Positions 1 through 41,570 of a stretch of 41,570 nt of DNA are shown piece after piece. The stretch's first letter is position 1, and every line of letters begins with the position of its first letter. The notes under the pieces were generated by a model. It saw only the letters and a program-made list of their open reading frames with translations, made no database searches and was not told the DNA's origin. Source of the stretch: Verrucomicrobiota bacterium. Lineage in GTDB: Bacteria; Verrucomicrobiota; Verrucomicrobiia; Limisphaerales; J093. The stretch lies in contig JAKLFY010000055.1 of the NCBI GenBank assembly GCA_022710935.1, positions 1-41,570 of the forward strand, written 5' to 3'. A program made the position numbers and the translations under genes.

Positions 1-174
1 GGGATCGAACCTGTCCGACCTTCCTGGCGAAGATGAGTCGCCGCCCGGGACAGGTCATTCGCCTACTCACCCGTCCCGTCCGACTTTAGAGCAGCCCTGG
101 GCTTCTTCAGGTTCGGCGACTTCGCGCTCGACAAGGCGAAGTGGCCTGAGGGACCGGAGACATTCGCCCGCATC

Positions 175-2148
175 GTGGCCCGGCTGCACGAGGCCGGGAT
201 CGACTCGATCTTCCACAGCTACGCCTTCTTCATCGACAAACAGTCCAAATACGTCACCCCGGTCCCGGATGTCCGCCTGGACGCGTTCCGCGCCTTCACG
301 CTCGCCGAATCGGTCGGCCCCGATGCCGACACCCTGCCGGTCGAGGAGTCGACGGCCGGCCTGAGCACAATCACCGGCTTCTTCGAGCACAACAGCGTTG
401 TGCTGCATCTGGGCGATGAACTGGTCACCTTCGGCGCAGTCAGCCAGCAGCCGCCCTGGCGCTTCACGGGCGTCCGGCGCGGCGCCTTCGGCACCCGGCC
501 CGCCGCCCATCCCCAAGGCGCCCGCGCCCGGCATCTCAAGGAATGCTTCGGCCTGTTTGTCCCGGACGTCGAATCGTCGCTCTTCGAAGAGATCGCCGCC
601 AATCACGCCGAGATCGTCAATCGGTGCGGATTCGACGGCCTCTATCTCGATGCGATCGACGGCAGTTCGATCCTGCGCGGCGCGGACGAGTGCTGGTACT
701 GGGCCGACAAATTCGTGTTCGAAATCCAGAAGCGGTTGAAGAAGCCCGTGGGCATGGAAATGAGCGCGATGTGGCATCATTTCTGGCAGTACCGCACCCG
801 GTGGCAGGCCTGGGATTACCCCCAGCGCGGACACCGCCGGTTCATCGACCTGCACGCCGGCGCCGTCAACGGCGGCCTCCTGCTCCCGCTCCACCTGGGC
901 TGGTGGAATTTCCAGTCGTTTAATCCGCCCCAGATCGAACCGACCTACCCGGAGGTCATCGAGTATCTCGGCGCCAAATTGGTCGGATGGGACGCCGGCA
1001 TCTCGCTCGCCGGTGCCATCAACCGGGACCAACTCCGCACGGTGCCATTGTTCCGCCGCACCGTCGACATCCTCCGCGCCTGCGAGGAACTGCGCCACTC
1101 CGGCGCCTGCGACGAACGCGTCAAGGCCGAACTGCGCCGGCCCGGACAGGAATTCGCCTTGGTCATGGATGCCGGCGGCAAACCCCGCTTTCGCCGCTCC
1201 CGTTCCCATGCCCACATTGCCGCGCCCGACGCGCCGTGGTCGATCGAGTGGCAGGACTCCAATCCGTTCGACGCGCAGCCGGCCACCCTCCGCATCGAGG
1301 CCCTGATGTCGGCGGCGCCTTATGACGATCCGCGCGCCCGGGTGATCGCCGATCTCGCCGGATTCGAGGCGCCGCTTTGGAAGGCCAGCACCGCCCAGGG
1401 CGTCGCCTGCGCCCTCACCGACACGAACCTGATCGACGGCACGCCTATTGTGACCCTCACCGCCACCAATGGGGGCGCCGTGCCGCGAAACGCCGCCTGG
1501 GCGCGATTCGAGCGCCGATTCGATCCGCCGCTCAACCTCGAAACCCTGCAGGCCCTCGGCCTCTGGATCGAAGGCGACGCCCAGGGCGAACTGGTCGCTG
1601 TCCGGCTCGAAAGCCCGCGCCACATGGCGTTCGGCGCGGTGGCGGACCGCTATGTCACGGTCGATTTCACCGGGCGGCGGACACTGACGCTTGTCGAGAC
1701 CGAATCGTCGCGCTGGAGCGACTTTCAGTGGAACGACGGCAAGCACGCCTACAACGTCTATCGCGAGACGGTCAACTTCGCCGCCATCGAGTCGGTGAGC
1801 GTCTGGCTCCAAAACCTCCCGCCCGGACAAGAGGTCCGCTGCCGCCTTGGGCCGATCAAGGCCCTGCCGATGCTCCCGGGCGCCCTCGGGAATCCAACCC
1901 TCACGGTCAACGGCGTGCGCTGCACGTTCCCCGCGGACCTCAGTCCGGGGAGTTGGCTCGAGTTTGACGGGACGGGCGACGCCCGGCTCTATGCGTCCAA
2001 AGGCGAACCGATCGGGCAGGTGACGCCGCAAGGTCAACCGCTCGCCCTGCGGCCCGGCCTCAACACCTTCGGCTTCTCGTGCGCCCCCGCCTCGAGCCCG
2101 CCGCCTCGAGCCCGGGTGACGATCTTCTCCCGCGGCGAGACGCTTTAG
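175..2148 (+). CDS. TIM-barrel glycoside-hydrolase-like protein, 5' end uncertain
   Basis: A 657-residue frame from GTG 175. The first half reads like a (beta/alpha)8 barrel of a glycosidase-like protein, with ARLHEAG-IDSIFHSYAFF near the start, an acidic strand-end motif GLYLDAIDG around residues 155-163 and a PVGMEMSAMW stretch. The second half is beta-rich and probably a carbohydrate-binding or jelly-roll region. Catalytic residues cannot be assigned; the Asp pair in YLDAID is a candidate. The true start is doubtful. The same frame is open from base 37 and translates to protein-like sequence (GFFRFGDFALDKAKWPEG) running straight into the GTG, but it has no start codon there and is stopped by TGA at 34-36. 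The gene is therefore either frameshifted near its 5' end or its beginning lies outside the window. No signal peptide is visible. Family assignment is tentative; I am sure only that it is coding. Confidence 0.75.
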   Translation: MARLHEAGIDSIFHSYAFFIDKQSKYVTPVPDVRLDAFRAFTLAESVGPDADTLPVEESTAGLSTITGFFEHNSVVLHLGDELVTFGAVSQQPPWRFTGVRRGAFGTRPAAHPQGARARHLKECFGLFVPDVESSLFEEIAANHAEIVNRCGFDGLYLDAIDGSSILRGADECWYWADKFVFEIQKRLKKPVGMEMSAMWHHFWQYRTRWQAWDYPQRGHRRFIDLHAGAVNGGLLLPLHLGWWNFQSFNPPQIEPTYPEVIEYLGAKLVGWDAGISLAGAINRDQLRTVPLFRRTVDILRACEELRHSGACDERVKAELRRPGQEFALVMDAGGKPRFRRSRSHAHIAAPDAPWSIEWQDSNPFDAQPATLRIEALMSAAPYDDPRARVIADLAGFEAPLWKASTAQGVACALTDTNLIDGTPIVTLTATNGGAVPRNAAWARFERRFDPPLNLETLQALGLWIEGDAQGELVAVRLESPRHMAFGAVADRYVTVDFTGRRTLTLVETESSRWSDFQWNDGKHAYNVYRETVNFAAIESVSVWLQNLPPGQEVRCRLGPIKALPMLPGALGNPTLTVNGVRCTFPADLSPGSWLEFDGTGDARLYASKGEPIGQVTPQGQPLALRPGLNTFGFSCAPASSPPPRARVTIFSRGETL

Positions 2149-2170
2149 CCCGGATGTTTCATAAGGCTTC

Positions 2171-2198
2171 GCTGTCCCCTTGGCGCTGACGGGACAGC
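2171..2198 (+). terminator. Hairpin after the first gene
   Basis: Perfect 8-bp arms GCTGTCCC (2171-2178) and GGGACAGC (2191-2198) with a 12-nt loop, 22 bases after the preceding stop codon. There is no T-run, so it is either a weak or factor-assisted terminator or a small palindromic repeat. Confidence 0.4.
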
Positions 2199-2304
2199 AG
2201 ATGATCGGCATGCCCATAGCGCGGGGCAGGCTGAGCCGTTTACGTCTAACGGAAGTGTCTGCTGAGGGCGGTCTTGGTCAATGCCACGGCTGGAAGGCCC
2301 AGCG

Positions 2305-2331
2305 TTGCGTCACCTGACGCGAGGGTATAGG
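2305..2331 (+). promoter_or_regulatory. Candidate mntA-hepT promoter with embedded palindrome
   Basis: TTGCGT (2305-2310) and TATAGG (2326-2331), 15 bases apart, resemble a sigma-70 promoter. The spacer contains GCGTCA-CC-TGACGC (2307-2320), a 6+6 bp palindrome. It lies 13 bases upstream of ATG 2344, which argues for that start rather than the earlier in-frame ATG at 2281. A palindrome over the promoter suits autoregulation by the toxin-antitoxin complex; this is inference. Confidence 0.4.
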
Positions 2332-2343
2332 CTGACCCACGTC

Positions 2344-2637
2344 ATGAACGCGTTGGCTTTGTTGAATAAGCACGGGCTGGCGCTGCGTGCCCTCGGGGCG
2401 CGGCGGTTGGGCATCTTCGGTTCGGTCGCGCGCGGGGAAGCGGGCGCCGCGAGCGACGTGGACGTGTATGTCGAGTTCATCCCCGAGGCACGCACTTACG
2501 ACAACTTTTTCGCCTTGCATGAGCTGTTGGAGGAGTTGTTCGCCCGTCCGGTTGACTTGGTGACGGATGGCGCGCTGACGGAAAGCCAGGCGCGTTTGAT
2601 CTTGCCCACCGTCCAATATGCTGCCCTCGACGCTTGA
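2344..2637 (+). CDS. mntA: MntA-type nucleotidyltransferase antitoxin
   Basis: A 97-residue minimal nucleotidyltransferase. The pol-beta signature is plain: GSVARGEAGAASDVDVYVEF, i.e. GS-x10-D-x-D with the metal-binding aspartates, followed by PVDLVTDGALT near the C-terminus, usual for the MNT family. In type VII HepT-MntA systems this enzyme AMPylates the tyrosine of the HEPN toxin and so blocks its RNase activity. I chose ATG 2344 because the product then begins at normal length for the family and the candidate promoter lies just upstream; ATG 2281 would add 21 non-conserved residues. The stop overlaps the start of the HEPN gene by 20 bases, so the pair is translationally coupled. Confidence 0.88.
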   Translation: MNALALLNKHGLALRALGARRLGIFGSVARGEAGAASDVDVYVEFIPEARTYDNFFALHELLEELFARPVDLVTDGALTESQARLILPTVQYAALDA

Positions 2638-2986
2638 ACTGTTGCGGGACATCGCGCGCGAAGCGGAGTTTCTGTCCATGCACGCGGCGCAAGTCACGCC
2701 GGAGAAGCTCCTGGAAGATGAGGTCATGAAGCGGGCATTTGTTCGGAGCGTCGAGGTGATCGGCGAAGCGGCGAAGAAGGTCCCCGAGGAAACGCGCCAG
2801 GAGTTGGCTGACCTGGAGTGGAAGAAGATGGCTGGGATGCGAGACAAGTTGATCCATGATTACGGTGGCGTGGACTATCTGATCGTTTGGGACGTGGCAA
2901 GGAACAAAGCCCCGGCCCTGGCCGCCAGACTCAAGCCTGCGATTCAGCAGGCCGCGGCCCAGATGGACCAGGGGAAGCAGGGCTGA
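2618..2986 (+). CDS. hepT: HepT-type HEPN ribonuclease toxin
   Basis: A 122-residue alpha-helical HEPN protein (DUF86 type). The catalytic motif R-x4-H-x-Y is intact as RDKLIHDY around residues 86-93, giving both the RNase Arg/His pair and the tyrosine that MntA modifies. The typical segment MKRAFVRSVEVIGEAAKK precedes it. The gene overlaps mntA by 20 bases, the standard arrangement, with the nucleotidyltransferase first. Expected role: a growth-arresting RNase (tRNA 3' ends in characterised cases), neutralised by AMPylation and used in plasmid or genomic-island stability or phage defence. All key residues are present, so the system appears functional. A MITE-like element lies 91 bases downstream. 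Confidence 0.9.
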   Translation: MLPSTLELLRDIAREAEFLSMHAAQVTPEKLLEDEVMKRAFVRSVEVIGEAAKKVPEETRQELADLEWKKMAGMRDKLIHDYGGVDYLIVWDVARNKAPALAARLKPAIQQAAAQMDQGKQG

Positions 2987-3077
2987 AACGCGAAACACAT
3001 CGAGTGGCCCCCGGGGCGGTCCCAAGGCCTGGCCAGGCCAAACGCAGCAGAGCGCCCCCCAAGCCCGGTTCTTTCTT

Positions 3078-3215
3078 AGGGGCCGTCAGGAAATAGCCTT
3101 TGCACTTTGTCGCTCTCTCCTCACAGACCGCTGGCGGGTATGCTCGTCGCTCGCTCCGCGCCCGCAAGCCCAATGGCCAGCAGCAAAGTGTAAACGTTAT
3201 TTCCTGACGGCCCCT
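3078..3215. mobile_element. MITE-like element with 32-bp terminal inverted repeats
   Basis: Left arm AGGGGCCGTCAGGAAATA begins at 3078 and the right arm ends at 3215. The first 18 bp are perfectly inverted, and the repeat continues imperfectly to about 32 bp (3 mismatches, ending in CACTTTG). If the element is taken as GGGG...CCCC (3079-3214), it is flanked by TTA on both sides (3076-3078, 3215-3217), a plausible 3-bp target duplication. There is no coding capacity. It sits between hepT and the GH42-like gene, in a 395-base gap with no gene. Confidence 0.6.
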
Positions 3216-3381
3216 TAGCGCGGCAAAGCCGCAACCAAACGTCGGAGGGCCGATCCCGCAGTCGCGGGAGGGGCCCCGTCGCGTGCCAATCACCGTCACC
3301 GACCAGGGCTTCTTGGAACTCGGCCCTCCGAGTCCCGCCGACCGGGTTGACTCGACGACGCCGCGGCGGCACGCTCGGCGC

Positions 3382-5544
3382 GTGCGAATTCCCTGCGCTG
3401 CATTCTGCCTCCTGGGTTTGGCTTGGCTCGCCTGCGCCCAGCCGTCCGCATCCCTCGGTGACCGCGCGCTGCGTCCGTGGACCGATTACCGTGTCATCAT
3501 GTGGGTCGGCAACCGCGCCTGGCAACAGCCGGACAAGGTGCCTCTGTTCCTCGATCGGCTGCGCGAGATGGGCGTCGACACCGCCATGGCCTACGGCGCG
3601 GACGCCGCGGCCCAGCCTTACCTCGATCGGCACTTCCCCTACTACGTCGAGAACATCGTCAACCGCGGCCTCTGCCTGAAATGGAACTCGAGTGTGACGG
3701 ATTGGGACAAGCACGTCACCGCCTGGGCCAAGAACGGACGGCCTGAGACCGCGTACGTCCGCGATTACTGTCTCGACGACCCGGAGTGGCTCGAGTGGGC
3801 GCGCGACCAGATGCGTGCGGCGGCCCGGCGCCACGGCCCCAATGCGCCTCTCGCCTACGACATCCGCGACGAACTCTCGGTGACCGTCTCGGCGAATCCG
3901 TTCGATTACGATTTCGCCCCGGCGGCCCTGGCCGGCTTTCGCGTCTGGCTCAGGACACAGTACCGCGACCTCGATGCTCTCAACGACGCCTGGGCAACGT
4001 CGTTCGCCGCCTGGGATGACGTGCGGCCCTTCACCACCGACCAGATCAAGCACCGCATGGCAAGCGGAGAGGCCTCGCCCCGCGGCAACCCGGATTGGCA
4101 GGCCCTCCAGCGCCTGGATGTCCGAACCCTCGCGTCCCTCAAGGAACCCGTCCGCTGGAATCTGGCGCCCTGGTGCGACTTCCGCACCTACATGGACCTC
4201 TGTCTCGAACGGACGCTCGACGCTCTGCGCCAGGCGGCGCGCGCCATTGATCCAGAGACGCCTGTGGGCATCGAGGGCACTCAGATGCCCCATGCCTTCG
4301 GCGGCTATGACCTCGCGCGCCTGGCCCGCGCGCTCGATTGGGTCGAGCCCTACGACATCGGTAACGCGCGCGAAATCTTCGGTTCGTTCATGCCGGGCCG
4401 CCCGATCCTGGCGACGGTCTTCGAGAAGGAGACCAACCCGGCTCGCCGGCGCCTCTGGCATCTGCTGCTCGAAGGGGACCGCGGATGCATCATCTGGTGG
4501 AGCGAAGATTGCATCGATTGGGACCGCGGGGACTATCCGCTCACGCCCAAAGCCCTGGCCCTGGCCCCTGTGCTCCGGGAATTGAGGTCGCCCCTGGCTC
4601 GGCTGTTTCTCGAAGCCGAGCGCGAGCGGGACCCGATCTACATCCATTATTCGCAGCCCAGCATCCAGGTCAACTGGCTGCTCGAATCGACGGTGGACGG
4701 CTCGACCTGGCACCGGCGGTTCTCGAGTTTCGAGGCCAGCCACAACCGACAGGCCAAAGTCCGCAACGCGTGGCTCAAGGCCCTGCAAGACCTCGGCTGG
4801 AGCCCCCAGTTCATCGCCGCCGATCGGCTCGTACGACTCGAACCCGACCCGGCAACCGACTCCACCCTCGTCCTTCCCCAGTCGTGGGCCATGTCCGATC
4901 CCGAGATCGAGGCCGTCCGCCGCCTCGTCCACGAACAGCCGCCGCACGCGCGTCCCGCCCCGCGCCGCGCGGTGTTGTGCTCGGGCGCGCCCGGCCTCTT
5001 CGACGAACACGGGCGGCTCCTGGCCTCCCATCGGCTCGACGGGCTCTTCCCCAGAACGATCGACGCGAGACCGGCCGCCCGCCATGCCAACGCGTCGGCG
5101 CTCCGCGCCCTCGACCTGGATCTGGCCGCGTTCCCCGCGGAACGGCTCGCGCGCGTCCCGGACTCCGCCCTGTGGCGCTGGCTGCATGAACAGATCGGGT
5201 GCGGCCCGATCAGAGTGCCGGTCGAGGCCCGGGCGCGGGTGCATCGCTTCAGGATCGGCGATGCCCGGCTGGTCGCCATCGAGCGCAACATCGATTACCA
5301 CATGAGCGAGGACCTCGAACAGGCGGGCGGCAACGACGCGCTCGAACAACCGATCGAAACCACGGCCGAATTGACCGGCTCAGCCGGCCCGTTGCACGTG
5401 TATGACCTGCGCGCCGGACGCCATCTCGGGCGCGTCAGCCGCTGGACCTTCACGCTCGATCCCTGGAGCCCCTCCCTGTTCGCTCTGCTCGAGGAACCCC
5501 GGGCGTCCGATGGCCTGATCGAGGCGCTGCTCGAGTCCCGGTGA
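3382..5544 (+). CDS. Exported GH42/beta-galactosidase-like glycosidase
   Basis: About 720 residues from GTG 3382. That start puts a signal peptide at the N-terminus (VRIPCAAFCLLGLAWLACAQ, AxA-type cleavage); an in-frame upstream ATG at 3283 would bury it behind 33 unlikely residues. The catalytic part is a clan-A-type barrel resembling GH42 beta-galactosidases: an entry strand with IMWVGNRAW, a candidate acid/base Glu in YDIRDELS (about residue 164), then LNDAWATSFAAWDDV, and a second Glu in VGIEGTQMP (about residue 297). WWSEDCIDWDRGD is a likely substrate-cleft segment. The C-terminal half holds a flavodoxin-like trimerisation-type region and a small beta domain. Substrate unknown. It is followed by a hairpin overlapping its stop codon. 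Confidence 0.82.
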   Translation: MRIPCAAFCLLGLAWLACAQPSASLGDRALRPWTDYRVIMWVGNRAWQQPDKVPLFLDRLREMGVDTAMAYGADAAAQPYLDRHFPYYVENIVNRGLCLKWNSSVTDWDKHVTAWAKNGRPETAYVRDYCLDDPEWLEWARDQMRAAARRHGPNAPLAYDIRDELSVTVSANPFDYDFAPAALAGFRVWLRTQYRDLDALNDAWATSFAAWDDVRPFTTDQIKHRMASGEASPRGNPDWQALQRLDVRTLASLKEPVRWNLAPWCDFRTYMDLCLERTLDALRQAARAIDPETPVGIEGTQMPHAFGGYDLARLARALDWVEPYDIGNAREIFGSFMPGRPILATVFEKETNPARRRLWHLLLEGDRGCIIWWSEDCIDWDRGDYPLTPKALALAPVLRELRSPLARLFLEAERERDPIYIHYSQPSIQVNWLLESTVDGSTWHRRFSSFEASHNRQAKVRNAWLKALQDLGWSPQFIAADRLVRLEPDPATDSTLVLPQSWAMSDPEIEAVRRLVHEQPPHARPAPRRAVLCSGAPGLFDEHGRLLASHRLDGLFPRTIDARPAARHANASALRALDLDLAAFPAERLARVPDSALWRWLHEQIGCGPIRVPVEARARVHRFRIGDARLVAIERNIDYHMSEDLEQAGGNDALEQPIETTAELTGSAGPLHVYDLRAGRHLGRVSRWTFTLDPWSPSLFALLEEPRASDGLIEALLESR

Positions 5545-5570
5545 CCCGTTCGTTCCCCGGTCGGACGGGT
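5544..5570 (+). terminator. Terminator-like hairpin
   Basis: Arms ACCCGTTCG (5544-5552) and CGGACGGGT (5562-5570) pair over 9 bp with one G-U, followed by TCTCTCG. It starts at the last base of the preceding stop codon and has no proper T-run. Confidence 0.45.
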
Positions 5571-5718
5571 TCTCTCGATAGCCTCGGGCGCACTGGCGCC
5601 GCGGACACGTCCGGCCTCGGGTGCGTTCACGCTGGAAACCGGCTGGTCCCGGGCGTATACCCGGTTCATGCGATTTGAGAAACTGCCAGACAGACAAAGC
5701 CCCAGGCCTGACGGCGCC

Positions 5719-6657
5719 ATGACCGGCCGTCGGCAGTTCCTGGCGCAAATGACCGGTTTGGCCGCGGCGACGGCGTTGGCATCGAGGCGTGCCGTGGCGG
5801 CTGGTGCGGAAACATCTCCGCCGGCAGCACCCCTGCCAAGCATCCAGTTGGGCCCGCACCGGGTGAGCCGATTGATGGCGGGATCCAACCCGATCCTGGG
5901 CTATTCGTACCTGGGGCCGCACACGGACCGCCACCTCAAGGAGTACTTCACCGTGGAACGGACGGTGGAGTTCCTCGAAGACTGCGAGCGCGCGGGCATC
6001 ACGGCTCACCAGTTCGCCGACCCCGAACGCGCGCTGCCCTACCTGCGCCGGCTCGAGGAGCGCGGCAGCAAGCTGCAGTTCATCTGCCTGCATGCGGAGC
6101 GCGACAGGATCCGCTCGGCCGTCGACCTGACCCGGCCCATCGCCATGGCCCATCACGGGGGCGTGACGGATCGGCTCTTCGCCGAGGGCAAATCGAGTGT
6201 CGTGCATGACTACGTCAAGGCGGCCCATGACGCCGGCGTGCTGGCCGGCGTTTCCGCCCACAATCCGGACTGCATCAAGCGCATCGCTGATGCAGGCTGG
6301 GAAGTCGACTTCTTCATGACCTGCTTCTATTTCCTGACGCGCCCGCGGGGCAAGGAGGACGCGGGAGTTCCAACGCTCGAGATTGCGTATCCGTTCTATA
6401 GGGACGATCCCAGAGTCATGACGGAAGTCATGCGGCAGGTCAAACAGCCCTGCCTCGGCTTCAAGATTCTGGGCGCCGGCCGCCTTTGCGCGGATCAGCC
6501 CACGGTGCGAGCGGCCTTCCAGTTCGCCTTCGAGAACCTCAAGCCCACCGACGGTGTCATTGTCGGCATGTTCCCTTGGTGCTTCGACGAAGTCAGCGCC
6601 AACGCTCAGTACACACGCGAGCTGGGGAAAGCGGCATCCGGGCGTGCGCCCGCTTGA
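5719..6657 (+). CDS. Tat-exported aldo/keto-reductase-like barrel protein
   Basis: 312 residues from ATG 5719, which gives a twin-arginine signal at once: TGRRQFLAQMTGLAAATALA. ATG 5668 would add 17 residues ahead of it. After cleavage the protein starts with IQLGPHRVSRLMAGSNPILG, like the first strand of aldo/keto reductases, and continues as a barrel (AGITAHQFAD, LQFICLHAE, AHHGGVTD, AGVSAHNPDCIKR, CLGFKILGAGR, DGVIVGMFP). The usual Asp-Tyr-Lys-His tetrad is not evident, so it is probably a divergent, non-oxidoreductase or PVC-specific member. Tat export suggests a folded periplasmic enzyme, perhaps with a cofactor. The adjacent glycosidase gene suggests a sugar-related substrate (inference). 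Confidence 0.75.
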   Translation: MTGRRQFLAQMTGLAAATALASRRAVAAGAETSPPAAPLPSIQLGPHRVSRLMAGSNPILGYSYLGPHTDRHLKEYFTVERTVEFLEDCERAGITAHQFADPERALPYLRRLEERGSKLQFICLHAERDRIRSAVDLTRPIAMAHHGGVTDRLFAEGKSSVVHDYVKAAHDAGVLAGVSAHNPDCIKRIADAGWEVDFFMTCFYFLTRPRGKEDAGVPTLEIAYPFYRDDPRVMTEVMRQVKQPCLGFKILGAGRLCADQPTVRAAFQFAFENLKPTDGVIVGMFPWCFDEVSANAQYTRELGKAASGRAPA

Positions 6658-6732
6658 GGATTAAACTCCATGCCGGTTGTCGCAAGTCGTGCGGATGCGT
6701 ATCGGGTTGAGAATCAGGGGACTCTCCCAAAA

Positions 6733-6742
6733 GGGGGGGGGG
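6733..6742 (+). repeat. Run of ten G
   Basis: A homopolymer of ten G followed by ACGGGG, in the gap between the Tat protein and the DUF4239 remnant. It is a possible slippage site or a sequencing weak spot; no gene reads through it. Confidence 0.8.
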
Positions 6743-6749
6743 ACGGGGA

Positions 6750-7088
6750 TCAGTTCATCGTCGCGCGAAGCTCCACCAGAAGGCGGTCAAAACTGTCAAT
6801 CCGCACCATGCCCAGGCGCGGGAACTCCAAATCCAAAATCACATAGACGGTCGTTGCCAGGATGAGTGCGAACCCGATCACGTGAATCCAACTGCGGGAT
6901 CGGCCACCGGCCATCGCGTAGCCTGCGAGGAGCGAACTCATCAGCGCCAGCGCGCCGAGCATGATGAAGATGATGGCGGGCGGATGAATCTGCGCGGCGG
7001 CGTTGCGCGTGGCGGCGATGTCGAAGGGATCTTTCGGTATCGTCAGCAGCGCATGAAGGTGGTTTTCGGCAGTGAGCGCACTTGCATT
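6750..7088 (-). pseudogene. C-terminal remnant of a DUF4239 (bestrophin-like) membrane protein
   Basis: The minus-strand frame from 7088 to the TGA at 6750 reads continuously as the end of a DUF4239 protein: ATRNAAAQIHPPAIIFIML, then SSLLAGYAMAGGRSRSW, a hydrophobic helix GFALILATTVYVILDLEFPR, and the family's closing segment LLVELRATM. Two membrane helices are visible. Full-length members are about 250 residues, but this frame is stopped upstream by TGA at 7089-7091, and past that point the opposite strand is occupied by the SDR gene. Roughly the first 60% of the protein is therefore missing. An internal ATG at 6962 would give only 70 residues. I read it as a truncated, dead gene. Confidence 0.8.
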
Positions 7089-7092
7089 TCAC

Positions 7093-7106
7093 TCTGTCCC
7101 CAATCA
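7093..7106 (+). repeat. 14-nt word shared with 38781-38794
   Basis: TCTGTCCCCAATCA occurs here, between the broken DUF4239 gene and the SDR start codon, and again in reverse complement at 38781-38794 just before the PA14-like gene start. It resembles end sequences left by small transposable elements; it marks the breakpoint of the truncated gene. Confidence 0.45.
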
Positions 7107-7122
7107 GCCTGAGTCATCACGC

Positions 7123-8613
7123 ATGAAACCCGCAAGTCGACCTGTTCTCGTGACCGGTGCCACCGGCTACATCGGCGGGCGACTGGTGCCGCGGCTCCTG
7201 GAGGCCGGCTGCCGCGTCCGTTGCCTCGCGCGCGATCCCTCCCGGCTGCAGGGCCGGCCCTGGATCGGTCAGGTGGAGGTGGTAGCCGGTGATTGTCTGC
7301 GGACGGAGACGCTGCCGGCAGCGATGCAGGGCGTGGAAGTTGCGTTCTACCTGGTCCACAGCATGGCGGGCGGTCACGACTTCGAACAGCGCGACGTGTT
7401 GGCTGCGCGCAACTTCGCCGCCGCGGCGAAACAGGCCGGCGTGCAGCGCGTCATCTACCTGGGCGGCCTGGGCGATCCCGACACCGCGTTGTCCGAGCAT
7501 CTCCGGTCACGTCAGGAAACCGGCGCGGTTCTCCGGGAGGCGGGCGTGCCGGTGACCGAGTTTCGCGCGCCCGTCATTGTGGGGTCCGGAAGTCTCTCCT
7601 TCGAGATCATCCGCTACCTCACCGAGCGTCTGCCCGTCATGATTTGTCCCCGGTGGCTCTACACCCGCGTCCAACCCATTGCCATCCGCAACGTGCTCGA
7701 TTACCTCGTGGCGGCGCTCGACACTCCTGAGAGCATGGGGCGCATCATCGAGATTGGCGGCAGCGACGTGCTGACCTATGGCGACCTGCTCCGCGGCTAC
7801 GCGAGTGCGCGCGGTTTGCGGCGCTGGCTCGTGCCGGTGCCGGTGTTGACCCCGCGGCTCTCTTCCTACTGGGTGCATCTGGTGACGCCCGTGCCGGCGG
7901 CGATTGCGCGTCCGCTCATTCAGGGCCTGCGCAACGACGTCGTCGTTCGTGATGGATTGGCGAAGCGGCTCTTCCCGCAAATCAGCCTGCTGGACTACGA
8001 CACCGCCGTGCGTCTGGCGCTGACCAATCTGGAAACCGGCCGCGTCGAGACGGCGTGGAGCGACGCCCTGGCCAGCAGCCAGGGGGACGCCGCGCCCGTC
8101 TTGCTGGCCACGCACGAAGGCATCATCCTCGAACGGCGCCAGCGGCTCGTGCAGGCACCGTGCCCGGTGGTCTATGGCGCCTTTACCCGGTTGGGGGGCG
8201 AGACCGGCTGGCTCTGCATGAACTGGGCATGGTGGGTGCGTGGTTTGCTGGACCGCCTGCTGGGCGGAGTGGGCCTGCGGCGCGGACGCCGCAACCCACA
8301 GGAGGTCCGCGTGGGCGACGCGGTGGACTTCTGGCGGGTCGAGGCCGTGGAACCGGACCGGCTGCTGCGGCTGCGGGCGGAGATGAAAGTGCCCGGCCGG
8401 GCTTGGCTCGAGTTCCAAGTCGAGCCGGTGGACGCGCGCAGCTCACGCCTCTCACAGACTGCGTTCTTCGCCCCGCGCGGGCTGGCCGGCCTGCTCTATT
8501 GGTATCTGCTCTATCCCGTCCACGCGGTGATTTTCAGCGGGATGGCCCGCGCACTGGCGCACCGGGCGGAAAGGACAGCGACTTCGGAGTCGGCTTGCAG
8601 ACAAAGCCAATAG
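7123..8613 (+). CDS. SDR-family NAD(P)-binding protein with C-terminal DUF2867 domain
   Basis: 496 residues from ATG 7123. The N-terminal Rossmann domain has the TGATGYIGGRLV glycine motif at residues 10-21, the acidic/phosphate region CLARDPSRL, and the VIYLGGLGD segment of atypical short-chain dehydrogenases of the YbjT/complex-I-NDUFA9 type. The classical YxxxK is absent, as in these atypical members. From about residue 330 the sequence becomes a DUF2867 domain (START-like fold: WWVRGLLDRLLGG, FWRVEAVEPDRLLRLRAEMKVPGRAWLEF, and a C-terminal LLYWYLLYPVHAVIF helix that may touch the membrane). This two-domain form is common in PVC bacteria; its substrate is unknown. The stop codon lies inside a short repeat (8609-8623), so the last few residues may be repeat-derived. 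Confidence 0.9.
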   Translation: MKPASRPVLVTGATGYIGGRLVPRLLEAGCRVRCLARDPSRLQGRPWIGQVEVVAGDCLRTETLPAAMQGVEVAFYLVHSMAGGHDFEQRDVLAARNFAAAAKQAGVQRVIYLGGLGDPDTALSEHLRSRQETGAVLREAGVPVTEFRAPVIVGSGSLSFEIIRYLTERLPVMICPRWLYTRVQPIAIRNVLDYLVAALDTPESMGRIIEIGGSDVLTYGDLLRGYASARGLRRWLVPVPVLTPRLSSYWVHLVTPVPAAIARPLIQGLRNDVVVRDGLAKRLFPQISLLDYDTAVRLALTNLETGRVETAWSDALASSQGDAAPVLLATHEGIILERRQRLVQAPCPVVYGAFTRLGGETGWLCMNWAWWVRGLLDRLLGGVGLRRGRRNPQEVRVGDAVDFWRVEAVEPDRLLRLRAEMKVPGRAWLEFQVEPVDARSSRLSQTAFFAPRGLAGLLYWYLLYPVHAVIFSGMARALAHRAERTATSESACRQSQ

Positions 8614-8623
8614 GGTCAGATCC
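8609..8623 (+). repeat. Transposase-flank word AATAGGGTCAGATCC
   Basis: AATAGGGTCAGATCC is identical to 40663-40677, where it precedes a Y1 transposase start remnant. Here it overlaps the stop codon of the SDR gene (8611-8613), with no transposase nearby, and so looks like an orphan element end. Confidence 0.6.
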
Positions 8624-8639
8624 GGATCGTGTGATGTCG

Positions 8640-11402
8640 TCAGTTTGAGAGAAGACCCTGCAGGAAGCGCCCGGTATGCGAGCGCGGATGGCGCGCCAAC
8701 TGCTCGGGCGTGCCTTCGGCCACGACGCGTCCGCCGGCGTCGCCGCCCTCGGGCCCCAGATCGATCACCCAGTCGGCCTCGGCGATCAGGTCGAGGTTGT
8801 GCTCGATCACGAGGACGGTATGGCCGCCATCCACCAGGCGCTGGAGCACATCGACCAGCCGCCGCACATCCGCCATGTGCAGGCCGATGGTGGGTTCTTC
8901 GAGAATGAAGAGATTCCGTTTCCCGGCGCGGCCGGGCTGCGGCTCGCGCTCCCTCAATCCGGCGAGCAGGTGGGTCACCAGTTTGACCCGCTGGGCCTCT
9001 CCGCCGCTGAGGGTCGGGCTGGTCTGACCGAGCTTCAGGTAATCGAGTCCGGTGTCGCGGAGGGCGTCGAGGGAGCGGTGGATGCGCGGGTGTGCGGCGA
9101 AGAAGTCGAGGGCCTCGGAGACACTCAGGTCGAGCACCTGGGCGACGTTCTTGCCGTGGAGGGTGATGTCAAGCGTCTCACGGTTGAATCGCAGGCCGCC
9201 GCAACTCTCGCAACGCACAAACGCCGGCGGCAGGAAGTTCATCTCGATCTTGACCACGCCCGCCCCCTCACACTCCGGGCAGCGGCCCTGGGGGCTGTTG
9301 AACGAAAACCGCCCCGGGCCGTACCCGCGCAACCGCGCATCGGGCAACTGGGCGTAGAGGCGGCGGATGTCGTCGAAGAAACCGACGTAGGTGGCCGGGA
9401 TCGAGCGGGGGGTGCGTCCGATTGGCGATTGATCCACCTCGTACACGGCATGGATGAACTGCTGGCCCCCTGCCAATCGGGCTCCCGATTTGGGATTCGA
9501 GCCGCGTGCCTTGAGATTGGCCTCGAGCGCGGGCAGGAGGCATTCGCGCACCAGCGTGCTCTTGCCCGATCCGCTCACGCCGGTGACCAGCACGAGGCGT
9601 CCGAGGGGGATGCGTACGGCGAGGTTCCGCAGGTTATGCGCGGCCGCCCCTTCAAGCACCAGGAACTCGGGCAGGGCCGCCGCATCGCCGGTTGGCCCCC
9701 CCGCGCCGGCAGGCGCGCGCTTCCGCCCGAGGCGGACGCTGGGGGGCGGTGTCGCAACGAGCCGCCGCGCGCCGCGGGCGGGGAACGCTTTTTGGGCGCG
9801 CAGGCATTGGCCGGTGATCGAGTCGCGATGCCGCATCAAGTCTTCGAGCGAGCCGCTGGCGATGACCCGTCCGCCGTTGATCCCGGCGCCGGGTCCCAGG
9901 TCGATGACGTAGTCGGCGGAGCGCATGGTGGCTTCGTCGTGCTCGACGACGACCAGGGAATTGCCGCGGGCCTTGAGTTTGGCCAGGGCGGCGAGCAGGC
10001 GCTGGTTGTCGCGGGCGTGCAGGCCGATCGTGGGCTCATCGAGGACGTAGAGGACGCCGCTGAGATTCGAGCCCAACTGGGCGGCGAGGCGAATGCGCTG
10101 GGCTTCGCCGCCGGAGAGGGTCGTGACAGCGCGGCCCAGTTGCACGTAGCCCAAGCCGACCTCGTGGAGAAACCAGAGACGCGCTCGGATCTCCGAGACG
10201 ATGTCGCGGGCGATGAGTCCGGCGCGGCCGGTCACGCGCAAGGCGTCGAAATAGGCCCGGACACTGTCGACCGTCGCGGCGCCGAAGTCGTCGATGGTGG
10301 GCTTTTGGCGGAGGGAAGCGATCGCGCAGGTCGGAGCGTCAAAAGGGAGGCGCACGGCGCGCGCGATGGGGTTGAGGCGATGTCCGCCGCACTCGGGGCA
10401 CAACTGGCGCTGGCCTTCCTGCCACCCGAACCATGACTCCTCGATAGCGTCGGCCCGCGCGCCGCGATCCACATCCTCGGGGAGGTAGAAGAGCTCGCCG
10501 AATCCGCGGCAGCGCGGGCACCAGCCGGCGGCGGAGTTGTAGCTGAACAGCTTGGGATCGAGCGGCTGGAACGACCGCCCGCAACCGGTGCAGGTCCGCT
10601 CCGTCGAGTGCGGGGTGACATGGCCCGCGCGGTCCAGGGCGAGCAAGGTCCCCTGGCCGAGCCGCAGGGTCTCGTCGACCGCCTTTTGCAGGCGTGCCGC
10701 CGCCCCCGCCAGCGTGGCCTGGCGTCCGTCGCGGCGGACGGTGCCGACGAGGATCTCGACGTGATGCTCGCGGAACCGATCGAGCCGGAGCCCTTGCGCG
10801 CTGGGTCGAAGCTGGCCGTCGGCCCGAATCCGCTCGTAGCCGTGCCGCGCGGCCCAGTCGGCGACCTCGGAATGAAATCCCTTGCGTCCGCGCACCATGG
10901 GCGCCAGGAGCGAAAGCTCGCCGCGCCGCCGCGCCTCGGCCCGCAGCGTCTCGCCGACCCGGTCGCGCGACTGCGGTTCGACCGGCTGACGGCAGTCCGG
11001 ACAGTGCTGAACGCCGAGACGGGCGAACAGGAGCCGGATGAAGTGGTGGATTTCGGTGATGGTGGCGACGGTGCTTTTGCCGCCGCCGCGGGAATTGCGC
11101 TGTTCGATGCTGACGGTGGGGGGGATCCCGGTGATGAGGTCGACATCGGGGCGGGCCAGTTGCTCGACGAACTGCCGGGCGTAGGCGTTCATGGAATCGA
11201 GGAACCGGCGCTGGCCCTCGGCGAAGAGAAGGTCGAAGGCGAGCGTGCTCTTGCCCGAGCCGCTCACGCCGGTGATCACCACGAACTGGCCGCGGGGGAT
11301 GGCGACCGAGAGATTCTTCAGATTATGTTCGCGCGCGCCGTGGATGGTGATGCCGTCCCGGCCCGCCGCGATCGTTTCAGACACTTGCCGCACGCCCAAC
11401 AA
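8640..11402 (-). CDS. uvrA: Excinuclease ABC subunit A
   Basis: 920 residues, the usual length. It is the damage-recognition ATPase of nucleotide excision repair, acting as a dimer with UvrB. There are two ABC modules. Module I has Walker A GVSGSGKST near residue 45, the UvrB-binding region with VRGRKGFHSEV, zinc-binding pairs CTGC...CPRC, signature LSGGEAQR and LYVLDEPTIGLHARD. Module II has a second GVSGSGKST, the IGRTPRSIPATYVGFF segment, the C-terminal zinc module CPEC...CESC, LSGGEAQR and EEPTIGLHMAD. A linker with low-complexity RKRAPAGAGGP separates the modules. All catalytic motifs are intact. It is convergent with the SDR gene (26 bases apart) and divergent from lgt across a gap containing a perfect palindrome. 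A paralogue elsewhere in the genome cannot be excluded. Confidence 0.96.
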   Translation of the reverse strand: MLGVRQVSETIAAGRDGITIHGAREHNLKNLSVAIPRGQFVVITGVSGSGKSTLAFDLLFAEGQRRFLDSMNAYARQFVEQLARPDVDLITGIPPTVSIEQRNSRGGGKSTVATITEIHHFIRLLFARLGVQHCPDCRQPVEPQSRDRVGETLRAEARRRGELSLLAPMVRGRKGFHSEVADWAARHGYERIRADGQLRPSAQGLRLDRFREHHVEILVGTVRRDGRQATLAGAAARLQKAVDETLRLGQGTLLALDRAGHVTPHSTERTCTGCGRSFQPLDPKLFSYNSAAGWCPRCRGFGELFYLPEDVDRGARADAIEESWFGWQEGQRQLCPECGGHRLNPIARAVRLPFDAPTCAIASLRQKPTIDDFGAATVDSVRAYFDALRVTGRAGLIARDIVSEIRARLWFLHEVGLGYVQLGRAVTTLSGGEAQRIRLAAQLGSNLSGVLYVLDEPTIGLHARDNQRLLAALAKLKARGNSLVVVEHDEATMRSADYVIDLGPGAGINGGRVIASGSLEDLMRHRDSITGQCLRAQKAFPARGARRLVATPPPSVRLGRKRAPAGAGGPTGDAAALPEFLVLEGAAAHNLRNLAVRIPLGRLVLVTGVSGSGKSTLVRECLLPALEANLKARGSNPKSGARLAGGQQFIHAVYEVDQSPIGRTPRSIPATYVGFFDDIRRLYAQLPDARLRGYGPGRFSFNSPQGRCPECEGAGVVKIEMNFLPPAFVRCESCGGLRFNRETLDITLHGKNVAQVLDLSVSEALDFFAAHPRIHRSLDALRDTGLDYLKLGQTSPTLSGGEAQRVKLVTHLLAGLREREPQPGRAGKRNLFILEEPTIGLHMADVRRLVDVLQRLVDGGHTVLVIEHNLDLIAEADWVIDLGPEGGDAGGRVVAEGTPEQLARHPRSHTGRFLQGLLSN

Positions 11403-11497
11403 TTAGCCTGCCGCGCCGTCGAAATCCAGGATGCGGATTGTCTCGACATTCGAGATCGAGAGAATCCTTGACCCCGTCAACGCAACACACACACTCG

Positions 11498-11514
11498 ACC
11501 TGTTTGCAACAGGT
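11498..11514. promoter_or_regulatory. Perfect palindrome between uvrA and lgt
   Basis: ACCTGTT-TGC-AACAGGT, a 7+7 bp palindrome 95 bases upstream of the uvrA start and 78 upstream of lgt. Its halves resemble a CTGT...ACAG LexA site, but the spacing (5 rather than 8) does not match the Escherichia coli SOS box. It is a candidate operator for uvrA; equally it could be the stem of a small hairpin. Confidence 0.4.
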
Positions 11515-11592
11515 GTCACCGGTCAGGGATTCCAGAGAGGGCGCGTCAGCCGCGTGCGGACCACCGATTGGCATTTGCTTCGAGCCGCTCCC

Positions 11593-12369
11593 ATGCATCA
11601 AGTCGCGTTGAACATCGGTCAACTGACCATCACCTGGTACGGACTCCTGGTGGTCGCCGGGTTCGTCGCCGGCCTCTGGACGGCGAGTCGGCGCAGCCTG
11701 CGCAACGGTATTTCGGGCGAGGTGGTTGCCGACCTGGGCGTCTGGCTCATGATCGGCGCCATTGTCGGCTCCCGCCTGTGGCATGTCGTCGTCTACTGGG
11801 AGGAGGATTTCGCCGGCAAGCCGTGGTGGGAGATGTTCGCCATACGGCATGGCGGATTGGTTTTTTATGGCGGGCTTGTGGGGGCATCGCTGGCAACGAT
11901 CTTCTATGCCCGGCGCCATGAGGTGCCGCTCTGGAAACTGGCCGACGCCCTCGCGCCCAGCATTGCGCTCGGGCATGTGTTCGGGCGCATCGGCTGCCTG
12001 ATGAACGGATGCTGCTTCGGTCTGCCGGCCGCTCTGCCCTGGGCCATCCATTTCCCGCCCGAGCACTTCACCCGGGGCGCCGGGGTCCACCCCACCCAGA
12101 TCTACGAGGCAGGGGCGAACCTCGCGCTCTATGCGGCCCTGGCCTGGCTGTACCGGCGCAAGGGATTCGACGGACGGGTCTTCGCGTCGTACCTGATCGC
12201 CTACGGCGCGCTGCGATTCCTGATCGAGTTTTTTCGCGGCGACTACGAGGTCTGGTATCTCGGCGGGTGGGCGACCGCGGGCCATCTGGTGAGCCTGGCG
12301 GTGATCGGGTGCGGTGTGGGCCTCTACCGGTGGCTGCGAAGGCCGGGTGCCAGCGCCGAGCGTCCATGA
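11593..12369 (+). CDS. lgt: Prolipoprotein diacylglyceryl transferase
   Basis: 258 residues from ATG 11593; a longer frame from 11431 adds 54 residues with no homology. Lgt is the inner-membrane enzyme that transfers diacylglycerol to the lipobox Cys of prolipoproteins. Conserved parts are visible in order: LTITWYGLLVVAGFVAGLW (first helix), IRHGGLVFYGGLVGA (the catalytic His-Gly-Gly region), GHVFGRIGCLMNGCCFG (the arginine-containing Lgt signature), HPTQIYEA and RFLIEFFRGD. About seven membrane helices are present. It overlaps the next gene by ATGA and opens a cluster whose product LptE is its likely substrate. Confidence 0.95.
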   Translation: MHQVALNIGQLTITWYGLLVVAGFVAGLWTASRRSLRNGISGEVVADLGVWLMIGAIVGSRLWHVVVYWEEDFAGKPWWEMFAIRHGGLVFYGGLVGASLATIFYARRHEVPLWKLADALAPSIALGHVFGRIGCLMNGCCFGLPAALPWAIHFPPEHFTRGAGVHPTQIYEAGANLALYAALAWLYRRKGFDGRVFASYLIAYGALRFLIEFFRGDYEVWYLGGWATAGHLVSLAVIGCGVGLYRWLRRPGASAERP

Positions 12370-13358
12370 GCGGCTCAGAGGAGAATCCGGGAAGGCCGCC
12401 GCGCGTCGAGACGCTGGTCGTCGAGCCCGCGCTGGCGTTGCCGTGGACGCGGCTGGACGTGTATCTCCACGACCAGTTCCCCTGTGTATCGCGCAACGCA
12501 TTGCAGCGGCTGATTCGCGAGGGGGCCATTCGTGTCAACGAGCGCGTGGTCAAGCCCACGCATGCGCCGCGGGCGGGCGACACGATTGTGGTCGAATGGC
12601 CGGCGCCCAGGCCGGCGACGGTCGAGGCCCGGGCGTTGCCTCTGGACATCCTGTATGAGGACCAGGCCCTGCTGGTGCTCAACAAGGCGGCGGGCATGGT
12701 GGTGCATCCCGCCGCCGGCACGGAGAACGACACCCTGGTCAACGCCCTTCTGCACCATTGCCAGGGCCGGCTCAGCGGCATCGGCGGCGTGGCGCGCCCG
12801 GGCATTGTCCACCGGCTGGATCAGGACACCAGCGGCGTCATGGTGGTTGCCAAGCACGATGCCATCCATGTGGCGCTCTCGCGCCAGTTCGCGCATCGGG
12901 AGGTCGAGAAGGTCTACCACGCCATTGTCTGCGGCGAACTCGCGTCCGCCGCCGGCGAGATTGACGCCGCGATAGCCCGGCACCCCACGCACCGCAAGGT
13001 GATGGCTGTTCTTGCCGGCGGACGCTCCGCCCGGACGACGTATCGCACGCTTGAACGCCTGGCGTCGGCGACGTGGGTCGAGGTGCGGCTGCACACGGGG
13101 CGGACGCATCAGATCCGTGTGCATTTCAAGCATCTTGGTTTTCCGATTGTGGGCGACGCGGTCTACGGCAAGCGCCAGAATCTCAGGCTCGAGGAACTGA
13201 CCGGCTTCGTCGCGCCGCGTCAGCTCCTGCACGCCCGGCGGCTCGCCTTTGCCCATCCGGAGAGCGGCAAACGCGTCGCTTTCGAGGCGCCGTGGCCGTC
13301 TGACTTCCGGGACGCGCTCGAGGCTCTGCGGGCGGCGCGACAGCCGATGCCCGGTTGA
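12366..13358 (+). CDS. rluD: RluD-family 23S rRNA pseudouridine synthase
   Basis: 330 residues from ATG 12366, coupled to lgt by ATGA. The N-terminal S4 RNA-binding domain (SRNALQRLIREGAIRVNERVV) is followed by the RluA/RluD catalytic core: VLNKAAGMVVHPA, and GIVHRLDQDTSGVMVVAK with catalytic Asp about residue 152. The C-terminal signature is RTHQIRVHFKHLGFPIVGD. It isomerises uridines to pseudouridine in large-subunit rRNA; RluD proper modifies helix 69. The S4 domain and length favour RluD over RluC or RluA, but specificity is inferred. Confidence 0.92.
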   Translation: MSGSEENPGRPPRVETLVVEPALALPWTRLDVYLHDQFPCVSRNALQRLIREGAIRVNERVVKPTHAPRAGDTIVVEWPAPRPATVEARALPLDILYEDQALLVLNKAAGMVVHPAAGTENDTLVNALLHHCQGRLSGIGGVARPGIVHRLDQDTSGVMVVAKHDAIHVALSRQFAHREVEKVYHAIVCGELASAAGEIDAAIARHPTHRKVMAVLAGGRSARTTYRTLERLASATWVEVRLHTGRTHQIRVHFKHLGFPIVGDAVYGKRQNLRLEELTGFVAPRQLLHARRLAFAHPESGKRVAFEAPWPSDFRDALEALRAARQPMPG

Positions 13359-13393
13359 CTTGACCGAGAGCCTCCGATACGGTCCTGTGACAC

Positions 13394-14392
13394 ATGAAGC
13401 GCGGGGTCGTTCTCATCTCACTGATCGTGCTTGGTCTGTTGTCCGTGCCGTCGCGGTGTCCGGCGCCCTTGGTTTACCGACCGGGTGAGGGGTGGACGTA
13501 CGAGTCGGTGGGCGGCGGCAAGTGGGTTCGGGCGCGGGCCAAAGACCAGCTCGATGTTGCGCAGGAGGCCTTTGACAACAAGCAGTACGGCGTCGCCAAG
13601 AAGGCGGCCCGGCGCACGGTGAAGCGCTGGCCCTTGTCGGATTACGCCCCGCAGGCCCAGTACCTCCTGGGCCGGGTGTACGAGGCGCGCAGGCACGACC
13701 AGAGGGCCTTCAAGGAGTACCAGAAGCTGATCGAGAAGTACCCGAAGGCGGCCGACTACGACGCGGTGCTCGAGCGCCAGTACGAGATCGCCAACCGATT
13801 CCTGGGCGGGCAGTGGTTCAAGCTGTGGGGCTTCATCCCGTTCTTCCGATCGATGGAGAAGACCGCGGACATGTTCACGAAAGTGGTGCAGAGCGGGCCG
13901 CACAGCGCGATCGCCCCCGATGCCCAGCTCAAGATCGGCGCTGCGCGCGAGAAGCAGAAGGAGTACATTCTGGCCGTCAAGGCGTACGAGAAGGCGGCCG
14001 ACATCTACCACAACCGTCCCAAGATTGCCGCCGAGGCCATCTACCGCGCCGGCATGGCCTACAGGAAGGCGGCCCAAACCGCCGAATACGATCAAAGCGC
14101 CGCCGCCTCGGCCATCGCGACCTTCACCGATCTCATCACCCTCTATCCCGACGACGCGCGTGTGGCCGAGGTCCGGGGTTACATCCGCACGCTCAAGACC
14201 GAGCAGGCTCGGGGCGCTTTCCAGACGGCCCGCTTTTACGAGAAGAAGCGCCAATGGGACGGCGCCAAGGTCTATTACAACGAGGCCGTGAGCTTCGATC
14301 CGGAATCGACCTACGCGGTCGAGGCGAAGCGCCGGCTCGAAGCCGTCGCCCGGCATTCCCGGGCCAAGACCGCATCGGCACCCACGCCATGA
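13394..14392 (+). CDS. bamD: BamD-like outer membrane assembly TPR protein
   Basis: 332 residues with a hydrophobic signal (MKRGVVLISLIVLGLLSV) and five or so TPR-type helical repeats: AFDNKQYGVAKKAARR, DYAPQAQYLLGRVYEARRHDQRAFKEYQKLIEKYP, and a late repeat FYEKKRQWDGAKVYYNEAV. The conserved YRPGEGW just after the signal is typical of verrucomicrobial BamD-like proteins. In the Bam complex this subunit helps fold outer-membrane beta-barrels. The only cysteine near the signal (PSRC, residue 22) lacks a good lipobox, so lipidation is doubtful. It overlaps lptE by ATGA, which supports an envelope-assembly operon. Confidence 0.82.
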   Translation: MKRGVVLISLIVLGLLSVPSRCPAPLVYRPGEGWTYESVGGGKWVRARAKDQLDVAQEAFDNKQYGVAKKAARRTVKRWPLSDYAPQAQYLLGRVYEARRHDQRAFKEYQKLIEKYPKAADYDAVLERQYEIANRFLGGQWFKLWGFIPFFRSMEKTADMFTKVVQSGPHSAIAPDAQLKIGAAREKQKEYILAVKAYEKAADIYHNRPKIAAEAIYRAGMAYRKAAQTAEYDQSAAASAIATFTDLITLYPDDARVAEVRGYIRTLKTEQARGAFQTARFYEKKRQWDGAKVYYNEAVSFDPESTYAVEAKRRLEAVARHSRAKTASAPTP

Positions 14393-14952
14393 ACACGCGG
14401 CGCTTCCTTGGCCTTGGCTGGTGCGGCGCGGCGATTCTCCTCGCCGGGTGCGCCGGTTACCGACTGGGCCCCACCAGCGGCATCGATGCCCGATCGAGGA
14501 GCGTCCAGGTCAACTTCTTCCGCAACGAAGCGCCCGAACCGCGCCTGAGCGAGGCGGTCGCGCATGCCTTGCGGAAGCAACTCCAGCAGGACGGCACCTA
14601 CACGCTCGCCACACACAACGACGGCGATATCGTCGTCAACGGCACCCTGCTCGCCTACGAACGCACACCGGTCGCCTACCAGCCCGGCGACGTGACCACC
14701 GTGCGCGATTACGAGCTCACCCTCCGCGCCCACGTGGTCGCCGAGGAGCGGTCCACCGGACGCGTCGTCTTGGATGAGAAGGTCCGGGGCCGGGCCACGG
14801 TGCGCGTCGGCGCCCGGAACCCGCTGCCTGACGGGGAGATGCCCCCGGTTCTGGCCGGCGATCAGGCCAGCGTCGAGCGTCAGACGCTGCCTGTCCTCGC
14901 CGCCGATCTCGCCCGGAATATCACCGCCCGCCTCGTCGACGGCGCCTGGTAG
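14389..14952 (+). CDS. lptE: LptE-like LPS-assembly lipoprotein
   Basis: 187 residues from ATG 14389, overlapping bamD by ATGA. A clear lipobox LLAGC (Cys 21) follows a short signal, so the mature protein is an outer-membrane lipoprotein. Then comes GYRLG, the usual LptE opening, with RSVQVNFFRNEAPEPRLSEAVAHALRKQL matching the family's first strand-helix unit, and DGDIVVNGTLLAYERTPVAY further on. LptE plugs the LptD barrel during lipopolysaccharide export. The sequence is divergent from proteobacterial LptE, but context (lgt, bamD) and architecture agree. It ends 2 bases from the convergent sulfatase. Confidence 0.82.
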   Translation: MNTRRFLGLGWCGAAILLAGCAGYRLGPTSGIDARSRSVQVNFFRNEAPEPRLSEAVAHALRKQLQQDGTYTLATHNDGDIVVNGTLLAYERTPVAYQPGDVTTVRDYELTLRAHVVAEERSTGRVVLDEKVRGRATVRVGARNPLPDGEMPPVLAGDQASVERQTLPVLAADLARNITARLVDGAW

Positions 14953-14954
14953 CG

Positions 14955-16439
14955 CTAATACTTCGGCAGCACGTTCACAATCCCCTCGTACACCGGCATC
15001 GCGTCCGGACCGGCCCGGCGCGACTGGCGATCGAGCTCGCGACCCATCTGCCGGAGCACCTTCGCCGCGGAGGGATCGTTGATGCGATTCGTCATTTCGT
15101 ACGGATCGTCCCGCAGGTCGTACAGCTCCGCCGTGAACCGGTCGGGCCCGCCGTCCCCGTGCGGGTAGCGGATGTATTTCCAGTCGGCTGTGCGCACGGC
15201 GCGCACGTTCGGCGTGTACGGGAACTGCTGTTCGTAGTTGTACTCGTACAGGAACGCCTCGCGCCACGCGGCGGATCGGCCCTGCGCCAGCGCTTTCCAT
15301 GACCTGCCCTGAATGCCTCGCAGGGGTTTGGCCCCGCAGAAGTCCAGCACGCTGGGCGCCAGATCGAGACTGAGCACGAGGTCGCTCACCACCGTGCCGG
15401 GCTTCACCGCGGGCGGATAGCGCACCAGCAACGGGATGCGCAGGCTCTCGTCGTAGGCCGTCCGTTTGTCCACGCGCCCGTGTTCGCCCAGGACGAATCC
15501 ATTGTCGCTGGTGAAGACGATCAGCGTGCGGTCGAGCTGGCCGGTGACGCGCAGCGCTTCGCGGACGCGCCCGACACTCTCGTCCACAGAGAGCAGCGTG
15601 GCCAGGTAAGCGCGCACAAACCGGTCGTACTGCTTCTGGCCGTAGAGCGGGCCGCCGGCGCCGTGCCATGTGGGATAACTCTCTTCGAGCCAGGCGGGCT
15701 TGCCCTCGGCGGCATGATAGTTGTTCGCGTTGACAGGGGGTTTCACCGGGAACGCGTCGAGCGTGTGTTCGAATCGCGGCTCGGGCTGGATCGGGCCGCC
15801 GTGGGGGGCTTTCTGTCCGAGGATCAGCAGCCAGGGGCGGTCATGCGGCTGGCGGAGCCACTCGATGGCGTGGTCGGTGACGACCGTCGTGTAGTAGCCC
15901 GGCACCGTGCGGCGAGTGCCGTTGACGTTGAACTCGTTGTCGAAGTAGTTCCCCTGGCCCCGGTGGCTCATCCAGTGGTCGAAGCCCGGGCGCTGTTCGT
16001 CGTTGTCCTCGCCCATGTGCCACTTGCCGATGTAGGCGGTTTCGTATCCGGCCTCCTTGAGCCGGCGCGGGTAACTGGGCAGCGCGTTGGGATACTCGGT
16101 GAAGTTGTTCATCACCTGGTGCGCGCGGGCGTATCGACCGCTCAGGAGCGAGGCCCGGCTCGGCGAGCACAGCGACGTCGTGACGAAAACATTGGCAAAC
16201 CGCGCTCCCTCGGCCGCCAGGCGATCCAGATGCGGCGTCTGAAACCAGGGGAAGAGTGCGCGCTCGCCTTGTTCCCGCTGCACCACCCCCAGCGCATCCC
16301 AGCGCTGGTCGTCGGTGAGGATGACCAGGACGTTGGGACGGGGCGCGCCGGACGGCGCGGCCGAGGCGATGGTTAGCGCCAGGGTCAAGGGCAGCAGCGC
16401 AATTGTGAGGTGTCCGATCTGCATGACATTCGGGTTCAT
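14955..16439 (-). CDS. Exported type I (formylglycine) sulfatase
   Basis: 494 residues from ATG 16439; an outer frame to 16496 only adds unrelated residues. The signal peptide MQIGHLTIALLPLTLALTIASA is followed by RPNVLVILTDDQRWDALG with the metal-binding Asp pair. The formylglycine signature is CSPSRASLLSGRY, Cys at about residue 91. Further active-site parts are YIGKWHMGED, LILGQKAPHGGP and VFTSDNGFVLGEHG. The C-terminal subdomain has VRTADWKYIRYP and ELYDLRDDPYEMTN. It hydrolyses sulfate esters, probably of polysaccharides, in the periplasm or outside. It needs a formylglycine-generating enzyme, not seen here. The next gene upstream on the same strand, 60 bases away, encodes a metallo-hydrolase and may be co-transcribed. 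Confidence 0.94.
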   Translation of the reverse strand: MNPNVMQIGHLTIALLPLTLALTIASAAPSGAPRPNVLVILTDDQRWDALGVVQREQGERALFPWFQTPHLDRLAAEGARFANVFVTTSLCSPSRASLLSGRYARAHQVMNNFTEYPNALPSYPRRLKEAGYETAYIGKWHMGEDNDEQRPGFDHWMSHRGQGNYFDNEFNVNGTRRTVPGYYTTVVTDHAIEWLRQPHDRPWLLILGQKAPHGGPIQPEPRFEHTLDAFPVKPPVNANNYHAAEGKPAWLEESYPTWHGAGGPLYGQKQYDRFVRAYLATLLSVDESVGRVREALRVTGQLDRTLIVFTSDNGFVLGEHGRVDKRTAYDESLRIPLLVRYPPAVKPGTVVSDLVLSLDLAPSVLDFCGAKPLRGIQGRSWKALAQGRSAAWREAFLYEYNYEQQFPYTPNVRAVRTADWKYIRYPHGDGGPDRFTAELYDLRDDPYEMTNRINDPSAAKVLRQMGRELDRQSRRAGPDAMPVYEGIVNVLPKY

Positions 16440-16499
16440 GACAATTCCACGTTGAGAGAAAGCTGGTTTGCCGGAGACATCAAGCACCGGCCTCACCCT

Positions 16500-18518
16500 T
16501 CAGGGCACGACCTCGAGGACCGCCTCGGCCCATTCCCGCAGTTCGGTCTCGTCCCACCCAACATCCGCCACGATCACCCGCGGGCCGGGAGCGGCGTCGG
16601 GAGGCACCCGGACCGTGATTGGGAGAGAGCCTTCCGAGTGCCGCGGGATGCGCACCGAGCCCGCGCTGGACAGGGCGAAGGCCGCCGGACCCCGTGCGAC
16701 GGCGCGAAAGGTGCGTTCGCGAGGCGAATGGTTTGTGATGCGCAATGCCAGCTCGACCGATTCGCCCGGGCGCACGGCGATCCAATACGGATGCAGCGCA
16801 GCCCAACTCCCGTCCAGACCGTAATTCGGGTCGTCAAAGGGAAGCAAAGCGGCCAGCAACGGGATGCGTTGCCGGAGCGTTTCGCGCATGCGCGCTCTCT
16901 GGGCGGAAGAAAACCGGAACGCGGGCTCGACGTGCTGATTGAGGATCAGGCAGCCGCCGGGCAGCGTATCGAGTTGATCGAGGCAGCGAAGCAGTCCCTG
17001 GCCTTCATGAATGAAGTTGCGGTTCTGGAGGCAGTAATCGTCGATCCCGCAGGGCGTGAAGGAATCGCCCACGAAACAGGCCGACCAGTCTGCGTCGCGT
17101 CGGACCAGCAAGGCGTTGTGGTGCAGCGTCTGTCCCGGATGATCGAGAATCGTCAGCTCATACTCCTTCCAGCGCCAGGTGTCGCCGTCGCGGTGTTTGC
17201 CGGTGACCGGTGTCGGATTTCTGGTCAAACAGGGCAACCGGTAGTCGCCTGGATGCTCGATCAGGTCGATCAGGCTGCCGCATGCGTGCACGCGCGCGCC
17301 GAACTCGGCCACCAGCGCCGGCAGTGCATCCGTGTGGTCGTCGTGATAATGGGTCACGAACACGTGCTCGACGGACCCCAGCGTTCCGGCGGCGCGCATC
17401 TTGCGCAACTGCTCGATGATTCCCATGCTCCCGCAATCGATCAGGAATCCCGAGCGATCCACTGACAGGATCAGCCGCGCGTTGGAGATCGGGATGATCG
17501 TCCCGGGCAGCGGCACGGTCTCCGCCATCGGCATCCAGTCAACCTGCGCCTCGGGGCCCAGGACGCGGCGCGCCTTGACGCGGATATGTTCGTCTTTGAA
17601 GTACCAGCGCAGTGCGTCGATGGACAGGTAGTTGGCGTACACGGCACGAATGCGGGTCCGCAGACGGGCGATGGCTGCAGCCGGATCGCGAATGACCGGG
17701 CCACGCAACGGGACCAACAAATCCGGTTCCTCGGCGGCCAACCGCTCGAGGCTCGCCATGAGATCGCCCAAGCGCCCTGCCCAGCCGTGGTAACCGCCAA
17801 TCTTCGCCTCCGGGATCGCGTCCTGAAGGCTGAACAGGTCCTGCAACTTCCCGTCGTCGCGGATCAGGTCTCCCGTGAAGGCAACCTTCTTGCCGTCGAG
17901 TTCAACGAGGAAACTCACCGCACCGCGCGTGTAGCCGGGAGTATCGATCACCCGGATGGGAAGGCCCGCCCACGTCAGCGTCTCGCCGCCCTTGGCGGTG
18001 CGGCTTACCGGGATCGGCTCGATCGGCACCTTGGTGGTCTGTTGGGCGTAATCGTGGAAGCGTTTCTCCCGCAACTCTGCCCAGAACTTCTCGGGATGGG
18101 ACAGCAGCTCAGCTTCCTTCTCCGGTGCGACAATGCTGGCGCCGCGTTCCGCGAGGTTGCGCGCCGCCCAAGTCACGTCCCGACGCGCCTCGGTGAGCAG
18201 CACGGTGTCCGGCAGCGGTCGTCGGCCTGACGGATCGCCGTAGACGGCGAGGGACTTTCCGCCCCGCTCGATGAAAGCGCCGTTCACCGGACCCGGGACG
18301 ACGCCCAGTCCTGACGGAAGGGGATCATCGGCGCGAGCAGCCTCGGGCTTCCCGGATTCGCCCGCAGCGATGTCAGCCGCGTTGCGGACAGGGGCCAGCC
18401 GTGCGTTGTTTTCGGACGCTGCCGACGGTCGCAGGGGCGGCGTCAGGAGCAATCCACAGACCGAGAGCGTCAACAGCACGAGCTGGGCAGACCGGGGCGA
18501 AGATAGTCGAGCGGGCAT
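16500..18518 (-). CDS. Double metallo-beta-lactamase-fold protein, first domain degenerate
   Basis: 672 residues with a signal peptide (LVLLTLSVCGLLLTPPLRPSAA). Residues about 70-270 look like an MBL fold (VLLTEARRDVTWAARNL, VIDTPGYTRGAVSFLVELDGKKVAFTGDLI), but the HxHxDH motif is replaced by TEARRDV, so zinc binding is lost on that side. Residues about 330-530 form a second MBL domain with THYHDDHTDALP (the intact HxHxDH, near residue 390), ILDHPGQTLHHNALLV and CFVGDSFTP. The last 120 residues are an Ig-like beta domain (ELALRITNHSPRERTF). It is an exported hydrolase of unknown substrate. It is likely transcribed with the sulfatase, 60 bases downstream. Confidence 0.85.
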   Translation of the reverse strand: MPARLSSPRSAQLVLLTLSVCGLLLTPPLRPSAASENNARLAPVRNAADIAAGESGKPEAARADDPLPSGLGVVPGPVNGAFIERGGKSLAVYGDPSGRRPLPDTVLLTEARRDVTWAARNLAERGASIVAPEKEAELLSHPEKFWAELREKRFHDYAQQTTKVPIEPIPVSRTAKGGETLTWAGLPIRVIDTPGYTRGAVSFLVELDGKKVAFTGDLIRDDGKLQDLFSLQDAIPEAKIGGYHGWAGRLGDLMASLERLAAEEPDLLVPLRGPVIRDPAAAIARLRTRIRAVYANYLSIDALRWYFKDEHIRVKARRVLGPEAQVDWMPMAETVPLPGTIIPISNARLILSVDRSGFLIDCGSMGIIEQLRKMRAAGTLGSVEHVFVTHYHDDHTDALPALVAEFGARVHACGSLIDLIEHPGDYRLPCLTRNPTPVTGKHRDGDTWRWKEYELTILDHPGQTLHHNALLVRRDADWSACFVGDSFTPCGIDDYCLQNRNFIHEGQGLLRCLDQLDTLPGGCLILNQHVEPAFRFSSAQRARMRETLRQRIPLLAALLPFDDPNYGLDGSWAALHPYWIAVRPGESVELALRITNHSPRERTFRAVARGPAAFALSSAGSVRIPRHSEGSLPITVRVPPDAAPGPRVIVADVGWDETELREWAEAVLEVVP

Positions 18519-19646
18519 GGAAGAATGCTGGCAGGAACAGGCGCGCGGCGCAAGTTCGAGTCATGCGGCTGTCGAGTCATGCGACAGAGCAGGTGAATTG
18601 GGCCTCGGAACGACGGTTCAGACAACCGACGGTCTCGCAAGCTGATGTGACAAGACCGTTGTCTTTCTGCTATCCAATCGGGCACGCCGCGCGAGCGCAA
18701 ACGGGCGCTTTCCGATCGCGAGGTGCGGCTCGACTTCACACGCCCGTCCTGGCCCAATTCTGGCCAATCCAATTCGTGCGGGACGTGAAACGAGTGCGAC
18801 ACCCCAAACACCCAGCAATCAGAAGTCTTCATCTCGGAATCCTTGTGGCATCTCCATGCATGTTTGACCGTCCGAGCGCTCGCGAACCAGGCTCGGCGGA
18901 GGGGAGCTGGTTCTCAGTCCTGGCGCAAGCATCGAGACGATGCATATGATGTTGGGGGACGTCGGGGCAAGCCGAAAAGGGCGTGCTGGAGAGGGTGCGG
19001 GGCTCGCGGCGCCCGAAAGCGAGGGATCGAACTGGGGTCATTCACCAGCAGGTTGGCGACCTTGGCAGCGCGGTCATGGGGGATTCGGCGAACCAGACGC
19101 GCCAGCCCACGCCGGGAGAACGCGTCGGTGTCAATCGTGCGCGGTATGCCCGGCGTGGCTCCGCTTGGCGTCCGATTTGGCACCGATTCCCTGGCGCTTG
19201 ACGGCCCGCGGGATTTGTTGCGTTCATGCCGCCGTCTGCATTTGGGCAGTCCCAAGAGCCCAACAGTTTTGATCTGGATGGTGATGGGCTACGGACCGTC
19301 GTTGTTGCGGTGACAATCCTCATGAGTTCAAGACGGAACATGAAGGGAAACGCAGACAGTCACCCGTCATTCATGAACCGCCCCCGGCTGCACGACCGAA
19401 AACCGTTCGACAGTCCGTTTCCGACTCTGCTACAACGCGCAGACACCACACAGGCACGCTCATGGCAGACCACGAGTCATCGGAATGTTCAGGGGCCAAA
19501 TCGGCAGCGTGGCCCACGCACACCGTTGCCTCGCCCGACGACATCAACGATGAACTGCGGCATCTGCTGGTCATCGTAAGCGCGTGAAAGGCCCACGCGT
19601 GCGCCCGTGGTTTGAACCCGTTCCCATGCTCAGTCGACTTGAACCG
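18519..19646. other. 1.1-kb stretch without a recognisable gene
   Basis: Open frames on both strands here are short, mutually overlapping, and lack family motifs or protein-like composition. The only notable word is GGGGCCAAATCGGC at about 19491-19505, which also opens the 199-bp repeat elements at 23461 and 26223 (there with C/T variation). No tRNA, CRISPR or clear promoter was seen. It may be decayed sequence left by rearrangement. Confidence 0.6.
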
Positions 19647-19723
19647 GCAAACGTCCAACGCTCAACGTTCAACGCAGCGCTTCGCTGAACGTTCAACGTT
19701 GAGCGTCGCACGTTGGACGTTCG
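19647..19723. repeat. Heptad-phased palindrome upstream of the kinase gene
   Basis: Seven-base units such as TCCAACG, CTCAACG, TTCAACG (19654-19674) run into a GC hairpin centre and are then mirrored as the reverse complement (ACGTTCA, ACGTTGA, ACGTTGG, ACGTTCG) up to 19723. The array is both periodic and an imperfect inverted repeat. It ends 21 bases before the kinase start codon, so it may fold in the 5' leader or act as an operator. Confidence 0.7.
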
Positions 19724-19744
19724 ATCCATGTTGAGGACGATGCG

Positions 19745-22700
19745 ATGAATGCCAAGAAGATCTGTCCGTGCTGTGGGAAGCCGCTGCTGCCCAACGCGCC
19801 GGAGGGCCTCTGCCCGGCCTGCCTGATCGGTTCCGGCCTCGCGGGCGTGCCGGACGCGCGCGAAACGCAGGCTGCAACGAGTTCGACGCCCAGGTTCCGC
19901 GCCTTCGGCGACTACGAACTGATCGAAGAAATCGCCCGCGGTGGCATGGGTGTCGTCCACAAAGCCCGCCAGATCAGCCTCAACCGGACTGTCGCGCTCA
20001 AGCTGATCCTCGGCGGCCAGTTGGCCGGGCGCGACCAGGTCCAACGCTTCCGCGCCGAAGCCCAGGCTGCCGCCAATCTCCAGCACCCGAACATCGTCGC
20101 CATTCACGAGGTCGGCGAGCACGCGGGCCAACTCTACTTCTCGATGGACTACATCGAGGGACGGAACCTCGCGGGAGTCATCTCAGATTTGAAATTTGAA
20201 ATTTCAAATTACACGCGAAGCGTGGGGTGGATGAAGACGGTGGCGGAGGCTGTGCACTATGCCCATCAGCACGGCATCCTGCACCGCGACCTCAAGCCGG
20301 CGAACATCATCATCGACCAGAACGACCAACCGCACGTCACTGACTTTGGCCTGGCGAAGCGGCTGGTCGTCCCGCCTTCAGGCGGCCAAGTCAGCATACC
20401 TCCAGGCGCCGATCCAACTTCGCGCGCGGAACCGGCTGAAGCCGGGACCGCGAACGGGACGGACCGCGACCGGCCTGCCTGCCGAAGCCTGCGCCTGTGG
20501 CTGTCCGCACGCAGCAAGGTCGGCGCCGGCAGGTCCCCGGTCGCAGCGGCTGCGGTGCCACCGGACGGCCCCGTGTCCCCCGCCGCCTCCGCCACCCCGG
20601 ACGCGCTGCGCGCCGCGACGTCGCGCGGTCCGGCGGAGCAGTCCGACGGCGCTCGGTGCTCCACTCCCGACTCTCCACCCTCCACTCATCACTCTGAACT
20701 CACTCTGAGCGGCCAGGTCCTCGGTTCGCCCAGTTACCTCTCCCCCGAGCAGGCGGAAGGCAAGCGCGGCACGGTGGGCGTCGCCAGCGACGTGTACTCG
20801 CTCGGGGCCGTTCTGTACCACCTGTTGACGGGCCGTCCCCCGTTCCAAGGCGAGACGCTGACCGCGCTGTTGCGGCAAGTGGTCGAGAACGACCCGGTCG
20901 CGCCACGGCTGTTGAATCCGAGCATTCCGCGTGATCTGGAAACGATCACGTTGAAGTGCCTCGCAAAAGACCAACACCGACGCTACGCGCGTGCCCAGGA
21001 CTTGAGCGACGAACTGGGCCGGTTCCTCGCGAACGAACCGATCCGCGCGCGGCGGGTGAGCCGCGTCGAGCGGTCTTGGCGCTGGTGCCGCCGCAACCCG
21101 AAGCTGGCCGGGGCGCTCGGCTTTGCCGTCTTGACTCTCGTCGTGGGCGTGGCGGGCATCGCGTGGCAATGGCGGCGCGCCCAGGCGGGGGAACTCCTGG
21201 CCCTCCAGCGCGCCTACGTCTCCGACATGGACCTCGCCACCCGCGCTCTGGCCGAAGACGACATTGGTCGCGTACGCGAACTCTTGGACCGCTACCAACC
21301 CACGCCTGGTCACGCATCACGCATCACGGACCACGCCACACTCTCAACTCGCAACCCGCAACTCGCAACTGACTTGCGCGGCTGGGAATGGGCCTACCTC
21401 TGGCAGAAGTCACGCAGTCAGGCGGATTCCCGGTTGTGCACACGGCCCAAGAAGGTGAGCGGTCTGGCGTTCACGGGCGATGGCCAGCGGCTGGTGGTCC
21501 ACGAAGAACACGGTGTCACCCTGGTCTACGATCTGGCGACGCGCCTGCCGGTGCCCGGGTTGGTGCAGACGAACCGGAGCTGGCGCATGGGGTTCTGCCC
21601 CACCAACGACCGGGTCGCCTTCCAGCTCTCGCCCGAACTTGGGGCGAGTGGTGAAGTCCGCATTTGGGATTTGCGGAGCAACGCGATCGCCGCCCAATTC
21701 GACTACGAGAAGGACGACTTTGCTTCTTTCGCGTCTTCGCCTGACGGGCGGTGGCTGGCCGGGGCCGGATATTTTGTTGGTGCCGCGGTGTGGTACGTGG
21801 CAACCGGTGAACGAATCATGAGCATCCCCGCCGAAGCCACAGCCGGGAACCCCTGGACCGGAGCGGTCGCGTTCGACCCGACCGGGCAGTTCCTGGCTGT
21901 CGGCCATCGCGGAAACGGGGTGGTTCGCCTGCACCAAGTGCCGGGTGGATGGATCGAGGCTGAGTGGAAGCTGCCCGCGGACATCGTGCTGGCCTTGGCG
22001 TTCTCCCCGGACGGGCGCTGGCTCGCCGCCTCCGCGCTCACCACGAACCCGGTTGTTCGCGTCTGGCCGCTGCCTGCCGGCGAACCGGTGGAACTGAGCG
22101 GCCAGCGATTGACTCCCTTTGCCCTCGCCTTTGATCCCCGGAGTGAAGTCCTGGCCACCGGCGATGGCCAAATGATCCGGCTCTGGGATTTGCCGGGTGG
22201 AGGCCTCCGCGCCAAGCTGATCGGCCACCGGTCGTCCGTGACGGCCCTGGCCTTTTCGCCCGACGGGCATTGGCTCGCCAGCGGCTCGAGCGCCAGTGGT
22301 TCCGACGAAAGCGAGGTGTTGTTGTGGGACCTTGCCAGGACGAAGCATCCGGCGCAGCCCGACTACCAGGTCCTCAGCAACGTCGGCCTCGTGGCCTTCG
22401 AGCACGAGGCCCGCTCCTTCCTCGCCCTGGCGGACGGGGTGGTCACCCGTTTTGACGTTGACACCCTTCACCCCATCGAACCGCTGCCGGAGTATGGAAC
22501 CAACAACGTGACGTGGGCGGTGTCCTGGGATGGCCAGTGGCTGGCCCACGCGGGGACCAACGGCATGGTTCATCTGTGGGAGCGAGGTGCGCCGCGAGAA
22601 CGGACTGCCTTCTGCCCGTACCCCGGCGACTACCCCGAACCGGGCACCATGCGCCTCTTGGCGCAAGGACGTCTTCTGGCCGCGCGGCCCAACAACACCT

Positions 22701-23329
22701 TCACCGAGCTGCTGCACATCTGGGACACGGTGAGCGGCCAACAGCCCGAGCCCTGGCGCTCGCTCAATGCGGTCCAGCGCGGGGGTTGTATCACGGCCGA
22801 TGCGTCACGGGATGGCCGGTTCCTGGCCACCGGACATAGAGACGGGCGGGTCTTCTTGTGGGAGGCGGTGACCGGCGACCAGTTGGCGCCCTTCGACGCG
22901 CACCGCGGGAAGGTCATGGAAGTGGCCTTCTCGCCCGACGGACGGTGGCTCGCTTCGGCCGGTTGGGATGGGGCCCTGAAGCTCTGGGATGTTCTCAAAC
23001 GCAGCGAAGCCGGGTCGTTCGGCCGCAATGAGACGCCGTGCTACGGCATCACCTTCTCGCCGGATGGACGCCGTGTCGTCAATGGCGGCCTCCTGGGTTC
23101 TCTTTCCGTCGTGATTTGGGATGTCGCAACCCGGCAGCACCTGACCGATCTGGTCGGGCCGGGGGCGTACTTCTACGCTCCTCGGTTTTCGCCGGACGGG
23201 CGGACGCTTGCCGCATGGAAGTGCTATGGAGAAGACCGGATGTGCTTCTGGCGCGTCCGGGCGCTGGAAGACATCGATGCGGAGGACAGGGAGAAGGGAG
23301 AAGGGAAGAGGGAGGAAGGCGGGGAGTGA
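19745..23329 (+). CDS. Ser/Thr protein kinase with C-terminal WD40 propeller and repeat-derived inserts
   Basis: 1194 residues. Order: a small Cys4 zinc finger (CPCC...CPAC, residues 8-28); a Hanks-type kinase with glycine loop EIARGGMGVV (about 64), catalytic Lys 86 in VALKLI, HRD at 180-182, DFG at 200-202 and the SPEQ equivalent of APE at about 332; a membrane helix at about 454-476 (GALGFAVLTLVVGVAGIAW); then roughly a dozen WD40 repeats (many FSPDGRWLA blades) to the C-terminus. Expected: a membrane-anchored sensor kinase with cytosolic catalytic domain. The DFG-to-SPEQ distance is about 130 residues instead of the usual 25-30. The extra piece is built from palindromes, a 60-bp element and 7-nt repeats. 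Two further repeat inserts sit at residues 147-156 and 522-543. The gene ends in GA-rich repeat (EKGEGKREEGGE), its stop falling in a heptad array. Catalytic residues are intact, so it may be active. Confidence 0.93.
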   Translation: MNAKKICPCCGKPLLPNAPEGLCPACLIGSGLAGVPDARETQAATSSTPRFRAFGDYELIEEIARGGMGVVHKARQISLNRTVALKLILGGQLAGRDQVQRFRAEAQAAANLQHPNIVAIHEVGEHAGQLYFSMDYIEGRNLAGVISDLKFEISNYTRSVGWMKTVAEAVHYAHQHGILHRDLKPANIIIDQNDQPHVTDFGLAKRLVVPPSGGQVSIPPGADPTSRAEPAEAGTANGTDRDRPACRSLRLWLSARSKVGAGRSPVAAAAVPPDGPVSPAASATPDALRAATSRGPAEQSDGARCSTPDSPPSTHHSELTLSGQVLGSPSYLSPEQAEGKRGTVGVASDVYSLGAVLYHLLTGRPPFQGETLTALLRQVVENDPVAPRLLNPSIPRDLETITLKCLAKDQHRRYARAQDLSDELGRFLANEPIRARRVSRVERSWRWCRRNPKLAGALGFAVLTLVVGVAGIAWQWRRAQAGELLALQRAYVSDMDLATRALAEDDIGRVRELLDRYQPTPGHASRITDHATLSTRNPQLATDLRGWEWAYLWQKSRSQADSRLCTRPKKVSGLAFTGDGQRLVVHEEHGVTLVYDLATRLPVPGLVQTNRSWRMGFCPTNDRVAFQLSPELGASGEVRIWDLRSNAIAAQFDYEKDDFASFASSPDGRWLAGAGYFVGAAVWYVATGERIMSIPAEATAGNPWTGAVAFDPTGQFLAVGHRGNGVVRLHQVPGGWIEAEWKLPADIVLALAFSPDGRWLAASALTTNPVVRVWPLPAGEPVELSGQRLTPFALAFDPRSEVLATGDGQMIRLWDLPGGGLRAKLIGHRSSVTALAFSPDGHWLASGSSASGSDESEVLLWDLARTKHPAQPDYQVLSNVGLVAFEHEARSFLALADGVVTRFDVDTLHPIEPLPEYGTNNVTWAVSWDGQWLAHAGTNGMVHLWERGAPRERTAFCPYPGDYPEPGTMRLLAQGRLLAARPNNTFTELLHIWDTVSGQQPEPWRSLNAVQRGGCITADASRDGRFLATGHRDGRVFLWEAVTGDQLAPFDAHRGKVMEVAFSPDGRWLASAGWDGALKLWDVLKRSEAGSFGRNETPCYGITFSPDGRRVVNGGLLGSLSVVIWDVATRQHLTDLVGPGAYFYAPRFSPDGRTLAAWKCYGEDRMCFWRVRALEDIDAEDREKGEGKREEGGE
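20184..20211 (+). repeat. AT-rich heptad insert in the kinase gene
   Basis: CAGATTT-GAAATTT-GAAATTT-CAAATTA, four 7-nt units, encoding SDLKFEISNY (residues 147-156) in an otherwise GC-rich gene. It lies between the hinge region and helix alphaE, a loop that tolerates additions. The sharp drop in GC marks it as inserted. Confidence 0.75.
20372..20452 (+). repeat. Two palindromes inside the kinase activation loop
   Basis: CCGCCT-TC-AGGCGG (20372-20385), and a longer stem at 20425-20452 with CGCGG-aa-CCGGCT, loop GA, then AGCCGG-ga-CCGCG. Both are translated (VVPPSGG and SRAEPAEAGTA regions) within the non-kinase insert after DFG. Confidence 0.7.
20474..20533 (+). mobile_element. 60-bp CCTGCCTG element, copy K, in frame in the kinase gene
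   Basis: Begins CCTGCCTGCCGAAGCCTG and ends GGTCGGCGCCGGCAGG, exactly 60 bases, encoding residues 244-263. Its termini match the 60-bp inserts at 23574-23633 (opposite orientation) and 26264-26323 (same orientation), while the middle differs. A length of 60 preserves the reading frame. Confidence 0.75.
20597..20633 (+). repeat. Palindrome in the kinase activation loop
   Basis: Arms CCGGAC (20597-20602) and GTCCGG (20628-20633) are perfectly inverted and continue as GC-rich near-pairing (GCGC/GCGC). It is the third palindrome within the translated insert. Confidence 0.55.
20658..20706 (+). repeat. Heptad array in the kinase activation loop
   Basis: GCTCCAC-TCCCGAC, then TCTCCAC-CCTCCAC, TCATCAC-TCTGAAC and TCACTCT: seven units of 7 nt, six of them ending in AC. 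Translated as STPDSPPSTHHSELTL, immediately before kinase homology resumes at LSGQVLGSPSYLSPEQ. Confidence 0.7.
21309..21371 (+). repeat. Heptad array in the kinase linker
   Basis: Nine 7-nt units from GTCACGC-ATCACGC to GCAACTC-GCAACTG, with AC fixed near the middle of each. 63 bases equals 21 codons, so the frame is kept. It encodes the HASRITDHATLSTRNPQLAT part of the linker between membrane helix and WD40 domain (residues 522-543). Confidence 0.75.
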
Positions 23330-23381
23330 GGCGTGAGGCGTGAAACGTGAAACGTGAGGCATTAAACGTGAGGCGTGAAGG
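23326..23381 (+). repeat. GTGAGGC/GTGAAAC heptad array at the kinase stop codon
   Basis: Eight exact 7-nt units: GTGAGGC twice, GTGAAAC twice, GTGAGGC, ATTAAAC, GTGAGGC, GTGAAGG. The kinase stop TGA (23327-23329) lies in the first unit. The preceding coding bases are a related GGGAGAA-type purine repeat. Confidence 0.85.
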
Positions 23382-23460
23382 GGGAATGGCGGAGCGCCAT
23401 GTTGGCAGCACCCGACTTTGGCCAAGTCTCGCAGGACCGGTGTGCTTCTGATCGGGTAGT

Positions 23461-23659
23461 CGGGGCCAAATCGGCGGCGGGGTCGCGAAGCGTTTGGAGT
23501 GCGTGCGGTTCACCGCCGCTTTCCGAATACAGTGATCGGTGACGTCCCACGCAAAGCGGTGCTGAAGCACGCGCCTGCCTGCGCCGACTTGTCCGCCGAA
23601 GCTCGGGCGAAGGCGGAGGCTTCGGCAGCCAGGCACTCCAAACGCTTCGCGCCTTCCAA
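23461..23659. repeat. 199-bp palindromic element, copy 1
   Basis: Starts CGGGGCCAAATCGGCGGC and ends CGCGCCTTCCAA. Outer stem CGCGAAGCGTTTGGAGTGC (23484-23502) pairs perfectly with 23633-23651. The loop holds smaller hairpins: GCGGT-TC-ACCGC, CCGCTTT...AAAGCGG and GTGCT-GA-AGCAC. Without its 60-bp insert the element is 139 bp. Copy 2 is at 26223-26421, the same total length. It lies about 270 bases upstream of the FG-GAP/ASPIC gene. Confidence 0.85.
23574..23633 (-). mobile_element. 60-bp CCTGCCTG element inside copy 1
   Basis: Read on the minus strand it begins CCTGGCTGCCGAAGCCTCC and ends AGTCGGCGCAGGCAGG, matching copy K over about 23 bases at one end and 14 at the other. It is absent at the equivalent place of copy 2 (26392-26396), where the flanks join directly, so this is a clean insertion without target duplication. 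Confidence 0.8.
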
Positions 23660-23721
23660 GGCTTTCGTGCCCAGGTAGATCTGTGCACCGCTGGCGTGAC
23701 CAGCGATCATGGTGCTCCCAT

Positions 23722-23826
23722 CCAACACCCAACACCCAACATCCAACTTCCAACGCTCAACGCTCAACGCTCAACGCCCGACCCAAAACTCTCAGCCATC
23801 AACCATCAACCATCGACCATCAACTT
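23722..23826. repeat. Fifteen-unit heptad array
   Basis: Fifteen consecutive 7-nt units, e.g. CCAACAC, CCAACAC, CCAACAT, CCAACTT, CCAACGC, TCAACGC three times, later TCAACCA twice and TCGACCA. Phase is unbroken although single units vary. About 30 bases (ACCCAAAACTCTCAGCCA onward) are identical to the array at 26479-26625. Confidence 0.88.
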
Positions 23827-23830
23827 CTTT

Positions 23831-23907
23831 TCACTTTTCTTGTCCGTTCCGCCGCCCGTTTGCGTAGAGGTAGGTAAGGGGCAAAGAGCCCCGAAACAAG
23901 AACGGTT
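23831..23907 (+). promoter_or_regulatory. Shared promoter/5'UTR block, copy 1
   Basis: 23831-23900 aligns without gaps to 26631-26700 (about 50 of 70 identical). Conserved words are TTTCTTGTCC, TGCGTA 15 bases further on, and CCCCGAAACAAG close to the start codon. A hairpin GGGGC-AAAGA-GCCCC (23878-23892) is retained in altered form in the other copy. TTGTCC...GCGTA is in the range expected of an ECF-sigma promoter, but the factor is unknown. Confidence 0.55.
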
Positions 23908-23931
23908 ATGAAGACAAGACTCGCAGTATGA
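23908..23931 (+). other. Seven-codon micro-ORF overlapping the next start (ATGA)
   Basis: ATG 23908 sits where the sister gene has its start (26710) and reads MKTRLAV before a TGA that overlaps ATG 23928. It may be a leader peptide coupling translation, or the scar of a small duplication of the first codons (ATGAAGACAAGACTC versus ATGAAAACCACAAGACTC). Confidence 0.35.
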
Positions 23932-25931
23932 AAACCACAAGACTCATCGGAGTCGTCTCGGTTCTGGTCGCGTCGCACTGGGCTTTGGCCCAGGAGCCGC
24001 CGCAAATCACCACCCAACCCACGAACGCCACGGCCAGCTTGGGCGCGACCGTCCAGTTCAAGGTCATGGCCAAGGCCGGGTCGGCACCCCTGGCGTACTT
24101 CCACTGGCACTTCAAAGACGCACCCCTAGACACCAACGTCAACCGGTCTGCGGCCACGCGCGTCTTGACTTTAACCAACGTCACGCTCGCGCAGGACGGC
24201 CCCTACTTCGCCGTGGTGACCGATACCGCCGGCTTGTCGGCCACCAGCCAGGTCGCCACCCTGACCGTTGACCCCACGTTCACCAAGATCACCACCGGGC
24301 CGGTGGTTGAGGACTACCAGGCCTCGAGTAGCGGCACCTGGTGGGATTACGACCACGACGGCTTCCTGGACCTGCTGGTGGCGCAGGCTTCCGTAGGGCC
24401 AGCCACCAACGTCCTCTATCACGGCCATGGCGATGGCACCTTCGACAAAGTGTCTGACAGCATCATTGTCAAAACACCGGGATGGTGCGACACGGCAACC
24501 GTCGGCGACTTCAACAACGACGGCTTCATCGACCTCTATGTGGCCAATCACGATGGGGTTGACAGCCTCTTTCGCAACGAAGGCCAAGGGCGGTTCACCC
24601 GTCTCACCGCGGCCCAGTGCGGGCGGCCGGTCAGCGACAACGATTTCTCATTTGATGCCACTTGGGTCGATTACGATGGCGATGGTTTCCTGGACCTCTT
24701 CACCGTCAACCTCCAGTACCCGTTCGACACGGGGAGCCGATGCCTCTATCGCAACCGGGGGGACGGGTTCTTCGTCAAGATGACCGCTAACCAAGTGGGC
24801 CCCATCGTCACCGACCCGGCAGGGAATCTCTGGTGTAGCTGGGCCGACTTCGACAACGATGGTTATCCCGATGTCTGGGTGAACAATTGGAGCGGCCTCC
24901 ACCTGCTCTACCACAACAACGGCAACGGCACGTTCTCCCGGCTGACCGAAGGCAGCATCCCCTCTGAGGGATCCGCAAATGTAGTCGGGCTTTGGGGAGA
25001 CTACGATAACGACGGGTTGCTCGACCTGTTTACGCCGGGGGCGTCGGAACTCGGTGGCACTCCCACCGTCAACTCACTTCATCGGAACCTGGGCGGGAAC
25101 CTGTTTGCCAACTTCGCCACAAGTGCCGGGGTATCCCGGAAATCCTACGCGAGCTTTGGGGCCTGGGGTGATTACGACAATGACGGGCATCTGGACCTGT
25201 TTCTTTCCAGATACATGGGGGTACCGAGTGTCCTCTACCGGAACAATGGCGACGGCACGTTCAGCAGCGTCGATGTGGGCAGCCCGCTGATCGACAGCGC
25301 CGTCCGCAACGCCCCCGTTTGGGCCGACTACAACAATGACGGCTTCCTCGATCTCTTCATCGCGTGTGGTCTTACCCAATGGGATCCCCAGTACAATCTC
25401 CTCTACCGGAACAACGGCAATGGCAAGGCATGGCTCAAACTCAACCTCATCGGCATCGCCTCGAACCGCTCGGCCATCGGCGCCAAGGTGCGCGTCAGAG
25501 CCACGATTGGTGGGAAGACCTTCTGGCAGATGCGCGAACTCACGGGGAACACCGGCGCGAGCGGCGGGTATGGCCTGATCCCCCACTTCGGCTTGGGCGA
25601 CGCCGCCAGCGCCGAGTTGGTCAAGATCGAGTGGCCCTCGGGCATCGTCCAGGAACTCCAGAATGTGCCCGTCCGGCAAACGCTGGAGGTCACCGAACAC
25701 CAGAAGGACGCGACCCCGGCCCCGACGTTGACCGCGACGCCCTTGACCGAGGGCGCGGTGCAGTTGACGCTCACCGGTCCGACGAATCTGCGCTACGTGT
25801 TTGAGGCTTCGACCGACCTAGCGCAGTGGACCAAGATCGGCGTGCGCACCAATCTGACCGGCACCGTCGAGTTCACCGACACCCTGGCGGCCAAGTACGC
25901 CCAACGCTTCTATCGCGGCCTGGCGCCGTAG
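23928..25931 (+). CDS. Secreted FG-GAP/VCBS repeat protein with Ig-like and ASPIC/UnbV domains
   Basis: 667 residues. The signal peptide ends ALAQ (about residue 22). An Ig-like domain follows (QITTQPTNATASLGATVQFKV, to about 118). Then about seven FG-GAP/VCBS blades carry calcium-type acidic loops such as DYDHDGFLDL, DFNNDGFIDLYVAN, DYDGDGFLDLF, DYDNDGLLDLF and DYNNDGFLDLF: an integrin-like propeller. Residues about 495-575 are an ASPIC/UnbV (CRTAC1-type) domain (IGAKVRVRATIGGK, HFGLGDAASAELVKIEWPSG). The last 80 residues form a beta module ending RFYRGLAP, with YVFEASTDLAQWTKI, also seen at the ends of two other secreted proteins here. Role: extracellular or surface protein, probably binding calcium and carbohydrate or protein. 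A strong inverted repeat follows the stop. Confidence 0.92.
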   Translation: MKTTRLIGVVSVLVASHWALAQEPPQITTQPTNATASLGATVQFKVMAKAGSAPLAYFHWHFKDAPLDTNVNRSAATRVLTLTNVTLAQDGPYFAVVTDTAGLSATSQVATLTVDPTFTKITTGPVVEDYQASSSGTWWDYDHDGFLDLLVAQASVGPATNVLYHGHGDGTFDKVSDSIIVKTPGWCDTATVGDFNNDGFIDLYVANHDGVDSLFRNEGQGRFTRLTAAQCGRPVSDNDFSFDATWVDYDGDGFLDLFTVNLQYPFDTGSRCLYRNRGDGFFVKMTANQVGPIVTDPAGNLWCSWADFDNDGYPDVWVNNWSGLHLLYHNNGNGTFSRLTEGSIPSEGSANVVGLWGDYDNDGLLDLFTPGASELGGTPTVNSLHRNLGGNLFANFATSAGVSRKSYASFGAWGDYDNDGHLDLFLSRYMGVPSVLYRNNGDGTFSSVDVGSPLIDSAVRNAPVWADYNNDGFLDLFIACGLTQWDPQYNLLYRNNGNGKAWLKLNLIGIASNRSAIGAKVRVRATIGGKTFWQMRELTGNTGASGGYGLIPHFGLGDAASAELVKIEWPSGIVQELQNVPVRQTLEVTEHQKDATPAPTLTATPLTEGAVQLTLTGPTNLRYVFEASTDLAQWTKIGVRTNLTGTVEFTDTLAAKYAQRFYRGLAP

Positions 25932-25951
25932 CCCATAATCAGGCGACTGAA

Positions 25952-26051
25952 ACAACCACGGAAAACACGGATGACACGGATCAAGGACCCGCTTCGGTCT
26001 TTCTCGGGGGGTCACCGGAATCCGTGTTCATCCGTGAAATCCGTGGTTGTC
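25952..26051. repeat. Long inverted repeat (CACGGAT type) after the ASPIC gene
   Basis: Left arm ACAACCACGGAAAACACGG... (25952-25983) and right arm ...TTCATCCGTGAAATCCGTGG (26017-26051) are inverted copies, themselves made of 9-10-nt units containing CACGG. It begins 21 bases after the stop codon and could serve as a transcription-end hairpin. It is of the dispersed-repeat type rather than a classical terminator. Confidence 0.7.
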
Positions 26052-26222
26052 TCATCTGCAACGGTCACTGCGCCTGAAACGTGCAGCGCCGAGGAACGGA
26101 AAACGCAGAGCAGCAAAGCCCATGCGCGTCAAACTCAGCGAGGCGCTTGACTCGGAGTTGAGGACTGGGAGGGCTCGCGGTTACCCAAGTTGTTGGGCCG
26201 CTGTGCCTTGCAGCATGTGGTC

Positions 26223-26421
26223 CGGGGTCAAATCGGCGGCGGGGTCGCGCAGCGTTTGGAGTGCCTGCCTGCCGCGCCGCTGGTGTGTGCCCTCAGCACC
26301 GACGGCGGCACGGCGCAGGCAGGCCTGCGGTTCACCGCCGCTTTCCGCATACAGGGATCGGTGACGTCCCACGCAAAGCGGTGCTGAAGCACACGCACTC
26401 CAAACGCTGCGCGCCATCCAA
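26223..26421. repeat. 199-bp palindromic element, copy 2
   Basis: Same boundaries as copy 1 (CGGGGTCAAATCGGCGGC ... CGCGCCATCCAA). Outer stem CGCGCAGCGTTTGGAGTGC (26246-26264) pairs perfectly with 26395-26413. Compared with copy 1 an A-T pair has become C-G through changes on both arms. It carries its own 60-bp insert, in the other arm, and lies about 290 bases upstream of the beta-propeller gene. Confidence 0.85.
26264..26323 (+). mobile_element. 60-bp CCTGCCTG element inside copy 2
   Basis: Begins CCTGCCTGCCGCGCCGC and ends CGGCGCAGGCAGG, 60 bases. The equivalent site in copy 1 (23502-23503) is empty and joins without gain or loss. On the inserted strand the left junction reads TTTGGAGTG|CCTG, the same junction used (on the other strand) by the insert in copy 1. 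Confidence 0.8.
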
Positions 26422-26478
26422 ACCGCTCGTGTCAACGTCGCTCTGTGGGCTGCTCGCCTCCTCAACCCGATCGTAGCG

Positions 26479-26625
26479 GTCAACGTCCAACGTCCAACGT
26501 CCAACGCTCAACGTCCAACGCTCAACGCCCAACGCTCAACGCCCAACCCAAAACTCTCAGCCATCAACCATCAACCACCCACCATCCACCTTTGAACCGG
26601 GAACCCTGAACTCCCAACCCTCACT
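26479..26625. repeat. Twenty-one-unit heptad array
   Basis: 147 bases in unbroken 7-nt phase: GTCAACG, TCCAACG three times, CTCAACG, TCCAACG, CTCAACG, CCCAACG and so on to CGGGAAC, CCTGAAC, TCCCAAC, CCTCACT. AAC or CAC occupies positions 4-6 of nearly every unit. It ends 6 bases before the shared 5'UTR block. Confidence 0.9.
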
Positions 26626-26630
26626 TTTTT

Positions 26631-26709
26631 TCACCTTTCTTGTCCCGTCCGTTGCTGGTCTGCGTACAGATGAATAGGGGGGCGAAGACCCCGAAACAAG
26701 AAGACAGTT
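26631..26709 (+). promoter_or_regulatory. Shared promoter/5'UTR block, copy 2
   Basis: Gapless counterpart of 23831-23900: TTTCTTGTCC, TGCGTA and CCCCGAAACAAG are kept. The hairpin here is GGGG...CCCC around GCGAAGA (26677-26692). The start codon ATGAAGAC follows 9 bases after the conserved end. There is no clear Shine-Dalgarno sequence. Confidence 0.55.
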
Positions 26710-28389
26710 ATGAAGACCAGGTCAAAAACACACATCCTGTTAGCTATCAGCGGTTTGGCGCTGGCGACGGCGCCGGGCTACGCACAAACCAACGGTCCAC
26801 TGCCCATTATCTGGCAGGCGGCGTACGGTCCCGGAATGAGCGGCGGGGTCGGATACGCTCTGCCGTACGACTTCATCCAGACGTCTGACGGCAGTTTCCT
26901 CATTGCGGGAACTTGTGAAGGCCCGGCCAACGGCATCCGGACAGAGCCCTTTTGTCTCAGTGCCGACGCCTGGGTGATCAAGATCGACGCTCAGGGCCAA
27001 CGCCAATGGGACAAGTCCTGTGGAGGTGGAACCACCTGGGCACCAGGCGATTATGCCCATCGTGTATTCCTCACTCCGGACGGAGGATTCCTGCTTGCAG
27101 GCTTCACGACATCCGCACCCGCCTGCTGCAAAACGGCGCCGCTGCGGGGCCCGAGTGGATACGCTTATCCCAACAATCTCTGGGTTGTGCGCTACGACGC
27201 GAATGACGACAAGCTCTGGGACCAAAGCTACCTTCCCGAGGGTCTCAGCGGATGCTATGGGTTTGATTTCACGCCGACAGAGGACGGCGGTTACCTCGGA
27301 TGCGGACCCGGTACATCCGGTCAGATTACGGCTACTGCGGTTTACGGTGGGATGGCCAAGTTCGATGCCCAAGGACAGCAGCTCTGGACCAAGACCGTCG
27401 GCTGCGCGCGTACCTCCGATATTACGTATCTTCTTGTGATTCGAAACACCTCGGACGGCGGCTTCATCGTCGCCGGCTGCTCGAACGCCCAACCGTGCGC
27501 CGACAAAACCAGCCCTTACTTCGGTGGCCATGACTCGAATATCCCTCACCTGGGTTCAGACTTCTGGGTAGTTCGGTTTGACGCGCAGCAGAACAAGTTG
27601 TGGGACAAATCGTACGGTGGCGCGGCTTCGGAATGCGCGCGTGACATTCACCCGCTCGCGGACGGCGGTTTCATGGTCTTCGGCAACTCCCAGTCGCTCC
27701 CGGTCACCGACCCCAGCAAGGGCACCAAAACCAGCAGGCGGTACGGCAACCAGGACTTCTGGGTCGTCCGGATCGACGCCGAGGGCAATCAGCTCTGGGA
27801 CAAGTCCTATGGAGGCGTCAGCGACGACATCTGCACCTGCGCCGAGCCGATGCCGGATGGCGGCTGGCTACTTTCAGGCACCTCATGTTCACGCCCGAGT
27901 GGCAACAAGACAGCCCCACATTTCGGCGGCTGGGACTTCTGGATCGTGCGGATCGACGATCAAGGCAACAAGCTCTGGGATCAGTCCTTCGGCGGCAGGG
28001 GGGACGAAGGAAAGATCTGGCGGACCTTTCAACCACCGGTATTCATGCGTGAACGGATCAGACGGACAACTGACGGGGGCTTTCTGCTGACAGGGTTCTC
28101 CCAGTCACCGCCCGGCGGCTTGAAAACGGCGCCGCTGATCAGCCAAGGGGACTTCTGGGTCCTCAAACTGGGTCCCGAACCGCCCTCGTTGCGGGGCGAG
28201 TTCACGGCGGAAGGTCAATTCCAGCTCTGCCTCATCGCCCCGCCGGAGTTGGAGCACACCATCCAGGGGTCCGCTGATTTGGTCACGTGGACGGATCTCG
28301 CGACGCTGGGGCCGAACCCGGACGGTAAGGAGTATTGGAACGATCCGGAGAAGCTCGCGCATCGGTTTTATCGAGCGGCGAGGAAGTGA
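26710..28389 (+). CDS. Secreted beta-propeller repeat protein
   Basis: 559 residues with a signal peptide (HILLAISGLALATAPGYAQ). The body consists of six or seven blades of a recurrent unit, DFWVVRIDAEGNQLWDKSYGG followed by a TPDGGFLLAG-type strand, familiar from secreted propellers of Bacteroidetes and PVC bacteria. Several Cys pairs (PACCK, CGGG, CTC) may form disulfides. The C-terminus again carries the beta module HTIQGSADLVTWTDL...RFYRAARK found in the ASPIC and PA14-like proteins. No enzymatic motif is visible; a binding or surface role is likely. It shares its upstream repeat block and 5'UTR with the ASPIC gene, so the two are probably co-regulated. Confidence 0.88.
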   Translation: MKTRSKTHILLAISGLALATAPGYAQTNGPLPIIWQAAYGPGMSGGVGYALPYDFIQTSDGSFLIAGTCEGPANGIRTEPFCLSADAWVIKIDAQGQRQWDKSCGGGTTWAPGDYAHRVFLTPDGGFLLAGFTTSAPACCKTAPLRGPSGYAYPNNLWVVRYDANDDKLWDQSYLPEGLSGCYGFDFTPTEDGGYLGCGPGTSGQITATAVYGGMAKFDAQGQQLWTKTVGCARTSDITYLLVIRNTSDGGFIVAGCSNAQPCADKTSPYFGGHDSNIPHLGSDFWVVRFDAQQNKLWDKSYGGAASECARDIHPLADGGFMVFGNSQSLPVTDPSKGTKTSRRYGNQDFWVVRIDAEGNQLWDKSYGGVSDDICTCAEPMPDGGWLLSGTSCSRPSGNKTAPHFGGWDFWIVRIDDQGNKLWDQSFGGRGDEGKIWRTFQPPVFMRERIRRTTDGGFLLTGFSQSPPGGLKTAPLISQGDFWVLKLGPEPPSLRGEFTAEGQFQLCLIAPPELEHTIQGSADLVTWTDLATLGPNPDGKEYWNDPEKLAHRFYRAARK

Positions 28390-28437
28390 GCGGAAGGCCA
28401 CCCCCGGCGAACGTGATCGAAGCATCAGGAAGCGGGT

Positions 28438-28830
28438 GTGAGGCGGATCATTTATGTGAGCATCACAAATCCGGACAGCACATCCGATCTGCCATACTTT
28501 CGAGGCAAAGCAAGACTCGAGTCCTCGCTCAAGGGCTTGGGTGTCTCCTCTTGTATCCTGCGCCCAACCGTCCTGTTTGGGAAAGAGGACGTCCTGATCA
28601 ACAACATCCCCTGGTCCCTGCGGCATCTTCCCGTGGTGGGATTGGCGTGAAGCGCCCGATCATTTCGGTGTCGGCCGGGCTTGGATACTGGGCTTGCCGG
28701 TTGGTGGGCCTGTGTGTCGGCGATGTCATCATCAAAACCCAGCGCAAGCGAACTGGTGGGATGCCTCGTTGGTCCAAGGCGGAGCCTCGCTACAACGGTT
28801 CGGCTCGGGACTCTCGAGCGCGGGGACCCA
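28438..28830 (+). pseudogene. Broken SDR/NAD(P)H-binding (NDUFA9-like) gene
   Basis: Three pieces in three frames. Piece 1 (28438-28650) reads IIYVSITNPDSTSDLPYFRG, then LGVSSCILRPTVLFGKEDVL and NNIPWSLRHLPVVG, the middle of an atypical SDR. Piece 2 (about 28647-28740) reads RPIISVSAGLGYWACRLVG and VGDVIIKT, which in intact relatives lies about 100 residues further on, so an internal deletion is implied. Piece 3 (about 28738-28830) reads SELVGCLVGPRRSLATTVRL, the C-terminal part, in another frame. The N-terminal nucleotide-binding motif is missing. The tail overlaps the 3' end of putA on the other strand. Confidence 0.75.
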
Positions 28831-31800
28831 GGTTGCCGTAGCGGTGGTAGTCGATGCTCAGGCTTTGTTCGCGCAGGTACCAGAGCAATTCGACCCGCCC
28901 TTCGCCCAGGACCGGACGGCTGATCACCGGGATGGCGGTTTCCGCCGAGGCCTGCAGGACGGCCAGAGGCACCCGATCGGGGGCGGCGTAGCGGACGACA
29001 TCCGCCTGGCGCGCGCAGATCGCCTGGGCGAGGTGCTCGTCGTCTTCATCGACGAATTCGATGGCGCCCGCCCAGGACTCGGTGAGTTCTTCGAGGAGTT
29101 TCAGGGGGGTGTCCGCGTGGCCGGGCGGGGCGCTGACGGTGACGTGGTTGCCGGCGGTGTGAGCGGCGCCCACGCGCGCGAAGAGGTCGAATGGGCTGTC
29201 CTCGGGATGCACACGGATCCGGACTTCGCCCGCGGGCAGGTAGCGGCGGACATTGTCCTGACCGACGAGTTGGAAGTGGTCGTGTTGCTTCCCGAACTCC
29301 TGGGCCTGATTGCGTTCGTAACTGAGGAATGCTGCCTGGATGCGCGCGCTCTGCCGTTCGCCGTCCGCGCCGAGTTCGGCGGCGCGGGCCTGTAATCCGC
29401 CGGCGAGCTCCGCCAATGTGGCCCGGGTCGGGAGACCGTCGGGCTGGGGCGGAACGGCGTCGGTGAACGACAGCAACTGGGCGACGTAGTTGGGGCTGCC
29501 GGCTTTGAGACCGGGACCGAACGCGGACTTGCCGAAGCCGCCGAAGGGCTGCCGGAGAACGACGGCGCCGGTGGTGACACGGTTGAGGTAGAGGTTGCCG
29601 GCATGGAGGTTGTCGATCCAGTAGTCCCATTCCCGTTCATCGAGGCTCTCGAGTCCGGACGTCAGCCCGTAGCCTGTCTGATTGACGAGGGCGACGGCGT
29701 CGCGGAGCCGCTCGAAGCGCATGACCCCGAGCATGGGGCCGAAGAACTCGGTGAGGTGCGTGGTGCTGCCAGGACGCACGCCGTACTTGATGCCGGGGGA
29801 CCAGAGATTCGGATTGCCGTCGAGTTGACGGGGCATCAGCGCCCACTCCTCGCCCGGTTCGAGGACTTTCAACGCATTCTCGAGATCGCCGGACGGGGGG
29901 CGGATCAGGGGGCCGACGCGCGTCTCGAGGTTCCAGGCGGAGCCGACGCGGAGGCTCTCGGCGGCGTCGGTAAGCGTGGCGCGGAATTTCGGATCGTCGT
30001 AGACCTCCGCTTCGAGCAGCAGAAGCGACGTGGCGGAGCACTTCTGTCCGCTGTGGCTGAAGGCGGAATGGAGGATGTGCTTGATCGCCTGATCGCGATC
30101 CGCGAGTGCGGTCACGATGGTGGCGTTCTTTCCGCCCGTCTCGGCGAAGAGGCTGAGGCGGGGATTATCGCGCAGGATGGCCTGGGCGGTCGAGGTTCCG
30201 CCGGTGAGGATGACAGCTTGGATCTGAGAATGGCGGAGCAGGGCGCGTCCCTCGGTCCCTCCGGAGCAGGGGATGAACTGGAGCGTGCGTTTCGAGACGC
30301 CGGCCCGCCAGAAGCACTGGCAAAGTCCCCACGCGACCAGGACGGCGTCCGAGGCCGGCTTGAGCAGGACAGTGTTGCCGGCGGCCAGGGCGGCGGCGAT
30401 CCCTCCGCACGGGATTGCGATGGGGAAGTTCCAAGGGGAAATGACCAGGACAGCGCCGAGGCGGCGGGCATCGAGCCCGGGCTGTTCGTTCCACCAGCAC
30501 GCGGTGTCGCGGTAGAACTCGAGGAAATCGACCGCCTCGGAAACTTCGGGATCGGATTCGGTCAGGATTTTGCCGCCATTGGCGAGGGCGGCGCCCATCA
30601 GAGCTGCCCGGGCGTTGCGGACCTCCTGCGCGACGTGTCCGAGGATCTCGGCTCGTTCTCGGGCTGGCAGGGCGCCCCAGCCGTCCGGATCGGCGGCGGC
30701 GCAGGCTACGGCGCGTTCGAGCTCGGCTTCGCTGGCGGGGCGGTAGCGGCCGACGATGACCCCTGGGCGGGACGGATCGAGGCAGGGGCGGACCTGGCGT
30801 TTCTCGACGAGCTCTTCGCCGGCGATCACCAGGGCGACCTCCGGCGCCATGCGATCGCAGCGCGGCCGCCACTGTTCGACAATCTGCTGGCCCCACTCTC
30901 CGTTGTGCGGAAGGGAGAAGTCCGTGTCCGGTTCATTGACCAGGTACTGCCAGCCGCGAGCGACGGGCGCGGGAGCGGGTGCGGAAGGCAGTTGACGGTT
31001 TTGCGTGCGGCGGGGGGCGTCGCCGACTTGGGGGATCGCCTCGAACGCGGCCAGGAATCCGCGTTCGAGCGCCTCCCATTCCGGGCTGTCGACCCGGATC
31101 TTGAAGGCGTGGCGCAGGAAGTTCTCGGGTCCGGTGTTTTCGTCGAGACGGCGGATCAGGTAGCCGATGGCATTGATGAAATGCTCTTTGCGGCAGGCGG
31201 GGGCGTAGAGAAGGACATTGCGCGAGAACTCGAAGAGGGCGCGGCGTTGGTGGTTGGCCATGCCTTCGAGCATCTCGAACTGGACGCGGTCCAGCGCCTG
31301 GCGCTCGTGGGCAAGGACCAGCCCGTAGGCCAATTCGAAGAGGTTGTGTGAGGCGATGCCAACGTCCATGGCGGCGAGATTCTCGGGTCTCATGACCTCG
31401 TGGACCATGCGCCGGTAGTTGGCATCGGTCTCGGTCTTCGTCTTGTAGGGCGCCTGCGGCCAGCCCCGGAGCGACGCCTCGACCCGTTCCATTTCCATGT
31501 TGGCGCCCTTGACGAGGCGAATGGTGATTCGCCCGCCACCGGCCGCAACGCGCCGCCGGGCCCATTCCTGGATGCGAACGAGCGTGCCGCAGGTGTCCGG
31601 AACATAGGACTGGAGAGCGATTCCGGCGCGCACCTGTTCGAGCCCCGGCCGGTCGAGCGTGCGCATGAAGGCTTCCGCCGTCAGTTCCTTGTCACGGTAT
31701 TCCTCCATATCGAGGTAGACGAACTTGGGGACGACCTCGCCGTCCGGCCGCCGGAAGGCGGCGCGGGCCGCGGTGCGGACGAGCCGTTCGAGCCGGTCGC

Positions 31801-32473
31801 ACAGGACGCCGACGGTGTGTTCGCGCGCGAGGGCGGAGATTTGGGAGAAGAGCGTCGAGATCTTGACGGACACCACCTCGATCTCGGGCCATTGGAGGAT
31901 CTGGAGGTATTCGTGGAGCCGGCGTTCGGCTTCGCATTCGCCCAGAATGGCCTCGCCCAGGCAATTGACGTTCATCCGCAACCCCTCGCGAGTCCGCTCG
32001 CTCAGGTGATGGGTGAGGATCGGCTTTTCGCCGGGCAGGATGACGTTGGCCGTCTCCTTCTGCATGTGTTCCTTCACCAGGGGCAACGCCACACCGGGCG
32101 CATAACCGCCGAAGGACTGGAATCCGCGGAGCAGCGTGCGGTCGAGCGGACTGAAGAATCGGGGCACACCCTGCACATCGAGGATATGGACCAGGTGCCC
32201 GACAGCCCGGGACGGGGTCCGCGCGCGAAAGGCCTGGTCGGTCATTTGCGCGAGGGTCGACTTGTCGGAGGGCGTCTGCAGCATGCGATCGAGCTCGGCC
32301 TGCTGGCGCCGTTCCGCGGGCGTCTGCAACTCCGTGGCGCGCTGCTGCAGACGGCGGGCGACGAACAGCGCTTGCTGCACCACGACGGGATGGGGCGAGG
32401 CGGGGTTGGGGGAGAAACCGCTCAGCAGGTTTTCGATCTTCCGGGAAGTGGACGGGGGTGGGGTGGCGTTCAT
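28790..32473 (-). CDS. putA: Bifunctional proline dehydrogenase / glutamate-semialdehyde dehydrogenase
   Basis: 1227 residues. The N-terminal FAD-dependent proline dehydrogenase barrel (about 130-450) shows VSVKISTLFSQISALA, KFVYLDMEEYRD, IALQSYVPD, RLVKGANMEME and SHNLFELAYGL. The NAD-dependent aldehyde dehydrogenase (about 530-1010) has PWNFPIAIPCGGIAAALAAG, catalytic Glu in FAETGGKNA (about 777) and catalytic Cys in SHSGQKCSA (about 811). The last 200 residues are the ALDH-like C-terminal domain of long PutA proteins. It oxidises proline to glutamate with channelling of P5C. There is no N-terminal ribbon-helix-helix, so it is not a self-repressor. Its ATG overlaps the upstream gene's stop by ATGA, so it is translationally coupled to the MurQ fusion. 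Confidence 0.95.
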   Translation of the reverse strand: MNATPPPSTSRKIENLLSGFSPNPASPHPVVVQQALFVARRLQQRATELQTPAERRQQAELDRMLQTPSDKSTLAQMTDQAFRARTPSRAVGHLVHILDVQGVPRFFSPLDRTLLRGFQSFGGYAPGVALPLVKEHMQKETANVILPGEKPILTHHLSERTREGLRMNVNCLGEAILGECEAERRLHEYLQILQWPEIEVVSVKISTLFSQISALAREHTVGVLCDRLERLVRTAARAAFRRPDGEVVPKFVYLDMEEYRDKELTAEAFMRTLDRPGLEQVRAGIALQSYVPDTCGTLVRIQEWARRRVAAGGGRITIRLVKGANMEMERVEASLRGWPQAPYKTKTETDANYRRMVHEVMRPENLAAMDVGIASHNLFELAYGLVLAHERQALDRVQFEMLEGMANHQRRALFEFSRNVLLYAPACRKEHFINAIGYLIRRLDENTGPENFLRHAFKIRVDSPEWEALERGFLAAFEAIPQVGDAPRRTQNRQLPSAPAPAPVARGWQYLVNEPDTDFSLPHNGEWGQQIVEQWRPRCDRMAPEVALVIAGEELVEKRQVRPCLDPSRPGVIVGRYRPASEAELERAVACAAADPDGWGALPARERAEILGHVAQEVRNARAALMGAALANGGKILTESDPEVSEAVDFLEFYRDTACWWNEQPGLDARRLGAVLVISPWNFPIAIPCGGIAAALAAGNTVLLKPASDAVLVAWGLCQCFWRAGVSKRTLQFIPCSGGTEGRALLRHSQIQAVILTGGTSTAQAILRDNPRLSLFAETGGKNATIVTALADRDQAIKHILHSAFSHSGQKCSATSLLLLEAEVYDDPKFRATLTDAAESLRVGSAWNLETRVGPLIRPPSGDLENALKVLEPGEEWALMPRQLDGNPNLWSPGIKYGVRPGSTTHLTEFFGPMLGVMRFERLRDAVALVNQTGYGLTSGLESLDEREWDYWIDNLHAGNLYLNRVTTGAVVLRQPFGGFGKSAFGPGLKAGSPNYVAQLLSFTDAVPPQPDGLPTRATLAELAGGLQARAAELGADGERQSARIQAAFLSYERNQAQEFGKQHDHFQLVGQDNVRRYLPAGEVRIRVHPEDSPFDLFARVGAAHTAGNHVTVSAPPGHADTPLKLLEELTESWAGAIEFVDEDDEHLAQAICARQADVVRYAAPDRVPLAVLQASAETAIPVISRPVLGEGRVELLWYLREQSLSIDYHRYGNLGPRARESRAEPL

Positions 32474-34386
32474 GAATGGCTGCGCTTCTCATGGCACAAG
32501 CGCCGCCGTTTGCCAAGAGCGCGATAGGTGAGGGCCGCCTTCACCTGCCATCCGTTCTGTTCGAGATGCGCCCGCGCCACGGACGGCTCGGCACCCGTCA
32601 GTTCGCACACGATGCGCACCGCGCGCTCGCGCAGTTTCTCGTTGGACGGATTCAGATCCACCATCAGGTTGCCGATCACCTTTCCGTTGCGGGCCATCGA
32701 GAGCGTGGTCAGCATGTTGAGAACGAGCTTGGTGGCTGTTCCCGCCTTCAGCCGCGTCGAGCCCGTCAATACCTCGGCGCCGACATTGGGCGCGATCACG
32801 ACATCCGGGCGCCCGCCGCGCGCGAACCTCAGGAACGGATTGAAGCAAATCAACACCGTCGACGCGCCACAGTCCCGGGCGCGGTGCAGAGCGCCCCACA
32901 CAAACGGGGTGCGCCCGCTGGCTGCAATCCCCACCACCACGTCGCGGCGGGTCACGCCGCGGAACAGGATCGCCTTGGCCCCCGCCTCGGCGTCGTCCTC
33001 GACATCCTCGTCAGCCGCCCACAACGCACGGTGGCCGCCGGCCATGATGCCCTGCACCTGGTCGGGGGGGGCGCGGAATGTCGGCGGACATTCGCTGGCA
33101 TCGAGCACGCCCAAGCGCCCGCTGGTCCCGGCGCCGACATAGAACAAACGCCCGCCGCGCCCAAAAGCCCGCACGATGAGTCCGATCGCCCTCTCGATCT
33201 GCACCGCTTCCCCCCGCAAGGCGCGCGGGAGTCGGGTCTCTTCCGAGATCATCAACTCGATTGCGGATGAGAGCGATCGGCGATCCAGGTCGACGGACCG
33301 CGGATTGCGTTGTTCGGTCGGCGACTGGCCGGTGGCCTGGGGGATGGGGCAGAAGGGGGCGGGGCCGTCGGGGGACGCAGCCGGCCGGGCGCGCGGACGG
33401 CGAGCCGGGTGCGGCAGGGCACGGGCGAGCGCGCGGGCGTGGGCTACGGCGCCCCAAGCCCCTTCCCGTTTCAGGAGTCGGCTTGCGCTTTCGGGCCAGA
33501 GGCGTCGGAGCTCGCAGCTCACCGCTCGAGCGAACGCCTTCTGGCGATGAAGCACGCCGCCCACAAAGACGAACTCGACCGGGCGTCCGGGCCGCGTCAA
33601 TCGCCGGGCGCACGCCACCGCGTCGGTCGCCAGGTGCCGGACTGCGGATTGGATGGCGCTTCGGGCGATGGCGTCTCCCCGCGCGGCGGCGGCGAAGACC
33701 TGGACCGCGAGGGCGGCGATCTCGTCCTTGGGCGCCTGATGGATCCAGGTGATGATGTCGTTGGGCTCGTTGAGCTGAAGCCTGAGAAGGAGCCGCGCGC
33801 CGAGGGTGGGCCAGCGGCCGGTGAGATCGAATCGGTGAATGGCCTGCTGCATGGCCTCGAGCGCGATGTCGTATCCGCTGCCTTTGTCGCTGAGCAGATG
33901 CCCCCAGCCCCCGACTCGCGCTGTCTGGCCGCGCGGGTTGCGTCCGTAGCAGCACGAGCCTGTTCCGCTGATGACGATGACGCGCGTCACGTCCGGTGCG
34001 GACGCGCCGGTGTCGGCCGCGGCCAGAGCGGTTTCGAGGTCGTTGCCCGCCCAGCACGGGACTCCGGGCCAGGCCGCCGCGGCTGCGGCCTGAACCAGGC
34101 GGCGGTCGGTCGACTCGCGCACACCGGCCATGCCGATGCCCAATGCGGACGGAGCGGGCAGCCGGGTGGCGAGCGCGCGAAAGTGGGAAGCCAACTGGGT
34201 TGGGGTCAGCAGGCGCTGGTTGGCCGGGCCGGCTTCGAGTCGGTGGAGCTCGAGCCCGGCCGCATCGGCGGCAATGGCCACGGTATGTGTGCCGCCGCAC
34301 TCGATGCCGATCAACGTGGTTCGAGCCCGCATTGGCCCGCTGGGAGGAGTCTTCGGCTTCGCCGTGGTCACGTCTCCATGAAACAT
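32470..34386 (-). CDS. murQ: Fused BadF-type amino-sugar kinase and MurQ etherase
   Basis: 638 residues; ATG 34332 (residue 19) is an equally good start because homology begins there. Residues about 20-320 are an ASKHA/BadF-type kinase of the N-acetylglucosamine/MurNAc class: LIGIECGGTHT (phosphate loop 1), ALGIGMAGVRES, VIVISGTGSCCYGRN, VGGWGHLLSDKGSGYDIA, VFVGGVL. A proline-rich linker follows (about 325-365). The rest is MurQ, the MurNAc-6-phosphate lactyl etherase: RGGRLFYVGAGTSGRLGVLD, ASECPPTF with the active-site Glu, DVVVGIAASGRTPFV, and NLMVDLNPSNEKL. One polypeptide thus can phosphorylate MurNAc or GlcNAc and remove the lactyl ether during peptidoglycan recycling, giving GlcNAc-6-P. 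It is coupled by ATGA to putA. Confidence 0.92.
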   Translation of the reverse strand: MFHGDVTTAKPKTPPSGPMRARTTLIGIECGGTHTVAIAADAAGLELHRLEAGPANQRLLTPTQLASHFRALATRLPAPSALGIGMAGVRESTDRRLVQAAAAAAWPGVPCWAGNDLETALAAADTGASAPDVTRVIVISGTGSCCYGRNPRGQTARVGGWGHLLSDKGSGYDIALEAMQQAIHRFDLTGRWPTLGARLLLRLQLNEPNDIITWIHQAPKDEIAALAVQVFAAAARGDAIARSAIQSAVRHLATDAVACARRLTRPGRPVEFVFVGGVLHRQKAFARAVSCELRRLWPESASRLLKREGAWGAVAHARALARALPHPARRPRARPAASPDGPAPFCPIPQATGQSPTEQRNPRSVDLDRRSLSSAIELMISEETRLPRALRGEAVQIERAIGLIVRAFGRGGRLFYVGAGTSGRLGVLDASECPPTFRAPPDQVQGIMAGGHRALWAADEDVEDDAEAGAKAILFRGVTRRDVVVGIAASGRTPFVWGALHRARDCGASTVLICFNPFLRFARGGRPDVVIAPNVGAEVLTGSTRLKAGTATKLVLNMLTTLSMARNGKVIGNLMVDLNPSNEKLRERAVRIVCELTGAEPSVARAHLEQNGWQVKAALTYRALGKRRRLCHEKRSHS

Positions 34387-34552
34387 GCGGGCGAGGGCTT
34401 GGCGAGTTGAAAAGGAAGGTGTGATGTCGCTCCGCAGATCACAAGCCAGCCTCGCACCCGAGCCTCTCGGGCGATCGCATTGCTGCGAACCGCAGAGACT
34501 CGGGGCGAGGCATGGCTGATGTGGCTGGGCGCAGTTCCGGGTTTGAGCGCGT

Positions 34553-37500
34553 TTAGCGCGTGGCGCGGAAGTACAGCTCGGTTCCGGTCGGGGTCACCTC
34601 GTACGGGCTGACGGCGCCGGCTACGTCCTGCCAGTTCGTCGGGCTGACCGACGACGATTGCTGCAGTTTGCCTTCGAAGGTCACTTGCACCTTGCCGTCG
34701 GCCAGCAGGGCGATGGACACAGTGGGTTGGACCGCTGAAGGAACGTACGCCCTGACTGCGTGCGGATTGCTGCGGTCGTTGACGAGGATCTTGGTGTTAT
34801 CCGGGCCGTAGGTGAAGAACTCGACGTTCCCGCCGCCGCCGCCCTGGTACCAGACCAGTCGGACCGGGTAGAAGCCCGCCTCGGGCGTGATGAAGGCGAA
34901 CGGGATGTCGCGCGCTCCGGCGCCGCGGTCGCGGGAGAACAGGACGAGGCCGTCGGTCTGGCCGGGCATGCCGATCTGGACTTTCCAGCCGTCGTCGCCG
35001 TTGACCGCGAACTTCTGGTAGCCGGCGGGCAGTTCGAGGTACGCGCAGATTTCAGCGGTGATGTTCTCGAACCGCGGATTGCCGGACAGGCCGGTGCCGG
35101 GGATGCCCGGGACAGGCTCGTCGGCCTGGCTTGTCATCAGCGTCTGGAAGTTCCCGATCTGGGCGGGCGTGCCGCCGGGATTCATGGTGACATTCCAGTT
35201 GATGATGTCGGCGTCGATGTAGCTGCCGTCCGCTTCCGGTCCGGGCACGGCCACGCTGGCCGGGGTGCCGGCCAGTTGCGCCTCGGCGGCGGCGACGGTG
35301 TTGCCGCCCGGCCGCGCGGCGGCGGCCTGGGTGACCTTGACGCGGAAGCCCGGGGCATTGAGGTCGACGGCGGAGGCCGGGACAGCGGCGCCGGCGGGGA
35401 CGTTCACGTAATCGCTGACGGTGAACGTCCAGGAGTTGGTCGTGTTGGCATAGACCAGGCCGGCCGTGTGGGTGGACTTGGGCGCCAGAGGCGGGTTGGG
35501 GACATACATCACCAGCACATCCGTCGATCCGCTGATCGGGGTGACGGTGGGGGTGACGCTGACGTCGTCCAGCACCATGCCGACGCTTCCGCCGCCGAGG
35601 TCGGCCACGATGGCGCCGATGGCGTCGCCGAACGGCCAGTTGACCAGGGCCTGATTGAACCGCGGCTCGTCATTGGCGATATCCGCCGGATTGCCCGCGC
35701 CGACTTTGACGAGGATTGGACCAGGCCCGCTTTGCTGGTGGGTGTTCTGCCAGAGCGTCGCGTGGGTCGGCATTGGGTAGACGGAGAACTTGGTCCAGGG
35801 CCGGACCGGGCCTGTGTAGGTGCTGTACGCCTGAATCGGCGATTCGAGCGGGGCGACGGAGTTCGGGTTGGCCGTTGTCGACGGATAGAGCCCCGTCACA
35901 TCGTTGACGAGAATCTGGGTCCCGAAGTTGCGGTCGATGCTCAGGAACTCGAGGTTGATGCCGCCGCCGCCCTGCCAGAACAGGATGCGGAACGGATAGA
36001 TGCCCTCTTCGAGGACGAGCACGGTGAAGGCGCCGTTCGGGTTGTTGAGGGGGTTGCCGTTCTGACCGCCCGGGGCATTGCGCCACCCCAGCAGGGTGCC
36101 GAGCGTGTCTTTCGGGTTGGGTGCCGACAGGCAGAGCCAGCCGTCATCGACATTCAGGCCGAGGATGTGCGCGCCCGCCTTGAGATCCAGGTAGGTGGTG
36201 ATCTCGTGCACGGTGTTGTCCAGCCCGATAGCCGTCGAACCGGAACTCCCGCCGCCCGGCACGCCCGGCACGGCGATGTCGGCATTGAAGATGCCGGCGT
36301 TCGCGGCCGCGCCGCCCGCTCCGGAATTCCAGTTCAACACGTCGCCCAACTCGTAGCCGCCGCCCGCTCCCGGGCCGGCAACGGCCAGGTTGGGATAGGG
36401 CGTGTTGTTGGTGCGATTGATGTAGCCGTTGGCAAACTGGATTTCCGGACGCGGCATATTCGCCGCACCGCCGCTTTGGCCGGTGTAGCGTCCGCCGTTG
36501 CCCTGATTTGCGTCGCGGGAGCGATCGATCTGATGGGCCAGCACGTGGAATCCTGTGCCGCTGAGATCCGAAGACGACACCTTGTTCGCGATCGGAATGG
36601 GGCGGGTGTAGGAGGGCACACTGAAGGTCCATGTGTTGGAGACCGTTTCGGTGGCGCCACCGACCGGCGTGTGTTCGAAGGTGAGAACGGCCGTCACGGT
36701 GCCCGAGGGCAGGAGATTCGCCATCGAACTCGAGCGCACGAGCGTGGTGACCTTGCCATCCTTGCTTTCGGTGATGGTCTGGGGCGTGCCGTTCAATGTC
36801 AGCACCGCCGACCCGGCCTTGAGTGGCGAGGCGCCATCGGTCACATCGAGGACCAGATCCTGATCGGCAAACGACCAGAGGTATCCGACTGGAGGCAACG
36901 CGCGGGAGATATAAGGCGGCGTGGCGGCGCTTTCGCGGTAGGCCTTGATGGGCTGCGGCGCCGTCAGATCGTTGACCAGCCACCGGACGCCATTGGCATC
37001 GACGAAGAAGAACTCGCAACTGGCGCCACCGCTTGTTTCGAAGTACATCAGCCGGACGGGGTAGAAGCCGTCTGCGGGGATGACGACGTCCATGAGCGAA
37101 TCGACTGCGCCGCGGTCGCCTGCGGTTCCGAGCTGGACGCCGGCGACATCGCCGGGCCCGCGTCCGATGGACAAGCGGAAACCGTCATCGCTGTTGACTC
37201 CAAAGCGGTAGCCGCCCGCCTTGAGTTCGAGGATGGTCTCGATCGAGGCGACGAAGCGATCGGTCGTGTTGACGCCGGTATTGCCTGTGAGGCCCGGAAT
37301 GCTCTGGTCTGCGAAGCCGTTCGCCGATGTGAAGTTCCCGGCCGCAGTGGGGGCGTCCTGATTCCAATTGATCACGCCATCGGTGGTGAAGAAACCCTCG
37401 GCATCGGCCGACGCCAGAACGTTGCCGGCGCTGTCGAGCCAATCGGTGAGCGCGGTGTTGGGAAAGGGTTGGCCATTGGAGGGATCGATGTAGCCGTTCG

Positions 37501-38776
37501 CGATCTGGCGCTCCGCATTCAGATACTGGCCGGTCGCCGGATTGCGGTTCGGATCCATCTGGTGGACCTTGACCTTGAAACCCGGCTTGGTCGCGTCCAC
37601 ACCCGGGAGGGCGTAAACAGGCTCGAGAGCCGTTGCCGTTCCGACCAGCGCGCTGTAGGTGAACGAGTTGTTCAGCGCCGGCGTGCCGGTTGTCCGGTAT
37701 CCGACGACGATCGTGTTCACGCCGCCCGCCAGGTAACCCGAGGCCGGCCGGTAGACGATTCGAGAGATGTCATCCACCCTGCTCAGGGTGGGCGTGACCG
37801 TTGTGCCGTTGACGGTCATTGTGAGCGAGCCCTCGGCGATCGCGTAGTCCCAGTCCTTCATGTCGATCATGACGCCCGCCACGGGGCTGCTCGGGGCGCC
37901 AGTGGTGGCGTTCTGCAAGGCCAGAGGCAGACAGGACACCATATGCGGTTGGCCCGAATTGGCGTCGAGCGGGAAGGTGGTGATCTTGAGGTTGTCGATC
38001 CAGTGGTTGTCGTAGGAACCGCCGGTGCGCGCGCCAAAGCCGAACCGCGCGCCGATCCCGCTGATTGGGAAGTCCGTGATGGCGCGGAAGATCGGGACAT
38101 TGGTGTACACGATTTGGCCGTTGTAGGCGAGGTCGAGCGTGCCATCCGTATCGACCCGGATCTTCACCGGCCAGTAGACCGGTGCGCCCCCGGCGGTGGT
38201 CTGGGTGCGGATGGTTGTGGCAGAGCCGATGGGCTGGGCGCCCGTGGTGGTCGACGCGGCACCCACCAGCCGGTGGAGCTGGATGACGTTGTTCCACTTC
38301 AGGTCGATGGCTGGGGCCTCGGCCGGCGTGCCGCCGCTGTTGTAAACATCGAACGCGATGGTCAGGCCGTTGATGGTGCCCGGCCCTTCCTCAGCGTGGG
38401 CCGCATCGGCGAAATCGCCGAAGAAGAACGACATCCCGTCCGCTCCGTTGCCGCTGCCGATGTAGAGGTCGAACGTGACTTCGAATCCCCCGATGATCTC
38501 GCCATTGTCGAAGTCCTCGATGATCGCACCGCCCTGCTGGCTGGCGGTCGCGTCGGTGAGCTTGAGGACGCCCGTGCCGCCGACGCCGCCGGTTGAATGG
38601 TCGTAATTGAACGCCGTTCCCTGAAGGTTGACGCCAAACGGGATGCCGCCGTTGAAGTCGGTCTCGAATGTGCCGGCCTGGCTGATGGCGCCCCCGGCCA
38701 GCAGCGCCAAGCCAGCCAGGGCCATGCCCCGGGACAGCAACCTCGGCTTGTTGAATCGATGTGGTATGGAGTTCAT
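34553..38776 (-). CDS. Giant secreted protein with lectin-like domain and three PA14-like modules
   Basis: 1407 residues from ATG 38776, which places a signal peptide at once (LSRGMALAGLALLAGGAISQAG); the frame extends 48 codons further upstream without homology. The N-terminal 230 residues look like an L-type/concanavalin-like lectin fold (FETDFNGG, GGFEVTFDLYIGSGNGADGMSFFFGDF, WPVKIRVDTDG, HWIDNLKI). Three similar modules follow, each with a GYID/YINR strand, a VINWN-type segment, a PA14-like core (FGVNSDDGFRLSIG about 529, LGLNVDDGWLCLS about 874, FAVNGDDGWKVQIG about 1259), then FYPVRL-x-(Y/W), a QGGGG loop and a hydrophobic ILVND strand. The C-terminus carries a compact module with SSSVSPTNWQDVAGA...LYFRATR. 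PA14-like units often bind glycans. It is likely a surface adhesin or carbohydrate-capture protein, divergent from a secreted glycosidase. Confidence 0.9.
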   Translation of the reverse strand: MNSIPHRFNKPRLLSRGMALAGLALLAGGAISQAGTFETDFNGGIPFGVNLQGTAFNYDHSTGGVGGTGVLKLTDATASQQGGAIIEDFDNGEIIGGFEVTFDLYIGSGNGADGMSFFFGDFADAAHAEEGPGTINGLTIAFDVYNSGGTPAEAPAIDLKWNNVIQLHRLVGAASTTTGAQPIGSATTIRTQTTAGGAPVYWPVKIRVDTDGTLDLAYNGQIVYTNVPIFRAITDFPISGIGARFGFGARTGGSYDNHWIDNLKITTFPLDANSGQPHMVSCLPLALQNATTGAPSSPVAGVMIDMKDWDYAIAEGSLTMTVNGTTVTPTLSRVDDISRIVYRPASGYLAGGVNTIVVGYRTTGTPALNNSFTYSALVGTATALEPVYALPGVDATKPGFKVKVHQMDPNRNPATGQYLNAERQIANGYIDPSNGQPFPNTALTDWLDSAGNVLASADAEGFFTTDGVINWNQDAPTAAGNFTSANGFADQSIPGLTGNTGVNTTDRFVASIETILELKAGGYRFGVNSDDGFRLSIGRGPGDVAGVQLGTAGDRGAVDSLMDVVIPADGFYPVRLMYFETSGGASCEFFFVDANGVRWLVNDLTAPQPIKAYRESAATPPYISRALPPVGYLWSFADQDLVLDVTDGASPLKAGSAVLTLNGTPQTITESKDGKVTTLVRSSSMANLLPSGTVTAVLTFEHTPVGGATETVSNTWTFSVPSYTRPIPIANKVSSSDLSGTGFHVLAHQIDRSRDANQGNGGRYTGQSGGAANMPRPEIQFANGYINRTNNTPYPNLAVAGPGAGGGYELGDVLNWNSGAGGAAANAGIFNADIAVPGVPGGGSSGSTAIGLDNTVHEITTYLDLKAGAHILGLNVDDGWLCLSAPNPKDTLGTLLGWRNAPGGQNGNPLNNPNGAFTVLVLEEGIYPFRILFWQGGGGINLEFLSIDRNFGTQILVNDVTGLYPSTTANPNSVAPLESPIQAYSTYTGPVRPWTKFSVYPMPTHATLWQNTHQQSGPGPILVKVGAGNPADIANDEPRFNQALVNWPFGDAIGAIVADLGGGSVGMVLDDVSVTPTVTPISGSTDVLVMYVPNPPLAPKSTHTAGLVYANTTNSWTFTVSDYVNVPAGAAVPASAVDLNAPGFRVKVTQAAAARPGGNTVAAAEAQLAGTPASVAVPGPEADGSYIDADIINWNVTMNPGGTPAQIGNFQTLMTSQADEPVPGIPGTGLSGNPRFENITAEICAYLELPAGYQKFAVNGDDGWKVQIGMPGQTDGLVLFSRDRGAGARDIPFAFITPEAGFYPVRLVWYQGGGGGNVEFFTYGPDNTKILVNDRSNPHAVRAYVPSAVQPTVSIALLADGKVQVTFEGKLQQSSSVSPTNWQDVAGAVSPYEVTPTGTELYFRATR

Positions 38777-38780
38777 AACG

Positions 38781-38794
38781 TGATTGGGGACAGA
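38781..38794 (-). repeat. 14-nt word shared with 7093-7106
   Basis: TCTGTCCCCAATCA in minus orientation, 4 bases before the ATG of the PA14-like gene, so it would occupy the ribosome-binding region. Same word and orientation relative to the downstream start as before the SDR gene. Confidence 0.45.
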
Positions 38795-38985
38795 TGCTCG
38801 TGGCCGAGCATCGGGTTGTTTCTTCCGATTTAGGCTATGGGTGTTGTTGAAGCCTCCGCTCATCATGACACTCGAACCCCGTTCGCCGCGGCGCAACGGC
38901 ACCCGGCGATCCAGGATCAATTCAACGCTGATGGGCTAAGGCGGCGGGAGGATGGGTGATCCATACGCGTTGTCAAGCCGCTCCT

Positions 38986-39012
38986 GAACCGCAGTGAACC
39001 GCAGTGAACCGC
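38986..39012. repeat. Short tandem repeat in the divergent intergenic region
   Basis: GAACCGCAGT-GAACCGCAGT-GAACCGC, a 10-nt unit repeated 2.7 times. The 293-base gap between the two divergent secreted-protein genes holds this, a TTGACA on the minus strand at about 38970-38975, and no other recognisable signal. Confidence 0.6.
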
Positions 39013-39069
39013 TCCTCGACCGGGCCAGACTTGCCTCGATGGCATCCGCGCTTTAGCGTGGGCATCGCA

Positions 39070-40569
39070 ATGATCAAGCCATTCGGTTCACTCCCGCCAA
39101 CCGCGGGTCGGATCCTGGTTCTGGGCCTGGGGTTATGCTTTTTCACGCAGGGCCTTGCCCAGCCGATTCAACTGCACTCGGCCAACCCGCATTACTTCTT
39201 CTGGCGGGGCAAGCCGACGATCCTGATCACGTCGGCAGAACACTACGGGATGGTCATCAATCCGGACCTGGATTACCGTCGGTACCTCGAGACCCTGAGG
39301 GCCGATGGACTCAATTACACGCGCGTCTTCGCCGGGGCCTACGTCGAGAAACCGGGTGCCTTCGGCATCGCGCGCAACAACCTCGCGCCCGGGACGGGGA
39401 AGTTCCTGGCGCCCTGGGCCCGCAGTCCCGTGGGCGGTTATGCCGGAGGGGGCAACAAGTTCGACCTGGCGCGCTGGAATCCGGACTACTTCAAGCGTCT
39501 GACCGACTTCGTGCAGGAGGCGGGGCAGCGGGGGATCGTGGTCGAGGTGACTCTCTTCTCGTCGATCTACAGCGGCGAGCAATGGTCGTTCAGCCCGTTC
39601 AACCCGACGAACAACGTGAACGGGACGCGGCTGACGGACTGGCGGCGGTTGCACACGCGCACGAACGACGGTCTGTTGGTGGTGCAGGAGGCCTATGTGC
39701 GCCAGATCGTCCGGGCATTGAACAGCCACGACAACGTCTTCTACGAACTCCAGAACGAACCGTGGTCCGATCATCACACCATGGGCGACCTCATTAATCC
39801 CTACCTGCCGGACACGCCGGAGTTCCCGAATGCGGTCGAGATCACGACCGCGCCGTCCCTCGAGTGGCAGGCGACGGTGGCGTCGTGGATCACCCGCGAG
39901 GAGAGCGCTCTGCCCCAGAGGCATCTGATCGCCCAGAACATCGCCAACTTCCGGCTGCCGGTGCGCGAGACGGACATCGCGCCCGGAGTCGGCATCCTCA
40001 ACTTCCACTATGCCTATCCGGAGGCGGTCGCGTGGAATTACGGACTCGCCCGGGCGATCGGCTACGACGAGTCTGGATTCGCCGGGAGTGCCGATGACAC
40101 GTATCGGCGGGAGGCCTGGGCATTCCTGATGGCCGGAGGCGCGCTGTTCAACCATCTCGACTACTCGTTCACCGCCGGTGCGGAAGACGGGACCGACACC
40201 GCGCTGAACGGCCCGGGGGGCGGCAGCCCGGCCCTCCGCCGCCAGTTCAATGTGTTGGGCGAGTTCATCCGGAGTTTCAACTTCGTCGCGTTGCGCCCCG
40301 ATTCCCAGGTTGTCCGGAAGTCGCCAGGGGTTGTCACACGAGTCTTGAGCCAGCCCGGCGTCGCCTACGCCCTCTACGCCAGGGGGCGATCACCCTGCGC
40401 CATCGAACTCGAATTGCCTCCGGGTCCTTATCGGGTCGACTGGGTGGAGACGCGCACAGGGCGGATCCTGCACGCCGAGGCCGTGGCGCACCGGGGCGGT
40501 CCGTGCCGCCTCCAGAGCCCGGCGTTCGAAGACGACATCGCGCTGCGGCTGCTGCGCGCCGTGCGATGA
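39070..40569 (+). CDS. Secreted clan-A glycoside hydrolase (GH5-like)
   Basis: 499 residues from ATG 39070, which starts a signal peptide (ILVLGLGLCFFTQGLAQP); an in-frame ATG at 39004 adds 22 residues of no homology. Barrel features: PHYFFWRGKPTILITSAEHYG, YLETLRADGLNYTRVFAG, FKRLTDFVQEAGQRGIVVEVTLFS, and the acid/base motif NVFYELQNEPW (Glu about 230). IGYDESGFAG offers the second carboxylate (about 333). A small beta domain closes the protein (YRVDWVETRTGRIL, a collagen-binding-like domain found in related DUF4038-type enzymes). Likely an exported polysaccharide or glycoside hydrolase; substrate unknown. It is divergent from the PA14-like protein gene, a plausible binding partner. Confidence 0.88.
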   Translation: MIKPFGSLPPTAGRILVLGLGLCFFTQGLAQPIQLHSANPHYFFWRGKPTILITSAEHYGMVINPDLDYRRYLETLRADGLNYTRVFAGAYVEKPGAFGIARNNLAPGTGKFLAPWARSPVGGYAGGGNKFDLARWNPDYFKRLTDFVQEAGQRGIVVEVTLFSSIYSGEQWSFSPFNPTNNVNGTRLTDWRRLHTRTNDGLLVVQEAYVRQIVRALNSHDNVFYELQNEPWSDHHTMGDLINPYLPDTPEFPNAVEITTAPSLEWQATVASWITREESALPQRHLIAQNIANFRLPVRETDIAPGVGILNFHYAYPEAVAWNYGLARAIGYDESGFAGSADDTYRREAWAFLMAGGALFNHLDYSFTAGAEDGTDTALNGPGGGSPALRRQFNVLGEFIRSFNFVALRPDSQVVRKSPGVVTRVLSQPGVAYALYARGRSPCAIELELPPGPYRVDWVETRTGRILHAEAVAHRGGPCRLQSPAFEDDIALRLLRAVR

Positions 40570-40640
40570 GCACGGTCTTTTCATTTGGAGCGGTGCTTGA
40601 GGAGTGCTTGGAAAGGGATACGGGGTCGTAAAAGGGGTAC

Positions 40641-40680
40641 AAGGCAATAGGGTCCAAAAGGCAATAGGGTCAGATCCGTA
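40641..40680 (+). repeat. Y1-transposase flank with tandem AAGGCAATAGGGTC
   Basis: AAGGCAATAGGGTC occurs at 40641-40654 and again at 40659-40672. The second copy continues as AGATCCGTATTATTGACAC, a pattern commonly met next to REP-associated transposase genes. AATAGGGTCAGATCC recurs at 8609-8623. Confidence 0.6.
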
Positions 40681-40719
40681 TTATTGACACATGAGATCCG
40701 GTTGGAGAAGTTCCGGGGC

Positions 40720-40785
40720 ATGGCGCGACCGTTGAGGATCGTGGTGGCGGGCGGGTGGACTCGGGGTCTCAGCCGGCGCCGGGGG
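40720..40785 (+). pseudogene. 5' remnant of a REP-associated tyrosine transposase gene
   Basis: ATG 40720 opens with MARPLRIVVAGGW, the very typical N-terminus of COG1943 Y1 transposases, but the following YHV-(x)SRGN region is scrambled (TRGLSRRRG) and no further homology continues. Together with the flank word just upstream it is a 5' fragment on the plus strand, facing the 3' part of another copy on the minus strand. Confidence 0.6.
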
Positions 40786-40838
40786 CAATGGGAACAGAGA
40801 GACACCTATCGCAATAGTGCAACCCCGCGAGCTTTTTC

Positions 40839-41570
40839 TCATCCTCGCTCTCCCCGCCTTGTCTCGCACAGCTTGCGCTTCATGCCTTCCACGAACCGAA
40901 CCTTCGCCCCGTCCTTCCCCAGACCGGACGCGAACCGTCGCACCCCTTGGGCCGCCGCTGCGTACTTCAACCCGCCCATTGCCCGCACCACGTCCGCCAA
41001 CCGCTGTCGCCCGTGCCGGACCGCCACGTAGAGCGTCCCGTCCCGTCCCCAATCGCCCCAGTCTTGCGCCATCTCCGACCAACGCTTCCCCCGCAGTCCC
41101 TCCGCCGCCGCCACGATCTCAGCCCACCCGATCCGTTGCGTCCCCTTGATCTGTCGCACGGAGGTCTGCGCCGCGGCGTCCACGCTTCCGGGCTTCATCC
41201 TCCCCAACAACGCCTGGGCGAACTCCTTCCCGCCCAAGACCACCCCCCCGATGAGCCCCGCCCACGGGCTCTCCATCCGCCCCTCTCGTAGCGGGGCCTC
41301 CGTGTACTCCCGCAAGGCCCGGCGCCGTTCCTCCCGGCTGCGTCCCCCGCAGCCCGCACCGATCACCCCGGTCTCCAGCCACCCGGGCGCCGGCTCCGCC
41401 CCCGAGTACACCCGCCACGAACTCCACGGGTACGCCCCCAGCGCCTGCAATCGCCGCCGCACCAACTCGACTCCCGGATCCACCGCTCCCCCGGCCCGGG
41501 ACAGCCGCTGCTGGGCCTTGTCCAGCCCCAACCGCCCCACCCGCACCGGATTCAGATGCACGTAGCGCGC
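40839..41570 (-). CDS. REP-associated tyrosine (Y1) transposase, C-terminal part, runs off window
   Basis: The frame is open through the right edge, where it reads RYVHLNPVRVG, the conserved HLNPVR segment of the Y1/RAYT family (COG1943); the HUH motif and the catalytic Tyr should lie at or beyond this edge. Inside the window are LGAYPWSSWRVYSG, the usual continuation, then a longer C-terminal extension with GWAEIVAAAEGLRGKRWSEM and DGTLYVAVRHGRQRLADVVR (DnaA-like/helical end seen in PVC RAYTs). It ends at TGA 40839. Such enzymes act on single-stranded palindromic ends and are thought to spread REP/BIME elements. It is the best candidate in the window for moving the 60-bp palindromes. Confidence 0.85.
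   Translation of the reverse strand, partial: ARYVHLNPVRVGRLGLDKAQQRLSRAGGAVDPGVELVRRRLQALGAYPWSSWRVYSGAEPAPGWLETGVIGAGCGGRSREERRRALREYTEAPLREGRMESPWAGLIGGVVLGGKEFAQALLGRMKPGSVDAAAQTSVRQIKGTQRIGWAEIVAAAEGLRGKRWSEMAQDWGDWGRDGTLYVAVRHGRQRLADVVRAMGGLKYAAAAQGVRRFASGLGKDGAKVRFVEGMKRKLCETRRGERG

Follow-up and report, generated by a model that had tools for sequence, protein, structure and literature searches.

The window, a stretch of 41,570 nucleotides from a Verrucomicrobiota bacterium (GenBank assembly GCA_022710935.1, contig JAKLFY010000055.1), carries arrays of heptads in which the words drift and the 7-nt phase is kept. These arrays are real and non-random, and they occur genome-wide. They are probably heptanucleotide tandem-repeat loci of the long SSR or STRR type, which would arise by 7-nt slippage, mutation and local homogenization and spread by duplication. 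No function is needed to explain the arrays, and none was found in this analysis. A sequence-only reading of the same DNA had described strict heptad phase at a few sites and had proposed either 7-nt slippage followed by divergence or selection on spacing; its observation is partly confirmed, and its interpretation is partly supported.

Heptad arrays in the window and in the host genome

Identity at lag 7 is 0.78 in array A (23722-23826), 0.71 in array B (26479-26625) and 0.71 in a G-rich stretch (23326-23381). Among 1000 dinucleotide shuffles per array, the maxima were 0.47, 0.45 and 0.49, respectively, so all three stretches exceed every shuffle and the 7-nt phase is real. The same values show that the units are degenerate and that most heptads differ from one another, as had been claimed. 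In these stretches, identity rises again at lags 14, 21 and 28, and lags 6 and 8 lie near background. Over the whole window, analyzed in 84-nt windows, an identity of at least 0.60 is attained solely by lags 7, 14, 21 and 28. All lags from 4 to 30 were also scanned in 842 kb of the 7.52-Mb host genome (259 contigs), a sample of long contigs, several of which were known beforehand to have repeat matches. Lag 7 gave 15 segments with a score of at least 20, lags 14, 21 and 28 gave 11, 8 and 7, and lags 4-6 and 8-13 gave 0-3 segments each. At the scale of this sample, lag 7 and its multiples alone stand out. The words found in the host genome are of the CAAC type or TTTCAAA, CTCCGAA/CTCCCAT, GGGAGAT, TCACGCA and GTGAGGC. 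An Rfam search of the window returned zero matches.

Array A (+ strand) consists of 15 units, running from CCAACAC through TCAACGC to TCAACCA in the unit table, and is intergenic, with a kinase ORF on one side and the ORF of an FG-GAP/ASPIC-UnbV protein (23928-25931, + strand; Pfam) on the other. Array B (+ strand) has ~20 units in the corresponding table and lies upstream of an ORF of 559 aa (26710-28389, + strand) without a confident family. Its units 1-16 have AAC/CAC at one constant position, and from ~26591 on, TTTGAAC, CGGGAAC, CCTGAAC and TCCCAAC carry it one base further downstream, after which the original register returns. The claim of a fixed register without slip thus holds for array A and fails for array B.

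Both arrays are embedded in longer similar sequences. Upstream of array A there is a dispersed hairpin repeat (GCGTTTGGAGTGC ... GCACTCCAAACGC; 23461-23695, + strand; repeats D5, D7 and D9), with a second copy upstream of array B (26223-26457, + strand). Downstream of array A there is a conserved leader (TTTTCACTTTTCTTGTCC ... CCCCGAAACAAGAA; 23823-23905, + strand; repeat D6), and a paralogous leader follows array B (26623-26702, + strand; repeat D6). The leaders are 74% identical, their end CCCCGAAACAAGAA directly precedes the start codon at both arrays, and the string CCCAAAACTCTCAGCCATCAACCATCAACCA is common to the two arrays. Judged by their sequences, arrays A and B are paralogous copies in paralogous spacers (23461-23905 and 26223-26702) and are not independent. 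The spacer is present in a third copy that has ~6 heptads and lies ahead of a homologous gene start (G000:C13, ~94.8-95.2 kb), which means that one spacer bears ~15, ~20 or ~6 units. The spacer query of array A had 62 matches in the genome, part of them to the array portion. The possibility that the arrays trace back to a single duplication, which the sequence-only reading had named as a refutation, applies to arrays A and B and does not extend to the non-paralogous arrays found in other parts of the genome and in further phyla. The hairpin repeat beside array A was considered as a general carrier of arrays and rejected, as arrays are lacking in the 1.5 kb around the majority of its copies.

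Heptads are also present in and around the gene for a Ser/Thr protein kinase with a WD40 propeller (19745-23329, + strand; Pfam Pkinase and WD40), whose ORF hosts three heptad stretches and the start of the G-rich array. The G-rich heptads (AGGGAGA, GTGAGGC/GTGAAAC) had been given as 23326-23381; they are present, and their true extent is larger, 23288-23389 (- strand, equal to the C-rich strand; lag-7 segment score of 41), and takes in the kinase stop codon. Four other stretches on the + strand had been missed. An inverted CAAC/GTTG heptad pair forming a hairpin (19642-19724) begins with GAACCGGCAAACG, the tail of a 57-nt unit, and folds as a single strand with a z score of -4.5. The three stretches within the kinase ORF are ATTTGAA/ATTTCAA heptads (20180-20213), CTCCACT-type heptads between the two matched kinase-domain parts (20647-20701) and TCACGCA/CGCAACT heptads (21310-21370). 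The arrangement of a canonical quadruplex, four G3 runs separated by loops of 1-7, occurs solely in the purine stretch 23288-23389, and a quadruplex of this kind was rejected for the CAAC arrays A and B.

Length steps and word changes between relatives

Two genomes of one genus (G010 and G013), with ~91% identity across array-bearing stretches, allowed orthologous arrays to be compared. Their spacers carry arrays at matching places with the order of the words kept (for example, GGGCGAA, GTTGGAA, GTTGGAT, GTTGGAC and then GTCC-words), and copy number and individual letters vary. The net length differences in eight spacers with arrays in both genomes, measured between anchors outside the arrays, were -63, -31, -21, 0, +7, +14, +28 and +43. 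In this small sample, 5 of the 7 spacers that differ in length do so by a multiple of 7, the exceptions being +43 and -31, compared to 6 of 39 control indels (≥3 nt, elsewhere; P = 0.001). Length differences between relatives are therefore mostly n x 7, as expected if whole heptads are gained and lost. One G010/G013 spacer shows a difference of ~116 nt bounded by copies of GTTCACT, and both genomes also hold a minor class of octads. When the alignment was carried further, synteny was broken and no additional array pairs were obtained. An empty site for one G010 locus was sought in G005, G012 and G002, and solely a diverged spacer without an array was found, in G005.

The array DNA is more divergent than the remaining non-coding DNA (0.163 versus 0.105). 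Non-coding indels between the two genomes are rare, 0.067 per substitution, and with such a ratio the kept register is unremarkable, since an array with some tens of unit mismatches is expected to show ~1 off-register step; array A has 0 and array B has 1. Selection on spacing is thus unsupported.

Changes of words point in the same direction as changes of length. Word drift within arrays shows ordered intermediates. The kinase paralogs on contigs C13 and C206 have different heptads at identical sites, which correspond to the same loops of the protein. At site 1, the length is equal in five of five genes and the words differ (ATTTGAA versus ATTTCGG), with adjacent units altered alike; such concerted change in neighboring units suggests copying of units along the array and is poorly explained by independent mutation. 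Site 3 is occupied by TCACGCA/CGCAACT in the window, by CATCAAC words in both paralogs (L320 and L325) and by a few GGAAGTC-type units in a homolog in G013, and a distant homolog in G010 (L317) has no heptads there. The host genome further contains two cas4-like sequences with ATTTCAA heptads at a matching place, the second of which is a partial duplicate that is short by exactly one heptad, so that its frame is broken behind the array. Together, the n x 7 steps, the one-heptad difference in cas4 and the word intermediates support the proposal of 7-nt slippage followed by divergence. In a rough, illustrative simulation with arbitrary parameters, the observed identity was approached when slippage was several times more frequent than substitution and not otherwise.

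Origin of the arrays and competing explanations

In three genomes, samples of which are 74 to 86% coding, 72 of 81 arrays lie mostly outside genes and 59 of 81 lie between co-directional genes. Within co-directional spacers, neither nearness to gene starts over stops (35/58, P = 0.15) nor a bias for the gene strand (33/58) is significant, and the same is true for an association with GC skew (31/67). The idea that arrays correlate with gene starts is therefore not borne out; it is the spacers that are favored. In the host family, the 4-nt CAAC core varies less than neutral drift would predict, with the four most constant positions of the heptad being contiguous in 25 of 50 arrays compared to 10 expected and the variable positions clustered beside the core. 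In the other phyla sampled, the four most constant positions are contiguous in 7 of 32 arrays compared to 6.4 expected. A general 4-nt core across phyla was rejected, as contiguity fails outside the host family. The constant CAAC core hints at constraint or at annealing through the core, and it is not proof of selection because arrays that share their words do not count as independent cases.

These data bear on the possibility that the arrays are regulatory binding platforms, on which a protein or RNA regulator would read NNNCAAC each 7 nt near gene starts. Such a role has been proposed in print for the TAACTGA repeats of Beggiatoaceae (PMC4679880), and it would fit the lower variability of the core relative to the remaining three positions in the host family as well as the strong enrichment between co-directional genes. 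We nevertheless consider it very improbable, as starts and the gene strand are not preferred, orthologous arrays freely alter their length and words, arrays are also found inside ORFs and at gene ends, and one array can hold word families with unrelated cores. Reading the heptads as integron core sites (RYYYAAC/GTTRRRY), with the repeated unit resembling attC, can practically be dismissed. The commonest words, GTTCAAC, GCTCAAC and ATCCAAC, do match RYYYAAC, and integron integrases are present in the host genome. However, in G001, a genome of the same genus, both the arrays and the unit occur with no integrase above the cutoff, and G002 has an integrase scoring 442 bits with zero matches to the array pattern, a distribution on which this explanation was rejected. 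In addition, other phyla often have C or T at the first position, many word families are unlike RYYYAAC, and by eye the unit is without attC L boxes.

More weight must be given to the dispersed 57-nt unit, GGTTCATGG-(~38 nt)-CCATGAACC, which is palindrome ended and folds as a single strand with a z score of -3.9. There are at least 46 copies in the host genome and at least 44 in G001, and many CAAC arrays in both genomes start directly behind it. Heptads follow the unit directly and in fixed orientation in ~17 of 30 copies inspected, and the unit lies upstream of 11-12 of 22 distinct CAAC arrays. It is likely that arrays have spread via these units, the association being observed and the movement deduced from it. 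One could go further and regard the arrays as the body of a REP- or MITE-like mobile family, in which the unit and the heptads transpose together; the copy numbers, the fixed orientation, the fold and the presence of Y1-type transposase genes would agree with this. That reading is doubtful, as the unit is absent from about half of the CAAC arrays, from both long arrays of the window, from other word families and from in-gene arrays. Many units instead carry GTAGCC palindromes or GATTACG hexads as cargo, in some cases with a direct copy of the unit on either side, Y1_Tnp is present in 10 of 10 relatives searched irrespective of matches to the array pattern, and target-site duplication is not established. 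Dispersed copies with terminal inverted repeats are formed by the 57-nt unit alone and not by the heptads. The unit and the hairpin repeat by array A resemble REP, REPIN and MITE-type palindromes in being dispersed and short; in contrast to those, their mobility, their target sites and a transposase dedicated to them are putative.

Lag 7 also leads in samples from same-family relatives and from Cyanobacteria, Bacteroidota, Gemmatimonadota and Chloroflexi; these samples were chosen via a heptad pattern and show breadth, not frequency. Among the matches listed in a pattern scan of 84,980 species there are Bacteroidota, Cyanobacteria, Chloroflexi, Planctomycetota, Acidobacteriota, Gemmatimonadota, Pseudomonadota and Verrucomicrobiota. 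It is conceivable, albeit improbable, that several phyla share a generator with a 7-nt step (a polymerase or template switching) that would copy the previous heptad with low fidelity while held by a short core. Congeners differ sharply in their matches to the CAAC array pattern, and such a contrast inside one genus might suggest a trans-acting factor.

We thus prefer slippage combined with mutation, homogenization and duplication. An array might start from a seed of at least two similar heptads; a series leading from seed to array was not seen. Whole heptads would then be gained or lost, possibly by misaligned pairing during DNA synthesis, in the n x 7 steps observed. A point mutation would alter one unit, and more slippage would copy the altered unit along the array. 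As a result, the word would drift and the phase would be kept, which agrees with the ordered intermediates and the concerted change between paralogs. Arrays may persist where insertions harm little, such as in spacers, protein loops and gene ends, and may be dispersed by duplication of spacers and, in the host genus, by the 57-nt unit with an array behind it. The step of seven itself may be a property of DNA synthesis.

Relation to known heptanucleotide repeats

The class to which the arrays belong, heptanucleotide repeats, is already known. Head-to-tail 7-nt units occur beyond chance, length 7 is over-represented compared to other lengths (in 842 kb), and relatives vary by unit steps (in a small sample), as in long SSRs. 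The near-perfect identity of units in the strict form of that class is not found here, with lag-7 identities of 0.71 to 0.78. As the units differ, the arrays are a degenerate member of the heptanucleotide SSR class in a wider sense. The STRR heptanucleotides of cyanobacteria (Mazel 1990, via PMC4692102) reportedly also consist of 7-nt units in tandem at scattered genomic sites, and they differ in their fixed words and in belonging to another lineage.

As cited in PMC4679880 and PMC4692102, Mrazek (2007) reported heptanucleotides as the most abundant class of long SSRs in most prokaryotic genomes studied. The repeats described there resemble ours in having a 7-nt unit that is commoner than other lengths, in being patchy among relatives and mostly non-coding, and in changing by unit steps. 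As far as that description goes, the present arrays differ by their degenerate units and by several word families in succession per array; searches for perfect repeats would miss much of them. The contact length of DNA polymerase was proposed as the cause of the heptanucleotide excess (Mrazek 2007, via PMC4679880 and PMC4692102), and a mechanism that measures 7 nt, which the sequence-only reading had also considered, is a published guess from the same source. In the literature surveyed, we found no tested cause for the seven-base excess reported in 2007.

A close description is that of the GGGAATC and GGGGA(C/T)T heptads of Xanthomonas and Nostoc (Rehm 2015, PMC4692102), which are heterogeneous and mostly intergenic, form inverted pairs and have no known function. 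In two Xanthomonas species they are kept in corresponding spacers with variable length and sequence, as here, and heterogeneous (GGGANTN)n arrays are likewise counted as SSRs. In contrast to them, the present CAAC arrays have no quadruplex-capable G3 runs, and no significant strand preference relative to genes was found for the arrays studied here. The TAACTGA repeats of Beggiatoaceae, Cyanobacteria and Bacteroidetes (MacGregor 2015, PMC4679880) also lie between genes, contain AAC as their core and occur in more than one phylum, but they consist of one fixed word near start codons, whereas the arrays studied here have drifting words and show no significant preference for starts. A literature search of limited reach, which is weak evidence, found no paper on these arrays in the host lineage. 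New are the degenerate multi-word form, the between-species test for steps of seven, the in-gene examples and the link with the 57-nt unit.

For annotation, heptads inside genes matter in that they add loops and can cause frameshifts. If the shared generator were true, one trans-acting factor would render genomes array rich or array free. The arrays of this lineage are old enough to be aligned between species and variable enough for their steps to be counted. With alignable arrays and with congeners that differ in CAAC-pattern matches, this lineage makes it possible to ask, by comparison and by experiment, why the step is seven.

Dispersed repeats

A 57-nt palindrome-ended unit, GGTTCATGG...CCATGAACC, is dispersed over loci L347-L376 (for example, L353 1501-1557, in the local coordinates of that stretch), and its tail is present in the window at 19641-19653. 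There are at least 46 copies in the own genome and at least 44 in the same-genus genome, and direct copies are often paired at a spacing of 110-160 nt, with variable cargo between the members of a pair. At 23461-23695 and 26223-26457, the window also carries a dispersed hairpin repeat, the arms of which are CGCGAAGCGTTTGGAGTGC / GCACTCCAAACGCTTCGCG. This repeat is multicopy genome-wide, and heptads lie close by at a minority of its copies.

Heptads in a Cas4-like gene

ATTTCAA heptads occur in frame within a gene that, by the appearance of its sequence, is Cas4-like (L066 480-522; contig C1 of the own genome, near 180.5 kb), where they encode the peptide ISNFKSQISNF. A partial duplicate of the gene (L066 8976-9011, near 189.0 kb) has one heptad fewer and is out of frame.

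Other arrays and relatives

Octad arrays of GGTGGGAC/GGTGAGAC were found in the relatives G010 and G013 (L274 4006-4149, L273 18266-18366, and L248 4532-4630), adjoined in places by a conserved GGTAGGAGTCGAGGTGACGAGACTC motif. Heptad arrays that switch strand from G-rich to C-rich or form inverted pairs (L251 17199-17330 and L291 13261-13400) give the impression that synthesis doubled back. CCCTAAA is the plant telomere word, and planctomycete arrays of this type, (CCCTAAA)n, are present (G059:C1:394350, C10:246536, and C10:246616 of Zavarzinella formosa; L280 and L283); in one case two of them face each other in inverted orientation, separated by about 80 bp.

Within genus g2 (G002, G010, G012, and G013), two genomes have 43 and 95 CAAC array matches, whereas the other two have 0. 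This contrast is a candidate for seeking a possible trans-acting factor.
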